From: Paraburkholderia sp. CNPSo 3274
GTDB lineage: Bacteria > Pseudomonadota > Gammaproteobacteria > Burkholderiales > Burkholderiaceae
Assembly (NCBI RefSeq): GCF_024206475.1
Contig: NZ_JAMBPR010000003.1
Location: 1-64,000 of the forward strand
Direction of reading: 5' to 3'
DNA: 64,000 nucleotides
Part shown: one piece after another, positions 1 to 64,000 of the stretch
Layout of the letters: every line of letters starts with the position of its first letter
Position numbering within the stretch: position 1 is the stretch's first letter
The notes under the pieces: model-generated
Database searches by the model: none
What the model was told of the DNA's origin: nothing
Seen by the model: the letters and a program-made list of their open reading frames with translations, nothing else
Translations under genes and position numbers: made by a program

Positions 1-147
1 CACCAGCCGTTCGATCTGACGTACTGTCAGACCCAGCCGTTCGGCGGCACGGCCGGGCTTGAGGCCCGTCTCAACGACGGCCTGTATAACCTTCAGTCTG
101 TCCAGTTCGCGCATGCTCAAACTCACCAGCGTCGTGTCCGGCTTCAT
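1..147 (-). CDS. ISNCY-family transposase, N-terminal fragment (cut by window edge)
   Basis: The first 49 codons of a transposase. The N-terminus reads MKPDTTLVSLSMRELDRLK and continues into a helix-turn-helix (LKPGRAAERLGLTVRQIERL, about residues 28-47). This matches the start of ISNCY/IS1202-type transposases common in Burkholderia, which recruit the integrase-type catalytic domain further along. The ATG at 147 is the only good start, and the frame stays open to the edge of the window. The rest of the protein is not visible, so activity cannot be judged. Confidence 0.75.
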   Translation of the reverse strand, partial: MKPDTTLVSLSMRELDRLKVIQAVVETGLKPGRAAERLGLTVRQIERLV

Positions 148-230
148 GGCAGGCCCCGCAGCGGTTGCAGCAGTCTGCCAGCTTGCCAGCGCTCAAAAAC
201 ACGACATCTGTAAATAGCCAGAACACGACA
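1..230 (-). mobile_element. ISNCY (IS1202-group)-type insertion element, end fragment
   Basis: The left edge of the window is the 5' end of an insertion element read on the minus strand. The transposase start lies at 147, and the element's tip appears to be near 230. The sequence aacacgacat occurs twice, at about 198-207 and 222-231, as expected for a terminal inverted repeat with an internal copy. The BadF-type kinase reading frame outside the element stops being recognisable at about 231, which places the insertion boundary there. The other end and any target duplication lie outside the window, so the exact tip is inferred. Confidence 0.7.
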
Positions 231-496
231 TTAGGACGTAGCCCCCACAGAAGCGACGCCGCCAATCCGCGTTATGTGCACCGGCCATCCCGATCGTCAC
301 GAAGCAGTCAGACCACGAGAACGTGCGCCCCACGGACGAAAACGCCATGCCGCAAACTGCATCGATCGTTTCCCACGCTGCGTCAATGCCTCGCGACCGC
401 GCTGCCGGCCCACCGGTGGCTGACGCAAACACTCCACTTTCGCCTGCACAAACGACCCTCGTGCCCGTTCCACCTGCATCAATGCCGATCCTTCAC
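231..496 (-). pseudogene. BadF/BadG-type (N-acetylglucosamine-kinase-like) ATPase, broken
   Basis: Reading the minus strand from about 483, the frame gives GIDAGGTGTRVVCAG, the phosphate-1 motif of the BadF/BadG/BcrA/BcrD sugar-kinase fold, followed by a plausible 80-residue N-terminal lobe ending at IGMAGAHNADWRRRF. A GTG at 496 preceded by an AGGAGG box would start it, but one extra G just after the GTG puts the start out of frame. The frame ends at the tip of the insertion element at about 230. The gene is therefore doubly broken: a +1 frameshift at codon 3 and IS disruption. Its divergent neighbour is a GntR/UTRA regulator, the arrangement seen for amino-sugar use in this family. Confidence 0.65.
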
Positions 497-521
497 GGCC
501 TCCTCCATTGCGCCCTTTTCA

Positions 522-631
522 CAATACCACTTCAATACCTTTATTGTTAGGCAATGAAATTCTTTCCGTCAAGGTAAAATATGGGCTATCAAGGAAATCC
601 ACGAGGCCAAGTCGTGTACTTAGTGGTATTG
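522..631. promoter_or_regulatory. Candidate GntR operator repeats (GGTATTG)
   Basis: The heptamer GGTATTG occurs three times between the kinase remnant and the GntR gene: on the minus strand at 522-528 and 533-539, and on the plus strand within 623-631. HutC/NagR-type GntR proteins bind T-GGTAT-rich palindromes, so these are likely operators controlling both divergent genes. No binding data exist; the call rests on repetition and position. Confidence 0.4.
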
Positions 632-663
632 TTTTCGATAGTGTTTACCCGGGGGAACGCGTG

Positions 664-1398
664 ATGGACCGCCGAATTCGCCTTTTGACGCTGGATGAGA
701 GCGACGCGACGCCCCTGTACATGCAGCTCGCACGCAAGCTGACGGCTGCCATCGAGGCGGGGCAGTGGCTCGCGGGTGAAGCGCTGCCGTCCGAACGGAC
801 GCTCGTTGACACGTTGGGAATTTCCCGCGTGACAGCGCGACGGGCGCTGCAGGTACTCGACGAAGAAGGCACGATCCTGCGCAATCGTGGGCAGGGCACT
901 TTCATCGCACCCCGGTTTGCGCAGCCCCTCTCGAATCTGGGCAACTTCAGCGAGATGGTCCGGCCGAAAGGTTTCGTACCGACGAGTGAAGTGATCGATA
1001 CTCAACGGCGGGAGCCGTCACACGAAGAATGTGTGGCCCTTGGTTTGCGGCCTAACGATGAGGTGCTTTCCCTTACACGACTCAGAAAGGCAGATACGAC
1101 AATCGTGTCCTTGGACCGCTCGACGCTCCCTGTCGGTGTGCTTTCCGACGTGAACGAGATGGGAGACTCGCTCTATGCCTATCTAGACCGGATCGGCAAA
1201 CCGGTGCTTCGCGCGGTCCAGCACTTCCGAGCTGCCATTGCCACCGCCGAGCTGTCGCGACAACTCTCAATCGAGGCCGGGGAACCCTTGCTACTGGTAA
1301 GCCGCGTGGGCTATACCCACGGTGAAGTGGCGGTGGAACTCACGAAGACCTGGTGCATCAACGATTACTACGATTTCGTCGTTGAATTGAAGCGCTAG
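664..1398 (+). CDS. GntR-family regulator, HutC/NagR subfamily (UTRA domain)
   Basis: A 244-residue repressor-type regulator. Residues about 8-75 form the GntR winged helix (TPLYMQLARKL, PSERTLVDTLGISRVTARRAL, GQGTFIAP) and residues about 95-240 form the UTRA ligand-binding domain. UTRA regulators usually sense a phosphorylated sugar or histidine-pathway metabolite. The adjacent broken sugar kinase suggests an amino-sugar ligand here, which is an inference. I chose the ATG at 664, preceded by a GGGGGAA stretch 7 bases upstream; a GTG at 661 is equally possible, and the frame stays open back to 508 without a good ribosome site. The gene looks intact although its likely target is disrupted. Confidence 0.85.
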   Translation: MDRRIRLLTLDESDATPLYMQLARKLTAAIEAGQWLAGEALPSERTLVDTLGISRVTARRALQVLDEEGTILRNRGQGTFIAPRFAQPLSNLGNFSEMVRPKGFVPTSEVIDTQRREPSHEECVALGLRPNDEVLSLTRLRKADTTIVSLDRSTLPVGVLSDVNEMGDSLYAYLDRIGKPVLRAVQHFRAAIATAELSRQLSIEAGEPLLLVSRVGYTHGEVAVELTKTWCINDYYDFVVELKR

Positions 1399-1471
1399 TT
1401 GGTAAGTCAAACGGTCGCTTGTTGTTCGGAGCAGATCTGGACGCTAGCCCAGGCTACGCTTTCCGCTTGAC

Positions 1472-1987
1472 CTACATGGCTTCCGGAGACACGTTGTCGC
1501 GCCGATTGACCGCCCGTTCCAGCAGCGAGCGAGACAGGAGCTTATGAAATGGCATGATGACAAACAAGTAGAGCCGTCCCAGGAGACTGTTGATTTTGAC
1601 CAACGTTGAAATCTTCACTTCCGATCCATTCAGACTCGGTTGAATGCTTATCCAGATCCGAAAATCCAGATGCTTGTCGTTACCACCGACGACGACTTCA
1701 GTTCCCGTACTTGAAATAATCGGAAACACGTCAATTTTCCCCAGCCCGCGATCGCTAAAGTCGATACTTGCCTTGAGTCCGAACGGCGCCACGATTCGGT
1801 TACGCAAAGCCATTAGACATCGGACCATGTGTGGCGGATCGGCGAACACGGCGCGCGCGGCTTGTTCGGCGTCGACGTAGGTTAGATCTGCCTGACCGGA
1901 ATAACCATCGGCGAAATCAATGTTCGTCAATCCTGACGCACGTATCGCCGCCGTCGGCGTAGGAATCAGCAAGACTTTGTTTGTCAT
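1472..1987 (-). CDS. DUF2867 family protein
   Basis: A 171-residue protein starting MTNKVLLIPTP. It contains the DUF2867 pattern: an ADLTYVDA segment, a conserved GLKASIDF stretch, and a C-terminal LYLFVIMPFHKLLSRSLLERA that may contact the membrane. DUF2867 proteins are found alone or fused to NAD-binding SDR domains, and their function is unknown. The frame continues upstream to 2113, but those extra residues are low-complexity and the start at 1987 gives the family length. It is a single gene, convergent with the GntR gene, and no operon partner is visible. Confidence 0.7.
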   Translation of the reverse strand: MTNKVLLIPTPTAAIRASGLTNIDFADGYSGQADLTYVDAEQAARAVFADPPHMVRCLMALRNRIVAPFGLKASIDFSDRGLGKIDVFPIISSTGTEVVVGGNDKHLDFRIWISIQPSLNGSEVKISTLVKINSLLGRLYLFVIMPFHKLLSRSLLERAVNRRDNVSPEAM

Positions 1988-2300
1988 GAGTACCCCAGGT
2001 GCAATTTCCAGCGTAACAGGTGCGGCAATTGTCGGGCTAAATGCGGACCGACTCAAACCTGCACAACGGCGGCGCAGCCGGCTGTAATTAGGATCGGAGC
2101 AGCTTGCCGACAAAACCTTCTTTTATTGCTTCAGCGAGCGGCTTCTTGAACATCGCGGTTTGATTGGGCGGCTTACTTGCTTCCCAGAATTGTCGCCGAT
2201 TCGAGGCGCGCGGTCGAATGTCCGCTCCTGGCGGCACTGCCCTTTGAAACATTGACCAACGCCAAATTTAAGGTGTCCACGGTTCGTGGGTAAGATCAGC

Positions 2301-3185
2301 CTACGCCAATCGCAAATCCCACAACACATCAAGTACGTGTTGCGTGGAACGCTCAACATACCCCGTACGATGTGCAATACCGAGCCGTCGCCACAACGCT
2401 GGGCGCAGCGGACGCATGACAACGCGGCTGTCGGGTAATGGCGTAGTGGCCTCATGGGGCAACAGCGCTGCGCCGTAACCTGCCGCTACCAGACTCTTGA
2501 TCGCGTCGTTGTAGTTGAGCTGAATGCGCGGCGCAGGATGGTGCCCTCCGGTCGCGAACCACTCCGCAGTCAGACGCGAGAGACGCGTGGTCGCGTCATT
2601 GAGAATGAGAGGTTGGGCGGCGAGCCATTCAGGGGTAACGCGGGCCGGACACCGCCAATGCGCCGGCACAAAGGCCATCACAGGGTCGCGGCGCCAAGGC
2701 TTTATCACGAGTCCAGCTACCGGGGGCTGAGGCAGCGCGACCAGCCCGACATCCAGCGTTCCATCCACCAGCCGGGACAGGGTTTCTTGCGAAGTCAGCA
2801 CTGCAATCTGAATGTCGATGGCGGGATGGTGCTCGCGCAAGACCTCGAGCGCTTGCGGCAGCAGGTGCGCGATCACGCCCGTGGACGCGCCGATGCGCGC
2901 ACGCCCTTCGAGCCCCTCTACCTGGCGTTGAATATCGTCTAACGCCTGCTCCGCGTCGGCCAGCAGTTGGCGCGCGCGCTCCACCAGCACCTCGCCTATC
3001 GACGTCGGCCCCACATGTCCGCGCTTGCGTAACAGGAGTGGCGCCCCAATGCGGTCTTCGAGTTCGGCGATGTGGAGGCTGACCGTTGGTGGCGCCAGGT
3101 GCAATGCACGCGCCGCATCGGCAAATGAACCACGGTCGGTAACGGCGACCAGAGTGCGCAAGCGGTCCAGGCTGATCTCTCGCAT
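2301..3185 (-). CDS. LysR-family regulator divergent from argC
   Basis: A 294-residue LysR regulator. The helix-turn-helix lies at about residues 6-63 (GSFADAARALHLAPPTVSLHIAELE), and the periplasmic-binding-like effector domain spans about 92-290. It is transcribed away from the argC-like gene with a 129-bp shared intergenic region (3186-3314), the usual arrangement for a LysR regulator and its target. A role in controlling argC is inferred from position only. The effector is unknown; an arginine-pathway intermediate or a degradation substrate would both fit. Confidence 0.85.
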   Translation of the reverse strand: MREISLDRLRTLVAVTDRGSFADAARALHLAPPTVSLHIAELEDRIGAPLLLRKRGHVGPTSIGEVLVERARQLLADAEQALDDIQRQVEGLEGRARIGASTGVIAHLLPQALEVLREHHPAIDIQIAVLTSQETLSRLVDGTLDVGLVALPQPPVAGLVIKPWRRDPVMAFVPAHWRCPARVTPEWLAAQPLILNDATTRLSRLTAEWFATGGHHPAPRIQLNYNDAIKSLVAAGYGAALLPHEATTPLPDSRVVMRPLRPALWRRLGIAHRTGYVERSTQHVLDVLWDLRLA

Positions 3186-3314
3186 GACGGCGTCCAGATT
3201 CAGAAAAACTGAATGTTTGCGTTATGAAATTCAACTTTATCTATTCTAGCCGTCCGCGCAACATAGGGGCTCGTTTTACCTGTTACAACCCAAAGTCAGC
3301 GGAGTCATCCACGT

Positions 3315-4244
3315 ATGAGTTCTCCCGTAGTTTTCATCGACGGCGACCAAGGCACCACCGGGCTGCAAATCCACGAGCGGCTGCGCAACCGGACCGACAT
3401 CAGACTGTTCACACTTGCCGCTGCGGAGCGCAAAGATTCGCGGCGTCGCGCAGAAGCCATCAACGCCTGCGACATCGCCATCCTCTGTTTGCCGGATGCC
3501 GCCGCGCGCGAGGCTGTGGGCGCCATTGTCAATCCTGCTGTCCGAGTGATCGACGCAAGCTCCGCCCACCGCACACAGCCGGACTGGACTTACGGTTTTC
3601 CGGAAATGACGCCGAGGCAGGCTGAGCAAATCGCGAACGCATGTCGGGTCACCAATCCTGGTTGCTATCCGACCGGTGCAGTTGGCCTGCTGCGTCCGTT
3701 GGTGCAGGCCGGGCTCATACCGGGCAATTACCCGATCAGCATTCATGCGGTATCCGGCTACTCCGGACGCGGGCGTGCCGGCGTGGAGGAACATGAGGGC
3801 CCGGGAGCTGCCAACGCGCCTTCATACCAGGTCTACGGCCTGGAACTCGCGCACAAGCACACGCCGGAAATCCAGCAGCACGCCCGGCTTGCGCAGCGTC
3901 CGATTTTCGTCCCTGCGTACGGAGCGTTCCGCCAGGGCATCGTGCTGACGGTGCCGCTGGCGTTGCGCCTGCTGGCACCCGGCGTGGATGGCGCCACGTT
4001 ACACGCATGCCTCGCACGCCACTATGCCGAGGTAACTCACGTACGAGTCTTGCCGCTGCACGAATCGAGGGCCTTAAAACACCTGGATCCACAAGTGCTG
4101 AACGGTACGAACGACATGCACTTAAGCGTATTCCATGACGTGGAACACGGGCACGTCCTGCTGTCCGCGGTTTTCGATAATCTTGGCAAAGGCGCATCCG
4201 GCGCTGCGGTTCAGAACCTGAACCTCATGCTCACGCGGCAATAG
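3315..4244 (+). CDS. argC: N-acetyl-gamma-glutamyl-phosphate reductase, type 2
   Basis: Reduces N-acetyl-glutamyl-phosphate to the semialdehyde with NADPH in arginine synthesis. The 309-residue length is that of the short type-2 ArgC. Visible features are an N-terminal nucleotide-binding stretch (GDQGTTG, residues 10-16), the catalytic cysteine in NPGCYPTG (Cys117), and the family segment [12 protein letters not shown]. The start at 3315 has a GGAG box 10 bases upstream. It stands alone, divergent from a LysR gene rather than in an arg operon. It may therefore be a second, regulated copy or serve a related ornithine or glutamate-semialdehyde route. Confidence 0.88.
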
Positions 4245-4284
4245 TGGCTAAGATCGAATTTTCGATTCCGTATGACGGCGGACG

Positions 4285-4620
4285 TCATGCCGTACTCGTG
4301 GCCCATTGAACGAATGCAGCGCCCGCTTCGCGCAAGACCGTTTCGCGAGTCTGCATGTTGACGCCTGGCGCATCGTAGTATGCGGCGACGAGCAACGAAG
4401 CGCGTCCGGGCGGTCGCACGAGCGCATAGTCGTTGTTTCCCTATCCAGACTTGTTCCAGGCCGATCGGCCGCCTGCCAGTTTTCAGGCAATGCCGCGCGA
4501 ATCCTGTTGAGACCGGGTTTGCACGCGATCATTCCGCGCTCCAGTTGCGCGCGCGACCTGGGGGCGCTCTCCGGCACCGCGTATTCGGGCCTTGCGGTCA
4601 CTCCCGGCAGCGACACGCGC
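4285..4620 (-). pseudogene. Class A beta-lactamase, decayed C-terminal remnant
   Basis: Two adjacent minus-strand frames together read like the last third of a class A beta-lactamase. The first reads RIRAALPENWQAADRPGTSLDR, and the second resumes as NDYALVRPPGRASLLVAAYY and ends at a stop at 4285 (...VQWATSTA). In working enzymes the segment before TND/NDY holds the KTG motif; here it is RPG, and a frameshift falls just after it. The N-terminal part with the Ser-X-X-Lys motif is not recognisable upstream. The gene is therefore dead: frameshifted, truncated and mutated in the active site. It lies directly downstream of a LysR gene on the same strand. Confidence 0.7.
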
Positions 4621-4761
4621 GGCATTGGGGTCGGCGTGGTACACAAGTTCTGAAGCCACGGCAGAAATCCCGCCCCGCATTATCCAGAAGCGTCGTGACG
4701 TTTGCAGCCGCATACGCAAGAAGAGGATGCCGAAACGGCGGCAACAAAAGCGACGCGTCCA

Positions 4762-5637
4762 TTAGCCGCCTTTCATTGCGGCGCGTAAGAACGCAACAAA
4801 GCGCGCCGTAACTGGATCTTCCCGAACGGAAGGCCATGCGAGTCCCACGCGCCACTTCGCGCTTTTGCCATGAAGCGGCAATACCGTAGCATCCCGCAGC
4901 AGGTGTCGTGCGCGAGAAGGAATGAACGCAATGCCCACTCCCGCGGCGACCGACGTAAGGACCGACTGGATGTCTTCGGCCTGCTGCGTCACGTTCGGCA
5001 CAAAGCGATGTTCGACGCACCATCGGTCGATCTGTGCAGCGAGCCCCGGCCCGCGTGTGCGCAGCAGCGAGATGAAGCCGATTTCATTGAACACGTCGAG
5101 ATCCGCCGGAAGGCGTGTGTACGGAAGGTGTGGCGGCAATGCGAGCGCAAGTCCCTCGTCTACGACTTTAAACGATGACAGACCATCCGCGGATGGCAAG
5201 CGAAGGAAACCCGCATCCAGCTTGCCCGCCAGAAGACGGCGAGTTTGCTCTGCAGAAGAGAGGTCGCTCAGGGTGACGGTGACAGCAGGATGCTGCTGTC
5301 GGAAATCAGCGATAAGCCTCGGCACGATCGTCAGTACGGACAAGCAGATCCCGAGGCGCAGATGGCCATGCCGGCCGCCGCTTGCTTCTCGCGCACGCAA
5401 CAGGATTTCATCCGCGTCGCGTACGAGCGCCTGCGCATCGGCCAGGAAGGTCTCGCCAAATGGCGTGAGCTGCGCACCGTGCCGACCGCGTTCGAACAGC
5501 CTGCCACCGAGGCTCGTCTCCAATGCGCCGATCTGCTTGCTGAGTGCCGGCTGGCTCATGTGCAGCGCATCCGCCGCGCGACTGAAATGGCGCAGCTCGG
5601 TAACCGTCAGAAACGTCCTCAGTAATTTCAGTTCCAT
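4762..5637 (-). CDS. LysR-family regulator
   Basis: A 291-residue LysR protein beginning MELKLLRTFLTVTELRHFSRAA. The helix-turn-helix is at residues about 1-60 (AADALHMSQPALSKQIGALE), followed by an effector domain of usual length. The closest well-known relatives by eye are the BenM/CatM/CbnR-like group with the SQPALSKQI recognition helix. It ends about 140 bases before the beta-lactamase remnant on the same strand. No divergent gene is present within 500 bases upstream, so its target is not evident; the decayed neighbour may have been one. Confidence 0.85.
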   Translation of the reverse strand: MELKLLRTFLTVTELRHFSRAADALHMSQPALSKQIGALETSLGGRLFERGRHGAQLTPFGETFLADAQALVRDADEILLRAREASGGRHGHLRLGICLSVLTIVPRLIADFRQQHPAVTVTLSDLSSAEQTRRLLAGKLDAGFLRLPSADGLSSFKVVDEGLALALPPHLPYTRLPADLDVFNEIGFISLLRTRGPGLAAQIDRWCVEHRFVPNVTQQAEDIQSVLTSVAAGVGIAFIPSRARHLLRDATVLPLHGKSAKWRVGLAWPSVREDPVTARFVAFLRAAMKGG

Positions 5638-6144
5638 TCGGAAAAGTAATCATTCTGGTAAGAACATTCATTTTACTGATCGATCGGCGAAGAGTTCAAT
5701 ACGAACGTGTCCCTCTCGAGAATCATCCGCAATGCCAATTCGAAGCTTGATGACTGACCGCCCCCAGACGGCCCTTGAATCTGACGCCATCGGCAAAACG
5801 GCGGTCGACAGCGAAACCGACACGACCTCGGTCAGCAACTCCGATTCGCGTAAGGGGCGCAGTCGCCGTGCTCGCTACTGCGACGTGACGCACGAGACAC
5901 ATCCTCGCGCGGCGACAGGTGCGATCGCCGTAAGCTTCGCTGTCGTCTCTCGCAGGTACTGGCCGCGTTGAGCGCGCCCGACGGACGAGCAGGACAATGA
6001 TTTCGGGTGTGCGAACTATGCGAAAGGCGTGAGCCGAGCCTGAGCGGTCACCGAAGGTACGCGAAAGCGGCCATTCGGGTGGACAAACAAACGCGCAGAA
6101 GTGATACGCCTCTCCAGTCGTTCAAGGTCGGCTGGAGAGGACGT
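5638..6144. other. Gene-free stretch
   Basis: About 500 bases upstream of the LysR gene at 4762-5637 and downstream of the STAS-like gene. Open frames here have no recognisable family pattern or ribosome site, and I see no strong hairpin. The AT-rich part at 5638-5690 probably holds the LysR promoter. Confidence 0.5.
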
Positions 6145-6501
6145 TCAGTCGTTGATCCAGGCTCGGGCCTGTTCGAGTTCGTTGACGTGGAACGCCTTGA
6201 TTTCAGCCTTTGTAAAGAATCGCGCCAAATGCATCGTGGCGTGAATCCAGCCCGCGTCGGCCACCACCGCGGCGCGCTTGACCTTGCGGGCGACGGAGAC
6301 GCCGAGCGTCATGTCGGTCCACAGCGCCTTCGGCTCGATACCGCTGAAATGCTCAATGCGTTCGAGCACACGGGTCTTACCGTTCAGTTCAAGATCACCA
6401 CGCATGCGCTCGATGGCTTCGCGCAGTTCGTGGTCGGTGATTTTGCCTTCGACAGATATTTCGATGACCGGCGAATCGGCAGTGGTGTGATACAGGATCA
6501 T
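6145..6501 (-). CDS. SpoIIAA-like (STAS fold, DUF3478) protein
   Basis: A 118-residue soluble protein starting MILYHTTADSPVIEISVEGKIT. The pattern fits the SpoIIAA-like/DUF3478 family: a beta-strand opening, D-x-x-L repeats, and the central ALWTDMTLG followed by a basic RKVKRAAVVADAGW and a C-terminal helix ending AWIND. The family has a STAS-like fold and no assigned biochemical role. The ATG at 6501 gives the family length and has a G-rich box upstream; the frame extends 14 codons further without a better start. It stands alone, with the DUF3563 gene 250 bases upstream on the same strand. Confidence 0.8.
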   Translation of the reverse strand: MILYHTTADSPVIEISVEGKITDHELREAIERMRGDLELNGKTRVLERIEHFSGIEPKALWTDMTLGVSVARKVKRAAVVADAGWIHATMHLARFFTKAEIKAFHVNELEQARAWIND

Positions 6502-6747
6502 GGCGGGACCCCCAAGCCAGCGAGGTGTTACGCGCTCAGGCACGGATGAGCCTGGCGTTCAGAGGCTTCCTTATGGTACCCCTTTCCACGCTCGGTTAGC
6601 TTTTGAGCATTGCGTCTCGCTGCTGATGCCTGTCGGCACTCGTGCGTGACGAACGCCCCTTTCACATAAGCCTGCGGACGTTCACGCCACACATCAAGCA
6701 TCGCGCCGTGGCCGTTTGCCGCCCGATGCCGTCGGCCATTACCGCAG

Positions 6748-6885
6748 TCAGCAGGAGCTTTCCAGCGAGCGCTCGCGGCGTTCGAGCTCGGCAAGGTCGC
6801 GCGCGCCCGCAAGGTACTCATCGTTGCGGCGTTGTTCGGCGCGATCGAACCAGCGTCCAATCCGTGTGAGAAGGAATGCAAACAT
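6748..6885 (-). CDS. DUF3563 small protein
   Basis: A 45-residue ORF, MFAFLLTRIGRWFDRAEQRR, continuing through NDEYLAGARDLAELERRERSLE to a stop at 6748. The pattern of an amphipathic N-terminal helix, an EAEQ/RAEQ segment and a D-L-A-x-L-E-R-R tail matches the DUF3563 family, widespread in Burkholderiaceae and of unknown function. A strong ribosome site (CTGGAG) lies 8 bases before the ATG at 6885. Overlapping longer ORFs on both strands look like shadows. Confidence 0.75.
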   Translation of the reverse strand: MFAFLLTRIGRWFDRAEQRRNDEYLAGARDLAELERRERSLESSC

Positions 6886-7080
6886 AATAAACTCCAGGAG
6901 GTTGCTTACCAGTGATGCAGATGGCCGGACGTGGCGCTACGTATGGGTCTCGCGGTTGTTCTCTGGCGCTGTTCGACGATTCAATCGTAGGCGGCAAATA
7001 TGCTTACGTATACTTATCGTTTCTTATGCAATACATTAGCTATTTTGTTGAATTAACCCGTTTTTCCGGAGGGAGGCACC

Positions 7081-7983
7081 GTGGAAATCGGTCGCCTGCG
7101 GGCGCTCCTGGAGCTGGCGCGGTGTGGCACGATGTCCGCCGCCGCCGAGGCCCTGTTCCTCACGCCGTCAGCCGTGTCACAGCAGATCGCACAACTGGAA
7201 GAGGAGGCCGGCGTTACGCTTACTGAGCGCATCGGCCGCGGGGTCAGACTGACTCCCGCCGGTCACGCGCTGGTGGGCTACACCGAGCGGGTGCTGGTTG
7301 TGCTGGACGAGGCTCGCTCGGAAATGGCAGAGCTTCGGCGTGAGATCGCCGGCGAGCTGCGGGTCGCCGCGTTTCCGTCGATCGCATCGGTTGTACTCCC
7401 CGACACGGTCAAGGCGCTGCAGCACGCGTATCCGCGCCTTGAGATCGCAATTGAAGAATTGGAAGCGGTTGACGGGGTCGCGGCACTGCGGTCCTGGAGA
7501 ACGGACATCGCCTTGATCGATGATCTCTCAATCGTGGCGGCCGATATTCGGGAGAATGTTGCGATAGTGCCGCTGGCCGAGGATGTGTGGTACGTCACAG
7601 TCTCGACTGACCATCCGCTAAGCAATAAACCGTCACTTAGCCTGGCCGATCTCAGGCACGAAACCTGGGCAATCGAATCGAAGGGCGGCCCCTTCGGCAG
7701 CTTCGTCGTCGATTTGTGCCGCCGCGCCGGGTACGAGCCTCGGACCAACGCCATATGCCGTGGATCCGAGATGATCGAAGCGATGGTGGCCTCCGGCTGC
7801 TCGGTGTCAATCGTCCCCGGACTCAGGAGGCTACGCTCGCCGCGCGGCGTGGCTTGGGTGAAGCTGAGGCCAGAGGTTCACCGCAAAATCTACGTCGCTT
7901 ATCGACGCGGCGAGCGCAACCATCCAATGGTCAAAGTGTTCGTCGAGGAAATCGTCGCGACGGCATCGAGACTTCTCGGTTAA
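7081..7983 (+). CDS. LysR-family regulator
   Basis: A 300-residue regulator starting at GTG 7081, with an extended ribosome site GGAGGGAGG at 7068-7076. The helix-turn-helix is at about residues 1-58 (MSAAAEALFLTPSAVSQQIAQLE) and the substrate-binding domain spans about 90-295. The AT-rich upstream region (about 6960-7060, with TTGTTGAATTAA) is likely its own promoter. No divergent enzyme or transporter gene sits next to it apart from the small DUF3563 gene, so no target can be named. Confidence 0.85.
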   Translation: MEIGRLRALLELARCGTMSAAAEALFLTPSAVSQQIAQLEEEAGVTLTERIGRGVRLTPAGHALVGYTERVLVVLDEARSEMAELRREIAGELRVAAFPSIASVVLPDTVKALQHAYPRLEIAIEELEAVDGVAALRSWRTDIALIDDLSIVAADIRENVAIVPLAEDVWYVTVSTDHPLSNKPSLSLADLRHETWAIESKGGPFGSFVVDLCRRAGYEPRTNAICRGSEMIEAMVASGCSVSIVPGLRRLRSPRGVAWVKLRPEVHRKIYVAYRRGERNHPMVKVFVEEIVATASRLLG

Positions 7984-8053
7984 CTGCATCGCGATGATTG
8001 CGCCGCCAAGCGTCCGTGAGCCGAACAAGGCCGGCGTTACTCATCCCCACGGA

Positions 8054-9499
8054 TCAGGGTTGGCGTTTGCCGCGGCCACCAGCGGGTTTGCCAGCCGGTT
8101 TACGTGAACCCGCAGCTGGCTTGCTAGCGGGTTTGCTGCGTGGCTTTTGCGCGCTGAATGAGTTACCGCTGGACAAGCTTGTGCCTTTACCCGCGGCCAC
8201 AGCGCGCTGCGCCGCAGGCTTGCGTTTGGTTTCGCCACTTTGCGGGCGCGGTTTTTTGCTGAGCACCTGCAGGGCGCCCGGCGCAGCTTGCGGCACTTTG
8301 GGCTTCTTGGGCTTTTTGGGTTTCTTGATGATCTGGCCCGTCGCGCTGGTTTGCGGCACGCGGTGTTCGGCTTCAAAACCGGGCTCTTCTTCACGGGGCA
8401 GCGTTTGCCGGATCAGCGCTTCGATCGCAGCCAGTTGCGGTGCTTCATCGGCACACACAAGGGACACCGCGACGCCGCTGGCGCCCGCGCGGCCAGTACG
8501 GCCAATACGGTGCACATAGTCGTGCGCCACGATCGGCAGATCAACGTTGATCACCAGCGGCAGGTCGTCGATATCCAGCCCGCGCGCAGCCACATCGGTG
8601 GCTACCAGCATTTGGACTTCGCCCGCCTTGAAGCGCTCCAGCGCGCGCAGGCGGGCGGGTTGCGGTTTGTCGCCGTGGATAGTGTCGATCGCATAGCCCG
8701 CTTCATCCAGCATGGCCGCCAGGTAATCTACACCCTTGCGGGTTTTGACGAACACCAGCGCGTGCTGCCAGTTGTTCTCAGCCACAAGGTGCATGAAAAG
8801 CTCAGGCTTGTTCCTTTTATCCACCGGCACCACCCACTGCTTGATCTTGCTGGCCGTGGCGTTGGGCGGGCTGACGCTGATATTGACCGGGCCGCGCAGA
8901 ATGCTCGCCGCCATGGCGCGGATATCATCGGTAAACGTGGCAGAGAACAGCAGGGTCTGGCGCTGAGCGGGCAAGGCAGCAAAGACGGCGTTGAGTTCGC
9001 GCGCAAAGCCCAGATCCAGCATGCGGTCGGCTTCATCCAGCACCAGCGTTTGTACTTGATCAAACTGCACTGCGTTCTGGCGATTGAGATCTAGCAAACG
9101 GCCCGGCGTGGCAACGAGCACATCCACGCCTTTGCGCAACTTCATCATCTGCGGGTTGATACTCACACCGCCGTAAGCGGCCAGGAATTGTAAATCGAGG
9201 CCTTTACCGTAATCGATAAAGCTTTGCAGCACTTGTTCAGCCAGTTCACGCGTGGGCACCAGCACCAGCACACGCGCGCGGTTGCTGGCCACCGCAGGGC
9301 CGTGTTGCACCAGCCGTTGCAACAGCGGCAGCGCAAAACCCGCCGTTTTGCCAGTGCCGGTTTGTGCCGCGGCCATGACGTCCTTGCCATTGAGCACAGC
9401 AGGAATCGCCTTGGCCTGCACCGGCGTAGGTGTCTGGTAATTGAGGCCCTGCAGATTACGCAGCAAGGGATCGATCAGGCCAAGCAAGGCAAAAGACAT
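8054..9499 (-). CDS. rhlE: DEAD-box RNA helicase, RhlE type
   Basis: A 481-residue ATP-dependent RNA helicase. In order: the Q motif (YQTPTPVQAKAIP, residues 21-33), Walker A AQTGTGKT (45-52), the PTREL motif (82-86), DEAD (155-158), SAT (186-188), then the second RecA lobe with ARGLDI and HRIGRTGR, and a basic Lys/Pro/Ala-rich tail of about 110 residues that likely binds RNA. RhlE proteins act in ribosome assembly and RNA decay, often in cold adaptation. The tail begins after a KKPKKPKKPK run and is typical of beta-proteobacterial RhlE. A short inverted repeat (AACCGC..GCGGTT) just upstream of the ATG at 9499 may be part of its leader. It is monocistronic. Confidence 0.9.
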   Translation of the reverse strand: MSFALLGLIDPLLRNLQGLNYQTPTPVQAKAIPAVLNGKDVMAAAQTGTGKTAGFALPLLQRLVQHGPAVASNRARVLVLVPTRELAEQVLQSFIDYGKGLDLQFLAAYGGVSINPQMMKLRKGVDVLVATPGRLLDLNRQNAVQFDQVQTLVLDEADRMLDLGFARELNAVFAALPAQRQTLLFSATFTDDIRAMAASILRGPVNISVSPPNATASKIKQWVVPVDKRNKPELFMHLVAENNWQHALVFVKTRKGVDYLAAMLDEAGYAIDTIHGDKPQPARLRALERFKAGEVQMLVATDVAARGLDIDDLPLVINVDLPIVAHDYVHRIGRTGRAGASGVAVSLVCADEAPQLAAIEALIRQTLPREEEPGFEAEHRVPQTSATGQIIKKPKKPKKPKVPQAAPGALQVLSKKPRPQSGETKRKPAAQRAVAAGKGTSLSSGNSFSAQKPRSKPASKPAAGSRKPAGKPAGGRGKRQP

Positions 9500-9585
9500 T
9501 GGCGTATTCCGGTCTAAAACCGCAATTCTAGCGGTTACCGCCTGACTGCGCCGCGCAGATCAAGGGTCAAAAAGATCGGCGTTGA

Positions 9586-9780
9586 TCGCCACTGAAATCG
9601 TTCGGCGACTGAACTATGCCGTCCACCGTCACTCTGCATCTGCCCTTTCGCTATTACGTGCGTGAGTTCGATACCGCCTAAAATGATGCGGGCGCAACGA
9701 AAATTCTTCAATCCCGGCATTGGTCGTACGACGCGTTTGATCGCTCGATGGTCCTGCTCCACCGCGGTGGATTGATAAGA
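9586..9780 (-). pseudogene. IS6-family transposase, C-terminal remnant
   Basis: The minus strand reads VEQDHRAIKRVVRPM, then LKNFRCARIILGGIEL and KGQM, which is the C-terminal end of IS6-type transposases (consensus VEQDHRAxKRxxRPMLGFKxF...GIELMHMI). The upstream part with the DDE residues is missing: the in-frame sequence just before runs into a stop and has no family pattern. It is a scar of an old IS6-type insertion, downstream of rhlE and at the edge of a stretch of decayed genes. Confidence 0.6.
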
Positions 9781-10119
9781 ACGGCGTACCCGGAACGATC
9801 ACAGTGGACAAGAGCGCGTAGATCGCGCACCCGTCGCACTCTCGGGCACCATATGAGCGGTGAATTGGGAGGCGTCGTGCGGGCGGCCCGGTCCGACGCG
9901 GCATGGTCCCATCTGCACCTGCGCCGGCGGCGACGAAGCGGGTCACACCGGTTGTGTACTTGATACAAAGCGAACCGACGCCTTCCCATCCTTACAGACC
10001 CTTTCATCGCTGGAGACGAAAGGTTTCCTGTGTGTCATCGTACAAAACCGTTTCATGTGCTACCGTGGTTGCTCAGAGCCAGCAGGACGTCGTTTCAGTC
10101 GAACACTAGAAGGATGCTC
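9781..10119. other. Gene-free stretch
   Basis: Between the IS6 remnant and the 96-residue hypothetical gene. Several open frames exist but none carries a recognisable pattern. The end of this stretch (10030-10115) presumably holds the promoter of the following small gene. Confidence 0.4.
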
Positions 10120-10410
10120 ATGGAAGTCAACAATGGCGCTGTACTTGAAGCTCTTCGACTTGCTTTGTATCGACAAATACCGTGGCACAAGCGACCGGCA
10201 ATTTTCACGTTGCTTCGCTCGCAGGGTCTGATCCAGACCATTGACCAGAAACCTCCGCCCAGTACGAAGTTTCTCCCGACACTCCAGATTGCTATCCTGA
10301 CTGATAAAGGGCAGAAAGAAATCCAGCGCATCGAGGCGTCAACGCATGTTTCTGGATGGCTGGACGACGACTACTTCGCAACGTTCCTTGCAGAGGTTGC
10401 GTTTACCTGA
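10120..10410 (+). CDS. Hypothetical protein, 96 residues
   Basis: The frame reads MEVNNGAVLEALRLALYRQI and continues with a soluble, mixed-charge sequence including a D-Q-K-P-P-P turn and a C-terminal GWLDDDYFATFLAEV. An AGAAGG ribosome site 6 bases before the ATG at 10120 favours that start over the ATG at 10114 and over upstream starts. Composition is less GC-biased than its neighbours, hinting at horizontal origin. I do not recognise the family. It sits among decayed genes and could itself be a remnant. Confidence 0.45.
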   Translation: MEVNNGAVLEALRLALYRQIPWHKRPAIFTLLRSQGLIQTIDQKPPPSTKFLPTLQIAILTDKGQKEIQRIEASTHVSGWLDDDYFATFLAEVAFT

Positions 10411-10414
10411 GCGC

Positions 10415-10634
10415 GCATTCCACGCTTGACCGGGCCAGCACCTGAAGGTTGTAGCTGTCGGACCCGGTTACCCGTAGTGTCTCGACGACGTTTGGTGTCT
10501 CGCGAACATGCCTGGGCCGTGAGCCCCACCTCGGCTGCAAGCGACTTGTAGGGCGCCCTGCCGTCTCGCAGCAGCATCTTGACCAGCTTCAGGTCCGTCG
10601 GACGGTCGTATGCGGAACGTTACGACTGCTTCAT
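10415..10634 (-). pseudogene. Lrp/AsnC-family regulator, decayed N-terminal remnant
   Basis: From ATG 10634 (with AAGGGA upstream) the minus strand reads MKQS, then a TAA stop, then in the same frame DRPTDLKLVKMLLRDGRAPY and KSLAAEVGLTAQACS. That is the N-terminal helix-turn-helix of Lrp/AsnC regulators. A stop at codon 5 and a later frame loss after the recognition helix (TKRRRDTTGNRV resembles the next family segment IKRLRDTGVITGYRV) show that it is dead. It lies 44 bases from, and divergent to, a 4-hydroxyphenylpyruvate dioxygenase remnant, the classic Lrp-hpd gene pair. Confidence 0.65.
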
Positions 10635-10677
10635 GTCGGGGATTTCCCTTCCGTGTCGGTCGAGCCAATCTAAGTCG

Positions 10678-10893
10678 GTTGTCGGGGCTGCGATCGAAGT
10701 AATCGATCACACTTCGAATATCGTGAGGCCAGAGAACCTCGATAGGTGGGTCGACTTCTATAAGGATACCTTCGCATCCAGAAGCAGTATCTGGATGCGA
10801 GGGGCAAGCAGACCGGCATGCGGGCCAGGTCGATGGTCAGCCCCTGCGGCAAGGTATCGATCCCGATTGAATCGAGCTCATTGATGCCCCCCC
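10678..10893 (+). pseudogene. hpd: 4-hydroxyphenylpyruvate dioxygenase, internal remnant
   Basis: The plus strand reads IEVIDHTSNIVRPENLDRW then VDFYKDTF, shifts frame, and resumes QYLDARGKQTGMRARSMV then SPCGKVSIPIESSS. These are consecutive blocks of the second half of 4-hydroxyphenylpyruvate dioxygenase (HPPD), including the iron-ligand histidine block I-D-H. About 150 N-terminal residues and the C-terminal part with the remaining iron ligands are absent. It is a fragment with at least one frameshift. Together with the adjacent Lrp remnant it marks a lost tyrosine-catabolism locus. Confidence 0.65.
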
Positions 10894-11333
10894 GAAGACC
10901 TATTACCCTTCAATGGCCACATCCTGCCCGAAGCGGTCGGCCGTAGTTGATCCTGAACTGCTGCTCGGCTGCTCTTCGGTGGACAGGCGGCGTTCGGGCG
11001 TACACGTGACGTTTGTTACGTGGAAAGGTTAGCCGTCGACAAGCTTGCGCGGCCTCGGCGGATTCCGCCATTTCCTGTACAGTAGGCGCCAGAATTGCAC
11101 TTGCCCCACTCTGCGTTTGGGCGGCGACAACGTAAAATTGGAAACGCGTCGCCTCCTGCGGGCCGGCGCGGCGGTTGTGTTGCAATGCAGGTTTGGTGAA
11201 ATCGGTCCCACACCATAATGCCCTTAGCACTCTTGCACTGAGTACGAGTAGTCATAGTTTGTCCAACGCTCCGTTTGTGTACCTGTGAGACCACCGTTCG
11301 GATTCGTCGCAACTCTGAAAAAGGAGAAAGTGA
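10894..11333. other. Gene-free stretch with likely BON-gene promoter
   Basis: No frame on either strand carries a pattern I recognise. The minus-strand frames at about 10910-11440 overlap in different phases and look like further decayed sequence, but I cannot name a family. The last 100 bases, ending in an AAGGAG box at about 11322-11328, serve the following BON gene. Confidence 0.4.
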
Positions 11334-11675
11334 ATGAAGGCTATTCAGGCAATCAAGCTGGCCGGCGGCGCATTGATCGTCGCCGTTTCGGTCAGCGCAT
11401 GGGCGCAGGGGAACGATACGGGCACGGCGCCGGCCACTTCGCAATCATCGAAGCAGGCCAACCACGCATTGGAAAAGAAAGTGCGTGCCGCGCTGGATCA
11501 CGCAAAGGACATCAAAGTGGAAAACATTTTGGTTCGCGCTCGCGGCGGCGCGGTGACGCTGGAAGGCACCGTTCCGGATTCCTCGCAGATCGACAAGGCC
11601 ACTCAAGTCGCTCAGGGCGTTGCCGGCGTGACCTCGGTCAAGAACGCACTGAGCATCAAAGAACCGGGTCAGTAA
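11334..11675 (+). CDS. Periplasmic BON-domain protein
   Basis: A 113-residue exported protein. Residues 1-24 form a Sec signal peptide (MKAIQAIKLAGGALIVAVS, cut after AWA). A short linker of small polar residues follows, then a single BON domain at about 42-110 with the central G-glycine motif (VRARGGAVTLEGTVPDSSQ) and VAGVTSVKNAL. BON proteins bind membrane surfaces and help with osmotic or envelope stress; OsmY is the best-known example. The start at 11334 follows an AAGGAG site 6 bases upstream. It is a single gene, intact among decayed neighbours. Confidence 0.85.
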   Translation: MKAIQAIKLAGGALIVAVSVSAWAQGNDTGTAPATSQSSKQANHALEKKVRAALDHAKDIKVENILVRARGGAVTLEGTVPDSSQIDKATQVAQGVAGVTSVKNALSIKEPGQ

Positions 11676-11789
11676 GCCAGGCCTTTGGCGGGGCCGCCCT
11701 TTCGTTTGCGCGAGGGTGCGGCTTCGCCGTTCCCCCTGATATTCCCGCGACAGTTCCCTTTATTCAGCCGACCACCGGGATCACCATCG

Positions 11790-11991
11790 ACGACACCCGT
11801 CCCGCAGCATCCATCTGCGCGACGAACGCGCTGCGGATCGTGGGTGCCGGAAGGCAGGAATAGCATGTCGCCCTCGCCGAGGAGCGACTTGGCGCCCCCC
11901 GCTGGTCGAAGATCCTGCGCGAATCGATCTTTGACGACGGCTGTAACGGCACGCGCGTTGGAAAGTTTGCCTTGATGAGCTCCGGTTTCGC
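11790..11991 (-). pseudogene. FtsK/SpoIIIE-type DNA translocase, decayed fragment
   Basis: The minus strand reads ELIKANFPTRVPLQPSSKID then SRRIFDQRGA, and in the next frame LLGEGDMLFLPSGTHDPQRV. These are adjacent conserved blocks of FtsK motor domains (family: [43 protein letters not shown]). The frame change coincides with a run of six C residues. Only about 60-70 residues survive, with no Walker motifs, so this is a scar. It lies just beyond the BON gene and just downstream of a LysR gene. Confidence 0.6.
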
Positions 11992-12028
11992 TGTCTCCAG
12001 CAGCCGGTCATCCAACGACGATGTAGAT

Positions 12029-12910
12029 CTATGGCGTGCACTGCCGCAGTTGCTGCGCGAGCAGGCCCGCGTGCGGAGTCAGGGCGGCGAAGTCGCGCGC
12101 ACAGAGATAGAGCCGCCGCATAGCCCACGCCTCCGACAGCGGCACCACGACCACGTCACTGCGCAGTTTTCTGGCTAGCCCATCGGAAAGGATCGAAATG
12201 CCGATCCCTGCTTCGACATGCATGGCCACATGTTCGATGTTGCGCAACTGAATGCGGTAGTCGAGCTGGCGTCCCAGACGCGATGCACGCTCCGCGAGAT
12301 GTGTTTCGAGCGCCGTGTCTGCCACGCCTACGATTGGCTCACCGAGCATATCGGCAAAGGCTACGTCCGGTTGCTGGGCGAAGCGATGTGAACGGCTGGC
12401 GACCACGACGAGCTGGTCACTGGCGATCAGGTGCGTCTGCAGCGTGCCGAGGTCCGTTATGTCCGCGACGACGCCCAGATCTGCGCGCCTGTCCGCGAGC
12501 GTCTGGACGATGTCCGCACTGGGCCGCTCCTCCAGGTCGATCGACAGGTCGCGATGCGCTGCCAGAAATCGGCAAAGCTGCGGCGGCAGGAACGCCGCCA
12601 TAGCGGCGGTGTTCGATAGCAACCTGACGCGGCCTTTCAAGCCCGTTGCGTAGGTTCGCAGTTCGCCACGCATCATTTCGACCTGGCCCAGGATCGAACG
12701 GGCATGGCGGACCAGGGCGTCTCCCGCAGCGGTAGTACGCACGCCACGACGGTTGCGTTCCAGTAACGGTGCGCCCAATGCCGCCTCCATGCTGGCAATG
12801 CGTTCACTCACCGACGCGAGCGCCAGATGCATCGTGCGAGCACCTTGCGTCAGGCTCCCGCATTCCACCACGCTCAGGAACAGGCGCATGTCCGTCAAGT
12901 CGAAGCGCAT
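12029..12910 (-). CDS. LysR-family regulator divergent from a TauE/SafE gene
   Basis: A 293-residue regulator: helix-turn-helix at about residues 4-62 (GSLTQGARTMHLALASVSERIASME) and an effector domain of standard length. It diverges from the TauE/SafE permease with only 68 bases between the starts, so control of that permease is likely. The ligand may be the exported or imported sulfur or organic-acid anion, which is inference from context. Confidence 0.85.
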   Translation of the reverse strand: MRFDLTDMRLFLSVVECGSLTQGARTMHLALASVSERIASMEAALGAPLLERNRRGVRTTAAGDALVRHARSILGQVEMMRGELRTYATGLKGRVRLLSNTAAMAAFLPPQLCRFLAAHRDLSIDLEERPSADIVQTLADRRADLGVVADITDLGTLQTHLIASDQLVVVASRSHRFAQQPDVAFADMLGEPIVGVADTALETHLAERASRLGRQLDYRIQLRNIEHVAMHVEAGIGISILSDGLARKLRSDVVVVPLSEAWAMRRLYLCARDFAALTPHAGLLAQQLRQCTP

Positions 12911-12978
12911 AGCTAGTTGTCATCTCTTCGGAGTTTCCGAAGTCTAGCACCGGAAATGCCAGATTGTGAGAGCACGAC

Positions 12979-13767
12979 GTGACGACTAATATCGCTTCCA
13001 TGAACACGATGGCTTTGGTTTTTTCCGCAGGAATGGCGGCTGGAGCGATGAACGCGCTGGCTGGGGGCGGCTCATTCGTCAGTTTGCCGGCGCTGATCGC
13101 TGCGGGTGTGCCTCCGGTTCAGGCGAACACGTCCAGCACGGTCGCGCTGTTCCCGGGCGGCCTGGCCAGCGCGTGGGCATATCGCGATGGACTGCGACCG
13201 GTGGGCGCCGTGTCGCTTCGCGCGCTGCTGGCTACGACGCTCTGCGGCGGCTTTGCCGGCGCGCTGCTGTTGCTGTGGACGTCACCAGCAGCGTTCACGT
13301 TCGTGTTGCCATGGCTGCTTCTGGTCGCTTCCATCGCGCTCGCGTTCGGGCGGCGCATCGGCGAGGCGTTGCGCGCACGCTGGCACATTCACGCGAACGC
13401 GGTACTGGCTGTTCAGTTCATGCTCGGCGTCTATGGTGGCTACTTTGGCGGCGCGGTCGGGATCATGATGATTGCGATATGGGGACTGCTCGACAACTCC
13501 GACCTGAAGCATCTCAACGCACCGCGTACGCTGCTGGTCAGTGCGGCAAATATGGTGGCGGTACTTGCCTTCATCGTGGCCAACGCGGTGCACTGGCCCG
13601 AGACGCTGGTCATGCTCGTGGGCGCAATCATCGGGGGATACAGTGGCGCCCGGATCGGGTGCCGGGCGCCGCCGCGAATCATCCGCGCCATCACGCTGCT
13701 AGTCACCTCCTGCATCACGCTGGTGTTCTTCGTGAAAACCTACGCGCCCATGCTGCTGCATCGCTAA
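12979..13767 (+). CDS. TauE/SafE-family anion permease
   Basis: A 262-residue inner-membrane protein with about eight predicted hydrophobic segments. The family repeat appears twice: AGAMNALAGGGSFVSLPAL (residues about 20-38) and GVYGGYFGGAVGIMMIA (about 147-163). TauE/SafE permeases move sulfite, sulfoacetate or other small organic anions. The GTG at 12979 has a GAGAG box upstream and gives the normal N-terminus; an ATG at 13000 lacks a ribosome site. The divergent LysR gene probably regulates it. Confidence 0.85.
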   Translation: MTTNIASMNTMALVFSAGMAAGAMNALAGGGSFVSLPALIAAGVPPVQANTSSTVALFPGGLASAWAYRDGLRPVGAVSLRALLATTLCGGFAGALLLLWTSPAAFTFVLPWLLLVASIALAFGRRIGEALRARWHIHANAVLAVQFMLGVYGGYFGGAVGIMMIAIWGLLDNSDLKHLNAPRTLLVSAANMVAVLAFIVANAVHWPETLVMLVGAIIGGYSGARIGCRAPPRIIRAITLLVTSCITLVFFVKTYAPMLLHR

Positions 13768-13781
13768 TCAGTGAGGACACC

Positions 13782-13865
13782 ATGCTTTGCGCCTTGTTGG
13801 AAACGGTGGGAACACTGGCCATCCTGGCCAGTCTCGCGGCTCAGTTGCGCAGGCCTCGGCGGTAA
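13782..13865 (+). CDS. Possible 27-residue membrane peptide
   Basis: A short ORF starting 14 bases after the TauE stop, with a GTGAGG box 6 bases upstream. It reads MLCALLETVGTLAILASLA and ends in AQLRRPRR: one hydrophobic segment with a basic tail. Its position and ribosome site suggest translation with the permease, but it is too short for family evidence and could be chance. Confidence 0.3.
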   Translation: MLCALLETVGTLAILASLAAQLRRPRR

Positions 13866-13900
13866 CCCCCTGGGCATCGATACGCCGCAGCTTTTTGAGT

Positions 13901-13918
13901 CTCCATCAAATGATGGAG
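13901..13918. promoter_or_regulatory. Perfect 8+2+8 palindrome
   Basis: CTCCATCA AA TGATGGAG is a perfect inverted repeat in the 207-bp gap between the small peptide ORF and the DUF4148 gene. The 2-base loop and lack of a T-run argue against a terminator. A protein-binding site for the downstream gene is plausible but unproven. Confidence 0.35.
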
Positions 13919-14072
13919 GTCAAAACGACCACTCACGCATACGATCGAAATAGACGACAACGATAACGTTTGAGCGCTGCAAAGTCTGGCAAGGGGTCGA
14001 ACCAGGGTTCGGATGAACGGGCCGTTTGCAGCACGAGTCAGCCGGTCTAACTCACCCCGGAGGTGGGCCACT

Positions 14073-14375
14073 ATGAAGACGCTAGTCCACACAGTTTGCG
14101 CGGTCGCCGTCATTGCTGTGCCAATTGCATCGTTGGCGCAGTCGGACGGGGGGCTGACGCGCGCGCAAGTGCAGGCCGAAATCGTTCAGCTTCAGCAAGC
14201 CGGCTTCAATCCGGCCAATGCGAATACTGTCGACTTTCCTGCCAATATGCAGGCCACCGACGCATCTGCCGCAGGACAAAGTAGCGGCTACGGCCCTGCA
14301 ATGAACGGCTCGTCGCAGATGGGCCGTCCGGCCAGCCCGAGTGGGATGAGGCCCGTGTTCTTTGGCGGGTCGTAA
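14073..14375 (+). CDS. DUF4148 exported protein
   Basis: A 100-residue protein with a signal peptide (MKTLVHTVCAVAVIAVPIAS, cut near LAQ). The family core follows: LTRAQVQAEIVQLQQAGFNP with a short Ala/Ser/Gly-rich tail. DUF4148 proteins are abundant and often multi-copy in Burkholderia and Paraburkholderia. Their function is unknown; they are probably periplasmic. A CCGGAGGT ribosome site 8 bases before ATG 14073 fixes the start. It is a single gene, convergent with the epoxide-hydrolase-like gene. Confidence 0.8.
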   Translation: MKTLVHTVCAVAVIAVPIASLAQSDGGLTRAQVQAEIVQLQQAGFNPANANTVDFPANMQATDASAAGQSSGYGPAMNGSSQMGRPASPSGMRPVFFGGS

Positions 14376-14507
14376 GCCCTTTCGTCTGACCAGATCGGGC
14401 GACGGAGAGCATGCCGTCTCTACCTGGGACGGCGTGGAGCTTCGTGCTATGCGCTTCGCGCCGTTCAGGAGCCCGAAAAGAGGAGACCGAAGCCTCCTTC
14501 AGGTCAG

Positions 14508-15860
14508 TTACGTGCGCAGCGGCCTCAAGCCCGCGCGAACCTCTCGCGCGAACAGGATTGGCTGTTCCCACGCCGCAAAGTGACCGCCTTTGTCGGGCCT
14601 GTTGTAATAGATGAGGTTGTGATACGCCCGCTCCGCCCAGCTGCGCGGGGCCTGATGGCTCTCGCCGGGAAAGGCGCTGATGGCGGCCGGGACGGAAACG
14701 TCAGCGGCAGCGTAAAAGTTGAAGTGCGACTCCCAATAGAAGCGCGCTGCTGAAACCCCCGTGTTCGTGAGCCAGTAGAGCGTGATGTCGTCGAGGACGT
14801 CGTTCAATGTCAGGTCACCCGAGGAGTGTCCGTTGATCGTGCGCCCGTACACCGCCGATGTGAGCGCCGCCGCCGGCTGCGCATAGCCGTCCGGGTGATC
14901 GAGCAGCCAGCTCGCCAGCGCGATGGGTGAGTCCGCCAGTCCAGAGAGCGTTTGCGGACGCGTGCCCTGCTCAAGGGCGTAGGCGCGTCGCTTCGACAAG
15001 GTGCTCAGTTGGCCGTAAGCGAGCCTTTCGTCAGCCGAGAGACTGGCGGGCGCCGGATCGCCGGCCAAAAGCGCCTTTGCTATTTCAGGCGGAACCGTCG
15101 CGGGAAAGTTGACGTGAATACCGATCAACTCAGGCGGCGCCTGCTTTGCCATCACGTTCGCCACGATGCCGCCGAGATCGCCGCCTTGCGCGGCAAACTT
15201 CGCATAACCCAGGCGCTTCATCAGCACGACCCAGGCGCGCGCCGTACGCTCCGGTCCCCATCCGGTCTCTTTGGGTTTGCCGGAGAATCCATAACCAGGC
15301 AAGGACGGAATCACCAGATGGAAGGCGTCCGATGCGCTCGCGCCATACGCGGTCGGATTAACCAGCGGATCGATGATCTTGAGCTGCTCGATGACCGAGC
15401 CTGGCCATCCGTGCGTGACCACGAGCGGCATCGCGTTCGCATGTTTCGAGCGGACGTGGATGAAATGAATGTCCACCCCGTCGATTTCCGTCACGAAATT
15501 CGGCAACGCGTTCAGTCTCGCTTCCACCTTGCGCCAGTCGTAATCGGTCGACCAGTGACGCGCGACTTCCTGAATCATCGCAAGCGGCACGCCTTGCGAA
15601 TCGTCCGCGACCGTTTCGCGGTCCGGCCATCTCGTCGCCTTGATGCGTCGCCGCAAGTCGGTCAACTGCGACTCCGGCACCTGGATGCGAAGCTCACGGA
15701 TAGCGGTCTTGTCGCCGCCAGGTGCCGCGGCTGCGTCAGTGATGGATTGACTTTGTTGCGCGAAAGCCAGCTGACTCAGCGAGCCGACAGCAACGGCAGC
15801 CGCGGCCACGCTAACAAAGCGGCGGCGAGACGGCGAAGGGAGAAGAATATCGTCCGACAT
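14508..15860 (-). CDS. Exported epoxide-hydrolase-family protein (EHN domain)
   Basis: A 450-residue alpha/beta hydrolase. Residues 1-34 look like a twin-arginine signal (SRRRFVSVAAAAVAV, cut near AFA), so the enzyme is probably periplasmic. The N-terminal epoxide hydrolase (EHN) domain covers about 50-160 (RIQVPESQLTDLRRRI). The oxyanion-hole HGWPGS is at 150-155, the nucleophile Asp228 is in GGDLG, and the catalytic His is in GGHFAAWEQP near the C-terminus. The family opens epoxides by an Asp-ester mechanism. I chose ATG 15860 over the GTG at 15872 because it gives a normal leader. It is the third of three same-strand exported enzyme genes. Confidence 0.85.
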   Translation of the reverse strand: MSDDILLPSPSRRRFVSVAAAAVAVGSLSQLAFAQQSQSITDAAAAPGGDKTAIRELRIQVPESQLTDLRRRIKATRWPDRETVADDSQGVPLAMIQEVARHWSTDYDWRKVEARLNALPNFVTEIDGVDIHFIHVRSKHANAMPLVVTHGWPGSVIEQLKIIDPLVNPTAYGASASDAFHLVIPSLPGYGFSGKPKETGWGPERTARAWVVLMKRLGYAKFAAQGGDLGGIVANVMAKQAPPELIGIHVNFPATVPPEIAKALLAGDPAPASLSADERLAYGQLSTLSKRRAYALEQGTRPQTLSGLADSPIALASWLLDHPDGYAQPAAALTSAVYGRTINGHSSGDLTLNDVLDDITLYWLTNTGVSAARFYWESHFNFYAAADVSVPAAISAFPGESHQAPRSWAERAYHNLIYYNRPDKGGHFAAWEQPILFAREVRAGLRPLRT

Positions 15861-15960
15861 AAGTGTTCCCACTGGCGATAAAGCCAGGTCCTCGATTGAT
15901 GGCAGCGTGATTTGACGCGCTTTGGATTGCGATGGCCGCGGGGCAGCGCAGCCGCCCAGA

Positions 15961-17025
15961 TCAGCTTTTCGGTGCGCTCTGTTGATCGCCCTGCAGGAAA
16001 TCGATCATTGTTCTCGCAACGAATTCGGGCTGCTCTTCCTGGATGAAGTGGCCACTGTTCTCCACCTTCAGAGCAGTCAGATTCGCCGTCTTTTGCGCAA
16101 CGACTTTCTTCATCCATCCGTAAGCCGGACCACCCAATGCAAGAACCGGCATCTGCAAGGTGCCGTATTCCTTGTTGTCGATCACATCCTGCGGGAAGGC
16201 CTGATACCACGCATTGCTTGCACGGATCGCGTCAGCCGTGTTGTATGCCTGCTCGTACACGGCGCGGTCGCGCGCGTCTATCGAGCCCGCGTCCAGGAGG
16301 AAGTAGTTGAAGAGCCAGTCCTGCTCCACCCGGATACGGCCGGCCAGAAGCTTTTCCGGCAACCCCTGCACCTGGTTGAACGCGAACCACCACAGGTACG
16401 GGCGCGCCGTGCCCAGCTTGTCGCTGAAGGCGCCTTGCGCCGGCAGCAGCGGGAACGACATCAGGCTGTCGTCCGGATGCGGCAACTCCATCATCACGAG
16501 CTTGTCGATGGCCTGCGGGTAGTTCTCGGCATACGCGAATGCCACCGCCGAGCCGATGTCATGTCCCGCGACGCTGGCTTTGTCATAGCCCAATGATTGA
16601 ACCAGCTCGTAGATATCCCGGGCCATGGTCTTCTTGTCGTACCCGTCGACAGGTCTCGAAGATGAACCCATACCGCGCAAGTCCACGGCGATGACGGTGT
16701 GCTGTTCGGCCAGAGACGGCATGATTTTGTGGAACGTCCACCAGGTTTCCGGCCAGCCCGGCAGCAGGATCAGCGGCGCACCTTTGCCGCCCACGACGTA
16801 GTGCAGGCGTACCCCGTCGACCTCGGCGTAGCCGTTTCTGAAGCCGGGCAACGACTTCACCAGCGCCGCATCGGATACGCTCGCATTCTTCGCCGGAGTC
16901 GACTTATGCAGGGTCGTCGCACCCGCGCCGACACTGGACAGCGCCTGCGCGTAACTCGACGAAACGGGTAATGTCAGCGCTGCCAATACAGCGCTGGCAG
17001 TGGCAATCTTCGATATGACTTTCAA
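15961..17025 (-). CDS. Exported alpha/beta hydrolase, epoxide-hydrolase/haloalkane-dehalogenase-like
   Basis: A 354-residue hydrolase with a Sec signal peptide (KVISKIATASAVLAALTLP, cut after SYA). The core has LLPGWPETW (oxyanion hole, residues 87-95), the nucleophile Asp156 in GHDIG, and a C-terminal catalytic His in NSGHFIQEEQPE. Asp rather than Ser as nucleophile points to epoxide hydrolase or dehalogenase chemistry. The start is a TTG at 17025 with a GGAGA box 8 bases upstream; no in-frame ATG precedes the signal peptide, and the longer frame to 17175 adds unrelated residues. It lies 100 bases upstream of the second epoxide-hydrolase gene. Confidence 0.8.
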   Translation of the reverse strand: MKVISKIATASAVLAALTLPVSSSYAQALSSVGAGATTLHKSTPAKNASVSDAALVKSLPGFRNGYAEVDGVRLHYVVGGKGAPLILLPGWPETWWTFHKIMPSLAEQHTVIAVDLRGMGSSSRPVDGYDKKTMARDIYELVQSLGYDKASVAGHDIGSAVAFAYAENYPQAIDKLVMMELPHPDDSLMSFPLLPAQGAFSDKLGTARPYLWWFAFNQVQGLPEKLLAGRIRVEQDWLFNYFLLDAGSIDARDRAVYEQAYNTADAIRASNAWYQAFPQDVIDNKEYGTLQMPVLALGGPAYGWMKKVVAQKTANLTALKVENSGHFIQEEQPEFVARTMIDFLQGDQQSAPKS

Positions 17026-17345
17026 GGTAGGTCTCCATCGGTGGGTACGGGCACAGACCGCGCTTTTTGACGTTGCATATGCAACATCGACAATCAGGAA
17101 GTTGGGGCATGCGCTGCCGTTACTTGCCTGCGATGCCTGCGAGAGCGCGTGGACTGGCCCGCGCAATGGGCGCATTTGAGCGCGCAGACGTATCCCGAAT
17201 GTGTCGAGGAAGGGGGGCTTTTGTGATTACACGTATCCGTGCGGCAGGCAGATACACTGCGATACAGAACGCAACCGTGTCGTTGCGAGCGTCTGATCTC
17301 GTCAGACCTACTCGCAAGCGGACGCTGCTCTCGGTGCGGTCGGAG

Positions 17346-18176
17346 TCAGCGCGCAGGAGGCCCCGGAAGCGGTTCGACAGGCTGCGGCTGCGCATCGGGA
17401 TCGACCACCGCGTTCACGCGTGCACGCAAGCCATTTGCGCGGCCATCGAGGGCGAACGGACTCGCGCTTGCGATCATCGTCGAGCCGGACTGATCGACGA
17501 ATACCGGGTCGTCGCTCTGTGTGGTGCGCTGGATCGCGTGGCCCCGATACGGATCGAGTTGCATCAACGTCACCATCAACGATTCCGGAAAGAAGACCTG
17601 GCCGACGTGCGAAACATGCGTGCGCTCCGGTTGCAACGCGCTTGCCGTGCGGACCTTGAAATGAATGTGGTTGGTGCGCCCGGGATAGTTGCCCGGCACG
17701 ATGGTCTCGAACGTGACGATGCCCGCACGATCGGTGTGCTGAACGCCGCGCAGGAAGGTCTCATGGTCGCTGGGCCGCGGCGTGGGCGGCGGACCGGGGT
17801 GCCAGCCCGCGGGCGGGCGGCCAGGCGCCTTCGGACCGAAATCGGGCGGGGGCGGGAGCGCCATCTTCGTGTAGCCCGAATAGGCTCCCATCGCATCGCA
17901 CTGCCATATGTCGACCGCGGCGCCAATGAGTGGCGCGCACGTTCTCGCGTCGGTGAGCACGACATCGAGCGTCAACGGGACGCCCGGCCTGCCCTCCCGG
18001 ACGTCCCTGCGCACGAAATCGCCGTCGATCCAATAAGGGCCGACTTCCTGCTCGGGCGTCAGCCGGCAAGGCGCCGAGTTCGCTAAGGCTGCAGGGCTAG
18101 TTTTGATGGTCGCCACGGTCGTGCCGACCGCGATCGTCAGTTTGATGAATGCTCGTCGTGACAGGCGTGATGTCAT
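17346..18176 (-). CDS. Exported intradiol-dioxygenase-like protein
   Basis: A 276-residue protein of the intradiol ring-cleavage dioxygenase superfamily. A twin-arginine-like leader (SRRAFIKLTIAVGTTVA) precedes the family entry TPEQEVGPYW. The fold's iron-ligand region follows: DIWQCDAMGAYSGY and GNYPGRTNHIHFKV, holding Tyr and two His ligands. A Pro-rich insert at about 115-145 is unusual. Exported members of this family are poorly characterised. The ATG at 18176 starts at the leader; the longer frame begins with unrelated sequence. It is separated by 320 bases from the alpha/beta hydrolase gene and shares its strand. Confidence 0.75.
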   Translation of the reverse strand: MTSRLSRRAFIKLTIAVGTTVATIKTSPAALANSAPCRLTPEQEVGPYWIDGDFVRRDVREGRPGVPLTLDVVLTDARTCAPLIGAAVDIWQCDAMGAYSGYTKMALPPPPDFGPKAPGRPPAGWHPGPPPTPRPSDHETFLRGVQHTDRAGIVTFETIVPGNYPGRTNHIHFKVRTASALQPERTHVSHVGQVFFPESLMVTLMQLDPYRGHAIQRTTQSDDPVFVDQSGSTMIASASPFALDGRANGLRARVNAVVDPDAQPQPVEPLPGPPAR

Positions 18177-18577
18177 TGTTGTGCTGCATTGCGCGTGATG
18201 GCGGGACTTTACCGGAGCCGGCGCGCATGACAATTACATTTCTATTACGCCTTATTTCGCGCCGGCAGGCGTGTTTGTCCTGATTGCCTCGATTTAGCCG
18301 GCTGTGCAGAAATGCGCATGGAAACCGTCGTGAATGGCCAAGACGAAGCGATATTGGCTTCCTATAGTCGCTCTCAGTGTTTCGCCCCGGCGTTGTTCAT
18401 GCGGAGCGGTTCGATCGATACCACGCCTATTCTGGAGGAGCCCAACACGCAGTCGACGCGAACAAGAGAGTCGTGAACCGGCCGCCGCCCCGACCGCGCG
18501 AAGCGGGCAACTCGGGCGAGCCCGGCCGGTATGCACGCCACAGCAGTGAACCCATGCTTGCCGACAAAGGAAACAAC
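18177..18577. other. Divergent promoter region
   Basis: Four hundred bases between the dioxygenase-like gene and the binding-protein gene. A perfect 9-bp inverted repeat (GCCGGCGCG at 18217-18225, CGCGCCGGC at 18258-18266) flanks an AT-rich centre that likely holds promoter elements. Open frames inside look like shadows. Confidence 0.4.
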
Positions 18578-19726
18578 ATGCGTTTTGCGAAGACTCTTAC
18601 CCCTATCGCAGTTGCCGTTGGAGCACTTCTTGCCGTTGCACCGCTCGCCTCGCGCGCGGATACCGTCGTTAAAATCGGTTTTGCCGCGCCGCTCACCGGA
18701 CCGAACGCCAATTACGGCAAAGACCTGGAAGACGGCGTCAAAATGGCCCTCGACGACGCCAAGGCGCAAGGCGTCAAAATCAACGGTCAGCCCGTCTCGT
18801 TCGAACTCGTCGCCGAAGACGATCAGGCCGACCCGCGCGTGGGCGTGCAGGTCGCGCAAAAACTCGTGGACGAAGGCGTTTCGGTCGTCGTCGGCCACTT
18901 CAACTCGGGCACGACCATTCCCGCTTCCGAGCTGTACGAAAAGGCGGGCCTGCCCGACATCGATCCGGCCGCCACGAACCCGGTCATCAGCGGCCGCGGC
19001 TTCAAGAACATCTTCATGGTGATCTCGAGCGACGCGCAAAACGCGGGCACTGCGGGCGCCTACGCGGTCACGACGACGAAGGCCAGGCGCATCGCCGTCA
19101 TCGACGACCGCACGGCGTTCGGCCAGGGCGAAGCCGACGAATTCGTGAAGGCCGTCAAGGCGCACGGCGGCGAGATCGTCGACCGCGAGTACACGACGAA
19201 CCAGGCGACGGACTTCAAGACCCAACTCACGAACATCAAGAGCAAGAATCCCGATCTGATTTTCGTGGGCGCCCTCAATCCGCAGGCGGCCGGCATCATG
19301 AAGCAGATGGCCCAACTCGGCATCAAGGCGCAGTACGTGGGCGGCGGCGGCGTGAAGGATGTGGACTTCGTCAAGCTCGCGGGCGACGTTTCCGAAGGCG
19401 CCATGGCGTGGGAGTACGGCCGGCCGCTCGACAGCACGCCGGTCGGCGCGAAGTTCGCCGACCGCTTCAAGCAGAAGTACGGCGTGGACGTGCTCTCGTA
19501 CGCGCCGTTCGGCTACGACGCGGCGTGGGCCGCCATCAAGGCGATGCAGGCCGCCAATTCGACCAAGCCCGACGACTATCGCGCGAAGATGCAAAGCATC
19601 GCCTTCGACGGCATTACCGGCCATATCGAGTACAACGCGAACGGCTCGCTCAAGAACGGTTCGTCCACGGTCTATCAGGTGAAGAACGGCCAGTGGGTGA
19701 CGCTCAAGACGGTAAGCGGTCTCTGA
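18578..19726 (+). CDS. Branched-chain amino-acid type ABC substrate-binding protein
   Basis: A 382-residue periplasmic binding protein of the LivJ/LivK class. The signal peptide is MRFAKTLTPIAVAVGALLA, cut after SRA. The mature protein shows IGFAAPLTGPNANYGKD, the inter-lobe segment GHFNSGTTIPASELY and the second-lobe GYDAAWAAIKAM. The ATG at 18578 follows an AAAGGA site; the frame extends 67 codons upstream without a signal peptide, so the inner start is correct. No permease or ATPase genes are adjacent, so it must share a transporter encoded elsewhere. A strong hairpin follows its stop. Confidence 0.88.
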   Translation: MRFAKTLTPIAVAVGALLAVAPLASRADTVVKIGFAAPLTGPNANYGKDLEDGVKMALDDAKAQGVKINGQPVSFELVAEDDQADPRVGVQVAQKLVDEGVSVVVGHFNSGTTIPASELYEKAGLPDIDPAATNPVISGRGFKNIFMVISSDAQNAGTAGAYAVTTTKARRIAVIDDRTAFGQGEADEFVKAVKAHGGEIVDREYTTNQATDFKTQLTNIKSKNPDLIFVGALNPQAAGIMKQMAQLGIKAQYVGGGGVKDVDFVKLAGDVSEGAMAWEYGRPLDSTPVGAKFADRFKQKYGVDVLSYAPFGYDAAWAAIKAMQAANSTKPDDYRAKMQSIAFDGITGHIEYNANGSLKNGSSTVYQVKNGQWVTLKTVSGL

Positions 19727-19731
19727 TCGCC

Positions 19732-19768
19732 CACGCGGACCTCGCCTCTTTCAGGCGAGGTCCGCGTG
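19732..19768 (+). terminator. Strong hairpin after the binding-protein gene
   Basis: A perfect 15-bp stem (CACGCGGACCTCGCC with its complement) and a 7-base loop begin 5 bases after the stop codon. There is no T-run, so it may act as an mRNA-stabilising end or a bidirectional block between this gene and the convergent porin gene. Confidence 0.6.
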
Positions 19769-19806
19769 CAAAGCGAGGGGTTGCGCTGCCACTGGCGGCC
19801 GCATCC

Positions 19807-20943
19807 CTAGAAGCTATGCCGGATACCCGCCATGATCCCCAGTTGCCCCGCCCCCGGTGCGGGCGTCGTGCCGCCGCCGCCCTGGCTCACCGTGTAGGCC
19901 GCCTTCGCGCTGTTCCACAAATACGCGCCCTGCAGATAAACGGCTGATCGCTTGGAAAGCTGATACGTGCTGCGCAGCGCCGCTATCGTGCCGCGCGTGT
20001 CGTGGTCGCTATTGACGATGTGGTACACGCCGCCATCGACGATAAAGGCCGCCGTCACTGGATACTGCGCCGTGAGATAGAACTGGTCCGTATGCACGTT
20101 GGGCGTTTCAGCCGAAACCGTGTCGACGCGCCTGCCCAGCCAGCCGCCGCCAATGCGCAGCGCGCCGATATGGCCGTAGCCGTTGAGCTGGATGCGCACG
20201 TCGGTGTCGCCCGGATTCGTCAGCGCGAAGGTCGGCGTGCCGTCGTACAGGTTCGCCGCCGCGCCTGGGCCGCCGTGCTGTTCGTCCCACGCCGCGGCGA
20301 CGCCGTAGCCATTGCGGTCGTAGCGCAGCATCGCCGACCATTCGCGGCAAGACTGTGCGCTGCCCGGCACCGGCCCCGCGCAGGTGCCCTGGCCCGGCGA
20401 ATTGCCGGTGCCAGCCGAATCGCGCCCGAATGACCACGTCGCGCCGAGTGTGAAGCCGCCGTAGCTGCCCTTGTAGACGACCGTGTTGTCGCTGCGCGAG
20501 CTCGGGAGGTACTGGTCGAACGAGGCCGTGCCGCCGTAGATATCCGGTCCGAGCAAGTCGGCGTCGGCGATCGCCCAGAACGTCATGGTGTACTGACGCC
20601 CGAACGTCAGGCTGCCATAGGGACTGCTCATGCCCACCCACGCCTGGCGCCCGAACAGCCGGCCGCCCTGGTTCAAGGTGCCGCCGCGCATGTTGAAGCC
20701 GCTCTCCAGCGCGAAAATCGTGGACCACCCTCCGCCCAGCCCCTCGCTGCCGCGCACGCCCCAGCGCGAGGGCATTTCGCCGGTAATGCCGGGCATGCGC
20801 ACCACGCTGTCGCCCGCCGCGTTCGCGTGCGAGACGTATTCGATGCCGGTATCGACGATGCCGTAAAGCGTGACGCTGCTCTGCGCGAACGCCGACGCGC
20901 TGAGGCCCGCGCAAGCCAGCCCTGCTGCGATCCGAAGTTTCAT
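19807..20943 (-). CDS. Outer-membrane porin, OmpC-like (Gram-negative porin family)
   Basis: A 378-residue trimeric-porin type protein. The signal peptide is MKLRIAAGLACAGLSASAFA, and the mature start QSSVTLYGIVDTGIEYVSH is typical of Burkholderia OpcP/OmpC porins. Family hallmarks include SRWGVRGSEGLGGG, the loop-3 segment GRQAWVGMSSPYGSLTFGRQ, and a C-terminal beta-strand ending in Phe (GIRHSF) for BAM recognition. It provides passage for small solutes through the outer membrane. Convergent with the binding-protein gene, it may serve the same substrates, which is speculative. Confidence 0.9.
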   Translation of the reverse strand: MKLRIAAGLACAGLSASAFAQSSVTLYGIVDTGIEYVSHANAAGDSVVRMPGITGEMPSRWGVRGSEGLGGGWSTIFALESGFNMRGGTLNQGGRLFGRQAWVGMSSPYGSLTFGRQYTMTFWAIADADLLGPDIYGGTASFDQYLPSSRSDNTVVYKGSYGGFTLGATWSFGRDSAGTGNSPGQGTCAGPVPGSAQSCREWSAMLRYDRNGYGVAAAWDEQHGGPGAAANLYDGTPTFALTNPGDTDVRIQLNGYGHIGALRIGGGWLGRRVDTVSAETPNVHTDQFYLTAQYPVTAAFIVDGGVYHIVNSDHDTRGTIAALRSTYQLSKRSAVYLQGAYLWNSAKAAYTVSQGGGGTTPAPGAGQLGIMAGIRHSF

Positions 20944-21032
20944 GATCTCCGTGTTCTCCTGGTGTTCCGGTCTCGCGGACTCGCCGCCAGCCGGCCGTTG
21001 TTTTCGATTTGACGCGTAAAAGGGCAGTACGC

Positions 21033-21066
21033 AGCCACGCCGCCTTGTTACGCGTGGCTTTTTTAG
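21033..21066 (+). terminator. Intrinsic terminator on the plus strand with no upstream plus-strand gene
   Basis: AGCCACGC (21033-21040), a loop, then GCGTGGCT (21052-21059), followed by an eight-base T-run to 21066. It reads correctly only on the plus strand, but the gene to its left (porin) is on the minus strand. It may end a small RNA starting in the porin upstream region. Confidence 0.55.
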
Positions 21067-21099
21067 GACTCTTGATTGAACGAACTGGCCGACCAGACG

Positions 21100-21123
21100 C
21101 GATGGCGCGGGGCCGCGCCATCG
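21100..21123 (-). terminator. Perfect 11-bp hairpin after the AAHS transporter operon
   Basis: CGATGGCGCGG GG CCGCGCCATCG lies about 30 bases beyond the transporter stop on the minus strand. Very stable, but the loop is 2 bases and no T-run follows; it is likely the operon's 3' end structure. Confidence 0.45.
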
Positions 21124-21153
21124 TCCAGTCTCAGGAATGGGTCAAATCCGGCG

Positions 21154-22539
21154 CTATCCCGCGCGCCTGGGGATATGACGGCCGACCACGGCTAGCGCGA
21201 TCAGCACCAGCGCCATGGCTGCGCCGAGCATCGTCAGATAGCCCGCCGCGCCGCCTGCGGTAATCACCACCGCTCCGGCAAACGCGCTCAGGATCGCGCC
21301 CCCACGGCCAAACGCGAGCGCCGAGGCCGTGCCCGTCGCGCGCACGCCCGTTGGGTAGACGTAGGCACACAGCGCGTACATGGTCGATTGCACCGCGTTG
21401 ACGAACAGGCCGTGCAGGCCGAGACCCGCAATGAGCAAGCCCGTGTGCTGGGTCGCGCCCACGCCGAGCATCACCCAGGCGCTCGCCGCGCCGCCCGCGC
21501 AGCACAGCAGGAGCGGCCCGCGCGAGCCGAAGCGCGCAATGGCGAGCGCGCACAGCAACGCGCCGATCACGCCGCCCAGGTTGTACGCGCTCAGTCCGTA
21601 ACCGGCGAGCGAGACGCTCAGACCTTCGCTCGTCAGCATGGCGGGCAGCCAGCTGAACGCGCTGTACACGGCGAGCAGGCACATGAAGAACGCCCACCAG
21701 ATCGCCACGGTGTCGCGCGCGCGGCCGTCGCGAAAGAGCGCCGTGAAGCCCACGTGCTTTTCGGCGCTTTGCTCGCGCGCGTCGGTGAACACCGCGTCCG
21801 GGGCAACCTCGCGTGCCATGCGGCCGAGCAGGCGCACGAGTTCGGGCCAGCGCTTCGGCCGGCGCGCGAGAAAGCGCGGCGACTCGGGCAGCGCCACGAG
21901 CAGCACGAGGGCGAGCACGAGGGGCAGCACGCCGCCCGCGAAAAAGAGCCCGCGCCAGCCGTACACCGGCAGCACTTGCGCCGCGAAAATGCCCGCCAGC
22001 ATGCCGCCGAGCGGCACGCACACGATGGTTGCCGTCACCGCGAACGTGCGAAAGCGCGCGGGCGTGAATTCGGCTGTCATCGTCGTCGAACTCGGCAGCG
22101 CGCCGCCAATGCCAAAGCCGGCAATGAAGCGCAGCGCAGCGATGGCCGCCACGTTCGGCGCGAGGCCGATCGCGCAGGTCGCAGTGCCGAACACCAGCAC
22201 GCTGCCCACCACGGCCCAGCGGCGTCCGAAGCGGTCCGCGAACAGGCCGGCGAATGCGCTGCCGAAGCCCATGCCGATCAGCCCCGCCGCCACGACGGGT
22301 GCGAACGCATTGCGCGTGATGCCCCACTCCTTGATCAGCACCGGAATCGCGAAGCCGATCAACTGGCTGTCGAAGCCATCGACGACGATCGACAAGGCCG
22401 CCAGCACCACGGCGATTTTCTGCAGCGTGGAATACGTGCCGTCGTCGAGCGTGCGGCCGATATCGACCGTGCCGCCGGCGATGGCGGCGCTCTCGTGCGG
22501 CGTCGCTCCCGAGGCGGGGGCGGGCGTGGCATAAGTCAT
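21154..22539 (-). CDS. MFS transporter, aromatic acid:H+ symporter (AAHS) type
   Basis: A 461-residue inner-membrane transporter with 12 predicted helices. Family motifs: VDGFDSQLIGFAIPVL in helix 1 (the D-G-x-D AAHS signature), GLFADRFGRRWA in loop 2-3 (motif A), and LPESPRFLARRPKRW after helix 6. AAHS carriers import benzoate-type acids such as 4-hydroxybenzoate, vanillate or benzoylformate. It is the last gene of the operon with the dehydrogenase, aldehyde dehydrogenase and benzoylformate decarboxylase, so mandelate, benzoylformate or a similar arylglyoxylate is the likely substrate. Confidence 0.85.
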   Translation of the reverse strand: MTYATPAPASGATPHESAAIAGGTVDIGRTLDDGTYSTLQKIAVVLAALSIVVDGFDSQLIGFAIPVLIKEWGITRNAFAPVVAAGLIGMGFGSAFAGLFADRFGRRWAVVGSVLVFGTATCAIGLAPNVAAIAALRFIAGFGIGGALPSSTTMTAEFTPARFRTFAVTATIVCVPLGGMLAGIFAAQVLPVYGWRGLFFAGGVLPLVLALVLLVALPESPRFLARRPKRWPELVRLLGRMAREVAPDAVFTDAREQSAEKHVGFTALFRDGRARDTVAIWWAFFMCLLAVYSAFSWLPAMLTSEGLSVSLAGYGLSAYNLGGVIGALLCALAIARFGSRGPLLLCCAGGAASAWVMLGVGATQHTGLLIAGLGLHGLFVNAVQSTMYALCAYVYPTGVRATGTASALAFGRGGAILSAFAGAVVITAGGAAGYLTMLGAAMALVLIALAVVGRHIPRRAG

Positions 22540-22613
22540 GAGTTGTCTCCTTTGCTGCGCTGTGAACGCGCAGTCATTCGTTTGTCATGGTGTCGCGACG
22601 CTTATTGCCTATT

Positions 22614-23537
22614 TCATACGGATTCCTTTGCATCGACGAGACGCACGAGATGCAGCAGCGCTGCCGTATTCGGCACGGCGATAGCACGTATGCGCGCGGC
22701 CTCGACGACCGCGCCGTTGATGGCCTCGATCTCGGTCTTGCGGCGAGCGAGCACGTCCTGAAGCATCGAAGGCCGATGCGCGCGGTGATGCGCGAGCGCA
22801 TGCCGCACGTTGTCGGCCACATGCGCCTCGTTCACGGCCACGCCGTGCGCGTGCGCCACCGCCGCGACTTCCGCGACGATCTTTAGCGCGAGCGTTTCGC
22901 CGTCCGGCACGTTCGTGAGTTCGCCGACGGTGCAGCCCGTCACCGCGCACAGGCTGTTGAGCGCCGCGTTGAACGCGACCTTCTCCCAGATCGCAGCCCA
23001 GACATCGGCGTCCGCGCTGCAGGCGAGGCCGGCGTCGTTGAGCGCTTCGACCGTGCGGGAAAGCATCGGCGAATTCGCGCCGTCCGCGCTCATCAAGCGG
23101 ATCACGCCCTGGCCGTGCGAACTCACACGGCCAGGGCCGTTCTTGTCGGCAGGCCAGGTCGTCACGCCTATCATCACGCGAGCCGGGTCGGCGAACTGCG
23201 CGAGACGCTCGGCGTTGCCGAGACCGTTCTGCAGCGAAAGCAACGCGGTTTGCGGCCCGAGCACGGCGTGCGCCGCGCCGAGCGCCGCGTGCGTGTGCAG
23301 CGTCTTGGTGAAGACGATCAACAGATCGGCTGGCGTGATCGCCGCCTCCGGCCGCAACGCTTCGAGATTCGAGACGACGCGCTCACCCGCATCGGTCGTG
23401 AGCCGCAGACCGGCTTCGTTGATCGCGAGCAAGTGAGCTTCATCGACGTCGAGCAGCGTGACGCGATGGCCCGCAACGGCGAGCAGGCCGCCGAACAGCG
23501 AGCCCATCGCGCCCGCGCCGAGTATGACGATATGCAT
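22614..23537 (-). CDS. Ketopantoate-reductase-family 2-oxoacid/2-hydroxyacid dehydrogenase
   Basis: A 307-residue NAD(P)-dependent enzyme. Rossmann motif GAGAMGS (residues 7-13), the family Asn in SLQNGLGN, the catalytic Lys in WEKVAFNAALNSLCAV and the Glu in RRKTEIEAING are all present, so it should be active. Annotation as PanE (2-dehydropantoate 2-reductase) would be usual. It lies 9 bases after an aldehyde dehydrogenase and in one operon with benzoylformate decarboxylase. Known D-mandelate dehydrogenases of Enterococcus belong to this same superfamily, so oxidation of mandelate to benzoylformate is a reasonable alternative role here. Confidence 0.8.
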   Translation of the reverse strand: MHIVILGAGAMGSLFGGLLAVAGHRVTLLDVDEAHLLAINEAGLRLTTDAGERVVSNLEALRPEAAITPADLLIVFTKTLHTHAALGAAHAVLGPQTALLSLQNGLGNAERLAQFADPARVMIGVTTWPADKNGPGRVSSHGQGVIRLMSADGANSPMLSRTVEALNDAGLACSADADVWAAIWEKVAFNAALNSLCAVTGCTVGELTNVPDGETLALKIVAEVAAVAHAHGVAVNEAHVADNVRHALAHHRAHRPSMLQDVLARRKTEIEAINGAVVEAARIRAIAVPNTAALLHLVRLVDAKESV

Positions 23538-23546
23538 GGCGCGCCC

Positions 23547-24998
23547 TTAGAACGGGTAGTGGCGCGGCGCTGTCTGCAGCGTGATCCAGCGCAGTTCGGT
23601 GAATTCGGCAATCCCCGCCTTGCCGCCAAAGCGCCCGAAGCCGCTCTCCTTCACGCCGCCGAACGGCATCTGCGCTTCGTCGTGCACGGTCGGCCCGTTG
23701 ATGTGGCAGATGCCCGATTCGATGCGCTGCGCGACGCGCCACGCACGCGCCGTATCGCGGCTGAACACCGCCGACGAAAGCCCGTACGCGTTGTCGTTCG
23801 CGCAGGCAATCGCGGCGTCCTCGCCACGCATTCGCACGATGCCCTTCACGGGGCCGAACGATTCGTCGTGGTAGATGCGCATCTCAGGCGTGACGTGGTC
23901 GAGCAGCGTGGCGGGCATGAGCGTGCTGTCGGCGTTGCCGCCGCATACGAGCGTCGCGCCCTTGGCGAGTGCGTCGTCGATTAGCGCGTTGCAGCGCTCC
24001 ACGGTGCTCATGTCCACCACCGAGCCGAGCACGACCGGGCCCTTGCGCGGATCGCCCAGGGGCAGCGCGCGGGCGCGCTCGCCGAGACGCGCGACGAAGG
24101 CGTCGGCGACGCTTTCGTCGACGATGATGCGCTCCGTCGACATGCAGATCTGCCCGGAATTGGCGAACGCGCCGAACGCGGCCGCGTGCGCTGCCGCTTC
24201 GATATCGGCGTCGTCGAGCACGACGAGCGGCGCCTTGCCGCCCAGTTCGAGCACCGATGGCTTCAGATAGCGCGCACAGGTTTCGGCGATGATGCGGCCC
24301 ACGCGCGTGGAGCCCGTGAAGTTCACGCGGCGCACCCTCGGGTGCGCGATCATGGCTTCGACCACGCGCGCCGCGTCGGCGGGCGCATTCGTCACGAAGT
24401 TGACGGTGCCGCGCGGCAGGCCCGCCTCCTGCATCGCCGCGACGATGAGACCGTGCGTGGCCGGGCAGATCTCCGAACCCTTGAGCACGACGGTATTGCC
24501 GCATGCGAGCGGCAGCGCAATGGCGCGCACCGCGAGGATCACGGGCGCATTCCACGGCGCGAGGCCGAGCACGACGCCGGCCGGCTGGCGCACGCCCATG
24601 GCGAGGCTGCCGGGCACGTCGGAGGGAATCAGCTCGCCGCCGATCTGCGTGGTGAGCGCGGCGGCCTCGATCAGGCCCGCCGCCGCGAGATGCACGTTGA
24701 AGCCCGCCCAGATGCCCGACGCGCCGGTTTCCGCGGCCATCGCAGCGGCGAACGCTTCGGCTTTGGCTTCGAGCGCATGCGCGGCCCGGGTCAGCAGCGC
24801 ACGCCGCTCGCTCGGGCCCATGGCTGACCACACCGGAAATGCGGCGGCGGCGGCATCGACGGCGGCCACGGCATCTTCCACCGTAGCCGCGGGCGCGCGG
24901 CTCGCCACCGTGCCGTCGAGCGGATTGCGGCGCTCGAACGTCGCCCCGTTGCGTGCCTGCACCGCTTCTCCGTCGATCAGCATCGATACGGTTTGCAT
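23547..24998 (-). CDS. Aldehyde dehydrogenase, benzaldehyde/salicylaldehyde type
   Basis: A 483-residue NAD(P)-dependent aldehyde dehydrogenase. The NAD-binding GLAPWNAPV (145-153), the FTGSTRVGR motif (227-235), catalytic Glu251 (LELGGK) and nucleophile Cys285 (SGQICMSTER) are intact. The PWNAP and QICMST forms are those of vanillin/benzaldehyde/salicylaldehyde dehydrogenases. Downstream of benzoylformate decarboxylase in the same operon, it most likely oxidises the benzaldehyde made by that enzyme to benzoate. The ATG at 24998 has an AGGAAAAAGGAC site; the frame extends upstream without support. Confidence 0.88.
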   Translation of the reverse strand: MQTVSMLIDGEAVQARNGATFERRNPLDGTVASRAPAATVEDAVAAVDAAAAAFPVWSAMGPSERRALLTRAAHALEAKAEAFAAAMAAETGASGIWAGFNVHLAAAGLIEAAALTTQIGGELIPSDVPGSLAMGVRQPAGVVLGLAPWNAPVILAVRAIALPLACGNTVVLKGSEICPATHGLIVAAMQEAGLPRGTVNFVTNAPADAARVVEAMIAHPRVRRVNFTGSTRVGRIIAETCARYLKPSVLELGGKAPLVVLDDADIEAAAHAAAFGAFANSGQICMSTERIIVDESVADAFVARLGERARALPLGDPRKGPVVLGSVVDMSTVERCNALIDDALAKGATLVCGGNADSTLMPATLLDHVTPEMRIYHDESFGPVKGIVRMRGEDAAIACANDNAYGLSSAVFSRDTARAWRVAQRIESGICHINGPTVHDEAQMPFGGVKESGFGRFGGKAGIAEFTELRWITLQTAPRHYPF

Positions 24999-25047
24999 GT
25001 CCTTTTTCCTCGCTTTATGTGAAATCGATGGGTTGCGCGCGCACCGT

Positions 25048-26691
25048 TCAGGCGACGAGCATCTCGACCAGCATCGGGCCCTGCCCGGCCAGCGCGCGGC
25101 CAAGCGCATCGCGCAACTGCCCCGCCTCGCTCACGCGCACGCCGGGGCAACCCATGCCCGCGGCTAGCGTGACGAAATCGAGCCCCGGCAGGTCGGTGCC
25201 CTGCACGGGGTCGGTCGACGCGAAACCGAACACCGGCGCGAAGTCCTGCAACGCGGCGTAGCGCGTGTTGTTCAGGATGACGAAGGTAATCGGCAGCTCG
25301 AGCTGCACCGCGCTCCAGATCGCCTGGATCGAGTACATGCTGGAGCCGTCGCCGATCAGCGCGATCACGCGCTCGCCGGGCTTGGCGAGCGCCACGCCCA
25401 CGGCGGCGGGCATGCCGTAGCCCAAGCCGCCGCTGTCCATCGTGAGGAAGGTGCCGGGGCGCTCGTAGGGCAGATACGTCTGCATCACCGGGCGCGAGCT
25501 GGGTGCTTCCTCGACGACGGTCGTGCCTGCGTCGCGCACTTCGGCGAGCGTCTGCAGCGTGTAGGCGACCGACATGCGCTCGCCCGGCACGGTCGGTGGC
25601 GTGGCGCGCGGCGGCACGGCGCGCGGCGCGGGCATCGCACGCTCTACGGCCGGCGTGGGCCGCTCCAGCAGATCTAGCACGCCCAGCTTCACATTGCCCA
25701 CTGCGGCCATGCCCTCGGGCGTCCACGCGGCGGTGTTCGGGTCGTCGATCAACTGGCACAGCGCGGCGCCCGGCGGCACGTGCGGCCCGTGGCCCTCCAC
25801 GTGATAAGTAAAAGCCGGCGCGCCGATCGCGAACACGAGATCGTGACCGCCGAGCAGCTCGACGATGCGCTCGCGCATGGCGGGAAGAAAGCCCGCGAAC
25901 AGCGGATGCTTTTCCGGAAAGCTGCAACGGCCCGTCATGGGGGCGACGAACACGCGCGCACGATGGCGCTCCGCGAGCCGGACCACCTCGTCTGCCGCGC
26001 CCGCGCGATCCACCGCGCCGCCCACCACGAAGGCGGGGCGCGCGCACGCATCGAGCGCTGCGCCGATGTTCGCCAGCATCGCGGGCTCGGGGCGCGTGGT
26101 GTGCGCGAGCGCGCGCTCGGGCACGCGTTCGGCGGGCTGGTCCCAGTCGTCCACGGGAATCGAAACGAATACCGGGCCGCGCGGCTCCTGCATGGCGATC
26201 GCATAAGCGCGTGCAATCGCGAGCGGCACGTCCTGCGCGCGTGCCGGCTCGATGCTCCACTTCACATAGGGCTTGGGCAGCTCGGTGGCCTGGGTGGCCG
26301 CGAGAAACGGGTCGAACGGCAAGATCGAGCGCGCCTGCTGGCCCGCAGTGACGACAAGCGGCGTGCGGTTGCGAAACGCCGTGAAGATGTTGCCCATGGC
26401 GTTGCCCACGCCCGCCGCCGAGTGCAGGTTCACGAGCGCCGCGTTGCCGGTGGCCTGCGCATAGCCGTCGGCCATGCCGACCACGACCGCTTCCTGCAGG
26501 CCGAGCACGTAGCGGAAGTCGGTGGGAAAGTCCCGGAACATCGGCAGCTCAGTCGAGCCGGGGTTCGCGAAGACCGAGGTCATGCCCACGCGGCGTGCGA
26601 AGTCGATGACCGCGTCGCGCACGGTATAGGCACCGCCGGGCGGCGTGGTGTCCTGCTTCAGTTGGTTCTGCTGAGGCGTGCTGCCAGTCAT
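25048..26691 (-). CDS. mdlC: Benzoylformate decarboxylase
   Basis: A 547-residue thiamine-diphosphate enzyme that converts benzoylformate (phenylglyoxylate) to benzaldehyde and CO2. The N-terminus has the benzoylformate-decarboxylase signature FANPGSTELPMFRDFP, with Ser46, Glu67 (GLQEAVV) and His90 (NLHSAAGVG) at the positions of the Pseudomonas active-site residues. A later catalytic His is in GAPAFTYHVEG. The ThDP/Mg motif runs from GDGSSMYS to ILNN. The length matches the family plus about 20 N-terminal residues. It is first gene of the operon, with an AGGAGG site before ATG 26691 and a divergent LysR gene 107 bp away. Confidence 0.9.
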   Translation of the reverse strand: MTGSTPQQNQLKQDTTPPGGAYTVRDAVIDFARRVGMTSVFANPGSTELPMFRDFPTDFRYVLGLQEAVVVGMADGYAQATGNAALVNLHSAAGVGNAMGNIFTAFRNRTPLVVTAGQQARSILPFDPFLAATQATELPKPYVKWSIEPARAQDVPLAIARAYAIAMQEPRGPVFVSIPVDDWDQPAERVPERALAHTTRPEPAMLANIGAALDACARPAFVVGGAVDRAGAADEVVRLAERHRARVFVAPMTGRCSFPEKHPLFAGFLPAMRERIVELLGGHDLVFAIGAPAFTYHVEGHGPHVPPGAALCQLIDDPNTAAWTPEGMAAVGNVKLGVLDLLERPTPAVERAMPAPRAVPPRATPPTVPGERMSVAYTLQTLAEVRDAGTTVVEEAPSSRPVMQTYLPYERPGTFLTMDSGGLGYGMPAAVGVALAKPGERVIALIGDGSSMYSIQAIWSAVQLELPITFVILNNTRYAALQDFAPVFGFASTDPVQGTDLPGLDFVTLAAGMGCPGVRVSEAGQLRDALGRALAGQGPMLVEMLVA

Positions 26692-26798
26692 CCAAGGCCT
26701 CCTGTCGAAAAAAGCGCGTCGTTCAATGGAGGATCATTATCGCGACGCTACGGGTAACCGAAAATTGCGGATTTCGCGAAAAGGCATTACCTTTGGGC
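26692..26798. promoter_or_regulatory. Divergent LysR/mdlC promoter with inverted repeat
   Basis: The 107-bp gap between mdlC and its LysR gene contains GGTAA at 26753 and TTACC near 26787, with an inner near-palindrome CGAAAAT TGCGG ATTTCG. This fits a LysR T-N11-A type operator in a shared promoter; positions are by eye. Confidence 0.45.
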
Positions 26799-27707
26799 AT
26801 GACTTACAACCTCCAGCAACTCCAGGCGTTCGCGACCATCGTGTCCGCGGGCAGTCTCGGGCGCGCGGCGGAAACGCTGCACGTGACCCAGCCCGCGCTT
26901 TCGCGCGCGATCCGCCGCCTCGAGGAGCAAGTGGGCGCGCCGCTTTTCGAGCGGCATTCGCGCGGTATGCACCTCACCGCTGTGGGTGAGGCGCTCCTGC
27001 CGCACGCCATCCTGCTGCAGCGCGAAGCGGAGCAGGCGCGCGAGGAAATCGACGCCATGCGCGGCCTCGCGCGCGGCACGATCCGCGTGGGCGCGGTGGG
27101 CAGCATTGCGAGCCTCGTGTTGCCGCTCGCCGTGAGCGGCGTGCTGCGGCGCTGGCCGGGGCTGCGCGTCGAGATTCTCGAAGGCGTGTGGGACCGGCTC
27201 GCCGATGCGCTCGTCAAACGCGAGATCGATCTCGCGCTCAGCATGGCCGTGCCCGATACCGACGAAATTGCGGCCATTGGCGATTGCCGCTGGGAAGATT
27301 GCAGCTACGTGGTGGCGGCGCACGATCATCCGTTGCGCGCGAAGCCCGATCTCACGCTCGCGGACACCTTGAACGAGCAATGGGCAATTCCGCCGCGCGG
27401 CACGGCGCCGTTCGAGCACATGGAGCAGGCCTTCGCTGCGCAAGGGCTGGGCCTGCCAAACGTGGTGGTGCAAACGCGCTCGATCACGGCGCTCAAGAGT
27501 CTCGTGGCGCGCTCGGGGTTCCTGAGCTGGATGGCATCGACGATGTACCTCACGGAAAGCAAGGCGGGTGTGTTCGATACGTTGGACATGCCGGGGGTAG
27601 AGGGCCGGCGCATGCTCACCGCGTTTCGCCGGCGGCACGGCATTCTGCCGAGCCCGGCGGTTAAGCTGCTGGAGCAGTTGCGCACGTTGACGGCGGTGCC
27701 GCACTAA
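26799..27707 (+). CDS. LysR-family regulator of the benzoylformate operon
   Basis: A 302-residue LysR protein starting MTYNLQQLQAFATIV, with the helix-turn-helix at about residues 4-60 (GSLGRAAETLHVTQPALSRAIRRLE) and a CbnR-type effector domain. It diverges from the mdlC operon across a 107-bp promoter containing an inverted repeat, so it very likely controls that operon, with an arylglyoxylate, mandelate or benzoate as probable inducer (inference). The ATG at 26799 is preferred over a TTG two codons earlier. Confidence 0.87.
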   Translation: MTYNLQQLQAFATIVSAGSLGRAAETLHVTQPALSRAIRRLEEQVGAPLFERHSRGMHLTAVGEALLPHAILLQREAEQAREEIDAMRGLARGTIRVGAVGSIASLVLPLAVSGVLRRWPGLRVEILEGVWDRLADALVKREIDLALSMAVPDTDEIAAIGDCRWEDCSYVVAAHDHPLRAKPDLTLADTLNEQWAIPPRGTAPFEHMEQAFAAQGLGLPNVVVQTRSITALKSLVARSGFLSWMASTMYLTESKAGVFDTLDMPGVEGRRMLTAFRRRHGILPSPAVKLLEQLRTLTAVPH

Positions 27708-27716
27708 CGCCGTTCG

Positions 27717-29702
27717 TCATTCGTCACGCAAGAGACGCCCCGCGTTCGCGATCACCACGAACGTGCCCACGTTGTGCAGCACCGCGCTCGCCACGGCGCT
27801 CAACACGCCTAGCGCCGCCAGCGTGATGACGGCCACCGTCCACCCGAGCCCGATCGCCGCATTCCCCGTCGCGATGCGCCGGCAGCGCCGCCCGAGGCGC
27901 ACGCTGTCCGGCACGCGGCGCAGGTCGTCGGCGAGCAGCACGATATCGGCGGCGGCCACGGCGATATCGATGCCGCGCTCGCCCATCGCCACGCTAGTTG
28001 CGCCGGCCTTGATCGCGAGCACGTCGTTCAGGCCGTCGCCGACCACCATCGGGCGATGCCCCGCGCCGATCTCGCCTAGCACATAGTCGAGCTTGTCGTG
28101 CGGCAGCGCATGCGCCACCACGGTGTCGATACCCACTTCGGCCGCCACGCGGCGCGCCACGCGCTCGCGGTCGCCCGTGAGCAGCGTCGCACGCTCGATG
28201 CCGAGCGCACGCAGCCCGTCCAACGCTTCGCGCGCTTCCGGGCGCACCGTGTCGGCAAAACCGAACCATGCGAGCAGCCTGCCATTGAGCGCGATGCCTG
28301 CGCACGGGCCTTCCAGCTCCGCGGGCGTGGGCGGCAGCACGCTCACGTATTGTTCGAGCAGGTCATGGCGGCCCAGCACGGCGTCGCCTTCCGGCATCGT
28401 CGCGAGCACGCCAAGTCCGCGCAGTTCGCGCGCGTGCGGGGGCGGCCCGGTTTGCGGCGTTCCCGGCGCGCCGTAGCGCAACAGCGCGCGACACACCGGA
28501 TGCGCGCTGACCTGGGCGAGCTGCACGGCCAGCGCCAGCGTGCTGGCTTCGTCCGCGTCCGGCTGCAGCGCCACCGTCGTCACGCGCAACTCGCCGTGCG
28601 TGAGCGTGCCCGTCTTGTCGATCACGAGCGTATCGATTTCGGCCAGCACGTCGATAAAGGCAGCATTCCTGAACAAGATCCCGCGCCGCGCGCCCGCCGC
28701 AATGCCGGCGATCGCGGTGGAAGGCGCCGCTAGCACGAGCGCGCATGGGCACGCGGCGACGATCACCGCCAGCATGGCCGAAGCGTTCGCGCTCACGAAC
28801 CACACGATCGCCGCGATCAGCAGCACGAGCGCGAGATAGGCGTCCATATAGCGTTCGAGCGCCTGCGTGATGGGCGGCTTCGCGGCCTCGGCGCGCTGCA
28901 TCAACTCGACGACCTTGCCCAGCGTCGAGGCCTCGCCGACGTGCGTGATCTCCACGCGCAACGGGCCGTCCAGATTCATCGCGCCGCCGAATACGCGTGC
29001 GCCCTCGCGCGCGTCCTGCGGCAACGATTCGCCCGTGATCGGCCCGTTGTCGATGGCCGAGCGGCCGTGCCGCACGATACCGTCCGCGGGCACGCGCGAG
29101 CCAGGCAGCACATCGACGACGTCGCCGGGGCGCAGCGCGTCATAGGGCACGGTCTCGATCGCGCCCGCGGCACTCACACGCCGCACGTCGCCGGCAGTGA
29201 GGCGGCCCAGCGCGCGGATCGCTTCCTGCGAGCCGAGCACACTGCGCTCTTCGAGCGCGTGGCCGAAGGTCATCACGATGGGCAAGAGCGCGGCCGTCGT
29301 CATGTCGCCCACGGCCCACGCGCCCAGCATGGCGAGCGCGATGAGGCGGTCGGTCACGCCGTGCAGACTCGGCGTCTTGAGGCTGCGCCACGCGCCCGCG
29401 AACACGGGCGGCGCGACCACGAGCGAGGCCGCCGCAGCCAGCACTTGTGCAAGCGTGGCGTTGCCGGGCGCCAGATGCGGCCACGCGAGCGAGAGCAGCA
29501 GCAACGCGCCCGCGAAAAGCGCGAGCAACGTGTGGCGCGTGATGGCGCGGCGCTCGGCGTTCGACATGACGAGCGTGGCGACGGATGGCCCTCCGTGACC
29601 TTCGTGCCCTTCGTGCGCGCGGCCGTGTGCGTGCGCGGATTTGGCTTCATGAGCGGCGCCGGGCGCGCGATGACTCGTCGGCGTTTCGTAGGGCGTGGTC
29701 AT
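27717..29702 (-). CDS. P1B-type heavy-metal ATPase with His-rich N-terminus
   Basis: A 661-residue metal-transporting P-type ATPase. The N-terminal 40 residues carry seven His (positions 11-36) instead of a ferredoxin-like HMA domain. Then come the membrane region, the actuator motif TGES (223-226), the metal-site CPC (318-320), the phosphorylation motif DKTGT (362-366), SAHPVCRAL (the P1B HP motif), and GDGLNDVLA. In the last helix the sequence LHNVGTFVVIANAGRLL lacks the Asp of ZntA/CadA, so the usual Zn/Cd subgroup signature is not met and the metal is uncertain. Its start overlaps the stop of the upstream SPFH gene by 4 bases, the end of a four-gene operon. Confidence 0.88.
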   Translation of the reverse strand: MTTPYETPTSHRAPGAAHEAKSAHAHGRAHEGHEGHGGPSVATLVMSNAERRAITRHTLLALFAGALLLLSLAWPHLAPGNATLAQVLAAAASLVVAPPVFAGAWRSLKTPSLHGVTDRLIALAMLGAWAVGDMTTAALLPIVMTFGHALEERSVLGSQEAIRALGRLTAGDVRRVSAAGAIETVPYDALRPGDVVDVLPGSRVPADGIVRHGRSAIDNGPITGESLPQDAREGARVFGGAMNLDGPLRVEITHVGEASTLGKVVELMQRAEAAKPPITQALERYMDAYLALVLLIAAIVWFVSANASAMLAVIVAACPCALVLAAPSTAIAGIAAGARRGILFRNAAFIDVLAEIDTLVIDKTGTLTHGELRVTTVALQPDADEASTLALAVQLAQVSAHPVCRALLRYGAPGTPQTGPPPHARELRGLGVLATMPEGDAVLGRHDLLEQYVSVLPPTPAELEGPCAGIALNGRLLAWFGFADTVRPEAREALDGLRALGIERATLLTGDRERVARRVAAEVGIDTVVAHALPHDKLDYVLGEIGAGHRPMVVGDGLNDVLAIKAGATSVAMGERGIDIAVAAADIVLLADDLRRVPDSVRLGRRCRRIATGNAAIGLGWTVAVITLAALGVLSAVASAVLHNVGTFVVIANAGRLLRDE

Positions 29703-30733
29703 GGCGCGCGCCCCGGCAGCACGAGGCTCGATGCGTCGTTGGGGTCGAGCGTCGTCACGTGGGCAGCGTGCGCAAGTACCGCCTGCACGCGGTCGCGATA
29801 CGCGCGCGCAAGCAGCCCCGGATCGTGGTTCGCGCCGAGTGCCGCTTCGAGCTGCGCGATCGTCGAGGTTTCCGACTGCGCCGTCGCCACGCGCTCCGCA
29901 GCGCTGGCTTGCGCGTCCTGCACGATGCGGTCGGCGCTTTGCTGCGCGTGCTGCCGCGTCTTTTCCGCAAGCGTGCGCGCCTGCGCGACATCGCGCTCGG
30001 CGTTCTGCAGCGAAGTCAGCACCGCGTTGAACGCATCGACGGCCAAGGCCGGAAACGACGCTTGCAGATCCATGCGCGAGACCTCGATGCCGAGCCCCGC
30101 ATGCGCGGCAGTCAGCGCGTCGAGCTGACGCTGGACCGCGCGCGCGAGATCGCCGCGCAATTGCTCGCGGCGCGCCGCCATTTGCTGATCGGCGGCCACC
30201 ATCTCCGGGCGCGCGACGAGGATCGAATCGAGGTCGCGTTGCGCGGCAGTTTGCGCGACCGCGGCTGAGACAATGCGCTCGAGCGCGGCGTCAAGATGCT
30301 CGAGCTGCAACGCATACGCGTAAGGGTCGCTCACACGGTAGAACAACGTGGCGCTCACCTGCACGACGCCGTTGTCGCCCGTGAGCACGTAGCCGGAACC
30401 CGCGAGCGCGTCGCTTGCATCGCTCAATTGCGCCGGCGCACCCGGATCGCGCGTGAGCGAGACGATGCGCCGTTCGAGCACACGCTCGCTGCCCGGTACG
30501 AGCAGCACCGTTTCGAACGGACGCGGCAACGCGACGAGCAGCCCCGCGCCCTGGCTGCGCACGTAGGCGCCAAAGCGCATCACGACGGCGCTACTGTCCG
30601 CGGGAATGCGGCGCACGTTCGACGTGGCCCACGCGAGCGCGGCCAGCACGGCCAGCGCCGCCACGAACCAGAACGACAGACGCACCGCCTGTGCGCCGGG
30701 CCCGAGCGCCGGGAAGTTGTCGCTCGTGCTCAT
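29699..30733 (-). CDS. SPFH/HflC-like membrane protein
   Basis: A 344-residue single-pass protein. One membrane helix (SFWFVAALAVLAALAWA, residues about 20-37) is followed by an SPFH (stomatin/prohibitin/flotillin/HflKC) domain: VRRIPADSSAVVMRFG opens it and LFYRVSDPYAYALQLE lies in the middle. A long Ala/Gln/Glu-rich coiled-coil follows (about 225-300). SPFH proteins build ring or cage assemblies that mark membrane microdomains and control membrane proteases. Its ATG overlaps the upstream gene's stop by 4 bases, and its stop overlaps the ATPase start by 4 bases, implying translational coupling with the metal pump. Confidence 0.82.
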   Translation of the reverse strand: MSTSDNFPALGPGAQAVRLSFWFVAALAVLAALAWATSNVRRIPADSSAVVMRFGAYVRSQGAGLLVALPRPFETVLLVPGSERVLERRIVSLTRDPGAPAQLSDASDALAGSGYVLTGDNGVVQVSATLFYRVSDPYAYALQLEHLDAALERIVSAAVAQTAAQRDLDSILVARPEMVAADQQMAARREQLRGDLARAVQRQLDALTAAHAGLGIEVSRMDLQASFPALAVDAFNAVLTSLQNAERDVAQARTLAEKTRQHAQQSADRIVQDAQASAAERVATAQSETSTIAQLEAALGANHDPGLLARAYRDRVQAVLAHAAHVTTLDPNDASSLVLPGRAP

Positions 30734-31806
30734 GGCGTGTGCCCGCGTACGCGCGCGGTGGTTGCGGGCGCAACGACCGAGCCCGACGGCGCCGTGGCCG
30801 CACCGAGCCCAGGCGGCCCCTGCACCAGCGCGCGGAACGGCGCGGCGTCGGTGCGCAAGATCAGGTTCGTGTTGCTATTGACGACCGTACCGAGCGTGTC
30901 GAGCGAGCGCAGCATCGTATAGAGCTGCGGATCGGCGGCGTAGCTCTTGCCGTAGATCGCCGCTGCATCCTTGCGCGATTGCGCTTCGATATCGGCGGCT
31001 TTCACGTTGGCGTCGGCGATCAGCACGCGCGCGTCGCGATCGGCGTCCGAGCGGATCTGCGCCGCTTCGCGCAGGCCTTCGGCCGTGCGCTGCGCGGCCA
31101 CGGTCTCGCGCTCGGCGCGCATGCGATCGACCGTCGCCGCCAGCGTCATGGCGGGCAGCGTGAGGCGTTCGAGCCCGACCTGGACAACGTGCACGCCATA
31201 GGCCGCATACACCTGCGCATCGACCTGGCGGCGCAGCGCCTCTTCGAATGCAGCGATGCGAACCTGCGACGGATCGGTATTCACGAGCGACGCGAGATCG
31301 AAGCCGGCAGATGTAGTCTGCAAGGCCGAGCCGACCAGCGAGCGAATCTGGCGCGCGGCTTCGTCGGGTTCGTTGCGCACCGCGCGCACGAAGCGGCCAA
31401 TGTCGTTTGAGTTGGCGGGCACGCGCCAGGCCACATAGGCCTGCACGATGATGCGCAAACCATCGCGCGTGCCGACGTCCTGCAGGCCGCTCGAGGTCGT
31501 GTGCAGCCGCAGATCCACCGGCACCGCGGCCTCGATGGGCGCGGGCAGGCGCCACGCGAGACCGGGCCGCAGCAGCACGCGCACGGGGTCGCCAAAGCGC
31601 GTGACGACGGTGGCCTCGCCCTCGCGCACCTGCACGACGCTCGCCACGATGAGCGCGACGATCACGCAGAACAGTGCGAACGCCACACGCAACGCAAAAC
31701 GCCGGGGATTCACGCGCGCGAATCCACCTGAGCCGCCTGCGCCGCCTGCGCCGTGGTCATGATGATGATGAGAATGCGCATCGCCGTGCGTATGCAAAAG
31801 GCTCAC
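30730..31806 (-). CDS. HflC-like SPFH protein with His-rich N-terminus
   Basis: A 358-residue protein. The first 18 residues hold eight His (MSLLHTHGDAHSHHHHDHG), followed by a Gly-rich linker, a single membrane helix (ALRVAFALFCVIVALIVAS, about 38-56) and an SPFH domain starting VVQVREGEATVVTRFGDPVR, the HflC pattern. The C-terminal part includes the HflC-like AAAIYGKSYAADPQLYTMLRS segment. It differs from housekeeping HflC by the His tail, which can bind divalent metals, and by operon context with a metal ATPase. It overlaps the next gene by 4 bases and lies 36 bases downstream of the large SPFH gene. Confidence 0.83.
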   Translation of the reverse strand: MSLLHTHGDAHSHHHHDHGAGGAGGSGGFARVNPRRFALRVAFALFCVIVALIVASVVQVREGEATVVTRFGDPVRVLLRPGLAWRLPAPIEAAVPVDLRLHTTSSGLQDVGTRDGLRIIVQAYVAWRVPANSNDIGRFVRAVRNEPDEAARQIRSLVGSALQTTSAGFDLASLVNTDPSQVRIAAFEEALRRQVDAQVYAAYGVHVVQVGLERLTLPAMTLAATVDRMRAERETVAAQRTAEGLREAAQIRSDADRDARVLIADANVKAADIEAQSRKDAAAIYGKSYAADPQLYTMLRSLDTLGTVVNSNTNLILRTDAAPFRALVQGPPGLGAATAPSGSVVAPATTARVRGHTP

Positions 31807-31842
31807 GTTCGAATCACCTTGCTCTGTCTATGGGGTAACGGG

Positions 31843-33729
31843 CTACCACGCCTTTTTCATGCCTGCCGCCGTGGCCGGGCTCAACGTGCGCAGGTCGATC
31901 GTCGCGCGGCTGCCACTCGCGAGCCGGTCGTCGATCACGGTCACGCTCGCGTTCTTCAGCCCTTTTTGCAGGCTGTGCAGGTAATACTCGAAGCCGAATG
32001 CCGGGCCGCCGAGCTGCTGCGCGATCACATCGGCGTCGAAGCCGATCTGCTGGGCGCGCGCGGCAGCAAGCGTGTCCGCCGCGTTCGCGCTGCCCTGCGC
32101 GATGATCTCGATCGCCTGCTGCTGCGCTTGCCCGAGCGCCGCCGCCGCAAAGCCGTGCGCCTGCACCACACTGGCCTGCGCGCGAATTTGCGCGGCCTGC
32201 ACGCCGTGATACGCGGCGGCCGCGCCCGCGGGCGGATGCACGCTCTCGATCACTACGGCCACGACCTCGATGCCGCTCGCGAGCCGGTCCAGCTCGTGCT
32301 GCACGGCGCCGCGCAACGCGCCGGCCATGGCCGTTTGCGGCGTGTCGAGCAGCGACGGCAGCGTGCGCGACGCGAGGTAACGCACGACCTCGCGGTTCGC
32401 GATCGAGCGCACCGTGTCGTCCATATCGACAGCGCGATAGAGCGAGGCGCGCGCCGCCGCGTCCGTGAGGCCGACGCGATAGTCGAGCCGCACGTCCGCG
32501 CTCACGATCTGGAACGCCTGCTGAGCGCCGCTCGTGCCCGCTATCACCTGAGTCGTCTCCCAGGGGTGCGCCACGTCCCAAAGGCGATTCAATTGCGCGG
32601 GTGTGTCGCCATCTGCGGAAACGGGAGGCGCGGCGCGGCTGCTGTCGTTCGCGCTGCCGGAGACGATCAGTTGATGAACCGCGCCGTTGTCGATCACGCG
32701 CGCGCGACCGAAGGGCCAGGGCAGGCCCGCATGCAGGCCCGGCTGCCACACGGCGGCAGGTGCGCCAAAGCGCTCGTACACGGCGCGCTGATCGGGGCCG
32801 AGGATCGTCACGCCGCCGAGCAGCCAGCCTGCCGCCACCATGGCCACCAGCGCGCCTGGCAGGAGGCGAGCGAAACTTTGGAGCGCCCAGTTCTGCCGCA
32901 GATCGATGCCATAGCGCATACGCAATTGGGCATTGAACGCGGCGACCGGACGTGCCTGCACGCTCAGCACGCCCGCGATGGTGCTATGCAGGAAGCGGCC
33001 CTCGTCGGGCTTTCCCAACGCAGCGAGCAGTGCACGCAGGCCGAGTTCGACGGCAATCGCGCCAGAAAGCAGGGCGACGATACGCACGAGCCACGTAAGC
33101 GGCTCGCCCGCATAAGCCGACGCCGCTACCGAAGCCGCCATACTCAACGCAGCGACGAGCACCGCACGCAACAGCCCGGCGAGCGCGGCGGATTCGCGCG
33201 ATTGCGCGCCACGCTGCGCATGAAAGCGCTCGGCCACGAGCGCAGCAAAAGCGATGACGAGCGTAGCGGCGCCCGCTACGAGAAAAGGCGCAGATTCACG
33301 TTGCGAAACCGTTGGCGCGAAGGCGGGAGACGTCCACGCAGAGGCGGCGAACGCCAGCGAAACGAGTGCGGCGAGCGGCGCGATCCAAACTTGCCACGGA
33401 AGCGACTGCAGCAGGCCGCGCATGTCGGCGGCCTCCGAATTGCGCTGGAACGCGAGGCGCAAGAGGCGCAGCAAAGTCTTCGAGACTGGTTCGCCGGCCG
33501 GCGCGCGCGCCGCCAACAGCCGCGTGCCGAAGACGACGATGAAGAGATTGAGGCACGCGCTCGACATGACGGCGCACATGCGCGCGTCGAACGGCAGAGC
33601 GGCAACGAAAGCCAGCGCGCCGAACACGCAAGCCAACCCCAACGCGGACCAGCCAAGCCGCGTCTGGCCCCCACGACCGCCGAGCCAGCCATATCCTTCG
33701 CGGTGGTCGCGCGCTACGCGATGCATCAT
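31843..33729 (-). CDS. Large SPFH (HflK-like) protein with polytopic membrane domain
   Basis: A 628-residue protein. The first half (about residues 1-320) has around six hydrophobic segments, for example LGWSALGLACVFGALAFVA and WIAPLAALVSLAFAASAW. The SPFH domain follows: VTILGPDQRAVYERFGAP, then PGLHAGLPWPFGRARVIDNG. An HflK-type tail comes last, with GIEVVAVVIESVHPPAGAAA and AYHGVQAAQIRAQASV. Ordinary HflK has one membrane helix, so the multi-pass front is unusual. The ATG at 33729 has an AAGGA site 6 bases upstream. It is first gene of the operon; three SPFH paralogues in a row with a P1B ATPase suggest a dedicated membrane platform. Confidence 0.8.
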   Translation of the reverse strand: MMHRVARDHREGYGWLGGRGGQTRLGWSALGLACVFGALAFVAALPFDARMCAVMSSACLNLFIVVFGTRLLAARAPAGEPVSKTLLRLLRLAFQRNSEAADMRGLLQSLPWQVWIAPLAALVSLAFAASAWTSPAFAPTVSQRESAPFLVAGAATLVIAFAALVAERFHAQRGAQSRESAALAGLLRAVLVAALSMAASVAASAYAGEPLTWLVRIVALLSGAIAVELGLRALLAALGKPDEGRFLHSTIAGVLSVQARPVAAFNAQLRMRYGIDLRQNWALQSFARLLPGALVAMVAAGWLLGGVTILGPDQRAVYERFGAPAAVWQPGLHAGLPWPFGRARVIDNGAVHQLIVSGSANDSSRAAPPVSADGDTPAQLNRLWDVAHPWETTQVIAGTSGAQQAFQIVSADVRLDYRVGLTDAAARASLYRAVDMDDTVRSIANREVVRYLASRTLPSLLDTPQTAMAGALRGAVQHELDRLASGIEVVAVVIESVHPPAGAAAAYHGVQAAQIRAQASVVQAHGFAAAALGQAQQQAIEIIAQGSANAADTLAAARAQQIGFDADVIAQQLGGPAFGFEYYLHSLQKGLKNASVTVIDDRLASGSRATIDLRTLSPATAAGMKKAW

Positions 33730-33814
33730 CAGCAATCCTTACATACAAATTACACGAAACAGGCCCGCTCGACATACCCTCGGATACGACCACCGATCGC
33801 GCGACGCTGAAATT

Positions 33815-33868
33815 CGCGCGCCCAATGTAACGCGCTCAAAACCGAAACTCAATATAACTGGGCGCGCG
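33815..33868. promoter_or_regulatory. Perfect 10-bp inverted repeat in the SPFH/GGDEF divergent region
   Basis: CGCGCGCCCA (33815-33824) and TGGGCGCGCG (33859-33868) form a perfect inverted repeat around a 34-base AT-richer centre. It lies in the divergent promoter region of the SPFH operon and the GGDEF gene and could be an operator or a stable leader hairpin. Confidence 0.4.
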
Positions 33869-34008
33869 CATCCGTGCCCCACTATTTAGCCGATTCGGAG
33901 CACAATACCTTCAGTCAAATTTGTCTGCTTTCCGGACGCGAGCGGCCCCTCACGCTGTCACGCCACGATCACAATTCTCGAGCTGCGCATCAACCCCAAA
34001 GTCATCAT

Positions 34009-35418
34009 ATGGACGGCTTGCTGATCGGACCGGCATCACGCAGGCAGGCGCTCTTCGCCAGCGTATGCGCATTTGCGATCCTCCTCACGCTCGCGCTCGC
34101 GGCGCCGCGTGCGCGCGACGCTTTGCCTGGCATCGCCCCGTTCATGCCGATGTGCGCGCTCACGGTGTTCACCACGTCGAGCATCGCGGCGTTCCTGCTG
34201 GGCGCGCGTTTCGCGGCTACGCGCGTGGCCATGCTCGCCGCGCTGGGCGGCGCCTACGCGTTCACGGCCATTACCGTCGCGCTGCAGCTGTTGATGTTTC
34301 CTGGCGTGTTCGCGCGCACGGGGCTGTTCGGCGCGCTCCCGTATAGCGCCGCATGGATGTGGGTGTTCTGGCACGCAGGCTTTCCCGCGCTCGTCATCGT
34401 GGCCGAACTGGTGAGAAAGCGCCTGCCCGCCCCGCCGTTCGCCCGCGAACGTCTCGACGCGCGCGGCTGGCTGCTGATCGCCGGCCCGGCGGCAGTCGCC
34501 GCCCTGCTGGGCGTGCTCGTCACGCACGTCGATCTCGCATCGCCGTTCCACGACGTTGCGAACGCTGCGCCGTCGCCTGGTCCTTCGCCGACGTCGGCCA
34601 TCGCGAACAATCTCGCGGGCCTCGTGATTTGCGCGCTCAACCTGATCGCCATCGCGCTCGTGCTGCTCAAGGGACGGCTGCGCCTCGTGCTCGATTTGTG
34701 GATCGTGGTGGCGCTGCTCGCCTCGCTCGTCGACGCCGCGCTCAATACGCTCAGCATCGAGCGCTTCACCGTGGGCTGGTATGTCGCGCGCGTGTTCAGC
34801 ATGTTCGCGCCTGGCGTGCTCGTGTGCGTGCTGGTGTGGGAAGTGACGGCGCTCTATCGCCAGCTCGCCGAAGAACACGCCACGCTGATCCGCGCCTCCG
34901 CGCGCGATGCGCTCACGCGCATCTACAACCGCAGCTATTTCGACGAGCAGTTCCACCAGGCCTTCGAGCGCGCCGCGCGCAGCGGCCAACCGCTCTCGCT
35001 CGTGATGCTCGATGTCGATCACTTCAAGCACTACAACGACGCTTTCGGCCATCTGCACGGCGACGCCTGCCTCGGCGCCGTAGCGGGTGCGCTCGCAGTC
35101 ACGCTTGCGAGCACGCTGCACCCGCCACGCGGTTTCGTCGCGCGCTACGGCGGCGAAGAATTCGCGCTCGTCCTGCCCGATACCGGCGCGGATGAAGCCG
35201 CGGCGCTCGCCGAACGCGCACGCGCCGCCGTCGAGCAGCTCGGCATTCCCTCTCCCGCAGCAGGCGGCCTCGTCACGGTGAGCGCGGGCTGCGCCACCCG
35301 CGACGCGATCGTTGCCTCGTCCCCCAATGCGCTGATCGAAGCCGCCGATGCCGCGTTGTATGCGGCCAAACACGCTGGCCGCAACCGCGTGAGCCACGCG
35401 GGCGCGAGCATCGCATAA
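34009..35418 (+). CDS. Membrane diguanylate cyclase (MASE4-like + GGDEF)
   Basis: A 469-residue protein. About eight N-terminal membrane helices (residues 15-285) resemble a MASE4-type sensor domain. A short linker (ALYRQLAEEHATLIRASARD) leads to a GGDEF domain with DALTRIYNRSYFDE at its start and the active-site GGEEF at 381-385, so cyclic-di-GMP synthesis is expected. No RxxD inhibitory site is evident five residues upstream of GGEEF. The start is uncertain: the frame is open from 33874, and ATG 34009 lacks a clear ribosome site but gives a sensible membrane N-terminus. It is divergent from the SPFH/ATPase operon. Confidence 0.8.
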   Translation: MDGLLIGPASRRQALFASVCAFAILLTLALAAPRARDALPGIAPFMPMCALTVFTTSSIAAFLLGARFAATRVAMLAALGGAYAFTAITVALQLLMFPGVFARTGLFGALPYSAAWMWVFWHAGFPALVIVAELVRKRLPAPPFARERLDARGWLLIAGPAAVAALLGVLVTHVDLASPFHDVANAAPSPGPSPTSAIANNLAGLVICALNLIAIALVLLKGRLRLVLDLWIVVALLASLVDAALNTLSIERFTVGWYVARVFSMFAPGVLVCVLVWEVTALYRQLAEEHATLIRASARDALTRIYNRSYFDEQFHQAFERAARSGQPLSLVMLDVDHFKHYNDAFGHLHGDACLGAVAGALAVTLASTLHPPRGFVARYGGEEFALVLPDTGADEAAALAERARAAVEQLGIPSPAAGGLVTVSAGCATRDAIVASSPNALIEAADAALYAAKHAGRNRVSHAGASIA

Positions 35419-35651
35419 AGCGTGGCCGATTCGTCGCTTCTTGCGTTGGCATAGGGGGCATTGCGAAACGCGGTATTGCCATAAGCGCAACGCATTTGGG
35501 TTTCAACCAGGTGCTTCCACGTCGCGGCATCAATAAAGTGCGTGCTATGGCCTGTTTCGGCATTTGCATACGTCGCGCGCAACCCATGCAAATACACCGA
35601 TCCATGCACATTTTGTCCCCACACGCTTTCAAAATGTAATGAGGAATCGGG

Positions 35652-37049
35652 ATGTCCATTGAAAAATCGGCGGAAATTGCCGCCCGCTTCGACCGGCTGC
35701 CGCCGTCGCGCACCGTCTGGTCGATGGTGATTCTGCTGTCGCTCGGCGGCGTATTCGAGTTTTACGACCTCTTCTTCACGGGCTATGTCGCGCCCGGAAT
35801 GGTGCATTCGGGTCTTTTCACACCGGAATCGCTCGGCTTCTTTTCCGCACTCGGGCCGCTCAAGGTGGCCGGCTTCGGCACCTTCGTATTCTCGACCTTC
35901 GCCGGGCTGTGGGTCGGCGCGCTCGCATTCGGCCAGGTCGCCGACCGGTTCGGTCGTCGCATCATCTTCACGTGGTCGCTGATCTGGTACATCGTCTGCA
36001 CGGCGATCATGGCGTTTCAGACGAGCGGCCAGGCGCTCAATATCTGGCGCTTCATCGCCGGTATCGGCATTGGCATCGAACTCGTGACCATCGACACGTA
36101 CATTTCCGAGCTGATCCCAAGCGGCGAGCGCGGCCGGGCCTATGCGGTCAACCAGTTCATCACGTTCAGCGTGGTGCCCGTGGTCGCGTTTCTCGCCTAT
36201 ATCCTCAAGGACTCCCATCCTATTGGCCTCGACTACTGGCGCGTGGTGATCCTGATCGGTTCGGTAGGCGCAGTGGTGGTGTGGTTCCTGCGCCGCAGTA
36301 TTCCCGAAAGCCCGCGCTGGCTTGCGCGCAATGGCCGCGAGGACGAAGCGGAACGCATCGTTGCCGACATCGAGCGGCGCGTCACCGCCGAAACGGGCAC
36401 GCCTTTGCCGCCGCTCGGAGCGATCTCGCTTGAAAAGGCCGGACGCGGCTCGCTTGGCGAAGTGCTGCGTGCGCCGTATTTGCGGCGCACGGTGATTCTG
36501 TCGATTTTCAACATGGCGCAGGTGATCGGCTTTTACGGCTTCGCCGCATGGGTGCCGACGTTGCTGATCGCCCGTGGCGTCCACATCACGCAAAGTCTTG
36601 CGTACGCCTTTGTGATTGCCATCGCCAATCCGTTCGGGCCGCTGATTGGCGTGTGGTTCGCCGACAAGCTGGAGCGCAAGACGCAGATCGTCGGCGGCCT
36701 CCTCATGATGGCGGTGGTGATTACGCTATTCGCGCAAGCCACGCAGCCGTGGGTCCTGATCGTGCTGGGCGTGCTCTTCACGCTCGCTTCTAACGTGATG
36801 TCCTACGCCTATCACGGTTATCAGGCCGAGCTTTACCCTACGCGTATCCGCGCTCGCGCCGTCGGCTTCGTGTACTCGTGGAGCCGCATTGCCGCTGCGT
36901 TCGCGGGGCTCGCCATCGGCATCCTGCTTCATCATTACGGTGTGCCTGGCGTAGCGGTGTTCATTGGCGCCTCGATGATCGTGGGCATCGTGATGATTCT
37001 GCTTGGGCCGGTTACGCGAGGGCTCTCGCTCGAAGCGATCAGCCATTGA
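35652..37049 (+). CDS. MFS transporter (sugar-porter/AAHS-like)
   Basis: A 465-residue 12-helix transporter. Motifs: GGVFEFYDLFFTGYVAPGM in helix 1, the loop 2-3 motif QVADRFGRRIIF, the helix-4 block RFIAGIGIGIELVTIDTYIS and LIPSGERGRAYAVNQF, and SIPESPRWLARNGREDEAE after helix 6. The E-L-V-T-I-D-x-Y-I-x-E pattern resembles niacin/aromatic-acid type carriers (NiaP-like) and metabolite:H+ symporters. The substrate is unknown. Start at 35652 has GAGGAATCGGG upstream. It is convergent with a TauE gene and has no adjacent regulator. Confidence 0.83.
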   Translation: MSIEKSAEIAARFDRLPPSRTVWSMVILLSLGGVFEFYDLFFTGYVAPGMVHSGLFTPESLGFFSALGPLKVAGFGTFVFSTFAGLWVGALAFGQVADRFGRRIIFTWSLIWYIVCTAIMAFQTSGQALNIWRFIAGIGIGIELVTIDTYISELIPSGERGRAYAVNQFITFSVVPVVAFLAYILKDSHPIGLDYWRVVILIGSVGAVVVWFLRRSIPESPRWLARNGREDEAERIVADIERRVTAETGTPLPPLGAISLEKAGRGSLGEVLRAPYLRRTVILSIFNMAQVIGFYGFAAWVPTLLIARGVHITQSLAYAFVIAIANPFGPLIGVWFADKLERKTQIVGGLLMMAVVITLFAQATQPWVLIVLGVLFTLASNVMSYAYHGYQAELYPTRIRARAVGFVYSWSRIAAAFAGLAIGILLHHYGVPGVAVFIGASMIVGIVMILLGPVTRGLSLEAISH

Positions 37050-37061
37050 GTCAGGCGATCG

Positions 37062-37859
37062 TCAAAACAATACGTGCGATTTGACGATCATTTGTACAGC
37101 TGCGGCCAGCACGCACACCAGCACGACCACGCGAAAAGCGAGCGGATGCAAGTTGTCGCGCAACGGTCGAATGAGCAGCATGCCCGCGATGGCGGGCACG
37201 CTGGCCGCCGCCGAAATCGCGAGATCGACGAGATTGGCGTGCGTACCGTGGCTGAACGTCGCAATGAGCGTGATAACCGAAACGACGAGAATGATCGCAA
37301 TCTGTTTCGTGAAGGCGCGACCCGTGGCGCCCGACGCGATCAGATACATGGCGAGCAACGGCCCCGGCACGGCGGCAATGCTCTCCATGAGCGCCGCCCC
37401 GAAGCCGAGCGCGAAACCCACTGGCCTCGCGAGCGCAGGCGCGAGTTTGAATCGCGGCGAGACGAGCAAAAGCACCGCCGCCACGATCAACGCCACGCCC
37501 GAGGCCATCTGGGCGTGATGCGGCTCCAGCGCGATCAGCACAGACACCCCAATCACATTGCCAATCACGGTGCCAATTAATGGCGCCGCGATATTGCGCA
37601 AGGTAGGCAGCATTTCGCCACCCTCCAGCGCCTGCGGAATATTGCCGAGAATGATCGGCATGGACAGCAGCAGCACCGCTTCCTTGACCGGCAAAAAAAG
37701 CGTAACGATGGGCATGGCCACGAGCGGCACGCCAATGCCGGTCACGCCCTTCACCATACCGCCCAGCACGAGCGCAACCGCAATGCCGAGCAATTGAAGT
37801 ATGTCGAGCGACTGCAGATGGGGCGCGAGAAGGCCCGAGGAAAAAGAAAGGCCGGACAT
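37062..37859 (-). CDS. TauE/SafE-family anion permease
   Basis: A 265-residue inner-membrane protein with about eight helices. The two family repeats appear as LGGMVKGVTGIGVPLVAMPI (N-terminal half) and GFALGFGAALMESIAAVPGP (C-terminal half). It probably moves sulfite or a small organic anion, or acts as a general sulfonate exporter. The start is uncertain: ATG 37859 begins just before the first helix, and a GTG at 37901 would add 14 residues. It is convergent with the MFS gene 12 bases away, and its relation to the MFS transporter is unknown. Confidence 0.8.
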   Translation of the reverse strand: MSGLSFSSGLLAPHLQSLDILQLLGIAVALVLGGMVKGVTGIGVPLVAMPIVTLFLPVKEAVLLLSMPIILGNIPQALEGGEMLPTLRNIAAPLIGTVIGNVIGVSVLIALEPHHAQMASGVALIVAAVLLLVSPRFKLAPALARPVGFALGFGAALMESIAAVPGPLLAMYLIASGATGRAFTKQIAIILVVSVITLIATFSHGTHANLVDLAISAAASVPAIAGMLLIRPLRDNLHPLAFRVVVLVCVLAAAVQMIVKSHVLF

Positions 37860-37991
37860 CGGTGACAATAAGGGCAATAGGTGCGCGTCGTTTCGCGCCA
37901 CTCATGTGAAAGTGGCCGCGGGCGTCGAAACGCCGGCGCGGCCACCAGTTCGCAAGCGAATTTCGCTTATGCGCTTTTCTGAGCGACTTTA

Positions 37992-38504
37992 TTAAGCAGC
38001 CGCTGCGGCTTGTGCCGGCGTTGCGGCGGCTCTACGACCTGCCGCTTTACGCGTAGCCCGCTTTGCGGGTGCGGCTTTCTTCGCGGGCGCGGCCTTGGCG
38101 CGCTTCGCCACGGTCTTTTTCACCGCTGCCGCATTGGCGCGCGGTTTCCGTGCGACCTTGGTGGCGGCCTTTGCCGCGCTGCCGTCGATCAGGAATTTCG
38201 AACGGTCTTTCACGTCGCGAATCCATGCCGGCGCACGGCCGCGGCCGGTCCACGTGGCGCCCGTTTTCGGATCGGCGTATTTAGCCGCAACGGTGCGCTT
38301 TGCACCTGCGGCTTTGACGCCTTTGCCAGGCTTGCGGCCACGCCTCTTGCCGATGAAGCGTTCGATGTCGGCCACGCTCAGGCCGTGTCTGGCCATCAGA
38401 TCGCGAATTTTCGTGAGACCGACCGACGTTTGATTTTCCACGATCGTTTCGGCCTGCTTTTGCAGCTTTGCGATCTTCGATTGAATTGCATCCAGGGTGA
38501 CCAT
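37992..38504 (-). CDS. H-NS-family nucleoid protein with histone-H1-like tail
   Basis: A 170-residue DNA-binding protein. The N-terminal oligomerisation helix (MVTLDAIQSKIAKLQKQAE) and the H-NS C-terminal core YADPKTGATWTGRGRAPAWI (about residues 76-95) are clear. After residue 110 the chain turns into an Ala/Lys/Arg-rich tail (AAAVKKTVAKRAKAAPAKKA) resembling eukaryotic histone H1. Such proteins silence AT-rich acquired DNA, and in Burkholderia the tail adds non-specific DNA binding. The ATG at 38504 has AGGAGG upstream. Lying near the replicon's origin, it could help package it or silence its acquired genes. Confidence 0.88.
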   Translation of the reverse strand: MVTLDAIQSKIAKLQKQAETIVENQTSVGLTKIRDLMARHGLSVADIERFIGKRRGRKPGKGVKAAGAKRTVAAKYADPKTGATWTGRGRAPAWIRDVKDRSKFLIDGSAAKAATKVARKPRANAAAVKKTVAKRAKAAPAKKAAPAKRATRKAAGRRAAATPAQAAAAA

Positions 38505-38737
38505 TCACACCTCCTTATTCACGGTTTTTACGGACACCCTTCAACCATCACTGGCCGATCGAATCGCGATCTTGTCGGCCGGGGCGTCGCGAAAGACAAG
38601 GTGATTATGAAGTCAAATCACGCATGCTGGCAAATTTAAACGAATGTTTTGTAGTGGAAAACATGTTTCCTGATCAGACTATTGATCGTTCCGCAAACAA
38701 AGTCCCCATGAATTTTCATTGAGCAACATTCGCGCCG

Positions 38738-41700
38738 CTACGCGACGAGAGGCGCGCGCTGCAATTCGACAACATTGACCTGAGCGCCGAATATCTCGCG
38801 AATCATCGGCAAAAGGTGATCGTGGTGCGTGAGAAACAACACCTGGGTTTTGGTGGAGAGATTCCGTAATGCCGCGAAACCGGCCTTTGCGCGCTCGTCG
38901 TCGAAATTGATGAAGAGATCGTCGGCAACGAAAGGCAGCGCCGCCTTGTTCACCAGCTGCAATTCGAGGGCCGCGATGCGCAGCGCGAGAAAAAGCTGGT
39001 CGCGCGTGCCTTCACTCATTCCACTCACTTCCACGGTTTTGCCGTTGTTGCGCCGCGCATGTAACGCGGGCGGATTACGTTCGTTATCCACCACGAGCCT
39101 CGCGAAATCACCGAGCGTGAGTCCGCTGAATATTTCACCCGCGCGACGCAGCATCGGCCCCTGCTTCTGGTCGCGATAGCGATCCGTTGCCCATTTGAGC
39201 AGGCGGCTCGCAGTCGCGGCTTCGAGATATTGCTCCGCGGCTTCGCCCATTGCGCTCAGGGCTTCCTGGCGCTTTGCTTCGGCGAGCGCGGCATTGGCCT
39301 GGCCGTTGATCGCGTCGAACGCCTGCCTCGCGCTCACCTGTTGCTGCAGGCACTCGCTCAACGCGCGCTCGCCCGTTTCGCGTTTCTGGTTCACGGTCGC
39401 GAGCAGCGCGGGCACCTCGGTGATGGGCTGCTCAGCGATCTCCGCGGCGATAGCCTCCTGCGCAAGTCCGTCGCCACCCTGCACGAGCGTGTCCCGCGCC
39501 GACGAGATCGCTTTCGACAGCGCGCGACGGGCGTCGGAACGCTCGGCGAGCGGCAATGCCGCGTCGATTTCGTTCACGCCCGCGAGCTTGAGGATGGGCT
39601 CGATGCGCGCCTGTGCGCCCGCCACCGCCGCTGCTGCATCGGCCACGCGCGTGCGGGCAACCTGCACGTCTGCATCGGCCTGGGCGAGGGATTTCGCCGT
39701 TTCGCGCGCGGTTGCGAGTCGCGCCGCGAGCTGACGCGCCACGTCGATTCCGTCGCTCGACGCGGGCCATTCGGGCGCGAGCGCCTCGGCGAGGCGGCGC
39801 GCGTCGGTTTCCAGCATCGCTAATTGCGTGCGGATCGAGCGAATGCGATTGCGGGGTGCTTCGGCGTCCGAAAAAGCGGCTGCAATGGAATTGGCGAGTT
39901 CGACGGCGCCTTCCGCCGCCGCGAGCGTCGCCGCGCGCGCGGCGAGATTCGCTTGCGCGAGCGCCTCGCGCCATTGCGTCTGCCACTTTGTGTAGGCATC
40001 CTGCTCAATCGTCAAGCGGGATTGCGCGCTTTCGCTCGCGCGTTCGGCGTCGCGAATCTGCGCTTCCAGACTTTCTCGCTGCACGGCGCTCTTTTGAGCC
40101 GATTGCACGACTGTTTCCGCCATGCCGATCAATGTCGTCAGCGCATCGTTTTCGTTCACCAGCGCCACCGGGCGCAGGGTTTCGAGCAGCGCCGCATGCG
40201 CGGCGATGCGCGCCGCTCGACGCGCTTCAAGCTCGCTCGCGCGGCGGTCGCTTTCGCTCTGTGCATTGAGCGCCGCTTCGCGATTCGCGAGCCACGCGCC
40301 CAGATCTGCAAGCGGCATGCCAGCCAGCTTCGCGTCAATTGCAATTTGCGTCCAGGTATTGCGAAAGGCTCCGAGTTCGCGCTCGCGTTCGCTTAACGCC
40401 GCAAGCTTGCGCTGCGCATTCGCGCGCGTCGTTTCGACTTGCTGACGCAAGTTCTGCAATGTGGCCGCCGCCTGCGAAGTGCCGAGCTGCGCGTCGACGA
40501 GTTCGTCGGCCAGGCGCATCGCGTCGTCCACTGCGGGGGCGCCATCCGCGAGACTGATGCGCGCCTCTTTGACTTCGTCCCACGCGCTATCGCGGCGCGT
40601 GCGCGCCGCCTGCACTTCCGCGGTCGTGACAACCTTGTTGCCCTGCGTAAAATGCTTCTCCTGCAACTCGAAACGCTCGATATCCTCTTGCGCGGCCGCG
40701 GCCGCTTCTCGCGCTGCGACCACCGCGCTCATGCGCTCGCTTTCTACCTTTTGCAGTTCAGTCAGGCGCGTGGCCGATGGCAGGTCGAGCGCGCGCAGCG
40801 CTGGCACTGGCTTGTTCCATTGGCCCAGCAGCTGGCGTTTCTCTTCGACCGTGCGCTGCGCATCCGCGAGTTCGCGCTCGAGCGCGCTTTCCTTCGTCAC
40901 ACTGTTGCGGAATTCGCGCGCATCGTCGAGCGCGGCGTGCAACGCATGCGGCACGTCGATGCCCGGCAGGCGCACTAGCTGCTCCTGCAATTGTGCGAGC
41001 TTGCGCGTCTGTTCGTCATGTGCCTCGCGCGCCGTCGTGAGCGCTTGCTCGCGAAGACCGTGATCGCGCAGCAGGTTCGTCACCGTCTTCAGCGCGAGCG
41101 CGCCGGGCAACGCCGCGCGCAATGCGACTTCGTCACCCGGCCAGCCTAGCTGGGCGGCAGCAGCGAATGCGGCGTCGAGATGGTTGCGGATCTCGGTTTC
41201 ACGCACCAGCAATTCGCGCGGATGATTGACGCATTCGCCGCGCAGCATGTCGAGCGCGTCGATTTCGGCGGCGAGCGCAAGTGCCGCACGATCAGGCTCG
41301 ATCGCCTCACGTGACGCTTGCTTGCCTGCGAGATCGGCCTGGCGCGCTTCCTGGACTTTGCGCTCGGCGGCAATGTCGGCTTGCGCCTTCAACAGATCGG
41401 CATAAGCGGTGGGCGGTAAATCGACGACCTCGCCCAATGCGGCCAACGCGTTCTGCTTGAGCGAAAGCTCTTCTATATAGGGAGCGAGGCGGCGCACGCG
41501 TTCGAGCTTCGAGCGCTGCGATTCGAGACTGCGCTGTTCGGCACGCAAACGCTCGATAGCCTGTTCGACCGCTTCAAGCGCGTCCTTCTTCTCGACCCAA
41601 TCGCGCGTGCGCACCTGCGCGGCCTTCAGTTCGCTTGTGGCCTCGGCGAACGACGTTTCCGCCTGTGCGTACGCACTGCCACTGCGCCGCGGAGCCCAAA

Positions 41701-42208
41701 GTTCGGCCGCACGGTTCTCCAGTTCCTCGCGCACGGGCCCGAGGCTCCCCACGCCCGCCGCCGATTCGAACAACACCTGCCCGAGCTTGTCGGATGCGTC
41801 GAGAATGCTGCGGCCGCCTTCAACCAGCCGCGCATGATCGAGGCCGAACATCTGCTCGAAGAACTCTTTGCTCGCGCCGTCGAGAAATGCGGCGAGAAAG
41901 TCGTCGGGCAGTTTGTCGTCCTGCGGGGTGCGCAGCGAGTTACGGCCGCGCGCGCGATGAAAACGCTGTTCGGCCGCGCCGCTTTCCAGTACGCCGCCAA
42001 TACGCAATTCCGGCGTGCCGTGGAGGAAATCGAGCGGCGTTTGCAGGCGCATGCCGAACAACAACTCCGACACAGCGGTCCGCACCGTGGACTTGCCCGC
42101 TTCGTTCGGCCCCACGATGACGTGGAAATCGTGCGCGGCGTGGGGAAACGGCAGGGTCGTATCGGTGAACTTGCCGTATTTGATCAAATCGAGTTGCTTG
42201 AGACGCAC
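38738..42208 (-). CDS. YhaN/SbcC-like coiled-coil ATPase
   Basis: An 1156-residue SMC-like ATPase. The P-loop GPNEAGKS is at residues 33-40 (KYGKFTDTTLPF just before it), long heptad-rich coiled coils fill about 170-1000, and the C-terminal half holds the ABC signature-like VSGMSEGTRDQLFLALRIA and Walker B LPFVADDLFINFDDERA. This is the YhaN class, partner of YhaO-type metallophosphatases, a distant relative of the Rad50/SbcC-Mre11/SbcD nuclease. It starts with GTG 42208, 3 bases after the partner's stop. It likely forms a DNA-end-processing complex with the upstream gene product. Confidence 0.85.
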   Translation of the reverse strand: MRLKQLDLIKYGKFTDTTLPFPHAAHDFHVIVGPNEAGKSTVRTAVSELLFGMRLQTPLDFLHGTPELRIGGVLESGAAEQRFHRARGRNSLRTPQDDKLPDDFLAAFLDGASKEFFEQMFGLDHARLVEGGRSILDASDKLGQVLFESAAGVGSLGPVREELENRAAELWAPRRSGSAYAQAETSFAEATSELKAAQVRTRDWVEKKDALEAVEQAIERLRAEQRSLESQRSKLERVRRLAPYIEELSLKQNALAALGEVVDLPPTAYADLLKAQADIAAERKVQEARQADLAGKQASREAIEPDRAALALAAEIDALDMLRGECVNHPRELLVRETEIRNHLDAAFAAAAQLGWPGDEVALRAALPGALALKTVTNLLRDHGLREQALTTAREAHDEQTRKLAQLQEQLVRLPGIDVPHALHAALDDAREFRNSVTKESALERELADAQRTVEEKRQLLGQWNKPVPALRALDLPSATRLTELQKVESERMSAVVAAREAAAAAQEDIERFELQEKHFTQGNKVVTTAEVQAARTRRDSAWDEVKEARISLADGAPAVDDAMRLADELVDAQLGTSQAAATLQNLRQQVETTRANAQRKLAALSERERELGAFRNTWTQIAIDAKLAGMPLADLGAWLANREAALNAQSESDRRASELEARRAARIAAHAALLETLRPVALVNENDALTTLIGMAETVVQSAQKSAVQRESLEAQIRDAERASESAQSRLTIEQDAYTKWQTQWREALAQANLAARAATLAAAEGAVELANSIAAAFSDAEAPRNRIRSIRTQLAMLETDARRLAEALAPEWPASSDGIDVARQLAARLATARETAKSLAQADADVQVARTRVADAAAAVAGAQARIEPILKLAGVNEIDAALPLAERSDARRALSKAISSARDTLVQGGDGLAQEAIAAEIAEQPITEVPALLATVNQKRETGERALSECLQQQVSARQAFDAINGQANAALAEAKRQEALSAMGEAAEQYLEAATASRLLKWATDRYRDQKQGPMLRRAGEIFSGLTLGDFARLVVDNERNPPALHARRNNGKTVEVSGMSEGTRDQLFLALRIAALELQLVNKAALPFVADDLFINFDDERAKAGFAALRNLSTKTQVLFLTHHDHLLPMIREIFGAQVNVVELQRAPLVA

Positions 42209-42211
42209 CGG

Positions 42212-43462
42212 TCATTCTCCCGTGGAAAGGCGCGCAAGCAGCGCGGGGCCGACCTGCTCCACCAGCGCGGCGAGTTTGCTCTCGCGGGCGAGTTCGAGCA
42301 GTGGCGCGTCTTCTTTCACCTCGCTGCGCACTTTACCGACGAAGGCGCGCAAATCGCGTTCGAGCAGCGCGAGAAATTCGGCGTCTTGCGTGGCGGCTTC
42401 GAGCAGCTGTTTGAGATCGGCGAGCGCTTCGATCTGCTCGTTTTGTGCAGCAGCCGTATCGGCCGCGCTCGTTTCGAGCTTGACCTTTTCCAGCCACAGC
42501 TTGTCATTGCCGATAATGCCGACCTGATTGAGCACTTCGGCGCGCAATTGCGCGGCGCGCCCGAAAAAGAGTCCATGTGCCGGCGACTTGCCCGTCACCG
42601 TCACGCGCACCGCGCGCGGCACATGCGCATCGACGGACAGCAGCGCTTCGAGCGCAGCGCCAATCTTGCGCGACAGATCCGCAACGCTTTCGCAGTCGCT
42701 CGCGTCTACACGCACCGACTCCCAGCGCAGCACGTCGAGGTATAGACGCTCGACCTCCGTGCGGCCGGCCTCGACGCTCACGAGCACGGCGCCCCGGCGC
42801 CCCGTTTCACGGATGTGCCGGCCCTGCAGATTCCCCGGGAAGACGATGGTCGACTCTTCCGACCACTGCTGAAATTCGTGGACATGGCCGAGCGCCCAGT
42901 AGTCGTAGCCCTTCGCGTGCAATTCGGAACGCGTGCATGGCGCGTAGGTCGCATGTGCGGCGTAGCCTTCGAGCGCGGTGTGGAGCACACCGATGTTGTA
43001 ATAACCGGAAACCGGCGACGGGTAGCCCACGGCGAGATTATCGACCACGGCTTTGTCCTTGAAGCTCTGTCCGTGCAGCGCCACCTTGATGTCGTGCAGC
43101 GCGTGGGTTTCAGGCTTGCGATGACTGAACACCACCACGTTGTCCGGCAATGTGAGCTTCCTGGTCATTTCGCTTTCCGCGTCGTGGTTGCCCCACAACG
43201 CGAAGACGCGAATGCCGGCCTTGCGCAGACGTCCCATCTGCTGGCCGAAGAAGATGCCGGTGTTGTGGTCCTTCCAGTCGCCGTCGTAGAGATCGCCGGC
43301 AATGACGACGAACGCGACCTCCTCTTCGATGGCACGATCGACGAGCAGGCGCAACGCCTCGCGCGTGGCATTGCGCAATTGGGCGGCCGGCGCATCGGGA
43401 TAGGCGCTCAGGCCATGTAGCGGGCTGTCGAGGTGTAGGTCTGCCGCGTGGATGAACTTCAC
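42212..43462 (-). CDS. YhaO/SbcD-like metallophosphoesterase (DNA repair exonuclease)
   Basis: A 416-residue Mre11/SbcD-type phosphoesterase. The metal ligands are in DLHLDSP (Asp8, His10), GDLYDG, WGNHDAE, and the later ALGHVHEFQQW. The C-terminal region (about 270-416) is a long helix-rich segment for binding the coiled-coil ATPase. It begins at GTG 43462 with a GAGGA box 7 bases upstream; the longer frame lacks a better start. Co-directional with, and 3 bases from, the YhaN-like gene, it forms the classic nuclease/ATPase pair. Its role in replicon maintenance or repair near the origin is inferred from position. Confidence 0.85.
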   Translation of the reverse strand: MKFIHAADLHLDSPLHGLSAYPDAPAAQLRNATREALRLLVDRAIEEEVAFVVIAGDLYDGDWKDHNTGIFFGQQMGRLRKAGIRVFALWGNHDAESEMTRKLTLPDNVVVFSHRKPETHALHDIKVALHGQSFKDKAVVDNLAVGYPSPVSGYYNIGVLHTALEGYAAHATYAPCTRSELHAKGYDYWALGHVHEFQQWSEESTIVFPGNLQGRHIRETGRRGAVLVSVEAGRTEVERLYLDVLRWESVRVDASDCESVADLSRKIGAALEALLSVDAHVPRAVRVTVTGKSPAHGLFFGRAAQLRAEVLNQVGIIGNDKLWLEKVKLETSAADTAAAQNEQIEALADLKQLLEAATQDAEFLALLERDLRAFVGKVRSEVKEDAPLLELARESKLAALVEQVGPALLARLSTGE

Positions 43463-45255
43463 GACGTGTCCTCTATGGTGTTTGCGGGCGCTGAATGGAG
43501 AAAGGGCGATTGCTGCTTTATCGCGCGGGCGGCGCGTCATGCGCGCTGGCGATTTGAGCATGACGATGAGCCCGGGTTGAAGCCCTGGAATGTGGCTCGG
43601 CAATGGGGCCCAATTTTAATCGACGCGGACGGGTCTGCTTCGGCTAACGTGGTGCGCCGAGGCGCGTTGCTTGTGTCGCGCGAGTTGCGTGATGCGAACA
43701 TCAAGACGCTGGTTGGATTCCTGCGCGATGAATTCCTCCGCGAGACCACGCTGCAAAGCATCGCGAAACATGAACCCAGATGAAGCGCTGCTCGCAGATC
43801 ACTTCGTCTCGAATTCAGTGCTGTGGGCCGCAATGTTCGAACGAGTCGCAGAACCGCCGCAGCGATGATTGCGGCGACGGCCGAACAGGGTCAGCAATAC
43901 TGTACCGATGGGCAGTCGTGCAGGCTGCTCTCTGCACGGTTGCTTTCGCTTGGCGCGGCCCGCCTCATCGGAAACTACAAAATACGTATTGAAATATACG
44001 ATTTCCGCCGACGCGACAGGCTTTAGCTTGTTGACGACCATTCTGGCAGTGTTTCGGGGTCGGAGAGCCGCCATGCCCGTGAAACAAGTACTAGAATTTG
44101 GATTGTTTCCATCGTGAAACGCCCACAGGGTAAGAGTTTCGCCGATTTCTCAGTTTAGTGGGAAATGTTTCACGCCAGGATTGAGGCCGGTTAGCTTTCA
44201 GCAATGCGTCTGTTGTTCTCCTCGCGGAGGTCGGTGTCCGGCTGGCTCGCTTACCTAGGTTGCTCCTCTCTCTGTTGTATTTCCTCGATGTTCGCGCGCT
44301 GATCGGTACTTTGCTTTCTCGTTTGGAGCGGCGGGAGCACCGGGCGCGCATGTCCTGCAGTGCAGGCGTCGTCCTCCGCGGTACTGATTCGCAATGACGG
44401 TTAGTTGCAGTTATAAAGCGAGGCTCGTGAAAAAGCGAAGGCGAGCTATTCGGCGGAGAACGGTAATGCTCCACTGTCGCTTGCCGATTGACCAGCGAAT
44501 AATCGAACAACCTGAAGTGCCGAACGCGGGGATGAAGCGCCGTGGCACGCTACCGTGACAAGCGGTATTGCCTCGCTCCCACACCACGCGCATCAGGCTC
44601 TCCTCTGACATGCAGGCTGCTCGCTTGCCTGCCGGTCCTCCTCAAGACAAGCCTCAAGTGAAGATGACTGGGCCGCGTTGTTTCGGCGTTGCCGGAGGCA
44701 ACTGGGTCGGAATCTCGACGCAACGCGTATGCGACGGACGCAGGGGACTTGGTGCAAGTCTGTCGCCGCCAAGACGTCGGCTAAACGAGTGGACAGCGTT
44801 CGTACACTGACTAGTTGGGCGCGTCGGCATGACCGCAAGCCGTGAAAATTGATGTGGCTTGTGGTCGGTGGCGCTCATCGCCAAGAACGTGGCTGGGGCA
44901 AATCGAGGTCGGCGATGTTGGGAGGCCAGGCCTCCAGCCCACATGGACAACTCCCTGTGGGGGCGGTTCGAAGGTCGAACCAGGAGTTGGCCACACCGAG
45001 GCAGTTGGTGCACACGGCGCCCAGCAACAGCAAGTATTAGTCGTGGCCGATGCGCCGTGCGAGCGTCTCCATTGCGCCATGCAATGGTCCTCCTCCTATC
45101 GGCAGCAGCGCTTGTTCTTTGGGAGGCATGCGAAACATGTCATGCCTCCCGTTCCTCAAAGCGGCTTGATATCAGGCGCAGCCGCTGAGACAGCATCGTT
45201 TTCCACTCGCGAGCAGCTATTCCTTATTTGAGGCCGCAGAGAGATACGACGGCGG
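43463..45255. other. Gene-free 1.8-kb stretch before the centromere
   Basis: No frame on either strand has a family pattern; ORFs at 43448-44074 and 44091-45080 overlap in conflicting frames with no ribosome sites. The right half is rich in perfect inverted repeats: 44921-44935 (GGAGGCC A GGCCTCC), 44948-44989 (nested CAACTCC and GGTTCGA stems), 45069-45087 and 45121-45150. Degenerate parS-like half-sites (TGTTTC/GTGAAAC) occur near 44079, 44104-44121 and 44166. Confidence 0.5.
44921..45150. repeat. Cluster of perfect hairpins upstream of the centromere
   Basis: Four perfect inverted repeats fall within 230 bases: GGAGGCC A GGCCTCC (44921-44935), nested CAACTCC...GGAGTTG around GGTTCGA agg TCGAACC (44948-44989), CCATTGC gccat GCAATGG (45069-45087) and GGGAGGCATG-N10-CATGCCTCCC (45121-45150). 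They directly flank the centromere palindromes on their left. They may be protein-binding sites, a structured RNA, or terminators isolating the centromere. Confidence 0.5.
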
Positions 45256-46322
45256 TGTGTCGAGTCGACACACGGGCAGGCGACGCACGCGCTGGCTACG
45301 CCTATCGCAACCGTGGCGGCCAACGCCAGGGGCAGCAGCGAAAGCTGATCGCCTTTTCGCGTGTGAGGGGTGTCGCCACGCGCTTCGGATGCATACGTTT
45401 CCTCACGAACCGCGCGCGTCACCGATGTGGCATATCTCAGATCACGGTCGCATCAGGCCGCGACGGCGGGGAGGCCACGACCGTGTGTCGACTCGACACA
45501 CCGCCTCGGCCGACAACTCAGCACCCGAACGATAGGTCATCATCCCGCACACCGCACGATGTGCGCAGCCGTGGAGAAGACTTCATGCCGTGTTCTCGCC
45601 CCGCCGACGATGGCACATGCCCTAGGTTGCCGTCCCCTTAGGCGGCGACGGCGAGGGAGCAGCGATTGTGTGTCGACTCGACACACCGCCCCGGCTGGCA
45701 AGTCCGCATGCGCGCGAGCAAGCGATGGATCGTCCTCACGCCCACAGCACGATGAAGGCGCAGGGGAGCTGACCTCATCCTCATGCTTGTTTTCGTGCGT
45801 TCCCATAACTCGCCCGGTTTGCAACCCCGGTCCGCGTGTGTCGACTCGACACAGTGGCCACGCAAATGAATTCGAGGACCACCGCTCCCGGTTTTCGAGT
45901 ACGCCTCGCGTCGACGGAAGCCGTGTCGTCCTCCTCCAAGTAGTAGTTCGATGCCGCCGTATCCTTCGGCTTTCGACGAGCATGATCGGTCGTGTGTCGA
46001 GTCGACACACGACCCATTCGCGGGCGGGCGGCACAGTCATTTTCGACGCTCACTCAACTGCACGACGCAAGGCAAACGCCCTCGCGGCTTTGTGTGCCGA
46101 ATCGACACACGAGGCAGTTCAACCGGTCCCCATGCTAGACGCGCTGATCTCCAGTACGGAGCCTCAATGCTTCAGCCGCAAGTGGAATCCAGCCACGCAC
46201 GGCATTTTCACAGCCCGCTCCCTCCCGCCGCGATCGACTTTGCCGGTGTGTCGACTCGACACACGCTCGTCCCCCGCACAACGCTCTCGTCTAACGGGCA
46301 CCTGTGTGTCAACTCGACACAC
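45256..46322. repeat. parS: Centromere (parS-like) array of eight palindromes
   Basis: Eight copies of a 17-bp palindrome, TGTGTCGA S TCGACACA (S = C or G), start at about 45256, 45483, 45668, 45836, 45992, 46092, 46246 and 46304. Six cores are exact (45256, 45483, 45668, 45836, 45992, 46246); the copies at 46092 and 46304 carry one or two mismatches. Spacing falls from 227 to 58 bases toward parB. Each copy is nearly symmetric except the central base, which flips orientation between copies. The array sits immediately downstream of the parA-parB operon, the expected position for the ParB-binding centromere of a secondary replicon. It is unlike the universal chromosomal parS (TGTTTCACGTGAAACA). 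Confidence 0.85.
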
Positions 46323-46334
46323 AGCCTAAGCCAC

Positions 46335-46363
46335 AAAAAGAAAAAGCCCGCCGAAGCGGGCTT
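46335..46363 (-). terminator. parAB operon terminator
   Basis: GCCCGC ttcg GCGGGC followed by a T-rich run (TTTTTCTTTTT) when read on the minus strand, 30 bases after the parB stop. It has the classic intrinsic form and separates parAB from the centromere array. Confidence 0.85.
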
Positions 46364-46392
46364 CCATCCACACCAACAACCTCAAGGCTCAA

Positions 46393-47391
46393 TCAGCCGG
46401 GCTTCACATTGAACAGCTGACTAATCAGCTCTCGAATTTGCGTTTCCTGGGCATCCGACAACACGCCCGTCTTGAGCTTCACTGTAAAGCTGTTGGTGTC
46501 TTTGGTAATGCTGCCGGCGTGGCTCTTGCCCGAAAAGATCTTCTCGATGCTGCGCTCGGATACGCTTTCGGTCGATTCCCCCCGGTCGGCTTGCGCTCCG
46601 ATCGCCGCGGCCAGCTTGCCTTGATCCAGCGTCCGGGCGACTACGGCCGGCCACAACTCGCGCGCTGCCGATAGACCGGGCGAGCCGTACTTCTTGATTG
46701 CCGAAACAACCTCGTCGGCAGCCGACCCGCCGAGCAGTCGCGGATTCAAATCAAGATCGCGTCGGATGAATTCCGGGAGATTTTCAAAGGCCAAAAAACG
46801 GTACAGGCCTTTGCGCGACATTCCCAACGCCTCGGCCATGCGCTTGCGAGTCGGAAACTCCCGCTCGGCGCGGCGCAGCGATTGCCCAATTTCATAATCG
46901 GTGAGGTCTTCGCGACCGACGTTTTCCACGAGCGCGAGCACTGCCATGTCCTGATCGGAGCACTCGATCACGGAGGCACGAATGTCCTGCGCCTGAATCA
47001 GGGCATGTGCGCGAAGACGTCGTTCGCCGGCGATCAGCTGATAGCCGTTTTCCGCGCGCCGAACGACGATCGGCTCGACGAGCCCGACTTCGCGTATCGA
47101 TTCAGCCAACGAGGCGAGGCCCTCGTCGCTGAAAATCTTGCGCGGCTGCCACGGGTTCGGCTGAATCGCGTTCACCGGAAGCATGAGCTTGTCGCTCGTG
47201 TTTTCCAGTTCGTGGATGCGCTGCTGCGCCACCGCCAACGCGCCGAGCATGCCAGGCCCGGTCTTGAACGCACTGCTGCGGCGCGGCTCGGCCGGAGCGA
47301 CGGCTGCCGCCGGCCGTTCGGCGGCTGGCCGCTCCGAAGACGAGCCGAGCTCAGCGGTCTTCGCAGCCATCTTGTCGCGGAATGAACTCAC
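46393..47391 (-). CDS. parB: ParB-family centromere-binding partition protein
   Basis: A 332-residue ParB. After a Pro/Ala-rich N-terminal linker come the CTP-binding fold blocks PNPWQPRKIF (79-88), REVGLVEPIVVRR, GERRLRAH (122-129) and ENVGREDLTDYEIG, then the helix-turn-helix KRMAEALGMSRKGLYRFLAF. Start choice: GTG 47391, whose GTGA overlaps the parA stop and which has GGAGGG 7 bases upstream, rather than ATG 47406 or the longer frame. It should bind the adjacent palindromes and, with ParA, segregate the replicon. The C-terminal part lacks the chromosomal-ParB leucine zipper pattern, so it is a plasmid-type ParB. Confidence 0.9.
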   Translation of the reverse strand: MSSFRDKMAAKTAELGSSSERPAAERPAAAVAPAEPRRSSAFKTGPGMLGALAVAQQRIHELENTSDKLMLPVNAIQPNPWQPRKIFSDEGLASLAESIREVGLVEPIVVRRAENGYQLIAGERRLRAHALIQAQDIRASVIECSDQDMAVLALVENVGREDLTDYEIGQSLRRAEREFPTRKRMAEALGMSRKGLYRFLAFENLPEFIRRDLDLNPRLLGGSAADEVVSAIKKYGSPGLSAARELWPAVVARTLDQGKLAAAIGAQADRGESTESVSERSIEKIFSGKSHAGSITKDTNSFTVKLKTGVLSDAQETQIRELISQLFNVKPG

Positions 47392-48596
47392 TTGCCGGCC
47401 CTCCATTGTTCTACGTAGAGATCGTCGATCCACTGTACGTAATCAGTCAGCGGCTGACGCACGCGCGCCACCGTCTTGTCAGCCAGATCTCCCTTGCTGA
47501 TGTCGAACACGGTAGCCATGGCAAGTGCGCCGTTACTCATCGCGGAGCTGGCTGGCACCTCGAGCGCGTTCACCCAGTCCTTGTAGGTCCGCTGCACCCA
47601 TGAGCGCACGACGGGTGCCGACGACGTCTTGCCGTAATCGACCTTCGAAAGCAGGACGGAAACGAAGTCGTACGTCTTCTCGTCGCCGCGTTCCATGATC
47701 GTGTGCGCAAGGTCTGAAAACAGGCTCCAGAACGACACCGAACTGATGAAATCCAGGCTTTCGGGCACGAGCGGCATGACCATCGCGTCGGCGGCCATGA
47801 GCGCATTGATGGTGAGATAGGACAGTGACGGCGCCGTATCCAGAATGATGTAGTCGTATTGCTTGCGCAGCACCTCCACACCTTGGCGCAGCAGGTCCCA
47901 GAACTTGAACCCCGGGTTCTTGATCACGGTACCCGGAATATGGAACTCCGCGGAAAAGAGCGTGGGGTGCGCGGGAATGACGTCAAGCCCGTCCCAATAG
48001 GTTTCCTGCACGAAATTCAGCAGGCCGCCTTCCATATGCGGGTCGTAGATGAACGGGAGGACCGTGCTATCCTCAGTCACTTCCTTTTCGGCATACAGAC
48101 CGCAGAGCTCCGTCAGCGACGCTTGCGGATCCAGGTCGATCAGCAGCACCTTGCGGCCACGCAAGGTCAAGCCTTGGGCGAGACACATGGTCGTGGTCGT
48201 TTTCGTCGAGCCGCCCTTGAAGTTGGCAACGAGGATCACCTTGCCGTCGGCATCGCGCACGCCGGTATGAAGCGGTGTCTGATAAATATCGGAGACCTGC
48301 TGGACCCACGTTCTCGCTTCGGGCAGGGTGAAGACCCGGCTTCGCCCGGACCCTTGCGCCACGCCTTGCGGGAGACCCTCGCGGGTGGCGAGCAGGTTGT
48401 TCAGTTTGATGCGATCAATGCCGCACATCTCCGCAACCTGAGCGGACGTAAATGTGGGCGCCATCTTTCGCGGCCGCGGTGCCAGCATCATCTCCCGAAG
48501 CTCTTCAGACAGACGGCCAGCCTCTTCGGCAAATTCAGTGATCGCGGAAAGATCCACACGTCGATCGATCGACGGCAATTCGATAGTTTTCGCCAT
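47388..48596 (-). CDS. parA: ParA-family partition ATPase (type Ia, HTH N-terminus)
   Basis: A 402-residue Walker-type ATPase. The N-terminus carries a helix-turn-helix-like segment (FTSAQVAEMCGIDRIKLNNL, about 49-68), as in plasmid P1/F ParA proteins that repress their own promoter. The deviant Walker A is KGGSTKTTT (127-135), followed by DLDPQAS and the Walker B region IILDTAPS. It moves ParB-bound centromeres over the nucleoid. Transcribed with parB (4-base overlap). An inverted repeat overlapping its promoter (48600-48631) is a likely autoregulatory operator. Confidence 0.92.
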   Translation of the reverse strand: MAKTIELPSIDRRVDLSAITEFAEEAGRLSEELREMMLAPRPRKMAPTFTSAQVAEMCGIDRIKLNNLLATREGLPQGVAQGSGRSRVFTLPEARTWVQQVSDIYQTPLHTGVRDADGKVILVANFKGGSTKTTTTMCLAQGLTLRGRKVLLIDLDPQASLTELCGLYAEKEVTEDSTVLPFIYDPHMEGGLLNFVQETYWDGLDVIPAHPTLFSAEFHIPGTVIKNPGFKFWDLLRQGVEVLRKQYDYIILDTAPSLSYLTINALMAADAMVMPLVPESLDFISSVSFWSLFSDLAHTIMERGDEKTYDFVSVLLSKVDYGKTSSAPVVRSWVQRTYKDWVNALEVPASSAMSNGALAMATVFDISKGDLADKTVARVRQPLTDYVQWIDDLYVEQWRAGK

Positions 48597-48599
48597 TAA

Positions 48600-48649
48600 T
48601 ACGCTTTTTATCAGAATTTGGATAAAGCGTAGAATACAGCAAAAGCGTA
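48600..48649. promoter_or_regulatory. Candidate ParA operator
   Basis: TACGCTTTTTATC (from 48600) and GATAAAGCGTA (to 48631) form an inverted repeat around AGAATTTG just upstream of the parA ATG, and a third half-site AAAAGCGTA follows at 48641-48649. The position fits autorepression by a HTH-bearing ParA and could also affect the divergent small ORF. Confidence 0.5.
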
Positions 48650-48674
48650 TGAAAACACACTAATTGAGGGCGAT

Positions 48675-48776
48675 ATGAAAAAAAATGACCCTTCAAAACG
48701 CCTTGTATTGCCCTCGTGGGACATTCCTAAGGGCAAAGTCCTAGCGAAACCGGCAACGCCACCACGGCCGCTGTAG
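48675..48776 (+). CDS. Possible 33-residue protein between parA and the iterons
   Basis: An ORF reading MKKNDPSKRLVLPSWDIPKG and ending LAKPATPPRPL at a TAG at 48774-48776. A GAGGG ribosome site lies 7 bases before the ATG at 48675. It runs divergently from parA, with the ParA-operator-like repeat between them, and ends before the first iteron. The basic N-terminus, tryptophan and Pro-rich tail look protein-like rather than random. I do not recognise a family. It could be a replication- or partition-control peptide. Confidence 0.5.
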   Translation: MKKNDPSKRLVLPSWDIPKGKVLAKPATPPRPL

Positions 48777-48792
48777 GCCCTTTTCCTCTGAT

Positions 48793-49895
48793 TTGCCTAT
48801 TTTTTGTGCAACTCACCGGGGCCAGAGCACTTCCAGCAACTGCGCGGGTCGAGGTTTTTGTGCAAATCCAGCCGTGGATCCAACCCGTGCTGGCTTCGTC
48901 GCTCGCATGCGTACTGCGCGGTCACGGTTTTTGTGCAGTTCCACCGCCTGATCCGTCGGCACTCTCCGTTCAAGCGGCCAGGTAACGATTTTTGTGCTTC
49001 GAGATTTCTGTTACCCAGTTTAGCCGGCCACGATTGCACAAAAACCGTTACCGTACACGCCGAGCAAGCCTTGCTGCGCGCGCCCCACCGCCGCATTGCA
49101 CAAAAACCGTTGCCCCATTACCTCGCTGCGCCCAGCACGACCGCCATTTCGTCATCTCCCGGCGGTCGAATTCCAGCAGGATGCGCTTCCACGCTAAAGC
49201 TGCACAAATTTCGTTACCTCGCACAATCGACGAACGACTGAACCATCACACCTCGACCGCACAATAACCGTTGCCTTCCGCTCCGCTTTCCAGGATGTGC
49301 ACAAAAAACGTTGCTATCACGGGGTACCTCGGCCGGTGCACAAAATCCGTTGCCTTGATCTTCCTGCCGAAGAGTCACCCCCTGGTTAGCACCCTTCCGA
49401 CCACTCGTCACCCCATTCAACTCGATCTCCGCTCGCCTAATAGACCTTCTGCACATAAATCACTCCCGTAAACCACCGGAGCCGCACAGAAATCGTTACC
49501 CTTCCACGCGCTTCGCCGGGCGAAAGGCAGATCGCGTTCAAATGCCTCAAGGCTGTGAGCCTTCATACACGGGGCTTTGAAGCTAATCCACCTCGAATTC
49601 CCTGACCGCATCGCGAGACACAACACGTCAGAATTCGCGTTGAGCATCTTTTTTGGCGAGCGGTTTGTTTGTTTACTTAAAGATAAAAACCTACCAACCA
49701 ACTAACGTACGCACTAGTTTTCTTTCATTTCAAGGACTTGCCCTTCAAAAGCACTGTTTTATGTGCTCGCGGCACCGTTTTATGTGCGGCCAGGTTCCGT
49801 TTTATGTGCTGTCGCTGTAGAGATATTTGTGCGGCCAGGTACGTTTTTTGTGCGCGAGCCGAATCGGGTGCCTGTTTGAGGTAACGGTTATTGTG
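48793..49895. other. oriV: Replication origin with iteron array
   Basis: About seventeen copies of an iteron with consensus GCACAAAAACCGTTRCC. They lie in three orientation blocks: minus-facing at about 48796-48997 (four), plus-facing at 49036-49500 (about eight, including degenerate ones) and minus-facing at 49751-49895 (about six, several with the variant TTTTATGTGC). Between the last two blocks, 49640-49740 is AT-rich, a likely DNA-unwinding region. The array directly precedes the rep gene. This is the layout of iteron-controlled plasmid or chromid origins bound by Rep_3/RepB initiators. Confidence 0.85.
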
Positions 49896-49954
49896 TTGAC
49901 TTGTGTTTGCGTAGTGATAGAGTGCCCGCCAATGTCGACGGGGAGAGCGTGCGT

Positions 49955-51337
49955 ATGTCGGAGGAGAGCGGGCGAAGGACTACAACACTGCAGATGTCGC
50001 TGGGTCTCTTTGAGGAGATGTCCGGCCAGCCGATCAATGAGAGCACGCGTGAGATCGGCTTTCAGCGCAACAACGTGTTCGTCGCCATCAATGGGCTTGG
50101 GCTGTCTTCGCGCCGTTTCATCGACGCCGCCTATTTCATTGCCGCCCAGGAACCCGCGCCGCGCGATACCTACGACGTCGACCTGAACTACTTCAAGTGG
50201 CTCATGCGCTATGAAAGCCGCAACGTGCGCCATTTGCAGAGCGTCATCAAGGAGGCGCAGCGCGTGCTGATCGAGGTCACCGATACGCCGCCCGACCGCT
50301 CGCCCAGCGAAGACGACCAGTGGATTTCCGAGCAGCTGATGGGCAGCGTCAAGATCGGCAAGGGGCGCATCCAGTTCCGCATTCCGCCGCTCATGCTGCG
50401 CCACATCACCGGGCCCGACAAGCATCACTGGCTGAACCTGTGCATCACGGCGTCGTTCTCGCAGACCTATGCGCGCGCGATCTACGACTACGTGCTGCCC
50501 TTCGTGGGGGCCGGTTTGACCGACTGGATCGAGCTCGACGTCATGCGGCGCTGGCCCGGCAAACTCGGTACGAGCGCGTCGGAGTTCAAGCATTTCCGGC
50601 CCAAGTACCTCGATCCGGCGGTGCGCCAGATCAACGAGCTATCCGACATCGACCTCAGCTACGAAACCCGGGCCGACTCGGAAACCTCGCGCAAAATCAA
50701 CAAGATCCGCTTCCGGATGAAGCGCAAGGACACGGTCGCCGCGCTTCTCTCCCGGCAGCCCGACGCGCACGACCTGCTGCTCACGCTCAAGGAGGAGTTT
50801 GGCCTTAGCAACAAGCAGTTCGACGTGATCGCGGAGCATCGCATGAGCTGGACCGACGAGCGCATCCAGCAGGCTATCGAATACACGCGTTTCCGGCTTA
50901 ACCAGGGCAAGGTGACCAAGAGCCCTGCGGGCTATCTGATGAAGGCGCTGAGCCACGACTGGCAGGTCTCGGAGGCCGAGCGCAAGATGGTGGCGATCCA
51001 GAGCGAACTGGCCGTGGCGGCGACCGTTCAGGAGACCGCCAGGACGGTGGCGACCACGGCGGTGAAGCAGAGCATCGCGGCGCGCGACGAAGAGGCGCGG
51101 TCGCAGCGCAACGAGGAGGTCAAGCAAGGCCGCGAGCACTTCGAATCGGCCGACGAGAAGACCCGCAAGGAGCTGGTGCGGCTCTACATCGCCTCGCAGG
51201 CCGGCAAGCTCATGCTGCGCCGCCTGAAGCTCGAGGCGGGGGCGCTCTCCGACGTGAATATCCTCAACCACTCCGATTTGTCGTGGTACTTCGGGCAATT
51301 CGTCTACGGGAAAATGAAGCAGCTTGCCGTGCAGTGA
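49955..51337 (+). CDS. repA: Replication initiator protein (RepA/Rep_3-type)
   Basis: A 460-residue initiator of the type found on Burkholderia secondary chromosomes and megaplasmids. Blocks visible include GFQRNNVFVAINGLGLSSRR, WLMRYESRNVRHLQSVI, a winged-helix region ITGPDKHHWLNLCITASF to FVGAGLTDWIELDVMRRWPG, and a C-terminal DNA-binding/regulatory helix region. It should bind the adjacent iterons, unwind the AT-rich region and load the helicase. The ATG at 49955 has GGGAGAG 7 bases upstream; the frame extends to 49901 without support. It is tandem with the iteron array, which probably also regulates its expression. Confidence 0.88.
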   Translation: MSEESGRRTTTLQMSLGLFEEMSGQPINESTREIGFQRNNVFVAINGLGLSSRRFIDAAYFIAAQEPAPRDTYDVDLNYFKWLMRYESRNVRHLQSVIKEAQRVLIEVTDTPPDRSPSEDDQWISEQLMGSVKIGKGRIQFRIPPLMLRHITGPDKHHWLNLCITASFSQTYARAIYDYVLPFVGAGLTDWIELDVMRRWPGKLGTSASEFKHFRPKYLDPAVRQINELSDIDLSYETRADSETSRKINKIRFRMKRKDTVAALLSRQPDAHDLLLTLKEEFGLSNKQFDVIAEHRMSWTDERIQQAIEYTRFRLNQGKVTKSPAGYLMKALSHDWQVSEAERKMVAIQSELAVAATVQETARTVATTAVKQSIAARDEEARSQRNEEVKQGREHFESADEKTRKELVRLYIASQAGKLMLRRLKLEAGALSDVNILNHSDLSWYFGQFVYGKMKQLAVQ

Positions 51338-51540
51338 GTGTCTGCAATACGCTTGACGGCTGAAACGCCGCTGGGCGTATTGAGAGCGCGCCCCGCAGCC
51401 CGTCACTGCCTCCGACGCTCACGCAGCAGAAAACATCCAGTCGATCAACGGGTTAGGCACTCGTCCCAGGCGTTCTCCACAAGCTTGTCAACGAAATCTG
51501 TGGGTAACTCAAACGCCAGGCGCCAACCCACGCAGACATA

Positions 51541-51573
51541 AAAAAAGGGAAGGCGCAGTGCCTTCCCTTTCTT
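51541..51573 (-). terminator. argG terminator (bidirectional form)
   Basis: GGGAAGGC (51547-51554) and GCCTTCCC (51560-51567) with a 5-base loop. On the minus strand it is followed by a seven-T run, ending argG; on the plus strand a shorter T-rich stretch (TTTCTT) follows, so it may also stop rep transcription. Confidence 0.8.
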
Positions 51574-51590
51574 CACAATGCGACGACGCT

Positions 51591-53054
<1,464 letters not shown>

Positions 53055-53086
53055 TTAATAAAAAGGGGCGCAGCGAGGGCAGGTGC

Positions 53087-53770
53087 TCAGCGCAGGCTGT
53101 CCCAGGCGCCTTCGATCGCATGCAGTGCGCCCATCACGATCGAACGGTTCAGCGCCGCGGCCAGCACGCCATCGCGTTCGGCGTACGCCTCGCACAGCCG
53201 CTGATGGTCGGTGCAAGAACGCTGCAGGCGGCCCGGCAGCGAGGTGCTCAGGTGGCGCAGGCGGTTCGTGCGCATGCGCATGGAGTCCAGCACCTCCTTG
53301 AAGATGCCGTTGCGGCTCACACGCAGTTCCTCGTCGCGAAACGCGACGTTGGCCCAGAAGTAGCCGTCCACGTCACCCCTGGCCGCAACTTCGGCCAGCT
53401 TGCCATGCGCGCGCCACAGCGCGGCGATGTCCTCGTCCGTGGCCTGCTCGACGATCGCGAGCGATACCTGACCGTAGAGCAGGGCGCGCAGCGCGTAGAT
53501 CTCGCGCACTTCCTTCAACTGCATGGCGGCCACGCGCGGGCGGCGGCGCGGCGACCAGTGGACGAGTCCCTCGCGCGTGAGCGCGAAAAGCGCCTCGCGC
53601 ACGGGCGTGCGGCTCACGCCGAAGCGCTTGGCGAGATCGACCGAATTCAGGTCGTCGCCGGGACGCAGCCGGCCTTCGATGATGCCGCGCGCCACCCAGT
53701 CGACGATCTCGGCCACGCTCGACGGCTCGCCCGTTTCCGGGGCGGCCATTACGCCGACATCTTCATCCAT
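53087..53770 (-). CDS. GntR-family regulator, FadR/FCD subfamily
   Basis: A 227-residue repressor-type regulator. A GntR winged helix occupies about residues 18-82 (GIIEGRLRPGDDLNSVDLAK, then FGVSRTPVREALFALTREG), and an all-helical FCD domain follows (about 95-220) with the metal/ligand-pocket D-x-x-H-like segment and CTDHQRLCEAY. FCD regulators sense organic acids. It faces a tricarboxylate-type MmgE/PrpD gene pair behind a broken transporter, with palindromes in the shared region that fit its operator. The effector may be a (methyl)citrate- or aconitate-like acid, which is inference. Confidence 0.85.
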   Translation of the reverse strand: MDEDVGVMAAPETGEPSSVAEIVDWVARGIIEGRLRPGDDLNSVDLAKRFGVSRTPVREALFALTREGLVHWSPRRRPRVAAMQLKEVREIYALRALLYGQVSLAIVEQATDEDIAALWRAHGKLAEVAARGDVDGYFWANVAFRDEELRVSRNGIFKEVLDSMRMRTNRLRHLSTSLPGRLQRSCTDHQRLCEAYAERDGVLAAALNRSIVMGALHAIEGAWDSLR

Positions 53771-53866
53771 GCGCTTTCCCCCGAGGCGCCGCGACCGGGC
53801 GCAGCGCCGTCGATTGTAACAAATCCAGTGCCGGCTTCGCTTGCGAAGTCGCAGCTCGGATACTTA

Positions 53867-53946
53867 AGTGTATACACTAAGGCAAGAATCTCTCTGTGAA
53901 AACCAGAGAGTCGCCATATACTGATTCTAACTGTCGACACTAAAAC
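53867..53946. promoter_or_regulatory. Candidate GntR/FCD operators
   Basis: AGTGTATACACT at 53869-53880 is a perfect 12-bp palindrome, and AACTGTCGACACTAA at about 53930-53944 repeats the TGT-NN-ACA core. FCD-type GntR proteins bind TGT/ACA-type palindromes of this spacing. Both lie in the divergent region between the regulator and the broken MFS gene. Confidence 0.55.
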
Positions 53947-53989
53947 ACAATCCAATCGGCTACCCGTCAGGCAAGGAGACGCCATCTAC

Positions 53990-54508
53990 ATGGGAACTGA
54001 GATTGCCGGCTCAACGCACGTTGAGGCGAGCGTCTCGGCGCGGCTCGACTGGCTGCCGCCCACGCGATACTTCCGCGGGCTCGTCGCCCGCATCGCGGTG
54101 GGGGATGGTTCGAGTTCTACGAAATGTTCATGGCGGCCTATATCTCACTGGGCCTCATCCACAGCGGGCTGTACCGCGCCACCACCGCCGGGCTTTTCGA
54201 CGTGAACGGCTTCGCCAGCTTTCTCGGTTCGTTCTTCGCGGGCATGTTCGTCGGCACGATGGCACTGGGTGGCATCACCGACCGTTTTGGGCGGCGCATC
54301 GTGTTCACGTTCGCCATGCTGACGTACTCCGTGGCGAGCTTCATCGCCGCTTTCCAGCATTCGCCGCCGCGCGACGCGCTGGGGCGCTACACGGCGTTCA
54401 GCATCCTCGTCATTCTCACTTCGGTGCCGGTGGGTCGTGATCGTCGTGGCGGTTGGCGTGTGGGGGCCGAAAACCAACGGTGTACGTCTAGAGGAGTTGT
54501 CGCAATGA
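53990..54508 (+). pseudogene. MFS transporter with frameshift and large internal deletion
   Basis: The start (ATG 53990, AAGGAG upstream) and helices 1-4 are recognisable: GWFEFYEMFMAAYISLG, GGITDRFGRRIVFTFAM. A one-base indel near 54105 breaks the frame just before GWFEFYEM. At about 54400 the sequence jumps to the family's C-terminal end: VVIVVAVGVWGPKTNGVRLE then ELSQ and a stop at 54506-54508. Roughly two thirds of the protein (helices 5-11) is missing, so the gene is non-functional. Its stop overlaps the ATG of the MmgE/PrpD gene (ATGA), showing the ancestral operon. Confidence 0.75.
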
Positions 54509-55863
54509 GTGGTTCCGTCGCCGCCACGTTCGCGCAGGGCCTGTATGCGCTGGCACAGCGTCCCTTGCCCGCCGACGTCCTGAAGGAAGCGAAGCGCTCG
54601 TTCATCAACGTTGCGGGCACAACGGTCGGCGCCTGCATGCATCCGGGCGTGGAAGCGATCCTCGCTACTGCGCGCGATCTTGGCGCCGCACATGAGGCGG
54701 GCGTGCTGGGCCGTACGGAGCGCATCGACGTGCATTTCGCCGCGCTGGCGAACGGCTTCGCCGGCCACCTCGACGATTTCGACGATACGCATCTTGTCAC
54801 CGTGATCCATCCCGCTGCGGCCACGCTCGCCGTACTCACCGCGCTCGCGCCGCAAACCCAACCCACGAGCGCGCAGGCGCTCACGGCGTTCGCGCTGGGC
54901 TGCGAGGCGCAATTGCGCGTGGGCGTGGCGATCTCGCCTGAGCACTACGACCGGGGCTGGCATATCACGGGCACGTGCGGCGTGATTGGTTGTGCGGTCA
55001 CGGCGGCGCTCTTGCTCGGCCTCGATGAAGTCAAACTTAAGGAAGCCGTATCGATTGCCGCCTCGATGTTCGTCGGGCAGCGCGAGGCATTCGGCACCAT
55101 GACCAAGCCTTTTCATCCCGGCAAAGCGGCTGCCAATGGCATCGACGCTGCGCGGCTCGCCCAGCATGGGCAGCGCGCCGCAGAGGACATCTTCGAAGCG
55201 CCGGGCGGCTATGCGAGATCGCTCTCGACGAAGGTGGAGTTCGAGCGCATGAACGGCGATTTCGGCGAGCGCTGGGAGCTTTTGTTCAACACCTACAAAC
55301 CGTATCCGTGCGGGATCGTCGCGCATCCTGCCATCGATGCTGGCCTCGCGATTGCGGATCGCATTGCGGATGCCGGTTCGATCGACGCGATCGTGCTGCG
55401 CTGCCATCCGCTCGTGCCGGAATTGATGGGTAATCCACAGCCGCAAGACGGCCTGCAGGCGCGTTTCAGCGCGATCCATGGTGTGGCCGCCGCGCTGTGC
55501 GACGCTCAGGTGGGCCTCGCGCAATACGACGATAGCCGCGTGACGCGCGACGACGTGAAGGCGCTGCGCGCGAAGACAAAGCTCGCACCCGACGCCGCCG
55601 TGAACCGCGACGAGGTGTACATCGAGGCGCGGCTTCGCGACGGCAGCGTTGTCGCGCATCACGTCGAACATGCGCGCGGCAGTCTCGCGCGGCCACTGAC
55701 TGACGACGAACTGCTCGACAAGGTGCGTCTGCTGATCGACCCGCGGCTTGGCGCGGGCGCGGCGGATCGTATTGCCGCTGCAGTCGCGAACGTGGAGCGC
55801 GCTGCGAGTCTCGATGCGTTCTTCGCCCTTTGCACGCCGAACAAGGATCTGGCTCATGCATAA
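54505..55863 (+). CDS. MmgE/PrpD-family dehydratase or decarboxylase
   Basis: A 452-residue enzyme of the family that includes 2-methylcitrate dehydratase PrpD and cis-aconitate decarboxylase. Blocks include KRSFINVAGTTVGACMHPGV, FAGHLDDFDDTHLVTVIHPA (the active-site DDTH segment), WHITGTCGVIGCAVTAALLL, FGTMTKPFHPGKAAANGIDA and the YPCGIVAHPAIDAG motif. The gene looks intact. It overlaps the broken transporter upstream and the chimeric paralogue downstream by 8 bases, indicating an operon. The substrate is probably a tricarboxylate-like acid, but the exact one cannot be read from sequence. Confidence 0.85.
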   Translation: MSGSVAATFAQGLYALAQRPLPADVLKEAKRSFINVAGTTVGACMHPGVEAILATARDLGAAHEAGVLGRTERIDVHFAALANGFAGHLDDFDDTHLVTVIHPAAATLAVLTALAPQTQPTSAQALTAFALGCEAQLRVGVAISPEHYDRGWHITGTCGVIGCAVTAALLLGLDEVKLKEAVSIAASMFVGQREAFGTMTKPFHPGKAAANGIDAARLAQHGQRAAEDIFEAPGGYARSLSTKVEFERMNGDFGERWELLFNTYKPYPCGIVAHPAIDAGLAIADRIADAGSIDAIVLRCHPLVPELMGNPQPQDGLQARFSAIHGVAAALCDAQVGLAQYDDSRVTRDDVKALRAKTKLAPDAAVNRDEVYIEARLRDGSVVAHHVEHARGSLARPLTDDELLDKVRLLIDPRLGAGAADRIAAAVANVERAASLDAFFALCTPNKDLAHA

Positions 55864-57703
55864 CCCCGCCGCTCACTCCGCCGTTTCCGATGCGTTCGTG
55901 GCGCTTGCCAAAGCAAAGCCTGGCGAGCGCGAACTGGAGGCCGCGCGCAGCGCCGTGGCGAATGCGCGCCGCTGCACAGCGCAGCCCTGCGACGCCAGCC
56001 CGCTGAGCGCCATGCTTGGGCAGGCCACCGATGCGCGCTCGCGTGCATGGCAGCTCGGCGCCGCGCTCGCCATGCTGGATGCCGGTTCGACGGCCGTGCC
56101 CGCCGTGGCGGCAGCGCTTGCGCTCGGCGAGTCTCTCGAGGCCGCCGAAGAGGACATCGCCGCCGCTGTCGCGGTCGGCACGCGCGCTTCGGCGCGGCTA
56201 GGCGCCGCCGTGGACGACGATGCGTTTCGTGCTCGCTGGAACGTGGCCGCGTCTCTCGGGATCGTGGGGGCGACGCTTGCGGCTGCGCGCCTCCTCGGGC
56301 TCGACGCGCTGCGCACGCGCCACGCGCTCGGCATCGCCGCAACGCAGGCCGCAGGGCTCGTGCGCAACGTGGGCGAAGCCATGGGTTCGCTGGAAACCGG
56401 CAAGGCGGCCGCTGACGCCGTGCTGGTCGAATGCAAGAACCACATTCTCGATACCTTTGGCGCGATGGTGTCGGGGTCGCGCATGCGGCCTGGCATGCTG
56501 GCGACGCAATACGTGCGCTCGCTCGGCGGCACGCCGCAGGCCTCGGTCGTCGGCTCGGACCTGCGCACGAGCTCGGTGAACGCCGCGCTCGCCAACGCCA
56601 TGTGCGCGCACTCCGACGAGACCGACGACTTCGAGCCCGTCACGAAGGCGCACCCCGGCTGCTCTACGGTGCCCGCCGCGCTCGCGCTAGGTGAAGCGCA
56701 GGGTGCATCCGGCGCGGCGCTCGTGCGTGCCGTCGCGCTGGGCTACGACACGGCTTGCCGGCTCCTCATGGCGCTCGGCCCGGACCTCGTGCGCGCATCG
56801 CATCGCAGCGCGGAAGGCACGGCCTCGACGTTCGGCGCGCTTGGCGCGGCCGCGGGGCTCGCGCGGCTCGACGAACGCCAGACGCGCTATGCGATCTCGT
56901 ACGCGGCGCAACAGGTATCGGGGCTATGGAGCTGGGTGAAGGATCGCGACCACATCGAAAAGGCCTTCGATTTCGCGGGCATGGGCGCGCGCAACGGCGT
57001 GATGGCGGCGACGATGGTGCAGTCAGGCATGACCGGCGTGGCCGATGTGCTCGACGGTACGCACAATCTCTTCATCGCGCTTTCCACGAAGCCGCAGCCG
57101 CAAGCGATGATCGACCAGCTCGGCAGCCGCTTTTTCGTGACGGAAACGGCGATCAAGACGTATTCGGTGGGCTATCCGATTCAATCGCCGCTCGACGCCT
57201 TGCTCACCCTGCCGCGGCAATATCAGCTCACGCCGGACGAGGTGCGCACGGTGGCGGAGAAGGTGCCACCGGACGCCATAGGTATTGTCGGCGACAGCGC
57301 GATGCCCGACGTCAACTGCGCCCACATGGTGGCGCTGGCGCTCGTCAAGGGCGCAGTATCGTTCGCGGACAGCCACGACGTCTCGCTCATGCACGATCCG
57401 CAAATCCAGGCGCAACGCGCGAAAGTGACGGTCGTTGCCGACCCGAAGCTGCGCGACCCGGCCGCGCCGCGTGGCGGCATCGTTGAAATGACGTTGACGG
57501 ACGGGTGCACCGTGAGCCACTACACGCGCTTTCCGCCCGGCACGAAAGAGAACCCGCTGAGCGTCGCCCAGGTGAACGAAAAGGCGCGCGATCTCATGGA
57601 GCCGGTGCTCGGCCAGCAAAAGACCGCGCAACTGATCGCGCGGATCAACGCGCTGGAGCACGTCGCGAACGTTGCCGACCTGCGGACGCCGTTCACGGCG
57701 TGA
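55856..57703 (+). CDS. Chimeric MmgE/PrpD protein (two paralogues fused by deletion)
   Basis: A 615-residue ORF, longer than the usual 450-490. Residues 1-190 are the N-terminal half of one MmgE/PrpD protein (WNVAASLGIVGATLAAARLL, then GEAMGSLETGKAAADAVL). At residue 190 (about 56426) a second member starts in frame at its own residue 20 or so (VECKNHILDTFGAMVSGSRM) and runs to a complete C-terminus. That second part has its own DETDDFE and HRSAEGTASTFGALGAAAGL blocks. The first copy lacks its C-terminal half and the second lacks only its extreme N-terminus, so the second part might still fold. In-frame fusion by deletion is the simplest reading. ATG 55856 overlaps the previous gene. Confidence 0.75.
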   Translation: MHNPAAHSAVSDAFVALAKAKPGERELEAARSAVANARRCTAQPCDASPLSAMLGQATDARSRAWQLGAALAMLDAGSTAVPAVAAALALGESLEAAEEDIAAAVAVGTRASARLGAAVDDDAFRARWNVAASLGIVGATLAAARLLGLDALRTRHALGIAATQAAGLVRNVGEAMGSLETGKAAADAVLVECKNHILDTFGAMVSGSRMRPGMLATQYVRSLGGTPQASVVGSDLRTSSVNAALANAMCAHSDETDDFEPVTKAHPGCSTVPAALALGEAQGASGAALVRAVALGYDTACRLLMALGPDLVRASHRSAEGTASTFGALGAAAGLARLDERQTRYAISYAAQQVSGLWSWVKDRDHIEKAFDFAGMGARNGVMAATMVQSGMTGVADVLDGTHNLFIALSTKPQPQAMIDQLGSRFFVTETAIKTYSVGYPIQSPLDALLTLPRQYQLTPDEVRTVAEKVPPDAIGIVGDSAMPDVNCAHMVALALVKGAVSFADSHDVSLMHDPQIQAQRAKVTVVADPKLRDPAAPRGGIVEMTLTDGCTVSHYTRFPPGTKENPLSVAQVNEKARDLMEPVLGQQKTAQLIARINALEHVANVADLRTPFTA

Positions 57704-57711
57704 TGCATTCG

Positions 57712-58722
57712 TTACGGCATGCGCGTTCGGGAAGTATCCACACCTTGCTCGTCCTTCATGCCCAATAGGGCGACGGACTCCGTGCCGGGCCGCCGCGTGG
57801 CCTTCCAGATCATCAGCAGGTGGTAGTAGAGGCGCGGGCTGAAGCCGAACCGGTACGCGTAGAGATTGCCGAGCGCGAGCTGCAGCCCGGCGCGCGCCTC
57901 GCGATTGCGCGCGAGCAACGAGACGACGATCGGCACGAGCCGGCGCATGGCGAGCTTGCGAGCCGGTTCGAGTTCGGGCGCCAGCGCGAGGCCGTTGAGA
58001 AAGCGCCACGCCGAGATAGACGAGGCATTGACGCCCGTCCGCGTTGCCTGGGATACCGAAACGTCGGTGATGCGATAGCACGAGACGTATTCGTTCACGT
58101 AGTACACGCGTTTTGCCGCGAGGCACAGGCGCGTGCCGAACACGTAATCGCAGCAGGTGCCGTATTGGTCGTCGTAGCCGACGCGCTTGACGAGTGCCGC
58201 ATTGGCGAGCCAGCCGTTGTTGGGGAACATCTGCACGATGCCCACGCGACCCGGCGGGTGTTGCAGCCCCGCCGTGCTGGCCGTACGGTGATACGCGATA
58301 TTCATGCGGTCGCTAGCCGCGTGCATGATGCGCCCGTCGTGATCGGTTTCGTACTGATCGCCGAACGCGACTTCCAGATCCGGATAGCGCTCCCACTGCG
58401 CAAGCAGTTTCTCAATGCAGTGCACGAGCAGGTAATCGTCGTCGTGGATCAGCAGGATCTTGTCTCCGCTCGCCCGCTCGAAGAGGCTGGCCACATTGGG
58501 CGCCTGGCCGAGCGCGGGCACGTTTCGCCGGTAGGCGATGCGCGGATCGTCGCCGTAACGCGAGGCAATCAGTCGCTGCGTGCGCTCGTCGCTCGAGTCG
58601 TCGCCGATCACGATCTCGATGTTCGCATGCGTTTGCATGAGGCACGATTCGATGCAGCGAACGAGCAGTTCAGGCCGGTTGTACGTCGGCAGGCAAATGG
58701 AGACCTTCGTTGTTGTCGTCAT
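57712..58722 (-). CDS. Glycosyltransferase family 2
   Basis: A 336-residue cytoplasmic GT-A glycosyltransferase. The nucleotide-sugar binding start is VSICLPTYNRPELLVRCIES, followed by NIEIVIGDDSSDERTQR and the metal-binding DXD-like IHDDDYLL (about residues 92-99). The C-terminal part is helical with a basic stretch. The acceptor is unknown; no other polysaccharide genes are nearby, so it may glycosylate a lipid or protein singly. It is convergent with the chimeric MmgE/PrpD gene 8 bases away. Confidence 0.82.
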   Translation of the reverse strand: MTTTTKVSICLPTYNRPELLVRCIESCLMQTHANIEIVIGDDSSDERTQRLIASRYGDDPRIAYRRNVPALGQAPNVASLFERASGDKILLIHDDDYLLVHCIEKLLAQWERYPDLEVAFGDQYETDHDGRIMHAASDRMNIAYHRTASTAGLQHPPGRVGIVQMFPNNGWLANAALVKRVGYDDQYGTCCDYVFGTRLCLAAKRVYYVNEYVSCYRITDVSVSQATRTGVNASSISAWRFLNGLALAPELEPARKLAMRRLVPIVVSLLARNREARAGLQLALGNLYAYRFGFSPRLYYHLLMIWKATRRPGTESVALLGMKDEQGVDTSRTRMP

Positions 58723-59047
58723 GGGCAGACCCCAGTGCTGGAGGGATGCGGAGACGTTCGCAAAGGCGGGTTTGTAATGCGAACTTCATCCGTTGGACAT
58801 GACGGTAAATGAAAAAAAACCGAAAGAAATTGAAAATAATTCGCAAGGAACGCACCTTGCGCAAGGCGGCCCGCAGAGCCCGCAACGGCGGCCATCCGCA
58901 CAAAGTGCCGATGTTTGATCTGATGAATCGGAAAGAAAATCCGGGCGGCAAAATAATCGGGAATTCGTCGAGGATGGACTGAGTGCCGGAACAGTCACGT
59001 CATTCGCGTTAACATTGGCGCTCCGCCTGAAACGACCGACGGCATCC
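58723..59047. other. Divergent promoter region
   Basis: 325 bases between the glycosyltransferase and ArAE genes. The stretch 58800-58960 is AT-rich and probably holds both promoters. I see no strong hairpin or gene. Confidence 0.4.
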
Positions 59048-60133
59048 ATGGCTTCCATCTCCTACGCTCACAAACCGCTCACGCCGTTTCGCCGCGCGCT
59101 CGCACGCTTTTCCCTCTCCGAACTCGCGAAATACACGAAGCTCACGCTCGGCATGTGGATCGGCTTCGGCATTCCGTACGCGTGCGGGTATCCCGAGGCG
59201 GCGGTCGCGCTCTCCGGCTCGACCATGCTCACACTCGCGCTTGGCAGTTCCATCTCGGCGGCGCGCGGGTACTTCTACAAGCGCGTGATGTCGAACCTCG
59301 TAGCGATGCCGATCGGCACGCTCCTGATCTGGCTGACCGCGCCGCATTTGTGGCTGGGCGTGATCCTGCTGCCGCTCGTGATTTTCACGATCGTGCGCGT
59401 CAGGCCTTCGGTGTTCCAGATGACGAGCATCACCGTGCCCATGACGCTCGTGCTCTACACGGGCGAGCACATACCGTTGCTGGAGCAACGGCTGATCGGC
59501 GTGGTGCTCGGCATGCTGCTCGGTTTCCTCATCCAGCAAATTGCCTTTCCGCCCGATCACGGCTTCTGGGCGAATACGCTCGTGAACGACGGCAACGCAC
59601 AGGCCGAGGCGTTGCTCACCGAGGTCGCAATGAAAACGCTGGACCGAGAGAAACTGAAATCGGCGACGGCCGCGCTGCGGGTGTCGAGCAGCAATCTGAA
59701 GCAGGCGCACGATCTCCTCAAGTCGGACCTGGAGCAGTCGTGGGTGTCGGCGCATTTGAAGCGCAATCGCGATCGCTTGCCGCTGTTCTCGTGCTACCAC
59801 GAGCTATTCGATTCGATCGTCGGCTTCCTCGAAACGCTCGACACGTTCAACGCGCAATACGAGGCGCTGGATGCGCAATGGAAAGACGCATACCGGCGCG
59901 GCCTCGCGCGCCTCGTGGACGTGCACCGGCAATTGGCTTCCCAGGCCGACCTTCGGGTGGAACGCCCAGGTCTACTCGTGGAGCCGCTGACTCGCGAGGA
60001 ACTGCATGCGCTCGTCGAAGCGCTGCCCGCAACGGGCGTCTTCACGAGCGTCTATCTCGGGCATTTGACCGGCTACGGCATCCTGCTGAGCCGTTTGAGC
60101 GAGATGCATACCGAGCACTTGCGCAAAGCGTGA
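59048..60133 (+). CDS. Aromatic acid exporter family (ArAE_1/DUF939-type) membrane protein
   Basis: A 361-residue protein. About six N-terminal helices (residues 30-165: LSELAKYTKLTLGMWIGFGI, GSTMLTLALGSSISAARGYF, KRVMSNLVAMPIGTLLIWLT) are followed by a soluble helical domain of about 190 residues with NLKQAHDLLKSDLEQSWVSA, in the manner of FUSC/ArAE exporters, which pump out aromatic acids such as 4-hydroxybenzoate under stress. The start at ATG 59048 lacks a strong ribosome site. The stop overlaps the GTG of a TRAP permease stub. Confidence 0.75.
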   Translation: MASISYAHKPLTPFRRALARFSLSELAKYTKLTLGMWIGFGIPYACGYPEAAVALSGSTMLTLALGSSISAARGYFYKRVMSNLVAMPIGTLLIWLTAPHLWLGVILLPLVIFTIVRVRPSVFQMTSITVPMTLVLYTGEHIPLLEQRLIGVVLGMLLGFLIQQIAFPPDHGFWANTLVNDGNAQAEALLTEVAMKTLDREKLKSATAALRVSSSNLKQAHDLLKSDLEQSWVSAHLKRNRDRLPLFSCYHELFDSIVGFLETLDTFNAQYEALDAQWKDAYRRGLARLVDVHRQLASQADLRVERPGLLVEPLTREELHALVEALPATGVFTSVYLGHLTGYGILLSRLSEMHTEHLRKA

Positions 60134-60468
60134 TCGCCGTCATCACCTGCATCTACATCGTGCTCGGCTCGCTCATGGAAGCGCTCGCGATGATGCTGCT
60201 CACCATTCCCGTGTTCGCTGCCGTGGTGCAGCCACTCGGCGCGAACATGATCTGGTTCGCCATTTACGTGGCGATGATGATGGAGATCGGCATGATTCAT
60301 CCGCCCGTGGGCATGAACGTATTCATCGTGAAGACCATGCTGCCGGAGTTGTCGATTCGCACCATTTTCCGTGGGACGGTGCCGTTTCTGTGCGCCAACA
60401 TCGTCGCGCTCCTGGTGGTGATTCTCGTGCCGGGCGTGGCACTTGGACTCGTGCAACTCATGCGTTGA
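60130..60468 (+). pseudogene. TRAP transporter large permease (DctM), C-terminal stub
   Basis: A 112-codon frame starting at GTG 60130, inside the stop of the ArAE gene. It reads YIVLGSLMEALAMMLLTIPV, then MMEIGMIHPPVGMNVFIVKTM and a final hydrophobic segment, which is the last quarter of the DctM family (family: LGxxMDxxAMxLLTxPI...EIGxITPPVGMNxFV). Upstream helices and the small DctQ subunit are absent. Its abrupt start at the ArAE stop suggests a deletion junction. It cannot function alone. Confidence 0.7.
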
Positions 60469-60784
60469 ATGCGTACCGCCCGGCACGCAAGCGAGCGTCT
60501 ACCCGTAATTGTCCTGGGGTGGGCGCGCCGCGGTGCAATGCGTGGCGCGCTCCGCTCGCAGCGTCCCGCCTGCCGTGCCCGCTGGACTGGCGCGCCCGAT
60601 TGTTCGCGATCCGCGAATGACGTATTCGGGCGTTATCCGGTACTGATTACGCCGCGCTTGCGACTATCTTGGCGTCGTCGATGCCGATGACGTCCTGCAA
60701 GTGAGCAGTGGTGCACGTCGCGTCGCACACCGTTTTCAAACATGAGCGTGTGGCGCGGCATTCGGCCGGCCCAAGGAGACAGAG
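60469..60784. other. Upstream region of the MFS gene, with a 31-bp element
   Basis: 316 bases between the TRAP stub and the MFS gene. The element at 60598-60628 (containing TTCGCG ATC CGCGAA) is 26/31 identical to one upstream of the cupin gene at 63139-63169. An AAGGAGACAGAG ribosome site precedes the MFS start. No gene is seen. Confidence 0.5.
60598..60628. promoter_or_regulatory. Shared LysR-type operator, copy 1
   Basis: A 31-bp element centred on the palindrome TTCGCG ATC CGCGAA (60603-60617), found again upstream of the cupin gene at 63139-63169 with 26 of 31 positions identical. It is a likely binding site of the LysR protein encoded between the two targets. Confidence 0.55.
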
Positions 60785-62059
60785 ATGAAACCGAACACAT
60801 GGGACACGGCCTACGAATGGAAGGCCGTGACGCTGCTGGCGCTGGGCTTCGGCCTCGTGGGCCTCGACCGCTGGCTGATCGCGCCGCTGTTCCCGTCGAT
60901 CATGAAAGACCTCAATCTCAATGCGCAGGATGTCGGCAATTGCATCGGCATACTCGGCCTTTCGTGGGGCGTGTTCGCGGCGGTCATGGGCGGCATGTCC
61001 GACAAGGTGGGGCGGCGCAAGGTGCTGATTCCGGCGATCATCGCGTTCTCGCTGCTCTCGGGCTTCTCGGGTCTCGCAGGCGGCTTCGCGAGCCTGCTGG
61101 CCATGCGCGCGCTGATGGGCGTGGCGGAAGGCTCGTTCTGCCCAACCAGCTTCGCCGCCACGGCCGATGCCTCGCACCCCAAGCGCCGTGGCTTCAATCT
61201 CGGGCTTCAGCAAAGCGGCTTCGCGCTGTTCGGGCTCGCGCTTTCGCCGATCATCGCCACGCAGTTGCTGGGCGTGATGAACTGGCGCGGGGTGTTCGCA
61301 CTCGTCTCGGTGCCGGGCCTCATTCTCGGCTTGCTGATGTACCGCGTGATCCGGGAGCCGCAAGGTGCGCTGACGCGTAGCGCGGGTGCGCCCGCGGCGA
61401 AGGCCGAACCCGGCCACTGGCGCGACGTGATCCGCAGCCGCAACATTCCCGTGGCGATGGTCGCGCTCTTCTGCGCCATGACGGGCGTGTTCGTGCTCGG
61501 CGCCATGCTGCCGCTCTATCTCACGCAGTATCTTTCGCTCGATATGCAGCGCATGGGCGTCGTGGCCTCGGCAATCGGCTTTGGCGGATTCGTCGGACAG
61601 TTCGGCTTGCCGGGGCTTTCGGATCTGCTGGGCCGGCGCCTGGCGAGCGTCCTCGGCTTCGTGGGCACCGCTGTCATGCTGATCGTGTTTCGCGGTCTCG
61701 GCGCGCAGCCGCTCGCGCTCTTCGTGGTGCTGTTCGCGGCGTCGTTCTTCACGCTCGGCCTCGTTTCGCTGCTCTCGGGACCGGTTGCCACTGAAGCCGC
61801 GCCGGCTGGCATGGTGTCGACCTCGATCGGGCTCGTGGTGGGCGCGGGCGAAATCTTTGGCGGCGGCGTGGCGCCCGCGCTCGCCGGATTCGTTGCAGCG
61901 CATTTCGGTATCCAGAACATTTTGTGGCTGCCCATTGGCGCTGTTTTCCTCGGGGTGCTGGTGAGCCTCTTCCTCAAGGAAACCGCGCCCGCGAAGCTGC
62001 GGCGCAGCGAGGCCGCCGCCCCCGCCGCGCCCTTGCCTGCAGCGGGGCAGGCCGAGTAG
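60785..62059 (+). CDS. MFS transporter
   Basis: A 424-residue 12-helix MFS carrier starting MKPNTWDTAYEWKAVTLLAL. Motif A is GGMSDKVGRRKVL in loop 2-3. The helix-4/5 segment is MRALMGVAEGSFCPTSFAAT with the later FNLGLQQSGFALFGLALSP. The AYEWKAV start and VAEGSF block resemble ACS/oxalate- or aromatic-acid-type carriers. It is the first gene of an MFS, LysR, cupin cluster, likely importing the compound sensed by the LysR protein. Substrate unknown. Confidence 0.83.
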   Translation: MKPNTWDTAYEWKAVTLLALGFGLVGLDRWLIAPLFPSIMKDLNLNAQDVGNCIGILGLSWGVFAAVMGGMSDKVGRRKVLIPAIIAFSLLSGFSGLAGGFASLLAMRALMGVAEGSFCPTSFAATADASHPKRRGFNLGLQQSGFALFGLALSPIIATQLLGVMNWRGVFALVSVPGLILGLLMYRVIREPQGALTRSAGAPAAKAEPGHWRDVIRSRNIPVAMVALFCAMTGVFVLGAMLPLYLTQYLSLDMQRMGVVASAIGFGGFVGQFGLPGLSDLLGRRLASVLGFVGTAVMLIVFRGLGAQPLALFVVLFAASFFTLGLVSLLSGPVATEAAPAGMVSTSIGLVVGAGEIFGGGVAPALAGFVAAHFGIQNILWLPIGAVFLGVLVSLFLKETAPAKLRRSEAAAPAAPLPAAGQAE

Positions 62060-62176
62060 CGTGCGAGCGCTGTCCGTGTCGTCTTCTGCGGTTGCGCAGC
62101 CCGTGCAGGAGCGGCGCGGGCGACTGGGAGCGGGCCCTATACTTGGATGGCCCGAACCCGTGAAGAAGAGAGGAGC

Positions 62177-63106
62177 ATGGACCGATTCCTGAGCATCGAA
62201 GCCTTTGTGCGCGTGGCGGAAACGAGCAGTTTCGCGGAAGCGGCCCGGCAACTCGGCGTGACCAGTTCGGTCGTGACGAACCGGATCCAGCAACTGGAGA
62301 AGTTCGTCAACGCACCACTCTTTCATCGCAGCACGCGGCACGTGCGCCTCTCCGAAGTCGGCGAGGCGTTTTATCGTGAATGCGCGGAGGTGGTGGGGCG
62401 CGTGAACGAACTGACCGACCAGATGCGCGAACTGCGCGCCACGCCCACGGGCAGGCTGCGCATCCAGATATTGCCGGGTTTCGCGCTCGGCCATTTCGGC
62501 GCGCCGCTCGCCGAGTTCAACCGCCGCTATCCTGGCATCCAGCTCGATGTGATCGTCAACGACCGCGTGGTCGATCCGATCGAAGAAGGCTTCGACGTCG
62601 CTTTCCAGATTTTCCCGCCTATTTCCGATTCGCTGATCGAACGGCGGCTCTTTTCGGTGCGGCGGCTCTTTTGCGCCACGCCCGCTTATGTGGCAGAGCA
62701 TGGCGCACCGCAGCATCCTCGCGAATTGCTGCAGCACACCACAGCACTCTATTCGGGCTATCCCTCGCGCAACCGCTGGACGATGGCGCGCGGCGACGAG
62801 GTCGTGGAGATCGAGTTGCCCGGCATGATCCGCTCGAACTCGGTGCATTTGCTGCGCGACTACGCACTCACGGGCGGCGGCGTGGTGTGCCTGCCTACGC
62901 TCGTGGCGAGCGAGGCGCTCCTCAACGGCACGCTCGTGCCGATTCTTACCGACTACCACCTTTCGGCATTGAGCTTTGCAGCCGTGTATCCCTCCACGCA
63001 GCGTCAGGCCTTGAAAGTGAAGGCGCTGGTGGAGTTTCTGGCCGAGTATCTGGGCCCCGAGCCCGCGTGGGACGTGCCGCTGATCGAGCGCGGCTGGGTG
63101 CGCTAG
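62177..63106 (+). CDS. LysR-family regulator of the MFS/cupin cluster
   Basis: A 309-residue LysR protein starting MDRFLSIEAFVRVAETSSFA. The helix-turn-helix is at residues about 1-60 (AARQLGVTSSVVTNRIQQLE), and the effector domain is of the PecT/HexA-like subclass with GRLRIQILPGFALGHFGAPL. The ATG at 62177 lies just after AGGAG; a longer frame from 62147 is less likely. A nearly identical 31-bp element lies upstream of both its MFS neighbour and its cupin neighbour, so it probably controls both. Confidence 0.85.
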   Translation: MDRFLSIEAFVRVAETSSFAEAARQLGVTSSVVTNRIQQLEKFVNAPLFHRSTRHVRLSEVGEAFYRECAEVVGRVNELTDQMRELRATPTGRLRIQILPGFALGHFGAPLAEFNRRYPGIQLDVIVNDRVVDPIEEGFDVAFQIFPPISDSLIERRLFSVRRLFCATPAYVAEHGAPQHPRELLQHTTALYSGYPSRNRWTMARGDEVVEIELPGMIRSNSVHLLRDYALTGGGVVCLPTLVASEALLNGTLVPILTDYHLSALSFAAVYPSTQRQALKVKALVEFLAEYLGPEPAWDVPLIERGWVR

Positions 63107-63138
63107 CGCTTGCGGCGCTTGCGGCGATTGCCTGCCGC

Positions 63139-63169
63139 GATTGTTTGCGAAACGCGAATGCCGTAGTCG
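63139..63169. promoter_or_regulatory. Shared LysR-type operator, copy 2
   Basis: The second copy of the 31-bp element (core TTTGCG AAA CGCGAA at 63144-63158), 78 bases before the cupin-gene start. It matches copy 1 at 26 of 31 positions, which is far more than expected by chance in non-coding DNA. Confidence 0.55.
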
Positions 63170-63246
63170 CCTGGCCGCTGGTTGTAGCCGACCCGCAGCG
63201 CTCCTAAAGTTGATTCCAACGACACCTTCCAAAACAGGAGACAGCC

Positions 63247-63741
63247 ATGACCGATTCGACATTCCACACCGTCTTCGGCTCGCTCGAGCAGTACCGCAAG
63301 GGCGAGATCGAAATCACGAGCGGCGACGCTCGCCACTATGTTTTCTCGAACGTCTTCGAAGTTGCCGCAAGCTCGGCGCCCTACGAGAAGGTCGTGGTCG
63401 GCAAGAACCTCGAATACGTGATCGAGGTGCTGCGCATCCAGGGACAGTCGCGCTGGTTCGCCTGCGCACACGATGAGTTCGTCATCCTGATGGATGGCGA
63501 AGTGCGTATCGACTTCGTCAAGCTCGATACGCCGCTCAAGGACAGTAAGGGCACGGTCGACGCAGGCGAGCAGCCTGCAGGCCGCAAGATGGGCCACGTG
63601 GTGCTGCGCAGCGGGCATCAAGCGCTGCTGCCGGCAGGCTGTGCGTACCGCTTCAGCGCACAAAAGGCTGGCGTGGCGCTCGTGCAGACCATGGTCGGTG
63701 AACTGTCCGTCCAGAAGTGGGCTGATATCTGCCTGCACTGA
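63247..63741 (+). CDS. Cupin-like protein of unknown function
   Basis: A 164-residue soluble protein starting MTDSTFHTVFGSLEQYRKGE. The pattern of short beta-strands (VIEVLRIQGQSRWFACAHDE, FVILMDGEVRIDFVKL, then GHQALLPAGCAYRFSAQKAG) suggests a cupin barrel, although the usual metal-ligand His pair is not obvious (one His in AHDE). AAACAGGAGA precedes the ATG. It is followed 43 bases later by another gene of the same strand. With the transporter and LysR gene it probably belongs to degradation of an aromatic or related compound, but the reaction cannot be named. Confidence 0.65.
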   Translation: MTDSTFHTVFGSLEQYRKGEIEITSGDARHYVFSNVFEVAASSAPYEKVVVGKNLEYVIEVLRIQGQSRWFACAHDEFVILMDGEVRIDFVKLDTPLKDSKGTVDAGEQPAGRKMGHVVLRSGHQALLPAGCAYRFSAQKAGVALVQTMVGELSVQKWADICLH

Positions 63742-63784
63742 ACGCACACACGCCAACCCATCACTCGACTACTGGAGACACCAA

Positions 63785-64000
63785 ATGGCCACCCTCGAAA
63801 CCCTCGACCATTCCGCAGGCTTTGCCGCCGACACCGTGCGCGCGAGCGAGCCCGACGCCGTGACCGGCTATCGCCGCTACACGCTCGGCGCCTTCGAATT
63901 TACGCGCGACGAATACTTCGTCAAAGTGCTGTGGCCCGCGAAGGGGCAGACCCGCACGCACGCCATCCCCGCCGACGCCTTCCTGCGCGCGATGATGCGC
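63785..64000 (+). CDS. Unknown protein, N-terminal part (cut by window edge)
   Basis: The first 72 codons: MATLETLDHSAGFAADTVRA, then YRRYTLGAFEFTRDEYFVKV, open to the window end. A CTGGAGA ribosome site lies about 8 bases upstream of ATG 63785. I do not recognise the family. Same strand and 43 bases after the cupin gene, so it is probably its operon partner. Confidence 0.6.
   Translation, partial: MATLETLDHSAGFAADTVRASEPDAVTGYRRYTLGAFEFTRDEYFVKVLWPAKGQTRTHAIPADAFLRAMMR

Follow-up and report, generated by a model that had tools for sequence, protein, structure and literature searches.

A conserved operon in Paraburkholderia that may encode an SPFH cage around an HmtA-type metal pump

Three SPFH proteins (A, B and C) and an HmtA-class metal ATPase of the P1B type (D) are encoded side by side in Paraburkholderia sp. 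CNPSo 3274. Their genes co-occur reciprocally and in a fixed order, with overlapping frames, and decay jointly, which strongly supports the view that they form one functional unit. We put at roughly 0.5 the probability that the SPFH trio forms a cage around the pump, helping to supply the cell with zinc or copper. Within the window, the 64,000-nucleotide stretch analysed here (contig NZ_JAMBPR010000003.1, positions 1 to 64,000), the unit has the following features.

33824..33852, minus strand: predicted sigma-70-type promoter TTGAGT-N17-TACATT, upstream of A
31843..33729, minus strand: gene A, HflK-type SPFH protein of 628 aa that begins with a seven-helix membrane domain (Band_7, structure model, tree)
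32812..33678, minus strand: membrane domain of A, residues 18-306, with E167, E228 and R232 conserved (structure model)
30730..31806, minus strand: gene B, HflC-type SPFH protein, 358 aa (Band_7, HflC sister in tree)
31753..31806, minus strand: N-terminal tail of B, His-rich (8 of 18 residues) and cytoplasmic by prediction
29699..30733, minus strand: gene C, HflK-type SPFH protein, 344 aa (Band_7, tree)
27717..29702, minus strand: gene D, P1B-type metal ATPase, HmtA class, 661 aa (E1-E2_ATPase and Hydrolase)
29595..29702, minus strand: N-terminal tail of D with 7 His among its 36 residues, of poor conservation
28743..28751, minus strand: CPC motif of D, residues 318-320, kept in all 60 aligned rows
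27762..27776, minus strand: HNVGT of D, residues 643-647, with His replacing the Zn/Cd Asp (alignment)

Results

The four genes adjoin or overlap, as the original prediction had described, in an A-B-C-D operon on the minus strand: A and B lie 36 nt apart, and B/C and C/D each overlap by 4 nt. Pfam assigns Band_7 to all three SPFH proteins, and E1-E2_ATPase and Hydrolase to D. The prediction had proposed a search for conserved co-occurrence of the four genes, which turns out to be near absolute whether A, B or D is the starting point. Starting from A, we found A-B-C-D in order at 61 of 65 loci, a set collected by two short exact patterns in A, so that diverged copies are under-sampled. Separate searches for A, B and D in 299 genomes of the family gave 22, 22 and 21 matches in the same genomes, and a pump-first search of 25 Pseudomonas genomes gave 13 carriers, all 13 with the trio upstream. 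In a second Pseudomonas genus (179 genomes), the pump and B are found in the same 107 genomes at a spacing of 1030-1187 nt. Of 10 matching plasmids, six were examined, and each of these carries ABCD. B and C overlap at 56 of 61 loci and C and D at 48 of 58; these counts, like those of the His tails below, carry some error, as orthologue starts were picked by rule. In one genome (G626) the unit shows joint decay, and in a wider survey of the class it is rare (2/369 genomes: that of the window and a second with a partial match at 30%).

Absences deserve less weight than presences in the class, family and 179-genome surveys because few candidates were scored per genome (3-6 in the first two; in the 179 genomes, 7 for D and at most 11 for B). 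All candidates were scored in the 25-genome Pseudomonas set. Within the family, the first look at candidates appears to miss nothing obvious. A count of D-like proteins gave 3507; the co-occurrence figures refer to the loci and genomes given above. The pattern of inheritance would fit co-regulated genes as well.

Non-contacting partners are common in operons, and the evidence here lies in the genes, which would suit an arrangement with no physical link, in which the SPFH proteins and the pump are separate parts of a metal-stress regulon and share an operon for timing. However, the near-absolute pairing across several classes and plasmids, the overlapping frames and the lack of any other constant gene make such an arrangement improbable.

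Among the top 40 neighbour groups listed for the 65 loci, the biggest reach 17 loci and are confined to Burkholderiaceae, two generic families, LysR-type and amino-acid-type ABC ATPase, lie near the unit at 7 loci each in several genera, and no target gene is kept beside the unit. The window's own LysR neighbour is present at 4 of 65 loci (95-98% identity). A caged pump could also load the periplasm with metal for a periplasmic enzyme or chaperone, the cage holding the metal in place. Some P1B pumps serve enzyme assembly, the SPFH domains would be periplasmic by homology, and the copy in P. sprentiae lies near a gene for the copper chaperone PCu(A)C. We nevertheless find periplasmic loading doubtful, with little chance of being right, given that no target gene is conserved next to the unit and that zinc-starvation induction would require a special reason.

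By lineage, B is of HflC type, and A and C are two of HflK type: in the tree, B is sister to HflC, and A forms its own clade beside C and HflK. Solved HflK/HflC chains can be aligned with their SPFH parts and coiled coils, and the HflK/HflC architecture of SPFH domain and coiled coil with an N-terminal membrane anchor is present in the trio. All three score below the HflK/HflC family cut-offs (B, 112.4 versus 134.4 bits; C, 103.5 versus 159.4; A, 50.6 versus 159.4). A had been described as multi-pass, in agreement with a single-chain structure model (mean pLDDT 77) that places seven membrane helices ahead of the SPFH domain and coiled coil, and B and C, described as single-pass, have one predicted membrane helix each. 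In the membrane domain of A, E167, E228 and R232 are identical in 56 of 56 aligned rows, and no fold match outside SPFH proteins is seen among the 50 matches listed.

Since A, B and C descend from or beside HflC and HflK and are themselves annotated as FtsH modulators, and FtsH is a zinc protease, the trio could be a second, paralogous FtsH modulator acting under metal stress, with the pump in the operon for joint production only. We consider this unlikely, as the constant partner is the pump and not ftsH, and the source genome already carries its own hflK-hflC. At the position of the E. coli HflK FtsH-contact residue R185 (from the set R141, E142 and R185), 12 of 12 C proteins compared have E, D or N, a weak sign given the T at this position in the HflK of the genome itself. 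Proteins at these loci that carry the label 'protease modulator HflK/HflC' probably do something else.

Judged from its motifs, D belongs to a distinct pump class that combines CPC with HNxxT and is without the Zn/Cd Asp. P1B-2 (ZntA-type) pumps have an Asp in the last helix (DxG) and a Lys in the helix before, P1B-1 (CopA-type) pumps have the motifs YN....P and M..SS, and P1B-4 pumps combine SPC in helix 4 with HEGxT in the last helix. Neither DxG nor the two CopA-type motifs are found in any of 56 D sequences; Thr622 stands at the position of the P1B-2 Lys in the helix before last, and the P1B-4 signature is replaced by CPC instead of SPC and HNxxT instead of HEGxT. The absence of the helix-8 Zn/Cd Asp had been predicted, and the alignment puts His643 in its place within the HNxxT motif. 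HN is kept in 59 of 59 aligned rows that reach the motif and T in 57, with a strict HN..T match in 47/56 when the last 40 residues alone are considered. The solved relatives of D are 7qbz (P1B-4 type), the closest by sequence, and by fold both 4umw (ZntA) and 7qbz; compared with these, D retains CPC, but has HNxxT in the last helix.

The His counts first reported, 8 in the first 18 residues of B and 7 in the first 36 of D, are right. The B tail is more than chance: 7 or more of the first 40 residues are His in 53 of 63 B proteins from the A-first loci (beta/gammaproteobacteria 51/51, alphaproteobacteria 2/8, other MAG rows 0/4). Outside this set, a plasmid copy of B from the gammaproteobacterium Klebsiella aerogenes has 1 His. 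The D tail is weakly kept, with at least 7 His in 20 of 59 copies.

The window has the arrangement of the hmtA cluster, with three SPFH genes and, after them on the same strand, an HmtA-class P1B ATPase. The same gene content and order are found in P. aeruginosa PA2439-PA2435, seen here in P. aeruginosa PA7 and identified by gene order and content, not via a PAO1 accession. Over the aligned parts, PA7 is 56% identical to the window in D, 69% in B, 52% in C and 44% in A, and there is one pump of the HmtA class per genome. In the P. aeruginosa group, C and D are separated by an additional small gene that is absent from the window. The Pseudomonas cluster has been published as zinc-regulated, and its trio under the name PaFlo5-6-7, so the original statement that no such system had been described does not hold for the gene cluster; it seems to stand for the coupling, as we found no paper in the literature searched that joins HmtA with the SPFH trio as one system.

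Published work shows that zinc starvation induces the Pseudomonas counterpart, which is part of the zinc-starvation regulon, and in P. sprentiae genes for a zinc ABC system and a copper chaperone adjoin the unit. HmtA is reported, as relayed by later papers, to be a zinc/copper importer, and its overexpression is reported to raise cell zinc and copper. A review asks for confirmation of import by HmtA and states that no binding of Zur at hmtA was found, and in one study hmtA mRNA was low throughout and zinc did not repress it. Deletion of the trio in PA14 had only mild effects, and no zinc or copper assay was found. The original prediction had favoured a scaffolded exporter for metal tolerance, in which His tails gather cytoplasmic metal and the pump expels it. 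P1B pumps do mostly export, the B and D tails would be cytoplasmic by homology, and sequence models label D as Cd/Zn-type. However, the exporter is the weaker reading because the unit matches PA2439-PA2435 and HmtA is a reported importer in a zinc-starvation regulon. With the counterpart up in zinc starvation and preceded by Zur-type boxes, cell zinc and copper reportedly higher on HmtA overexpression, and many copies without His tails, export for tolerance has a low probability.

The Pseudomonas copies carry a Zur-type box, whereas the window does not. All 12 of 12 Pseudomonas loci have a box ahead of gene A, and among further Pseudomonas loci 6 of 7 score at least 10 and the remaining one 9. 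None was found upstream of the window operon with two patterns (best 10/16 and 8/11; p 0.96 and 0.71), the second of which was set after viewing some of these sequences and gives optimistic p-values, and none at 29 of 30 other Burkholderiaceae loci tested. Because the box is missing, we regard the window unit as a homologous unit with other regulation and not as a Zur-controlled copy; Zur probably does not control the unit in this lineage. Hence, with no box in the window and at most Burkholderiaceae loci, a zinc-starvation role is at most tentative for this lineage. The sigma-70-type promoter pattern is found at 29 of 36 Burkholderiaceae loci versus 30 of 2000 random windows.

Discussion

If the trio does form a cage around the pump, then by analogy with HflK/HflC each SPFH protein would have a cytoplasmic N-terminus and a periplasmic SPFH domain, B would alternate with C and A in the ring, and pump D would sit in the enclosed membrane patch. 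More speculatively, the seven-helix domain of A might fill or seal the membrane ring and touch the pump, and the B tails might line the cytoplasmic face as a His-rich collar, receiving or buffering metal. The uptake direction and the metal (zinc, perhaps copper) would be those of the published Pseudomonas work. A fuller version, which we offer tentatively and hold to be less probable, is that a dedicated cage including the seven-helix A encloses the HmtA-class pump, that the collar of His tails takes the metal, and that the cage is what permits uptake by a P1B pump; work on HmtA to date would then have looked at the pump in the absence of these partners.

In the literature, HmtA counts as an unusual metal importer of the P type, and in the Pseudomonas samples this pump class always comes with the trio (13/13) or B (107/107). 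Since the trio or B accompanies every such pump sampled, the importer question is directly testable by comparing the pump with and without its partners. A bacterial SPFH complex would also gain a likely non-protease client, and the lines of work on HmtA and on PaFlo5-6-7, not found together in the literature searched, would be joined.

Several known systems resemble parts of this unit. The flotillin-associated rhodopsins (PMC10308929) likewise combine a gene for a bacterial transporter-family membrane protein with its own SPFH gene, but they involve another SPFH branch and another membrane protein, and their function is not established there. Stomatin rings (PMC12407830) enclose AQP1 and UT-B and thus offer an SPFH ring around a membrane transporter, on which the enclosure of D would be modelled by analogy; that system is eukaryotic, with a cytoplasmic dome and no operon partner. 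In E. coli HflK-HflC-FtsH, the HflK/HflC complex is a cage around FtsH; the SPFH domains and coiled coils align, with B of HflC type and A and C of HflK type. In contrast to the E. coli complex, the window has three SPFH genes, one of them with seven membrane helices, and the gene that always accompanies them codes for a P-type pump and not for FtsH.

Results

The window belongs to a 9.4 Mb genome whose nearest named relatives by protein A are Paraburkholderia (P. acidiphila at 92%). The unit and its neighbours are as follows.

33729-31843, minus strand: gene A, SPFH protein predicted to cross the membrane seven times (Band_7 match)
31806-30730, minus strand: gene B, HflC-like SPFH protein with a His-rich tail (Band_7 match)
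30733-29699, minus strand: gene C, HflK-like SPFH protein (Band_7 match)
29702-27717, minus strand: gene D, P1B metal ATPase (E1-E2_ATPase and Hydrolase matches)
33874-35418, divergent: MASE4-GGDEF cyclase gene adjoining the unit
26793-27707, convergent: LysR gene adjoining the unit

A and B are 36 nt apart, and B/C and C/D each share a 4 nt overlap. The best NCBIfam matches of A, B and C are HflK or HflC, every score being under the cut-off, and D exceeds the cut-offs of ATPase-IB_hvy and ATPase-IB2_Cd. The LysR and MASE4-GGDEF neighbours are inconstant across loci and retained solely in close relatives.

The constant partner of the pump is the trio of A, B and C, and the constant partner of the trio is the pump; the counts that follow leave out a wider set of 3507 D-like proteins. 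A search of genome contigs using an alignment of 17 A proteins identified 65 loci. These come from Burkholderiaceae, Pseudomonas, a Pantoea-labelled genome, Nevskia, Thalassocella, Acetobacteraceae and other alphaproteobacteria, and several MAGs. The order A-B-C-D on a single strand is found at 61 of them, with A split in L067 and C split in L084. Three exceptions (L090, L095 and L097) end at contig edges, and a MAG labelled Acidiferrales (L091) carries an A-type gene but none of the other three within 12.5 kb. Ten plasmid records match A, and ABCD is present in 6/6 inspected, two of which are conjugative (Klebsiella aerogenes and Burkholderia ubonensis). A Tn3-family transposase lies close to ABCD on the K. 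aerogenes plasmid (L105).

When the genes were searched separately in the family survey (299 genomes), A occurred in 22, B in those same 22, and D in 21 of the 22 and none besides. The remaining genome, G626, retains A together with a shortened B but no longer has C or D; an oxidoreductase-like gene follows this remnant (L103, G626:C3:517000-527500). Starting from D in the genus of P. aeruginosa, we found the pump in 13 of 25 genomes, including two already-known ABCD loci (L073 and L075), and A, B and C lie in order upstream of D in all 11 newly fetched carriers; six of the 13 coincide with loci found by searching with A (L073, L075 and four identical ones). The survey of P. syringae's genus covered D and B, not A or C: D is present in 107 of 179 genomes and B in the identical 107, always on the same contig and 1030-1187 nt apart, which leaves space for C. 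Each of ten whole genomes has one D-type pump (at least 715 bits), the next-best pump scoring at most 277 bits. PMC13086221 reports the trio in 2/10 other Pseudomonas reference genomes; our samples suggest a higher frequency.

B and C overlap at 56/61 loci (48 by 4 nt), and C and D at 48/58 (44 by 4 nt). C-D spacing exceeds 100 nt in six loci, and the P. aeruginosa and P. citronellolis group has an additional small gene between C and D. This gene (L068, L073-L076 and L079), at the PA2436 position, has about 170 residues and reads like a secreted protein. Pairwise distances of A, B, C and D correlate at 0.92-0.96 (48 loci), which shows joint inheritance, not contact.

A Zur-type box (at least 10/11 positions) lies upstream of A in 12/12 Pseudomonas loci, the Pantoea-labelled locus and 6/7 further Pseudomonas loci. 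It occurs in 1/31 Burkholderiaceae (30 of 36 loci together with the window), namely in Trinickia fusca, and in none of eight alphaproteobacterial, four MAG and two other gammaproteobacterial loci; a scan upstream of the window's operon found none. A promoter-like element, TTGA(G/A)T-N17-TA(C/A)ATT, is common to 29/36 Burkholderiaceae loci and the window, compared with 30/2000 random stretches. Direct Zur control is therefore unlikely in the window's lineage. In T. fusca (L053) the palindrome lies in the gap separating the operon from a gene that diverges from it and resembles a TonB-dependent receptor. The window genome's own znuA has a near-perfect box (15/16; L102, about 2521), which could serve as an internal control in regulon studies. 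On the P. sprentiae megaplasmid (L106) the unit adjoins genes for a zinc ABC transporter, a DUF2946 protein and the copper chaperone PCu(A)C.

In a 51-row tree (the window, 14/65 loci, E. coli HflK and HflC, and four window-genome rows), A, B and C each form a single clade with support of at least 100/99; B adjoins HflC, and A and C group with HflK. The structure model of A (66 sequences; mean pLDDT 77, pTM 0.43) places seven membrane helices ahead of the SPFH domain. Lysines and arginines number six in each of two long inner loops and 0 or 1 in the outer loops, in agreement with an N-in, SPFH-out topology. E167, E228 and R232 of the membrane domain are invariant in 56/56 rows. The 50 PDB matches listed for the A model comprise 48 SPFH proteins or complexes and two of vault protein.

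B has a His tail (at least 7 His within the first 40 residues) in 36/36 Burkholderiaceae, 12/12 Pseudomonas, 1/1 Pantoea-labelled, 2/2 other gammaproteobacterial, 2/8 alphaproteobacterial and 0/4 MAG rows, and D in 20/59 rows. Plasmid copies of B contain 11 (R. tumorigenes), 10 (P. sprentiae), 12 (B. ubonensis) and 1 His (K. aerogenes, without a tail); E. coli HflK and HflC contain 0, and the window genome's own HflK 1. By homology, the tails of B and D would be cytoplasmic.

CPC is present in 60/60 aligned rows of D. In the alignment, His643 within HNxxT and Thr622 occupy the ZntA-type Asp and Lys sites, respectively, and the signatures DxG, YN....P and M..SS occur in none of 56 D sequences. 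The closest solved relatives are 7qbz by sequence and 4umw and 7qbz by fold. The D model has a mean pLDDT of 81, with residues 1-44 disordered.

Discussion

The P. aeruginosa counterpart is PA2439-PA2435, with HmtA as the pump. A znuA mutant raises PA2434, 2435, 2437, 2438 and 2439 by 5.6- to 14.4-fold, the Zur site being weak (PMC4542158); zinc-depleted cells contain more of the cluster's proteins, with mixed p-values (PMC11761036); and N-acetylcysteine raises PA2437-2439 together with the Zur regulon (PMC9431628). Zur shifts the PA2439 promoter, yet hmtA mRNA remains low (PMC8531726); in conflict with this paper, PMC10393844 states that Zur had not been detected at hmtA. HmtA is described as taking up Zn and Cu but not Ag or Cd (PMC8456098), although import was deduced from overexpression and is said to need confirmation (PMC10393844). 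Deleting the PA14 trio lowers biofilm by about 20% and attenuates virulence in Galleria (PMC13086221); that paper mentions no HmtA, ATPase, EDTA, TPEN or copper, and 'zinc' once, about FtsH. Our literature search found no paper with HmtA and SPFH together; among the matches listed, HmtA is co-mentioned with HflK or HflC in PMC4542158 and PMC11761036 and no others.

The original prediction was an SPFH-scaffolded metal exporter with His tails collecting the metal. The most parsimonious explanation is that A, B and C would form a dedicated SPFH cage enclosing an HmtA-class pump, D, for which we infer contact, stoichiometry, direction and metal. In other systems, SPFH rings are known to enclose membrane proteins. 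HflK and HflC each span the membrane with a single helix, carry their SPFH domains in the periplasm and form a cage of 12 pairs enclosing FtsH (PMC12005517), a cage for which an open form is also described (PMC13220708), and AQP1 and UT-B have been found inside an SPFH ring (PMC12407830).
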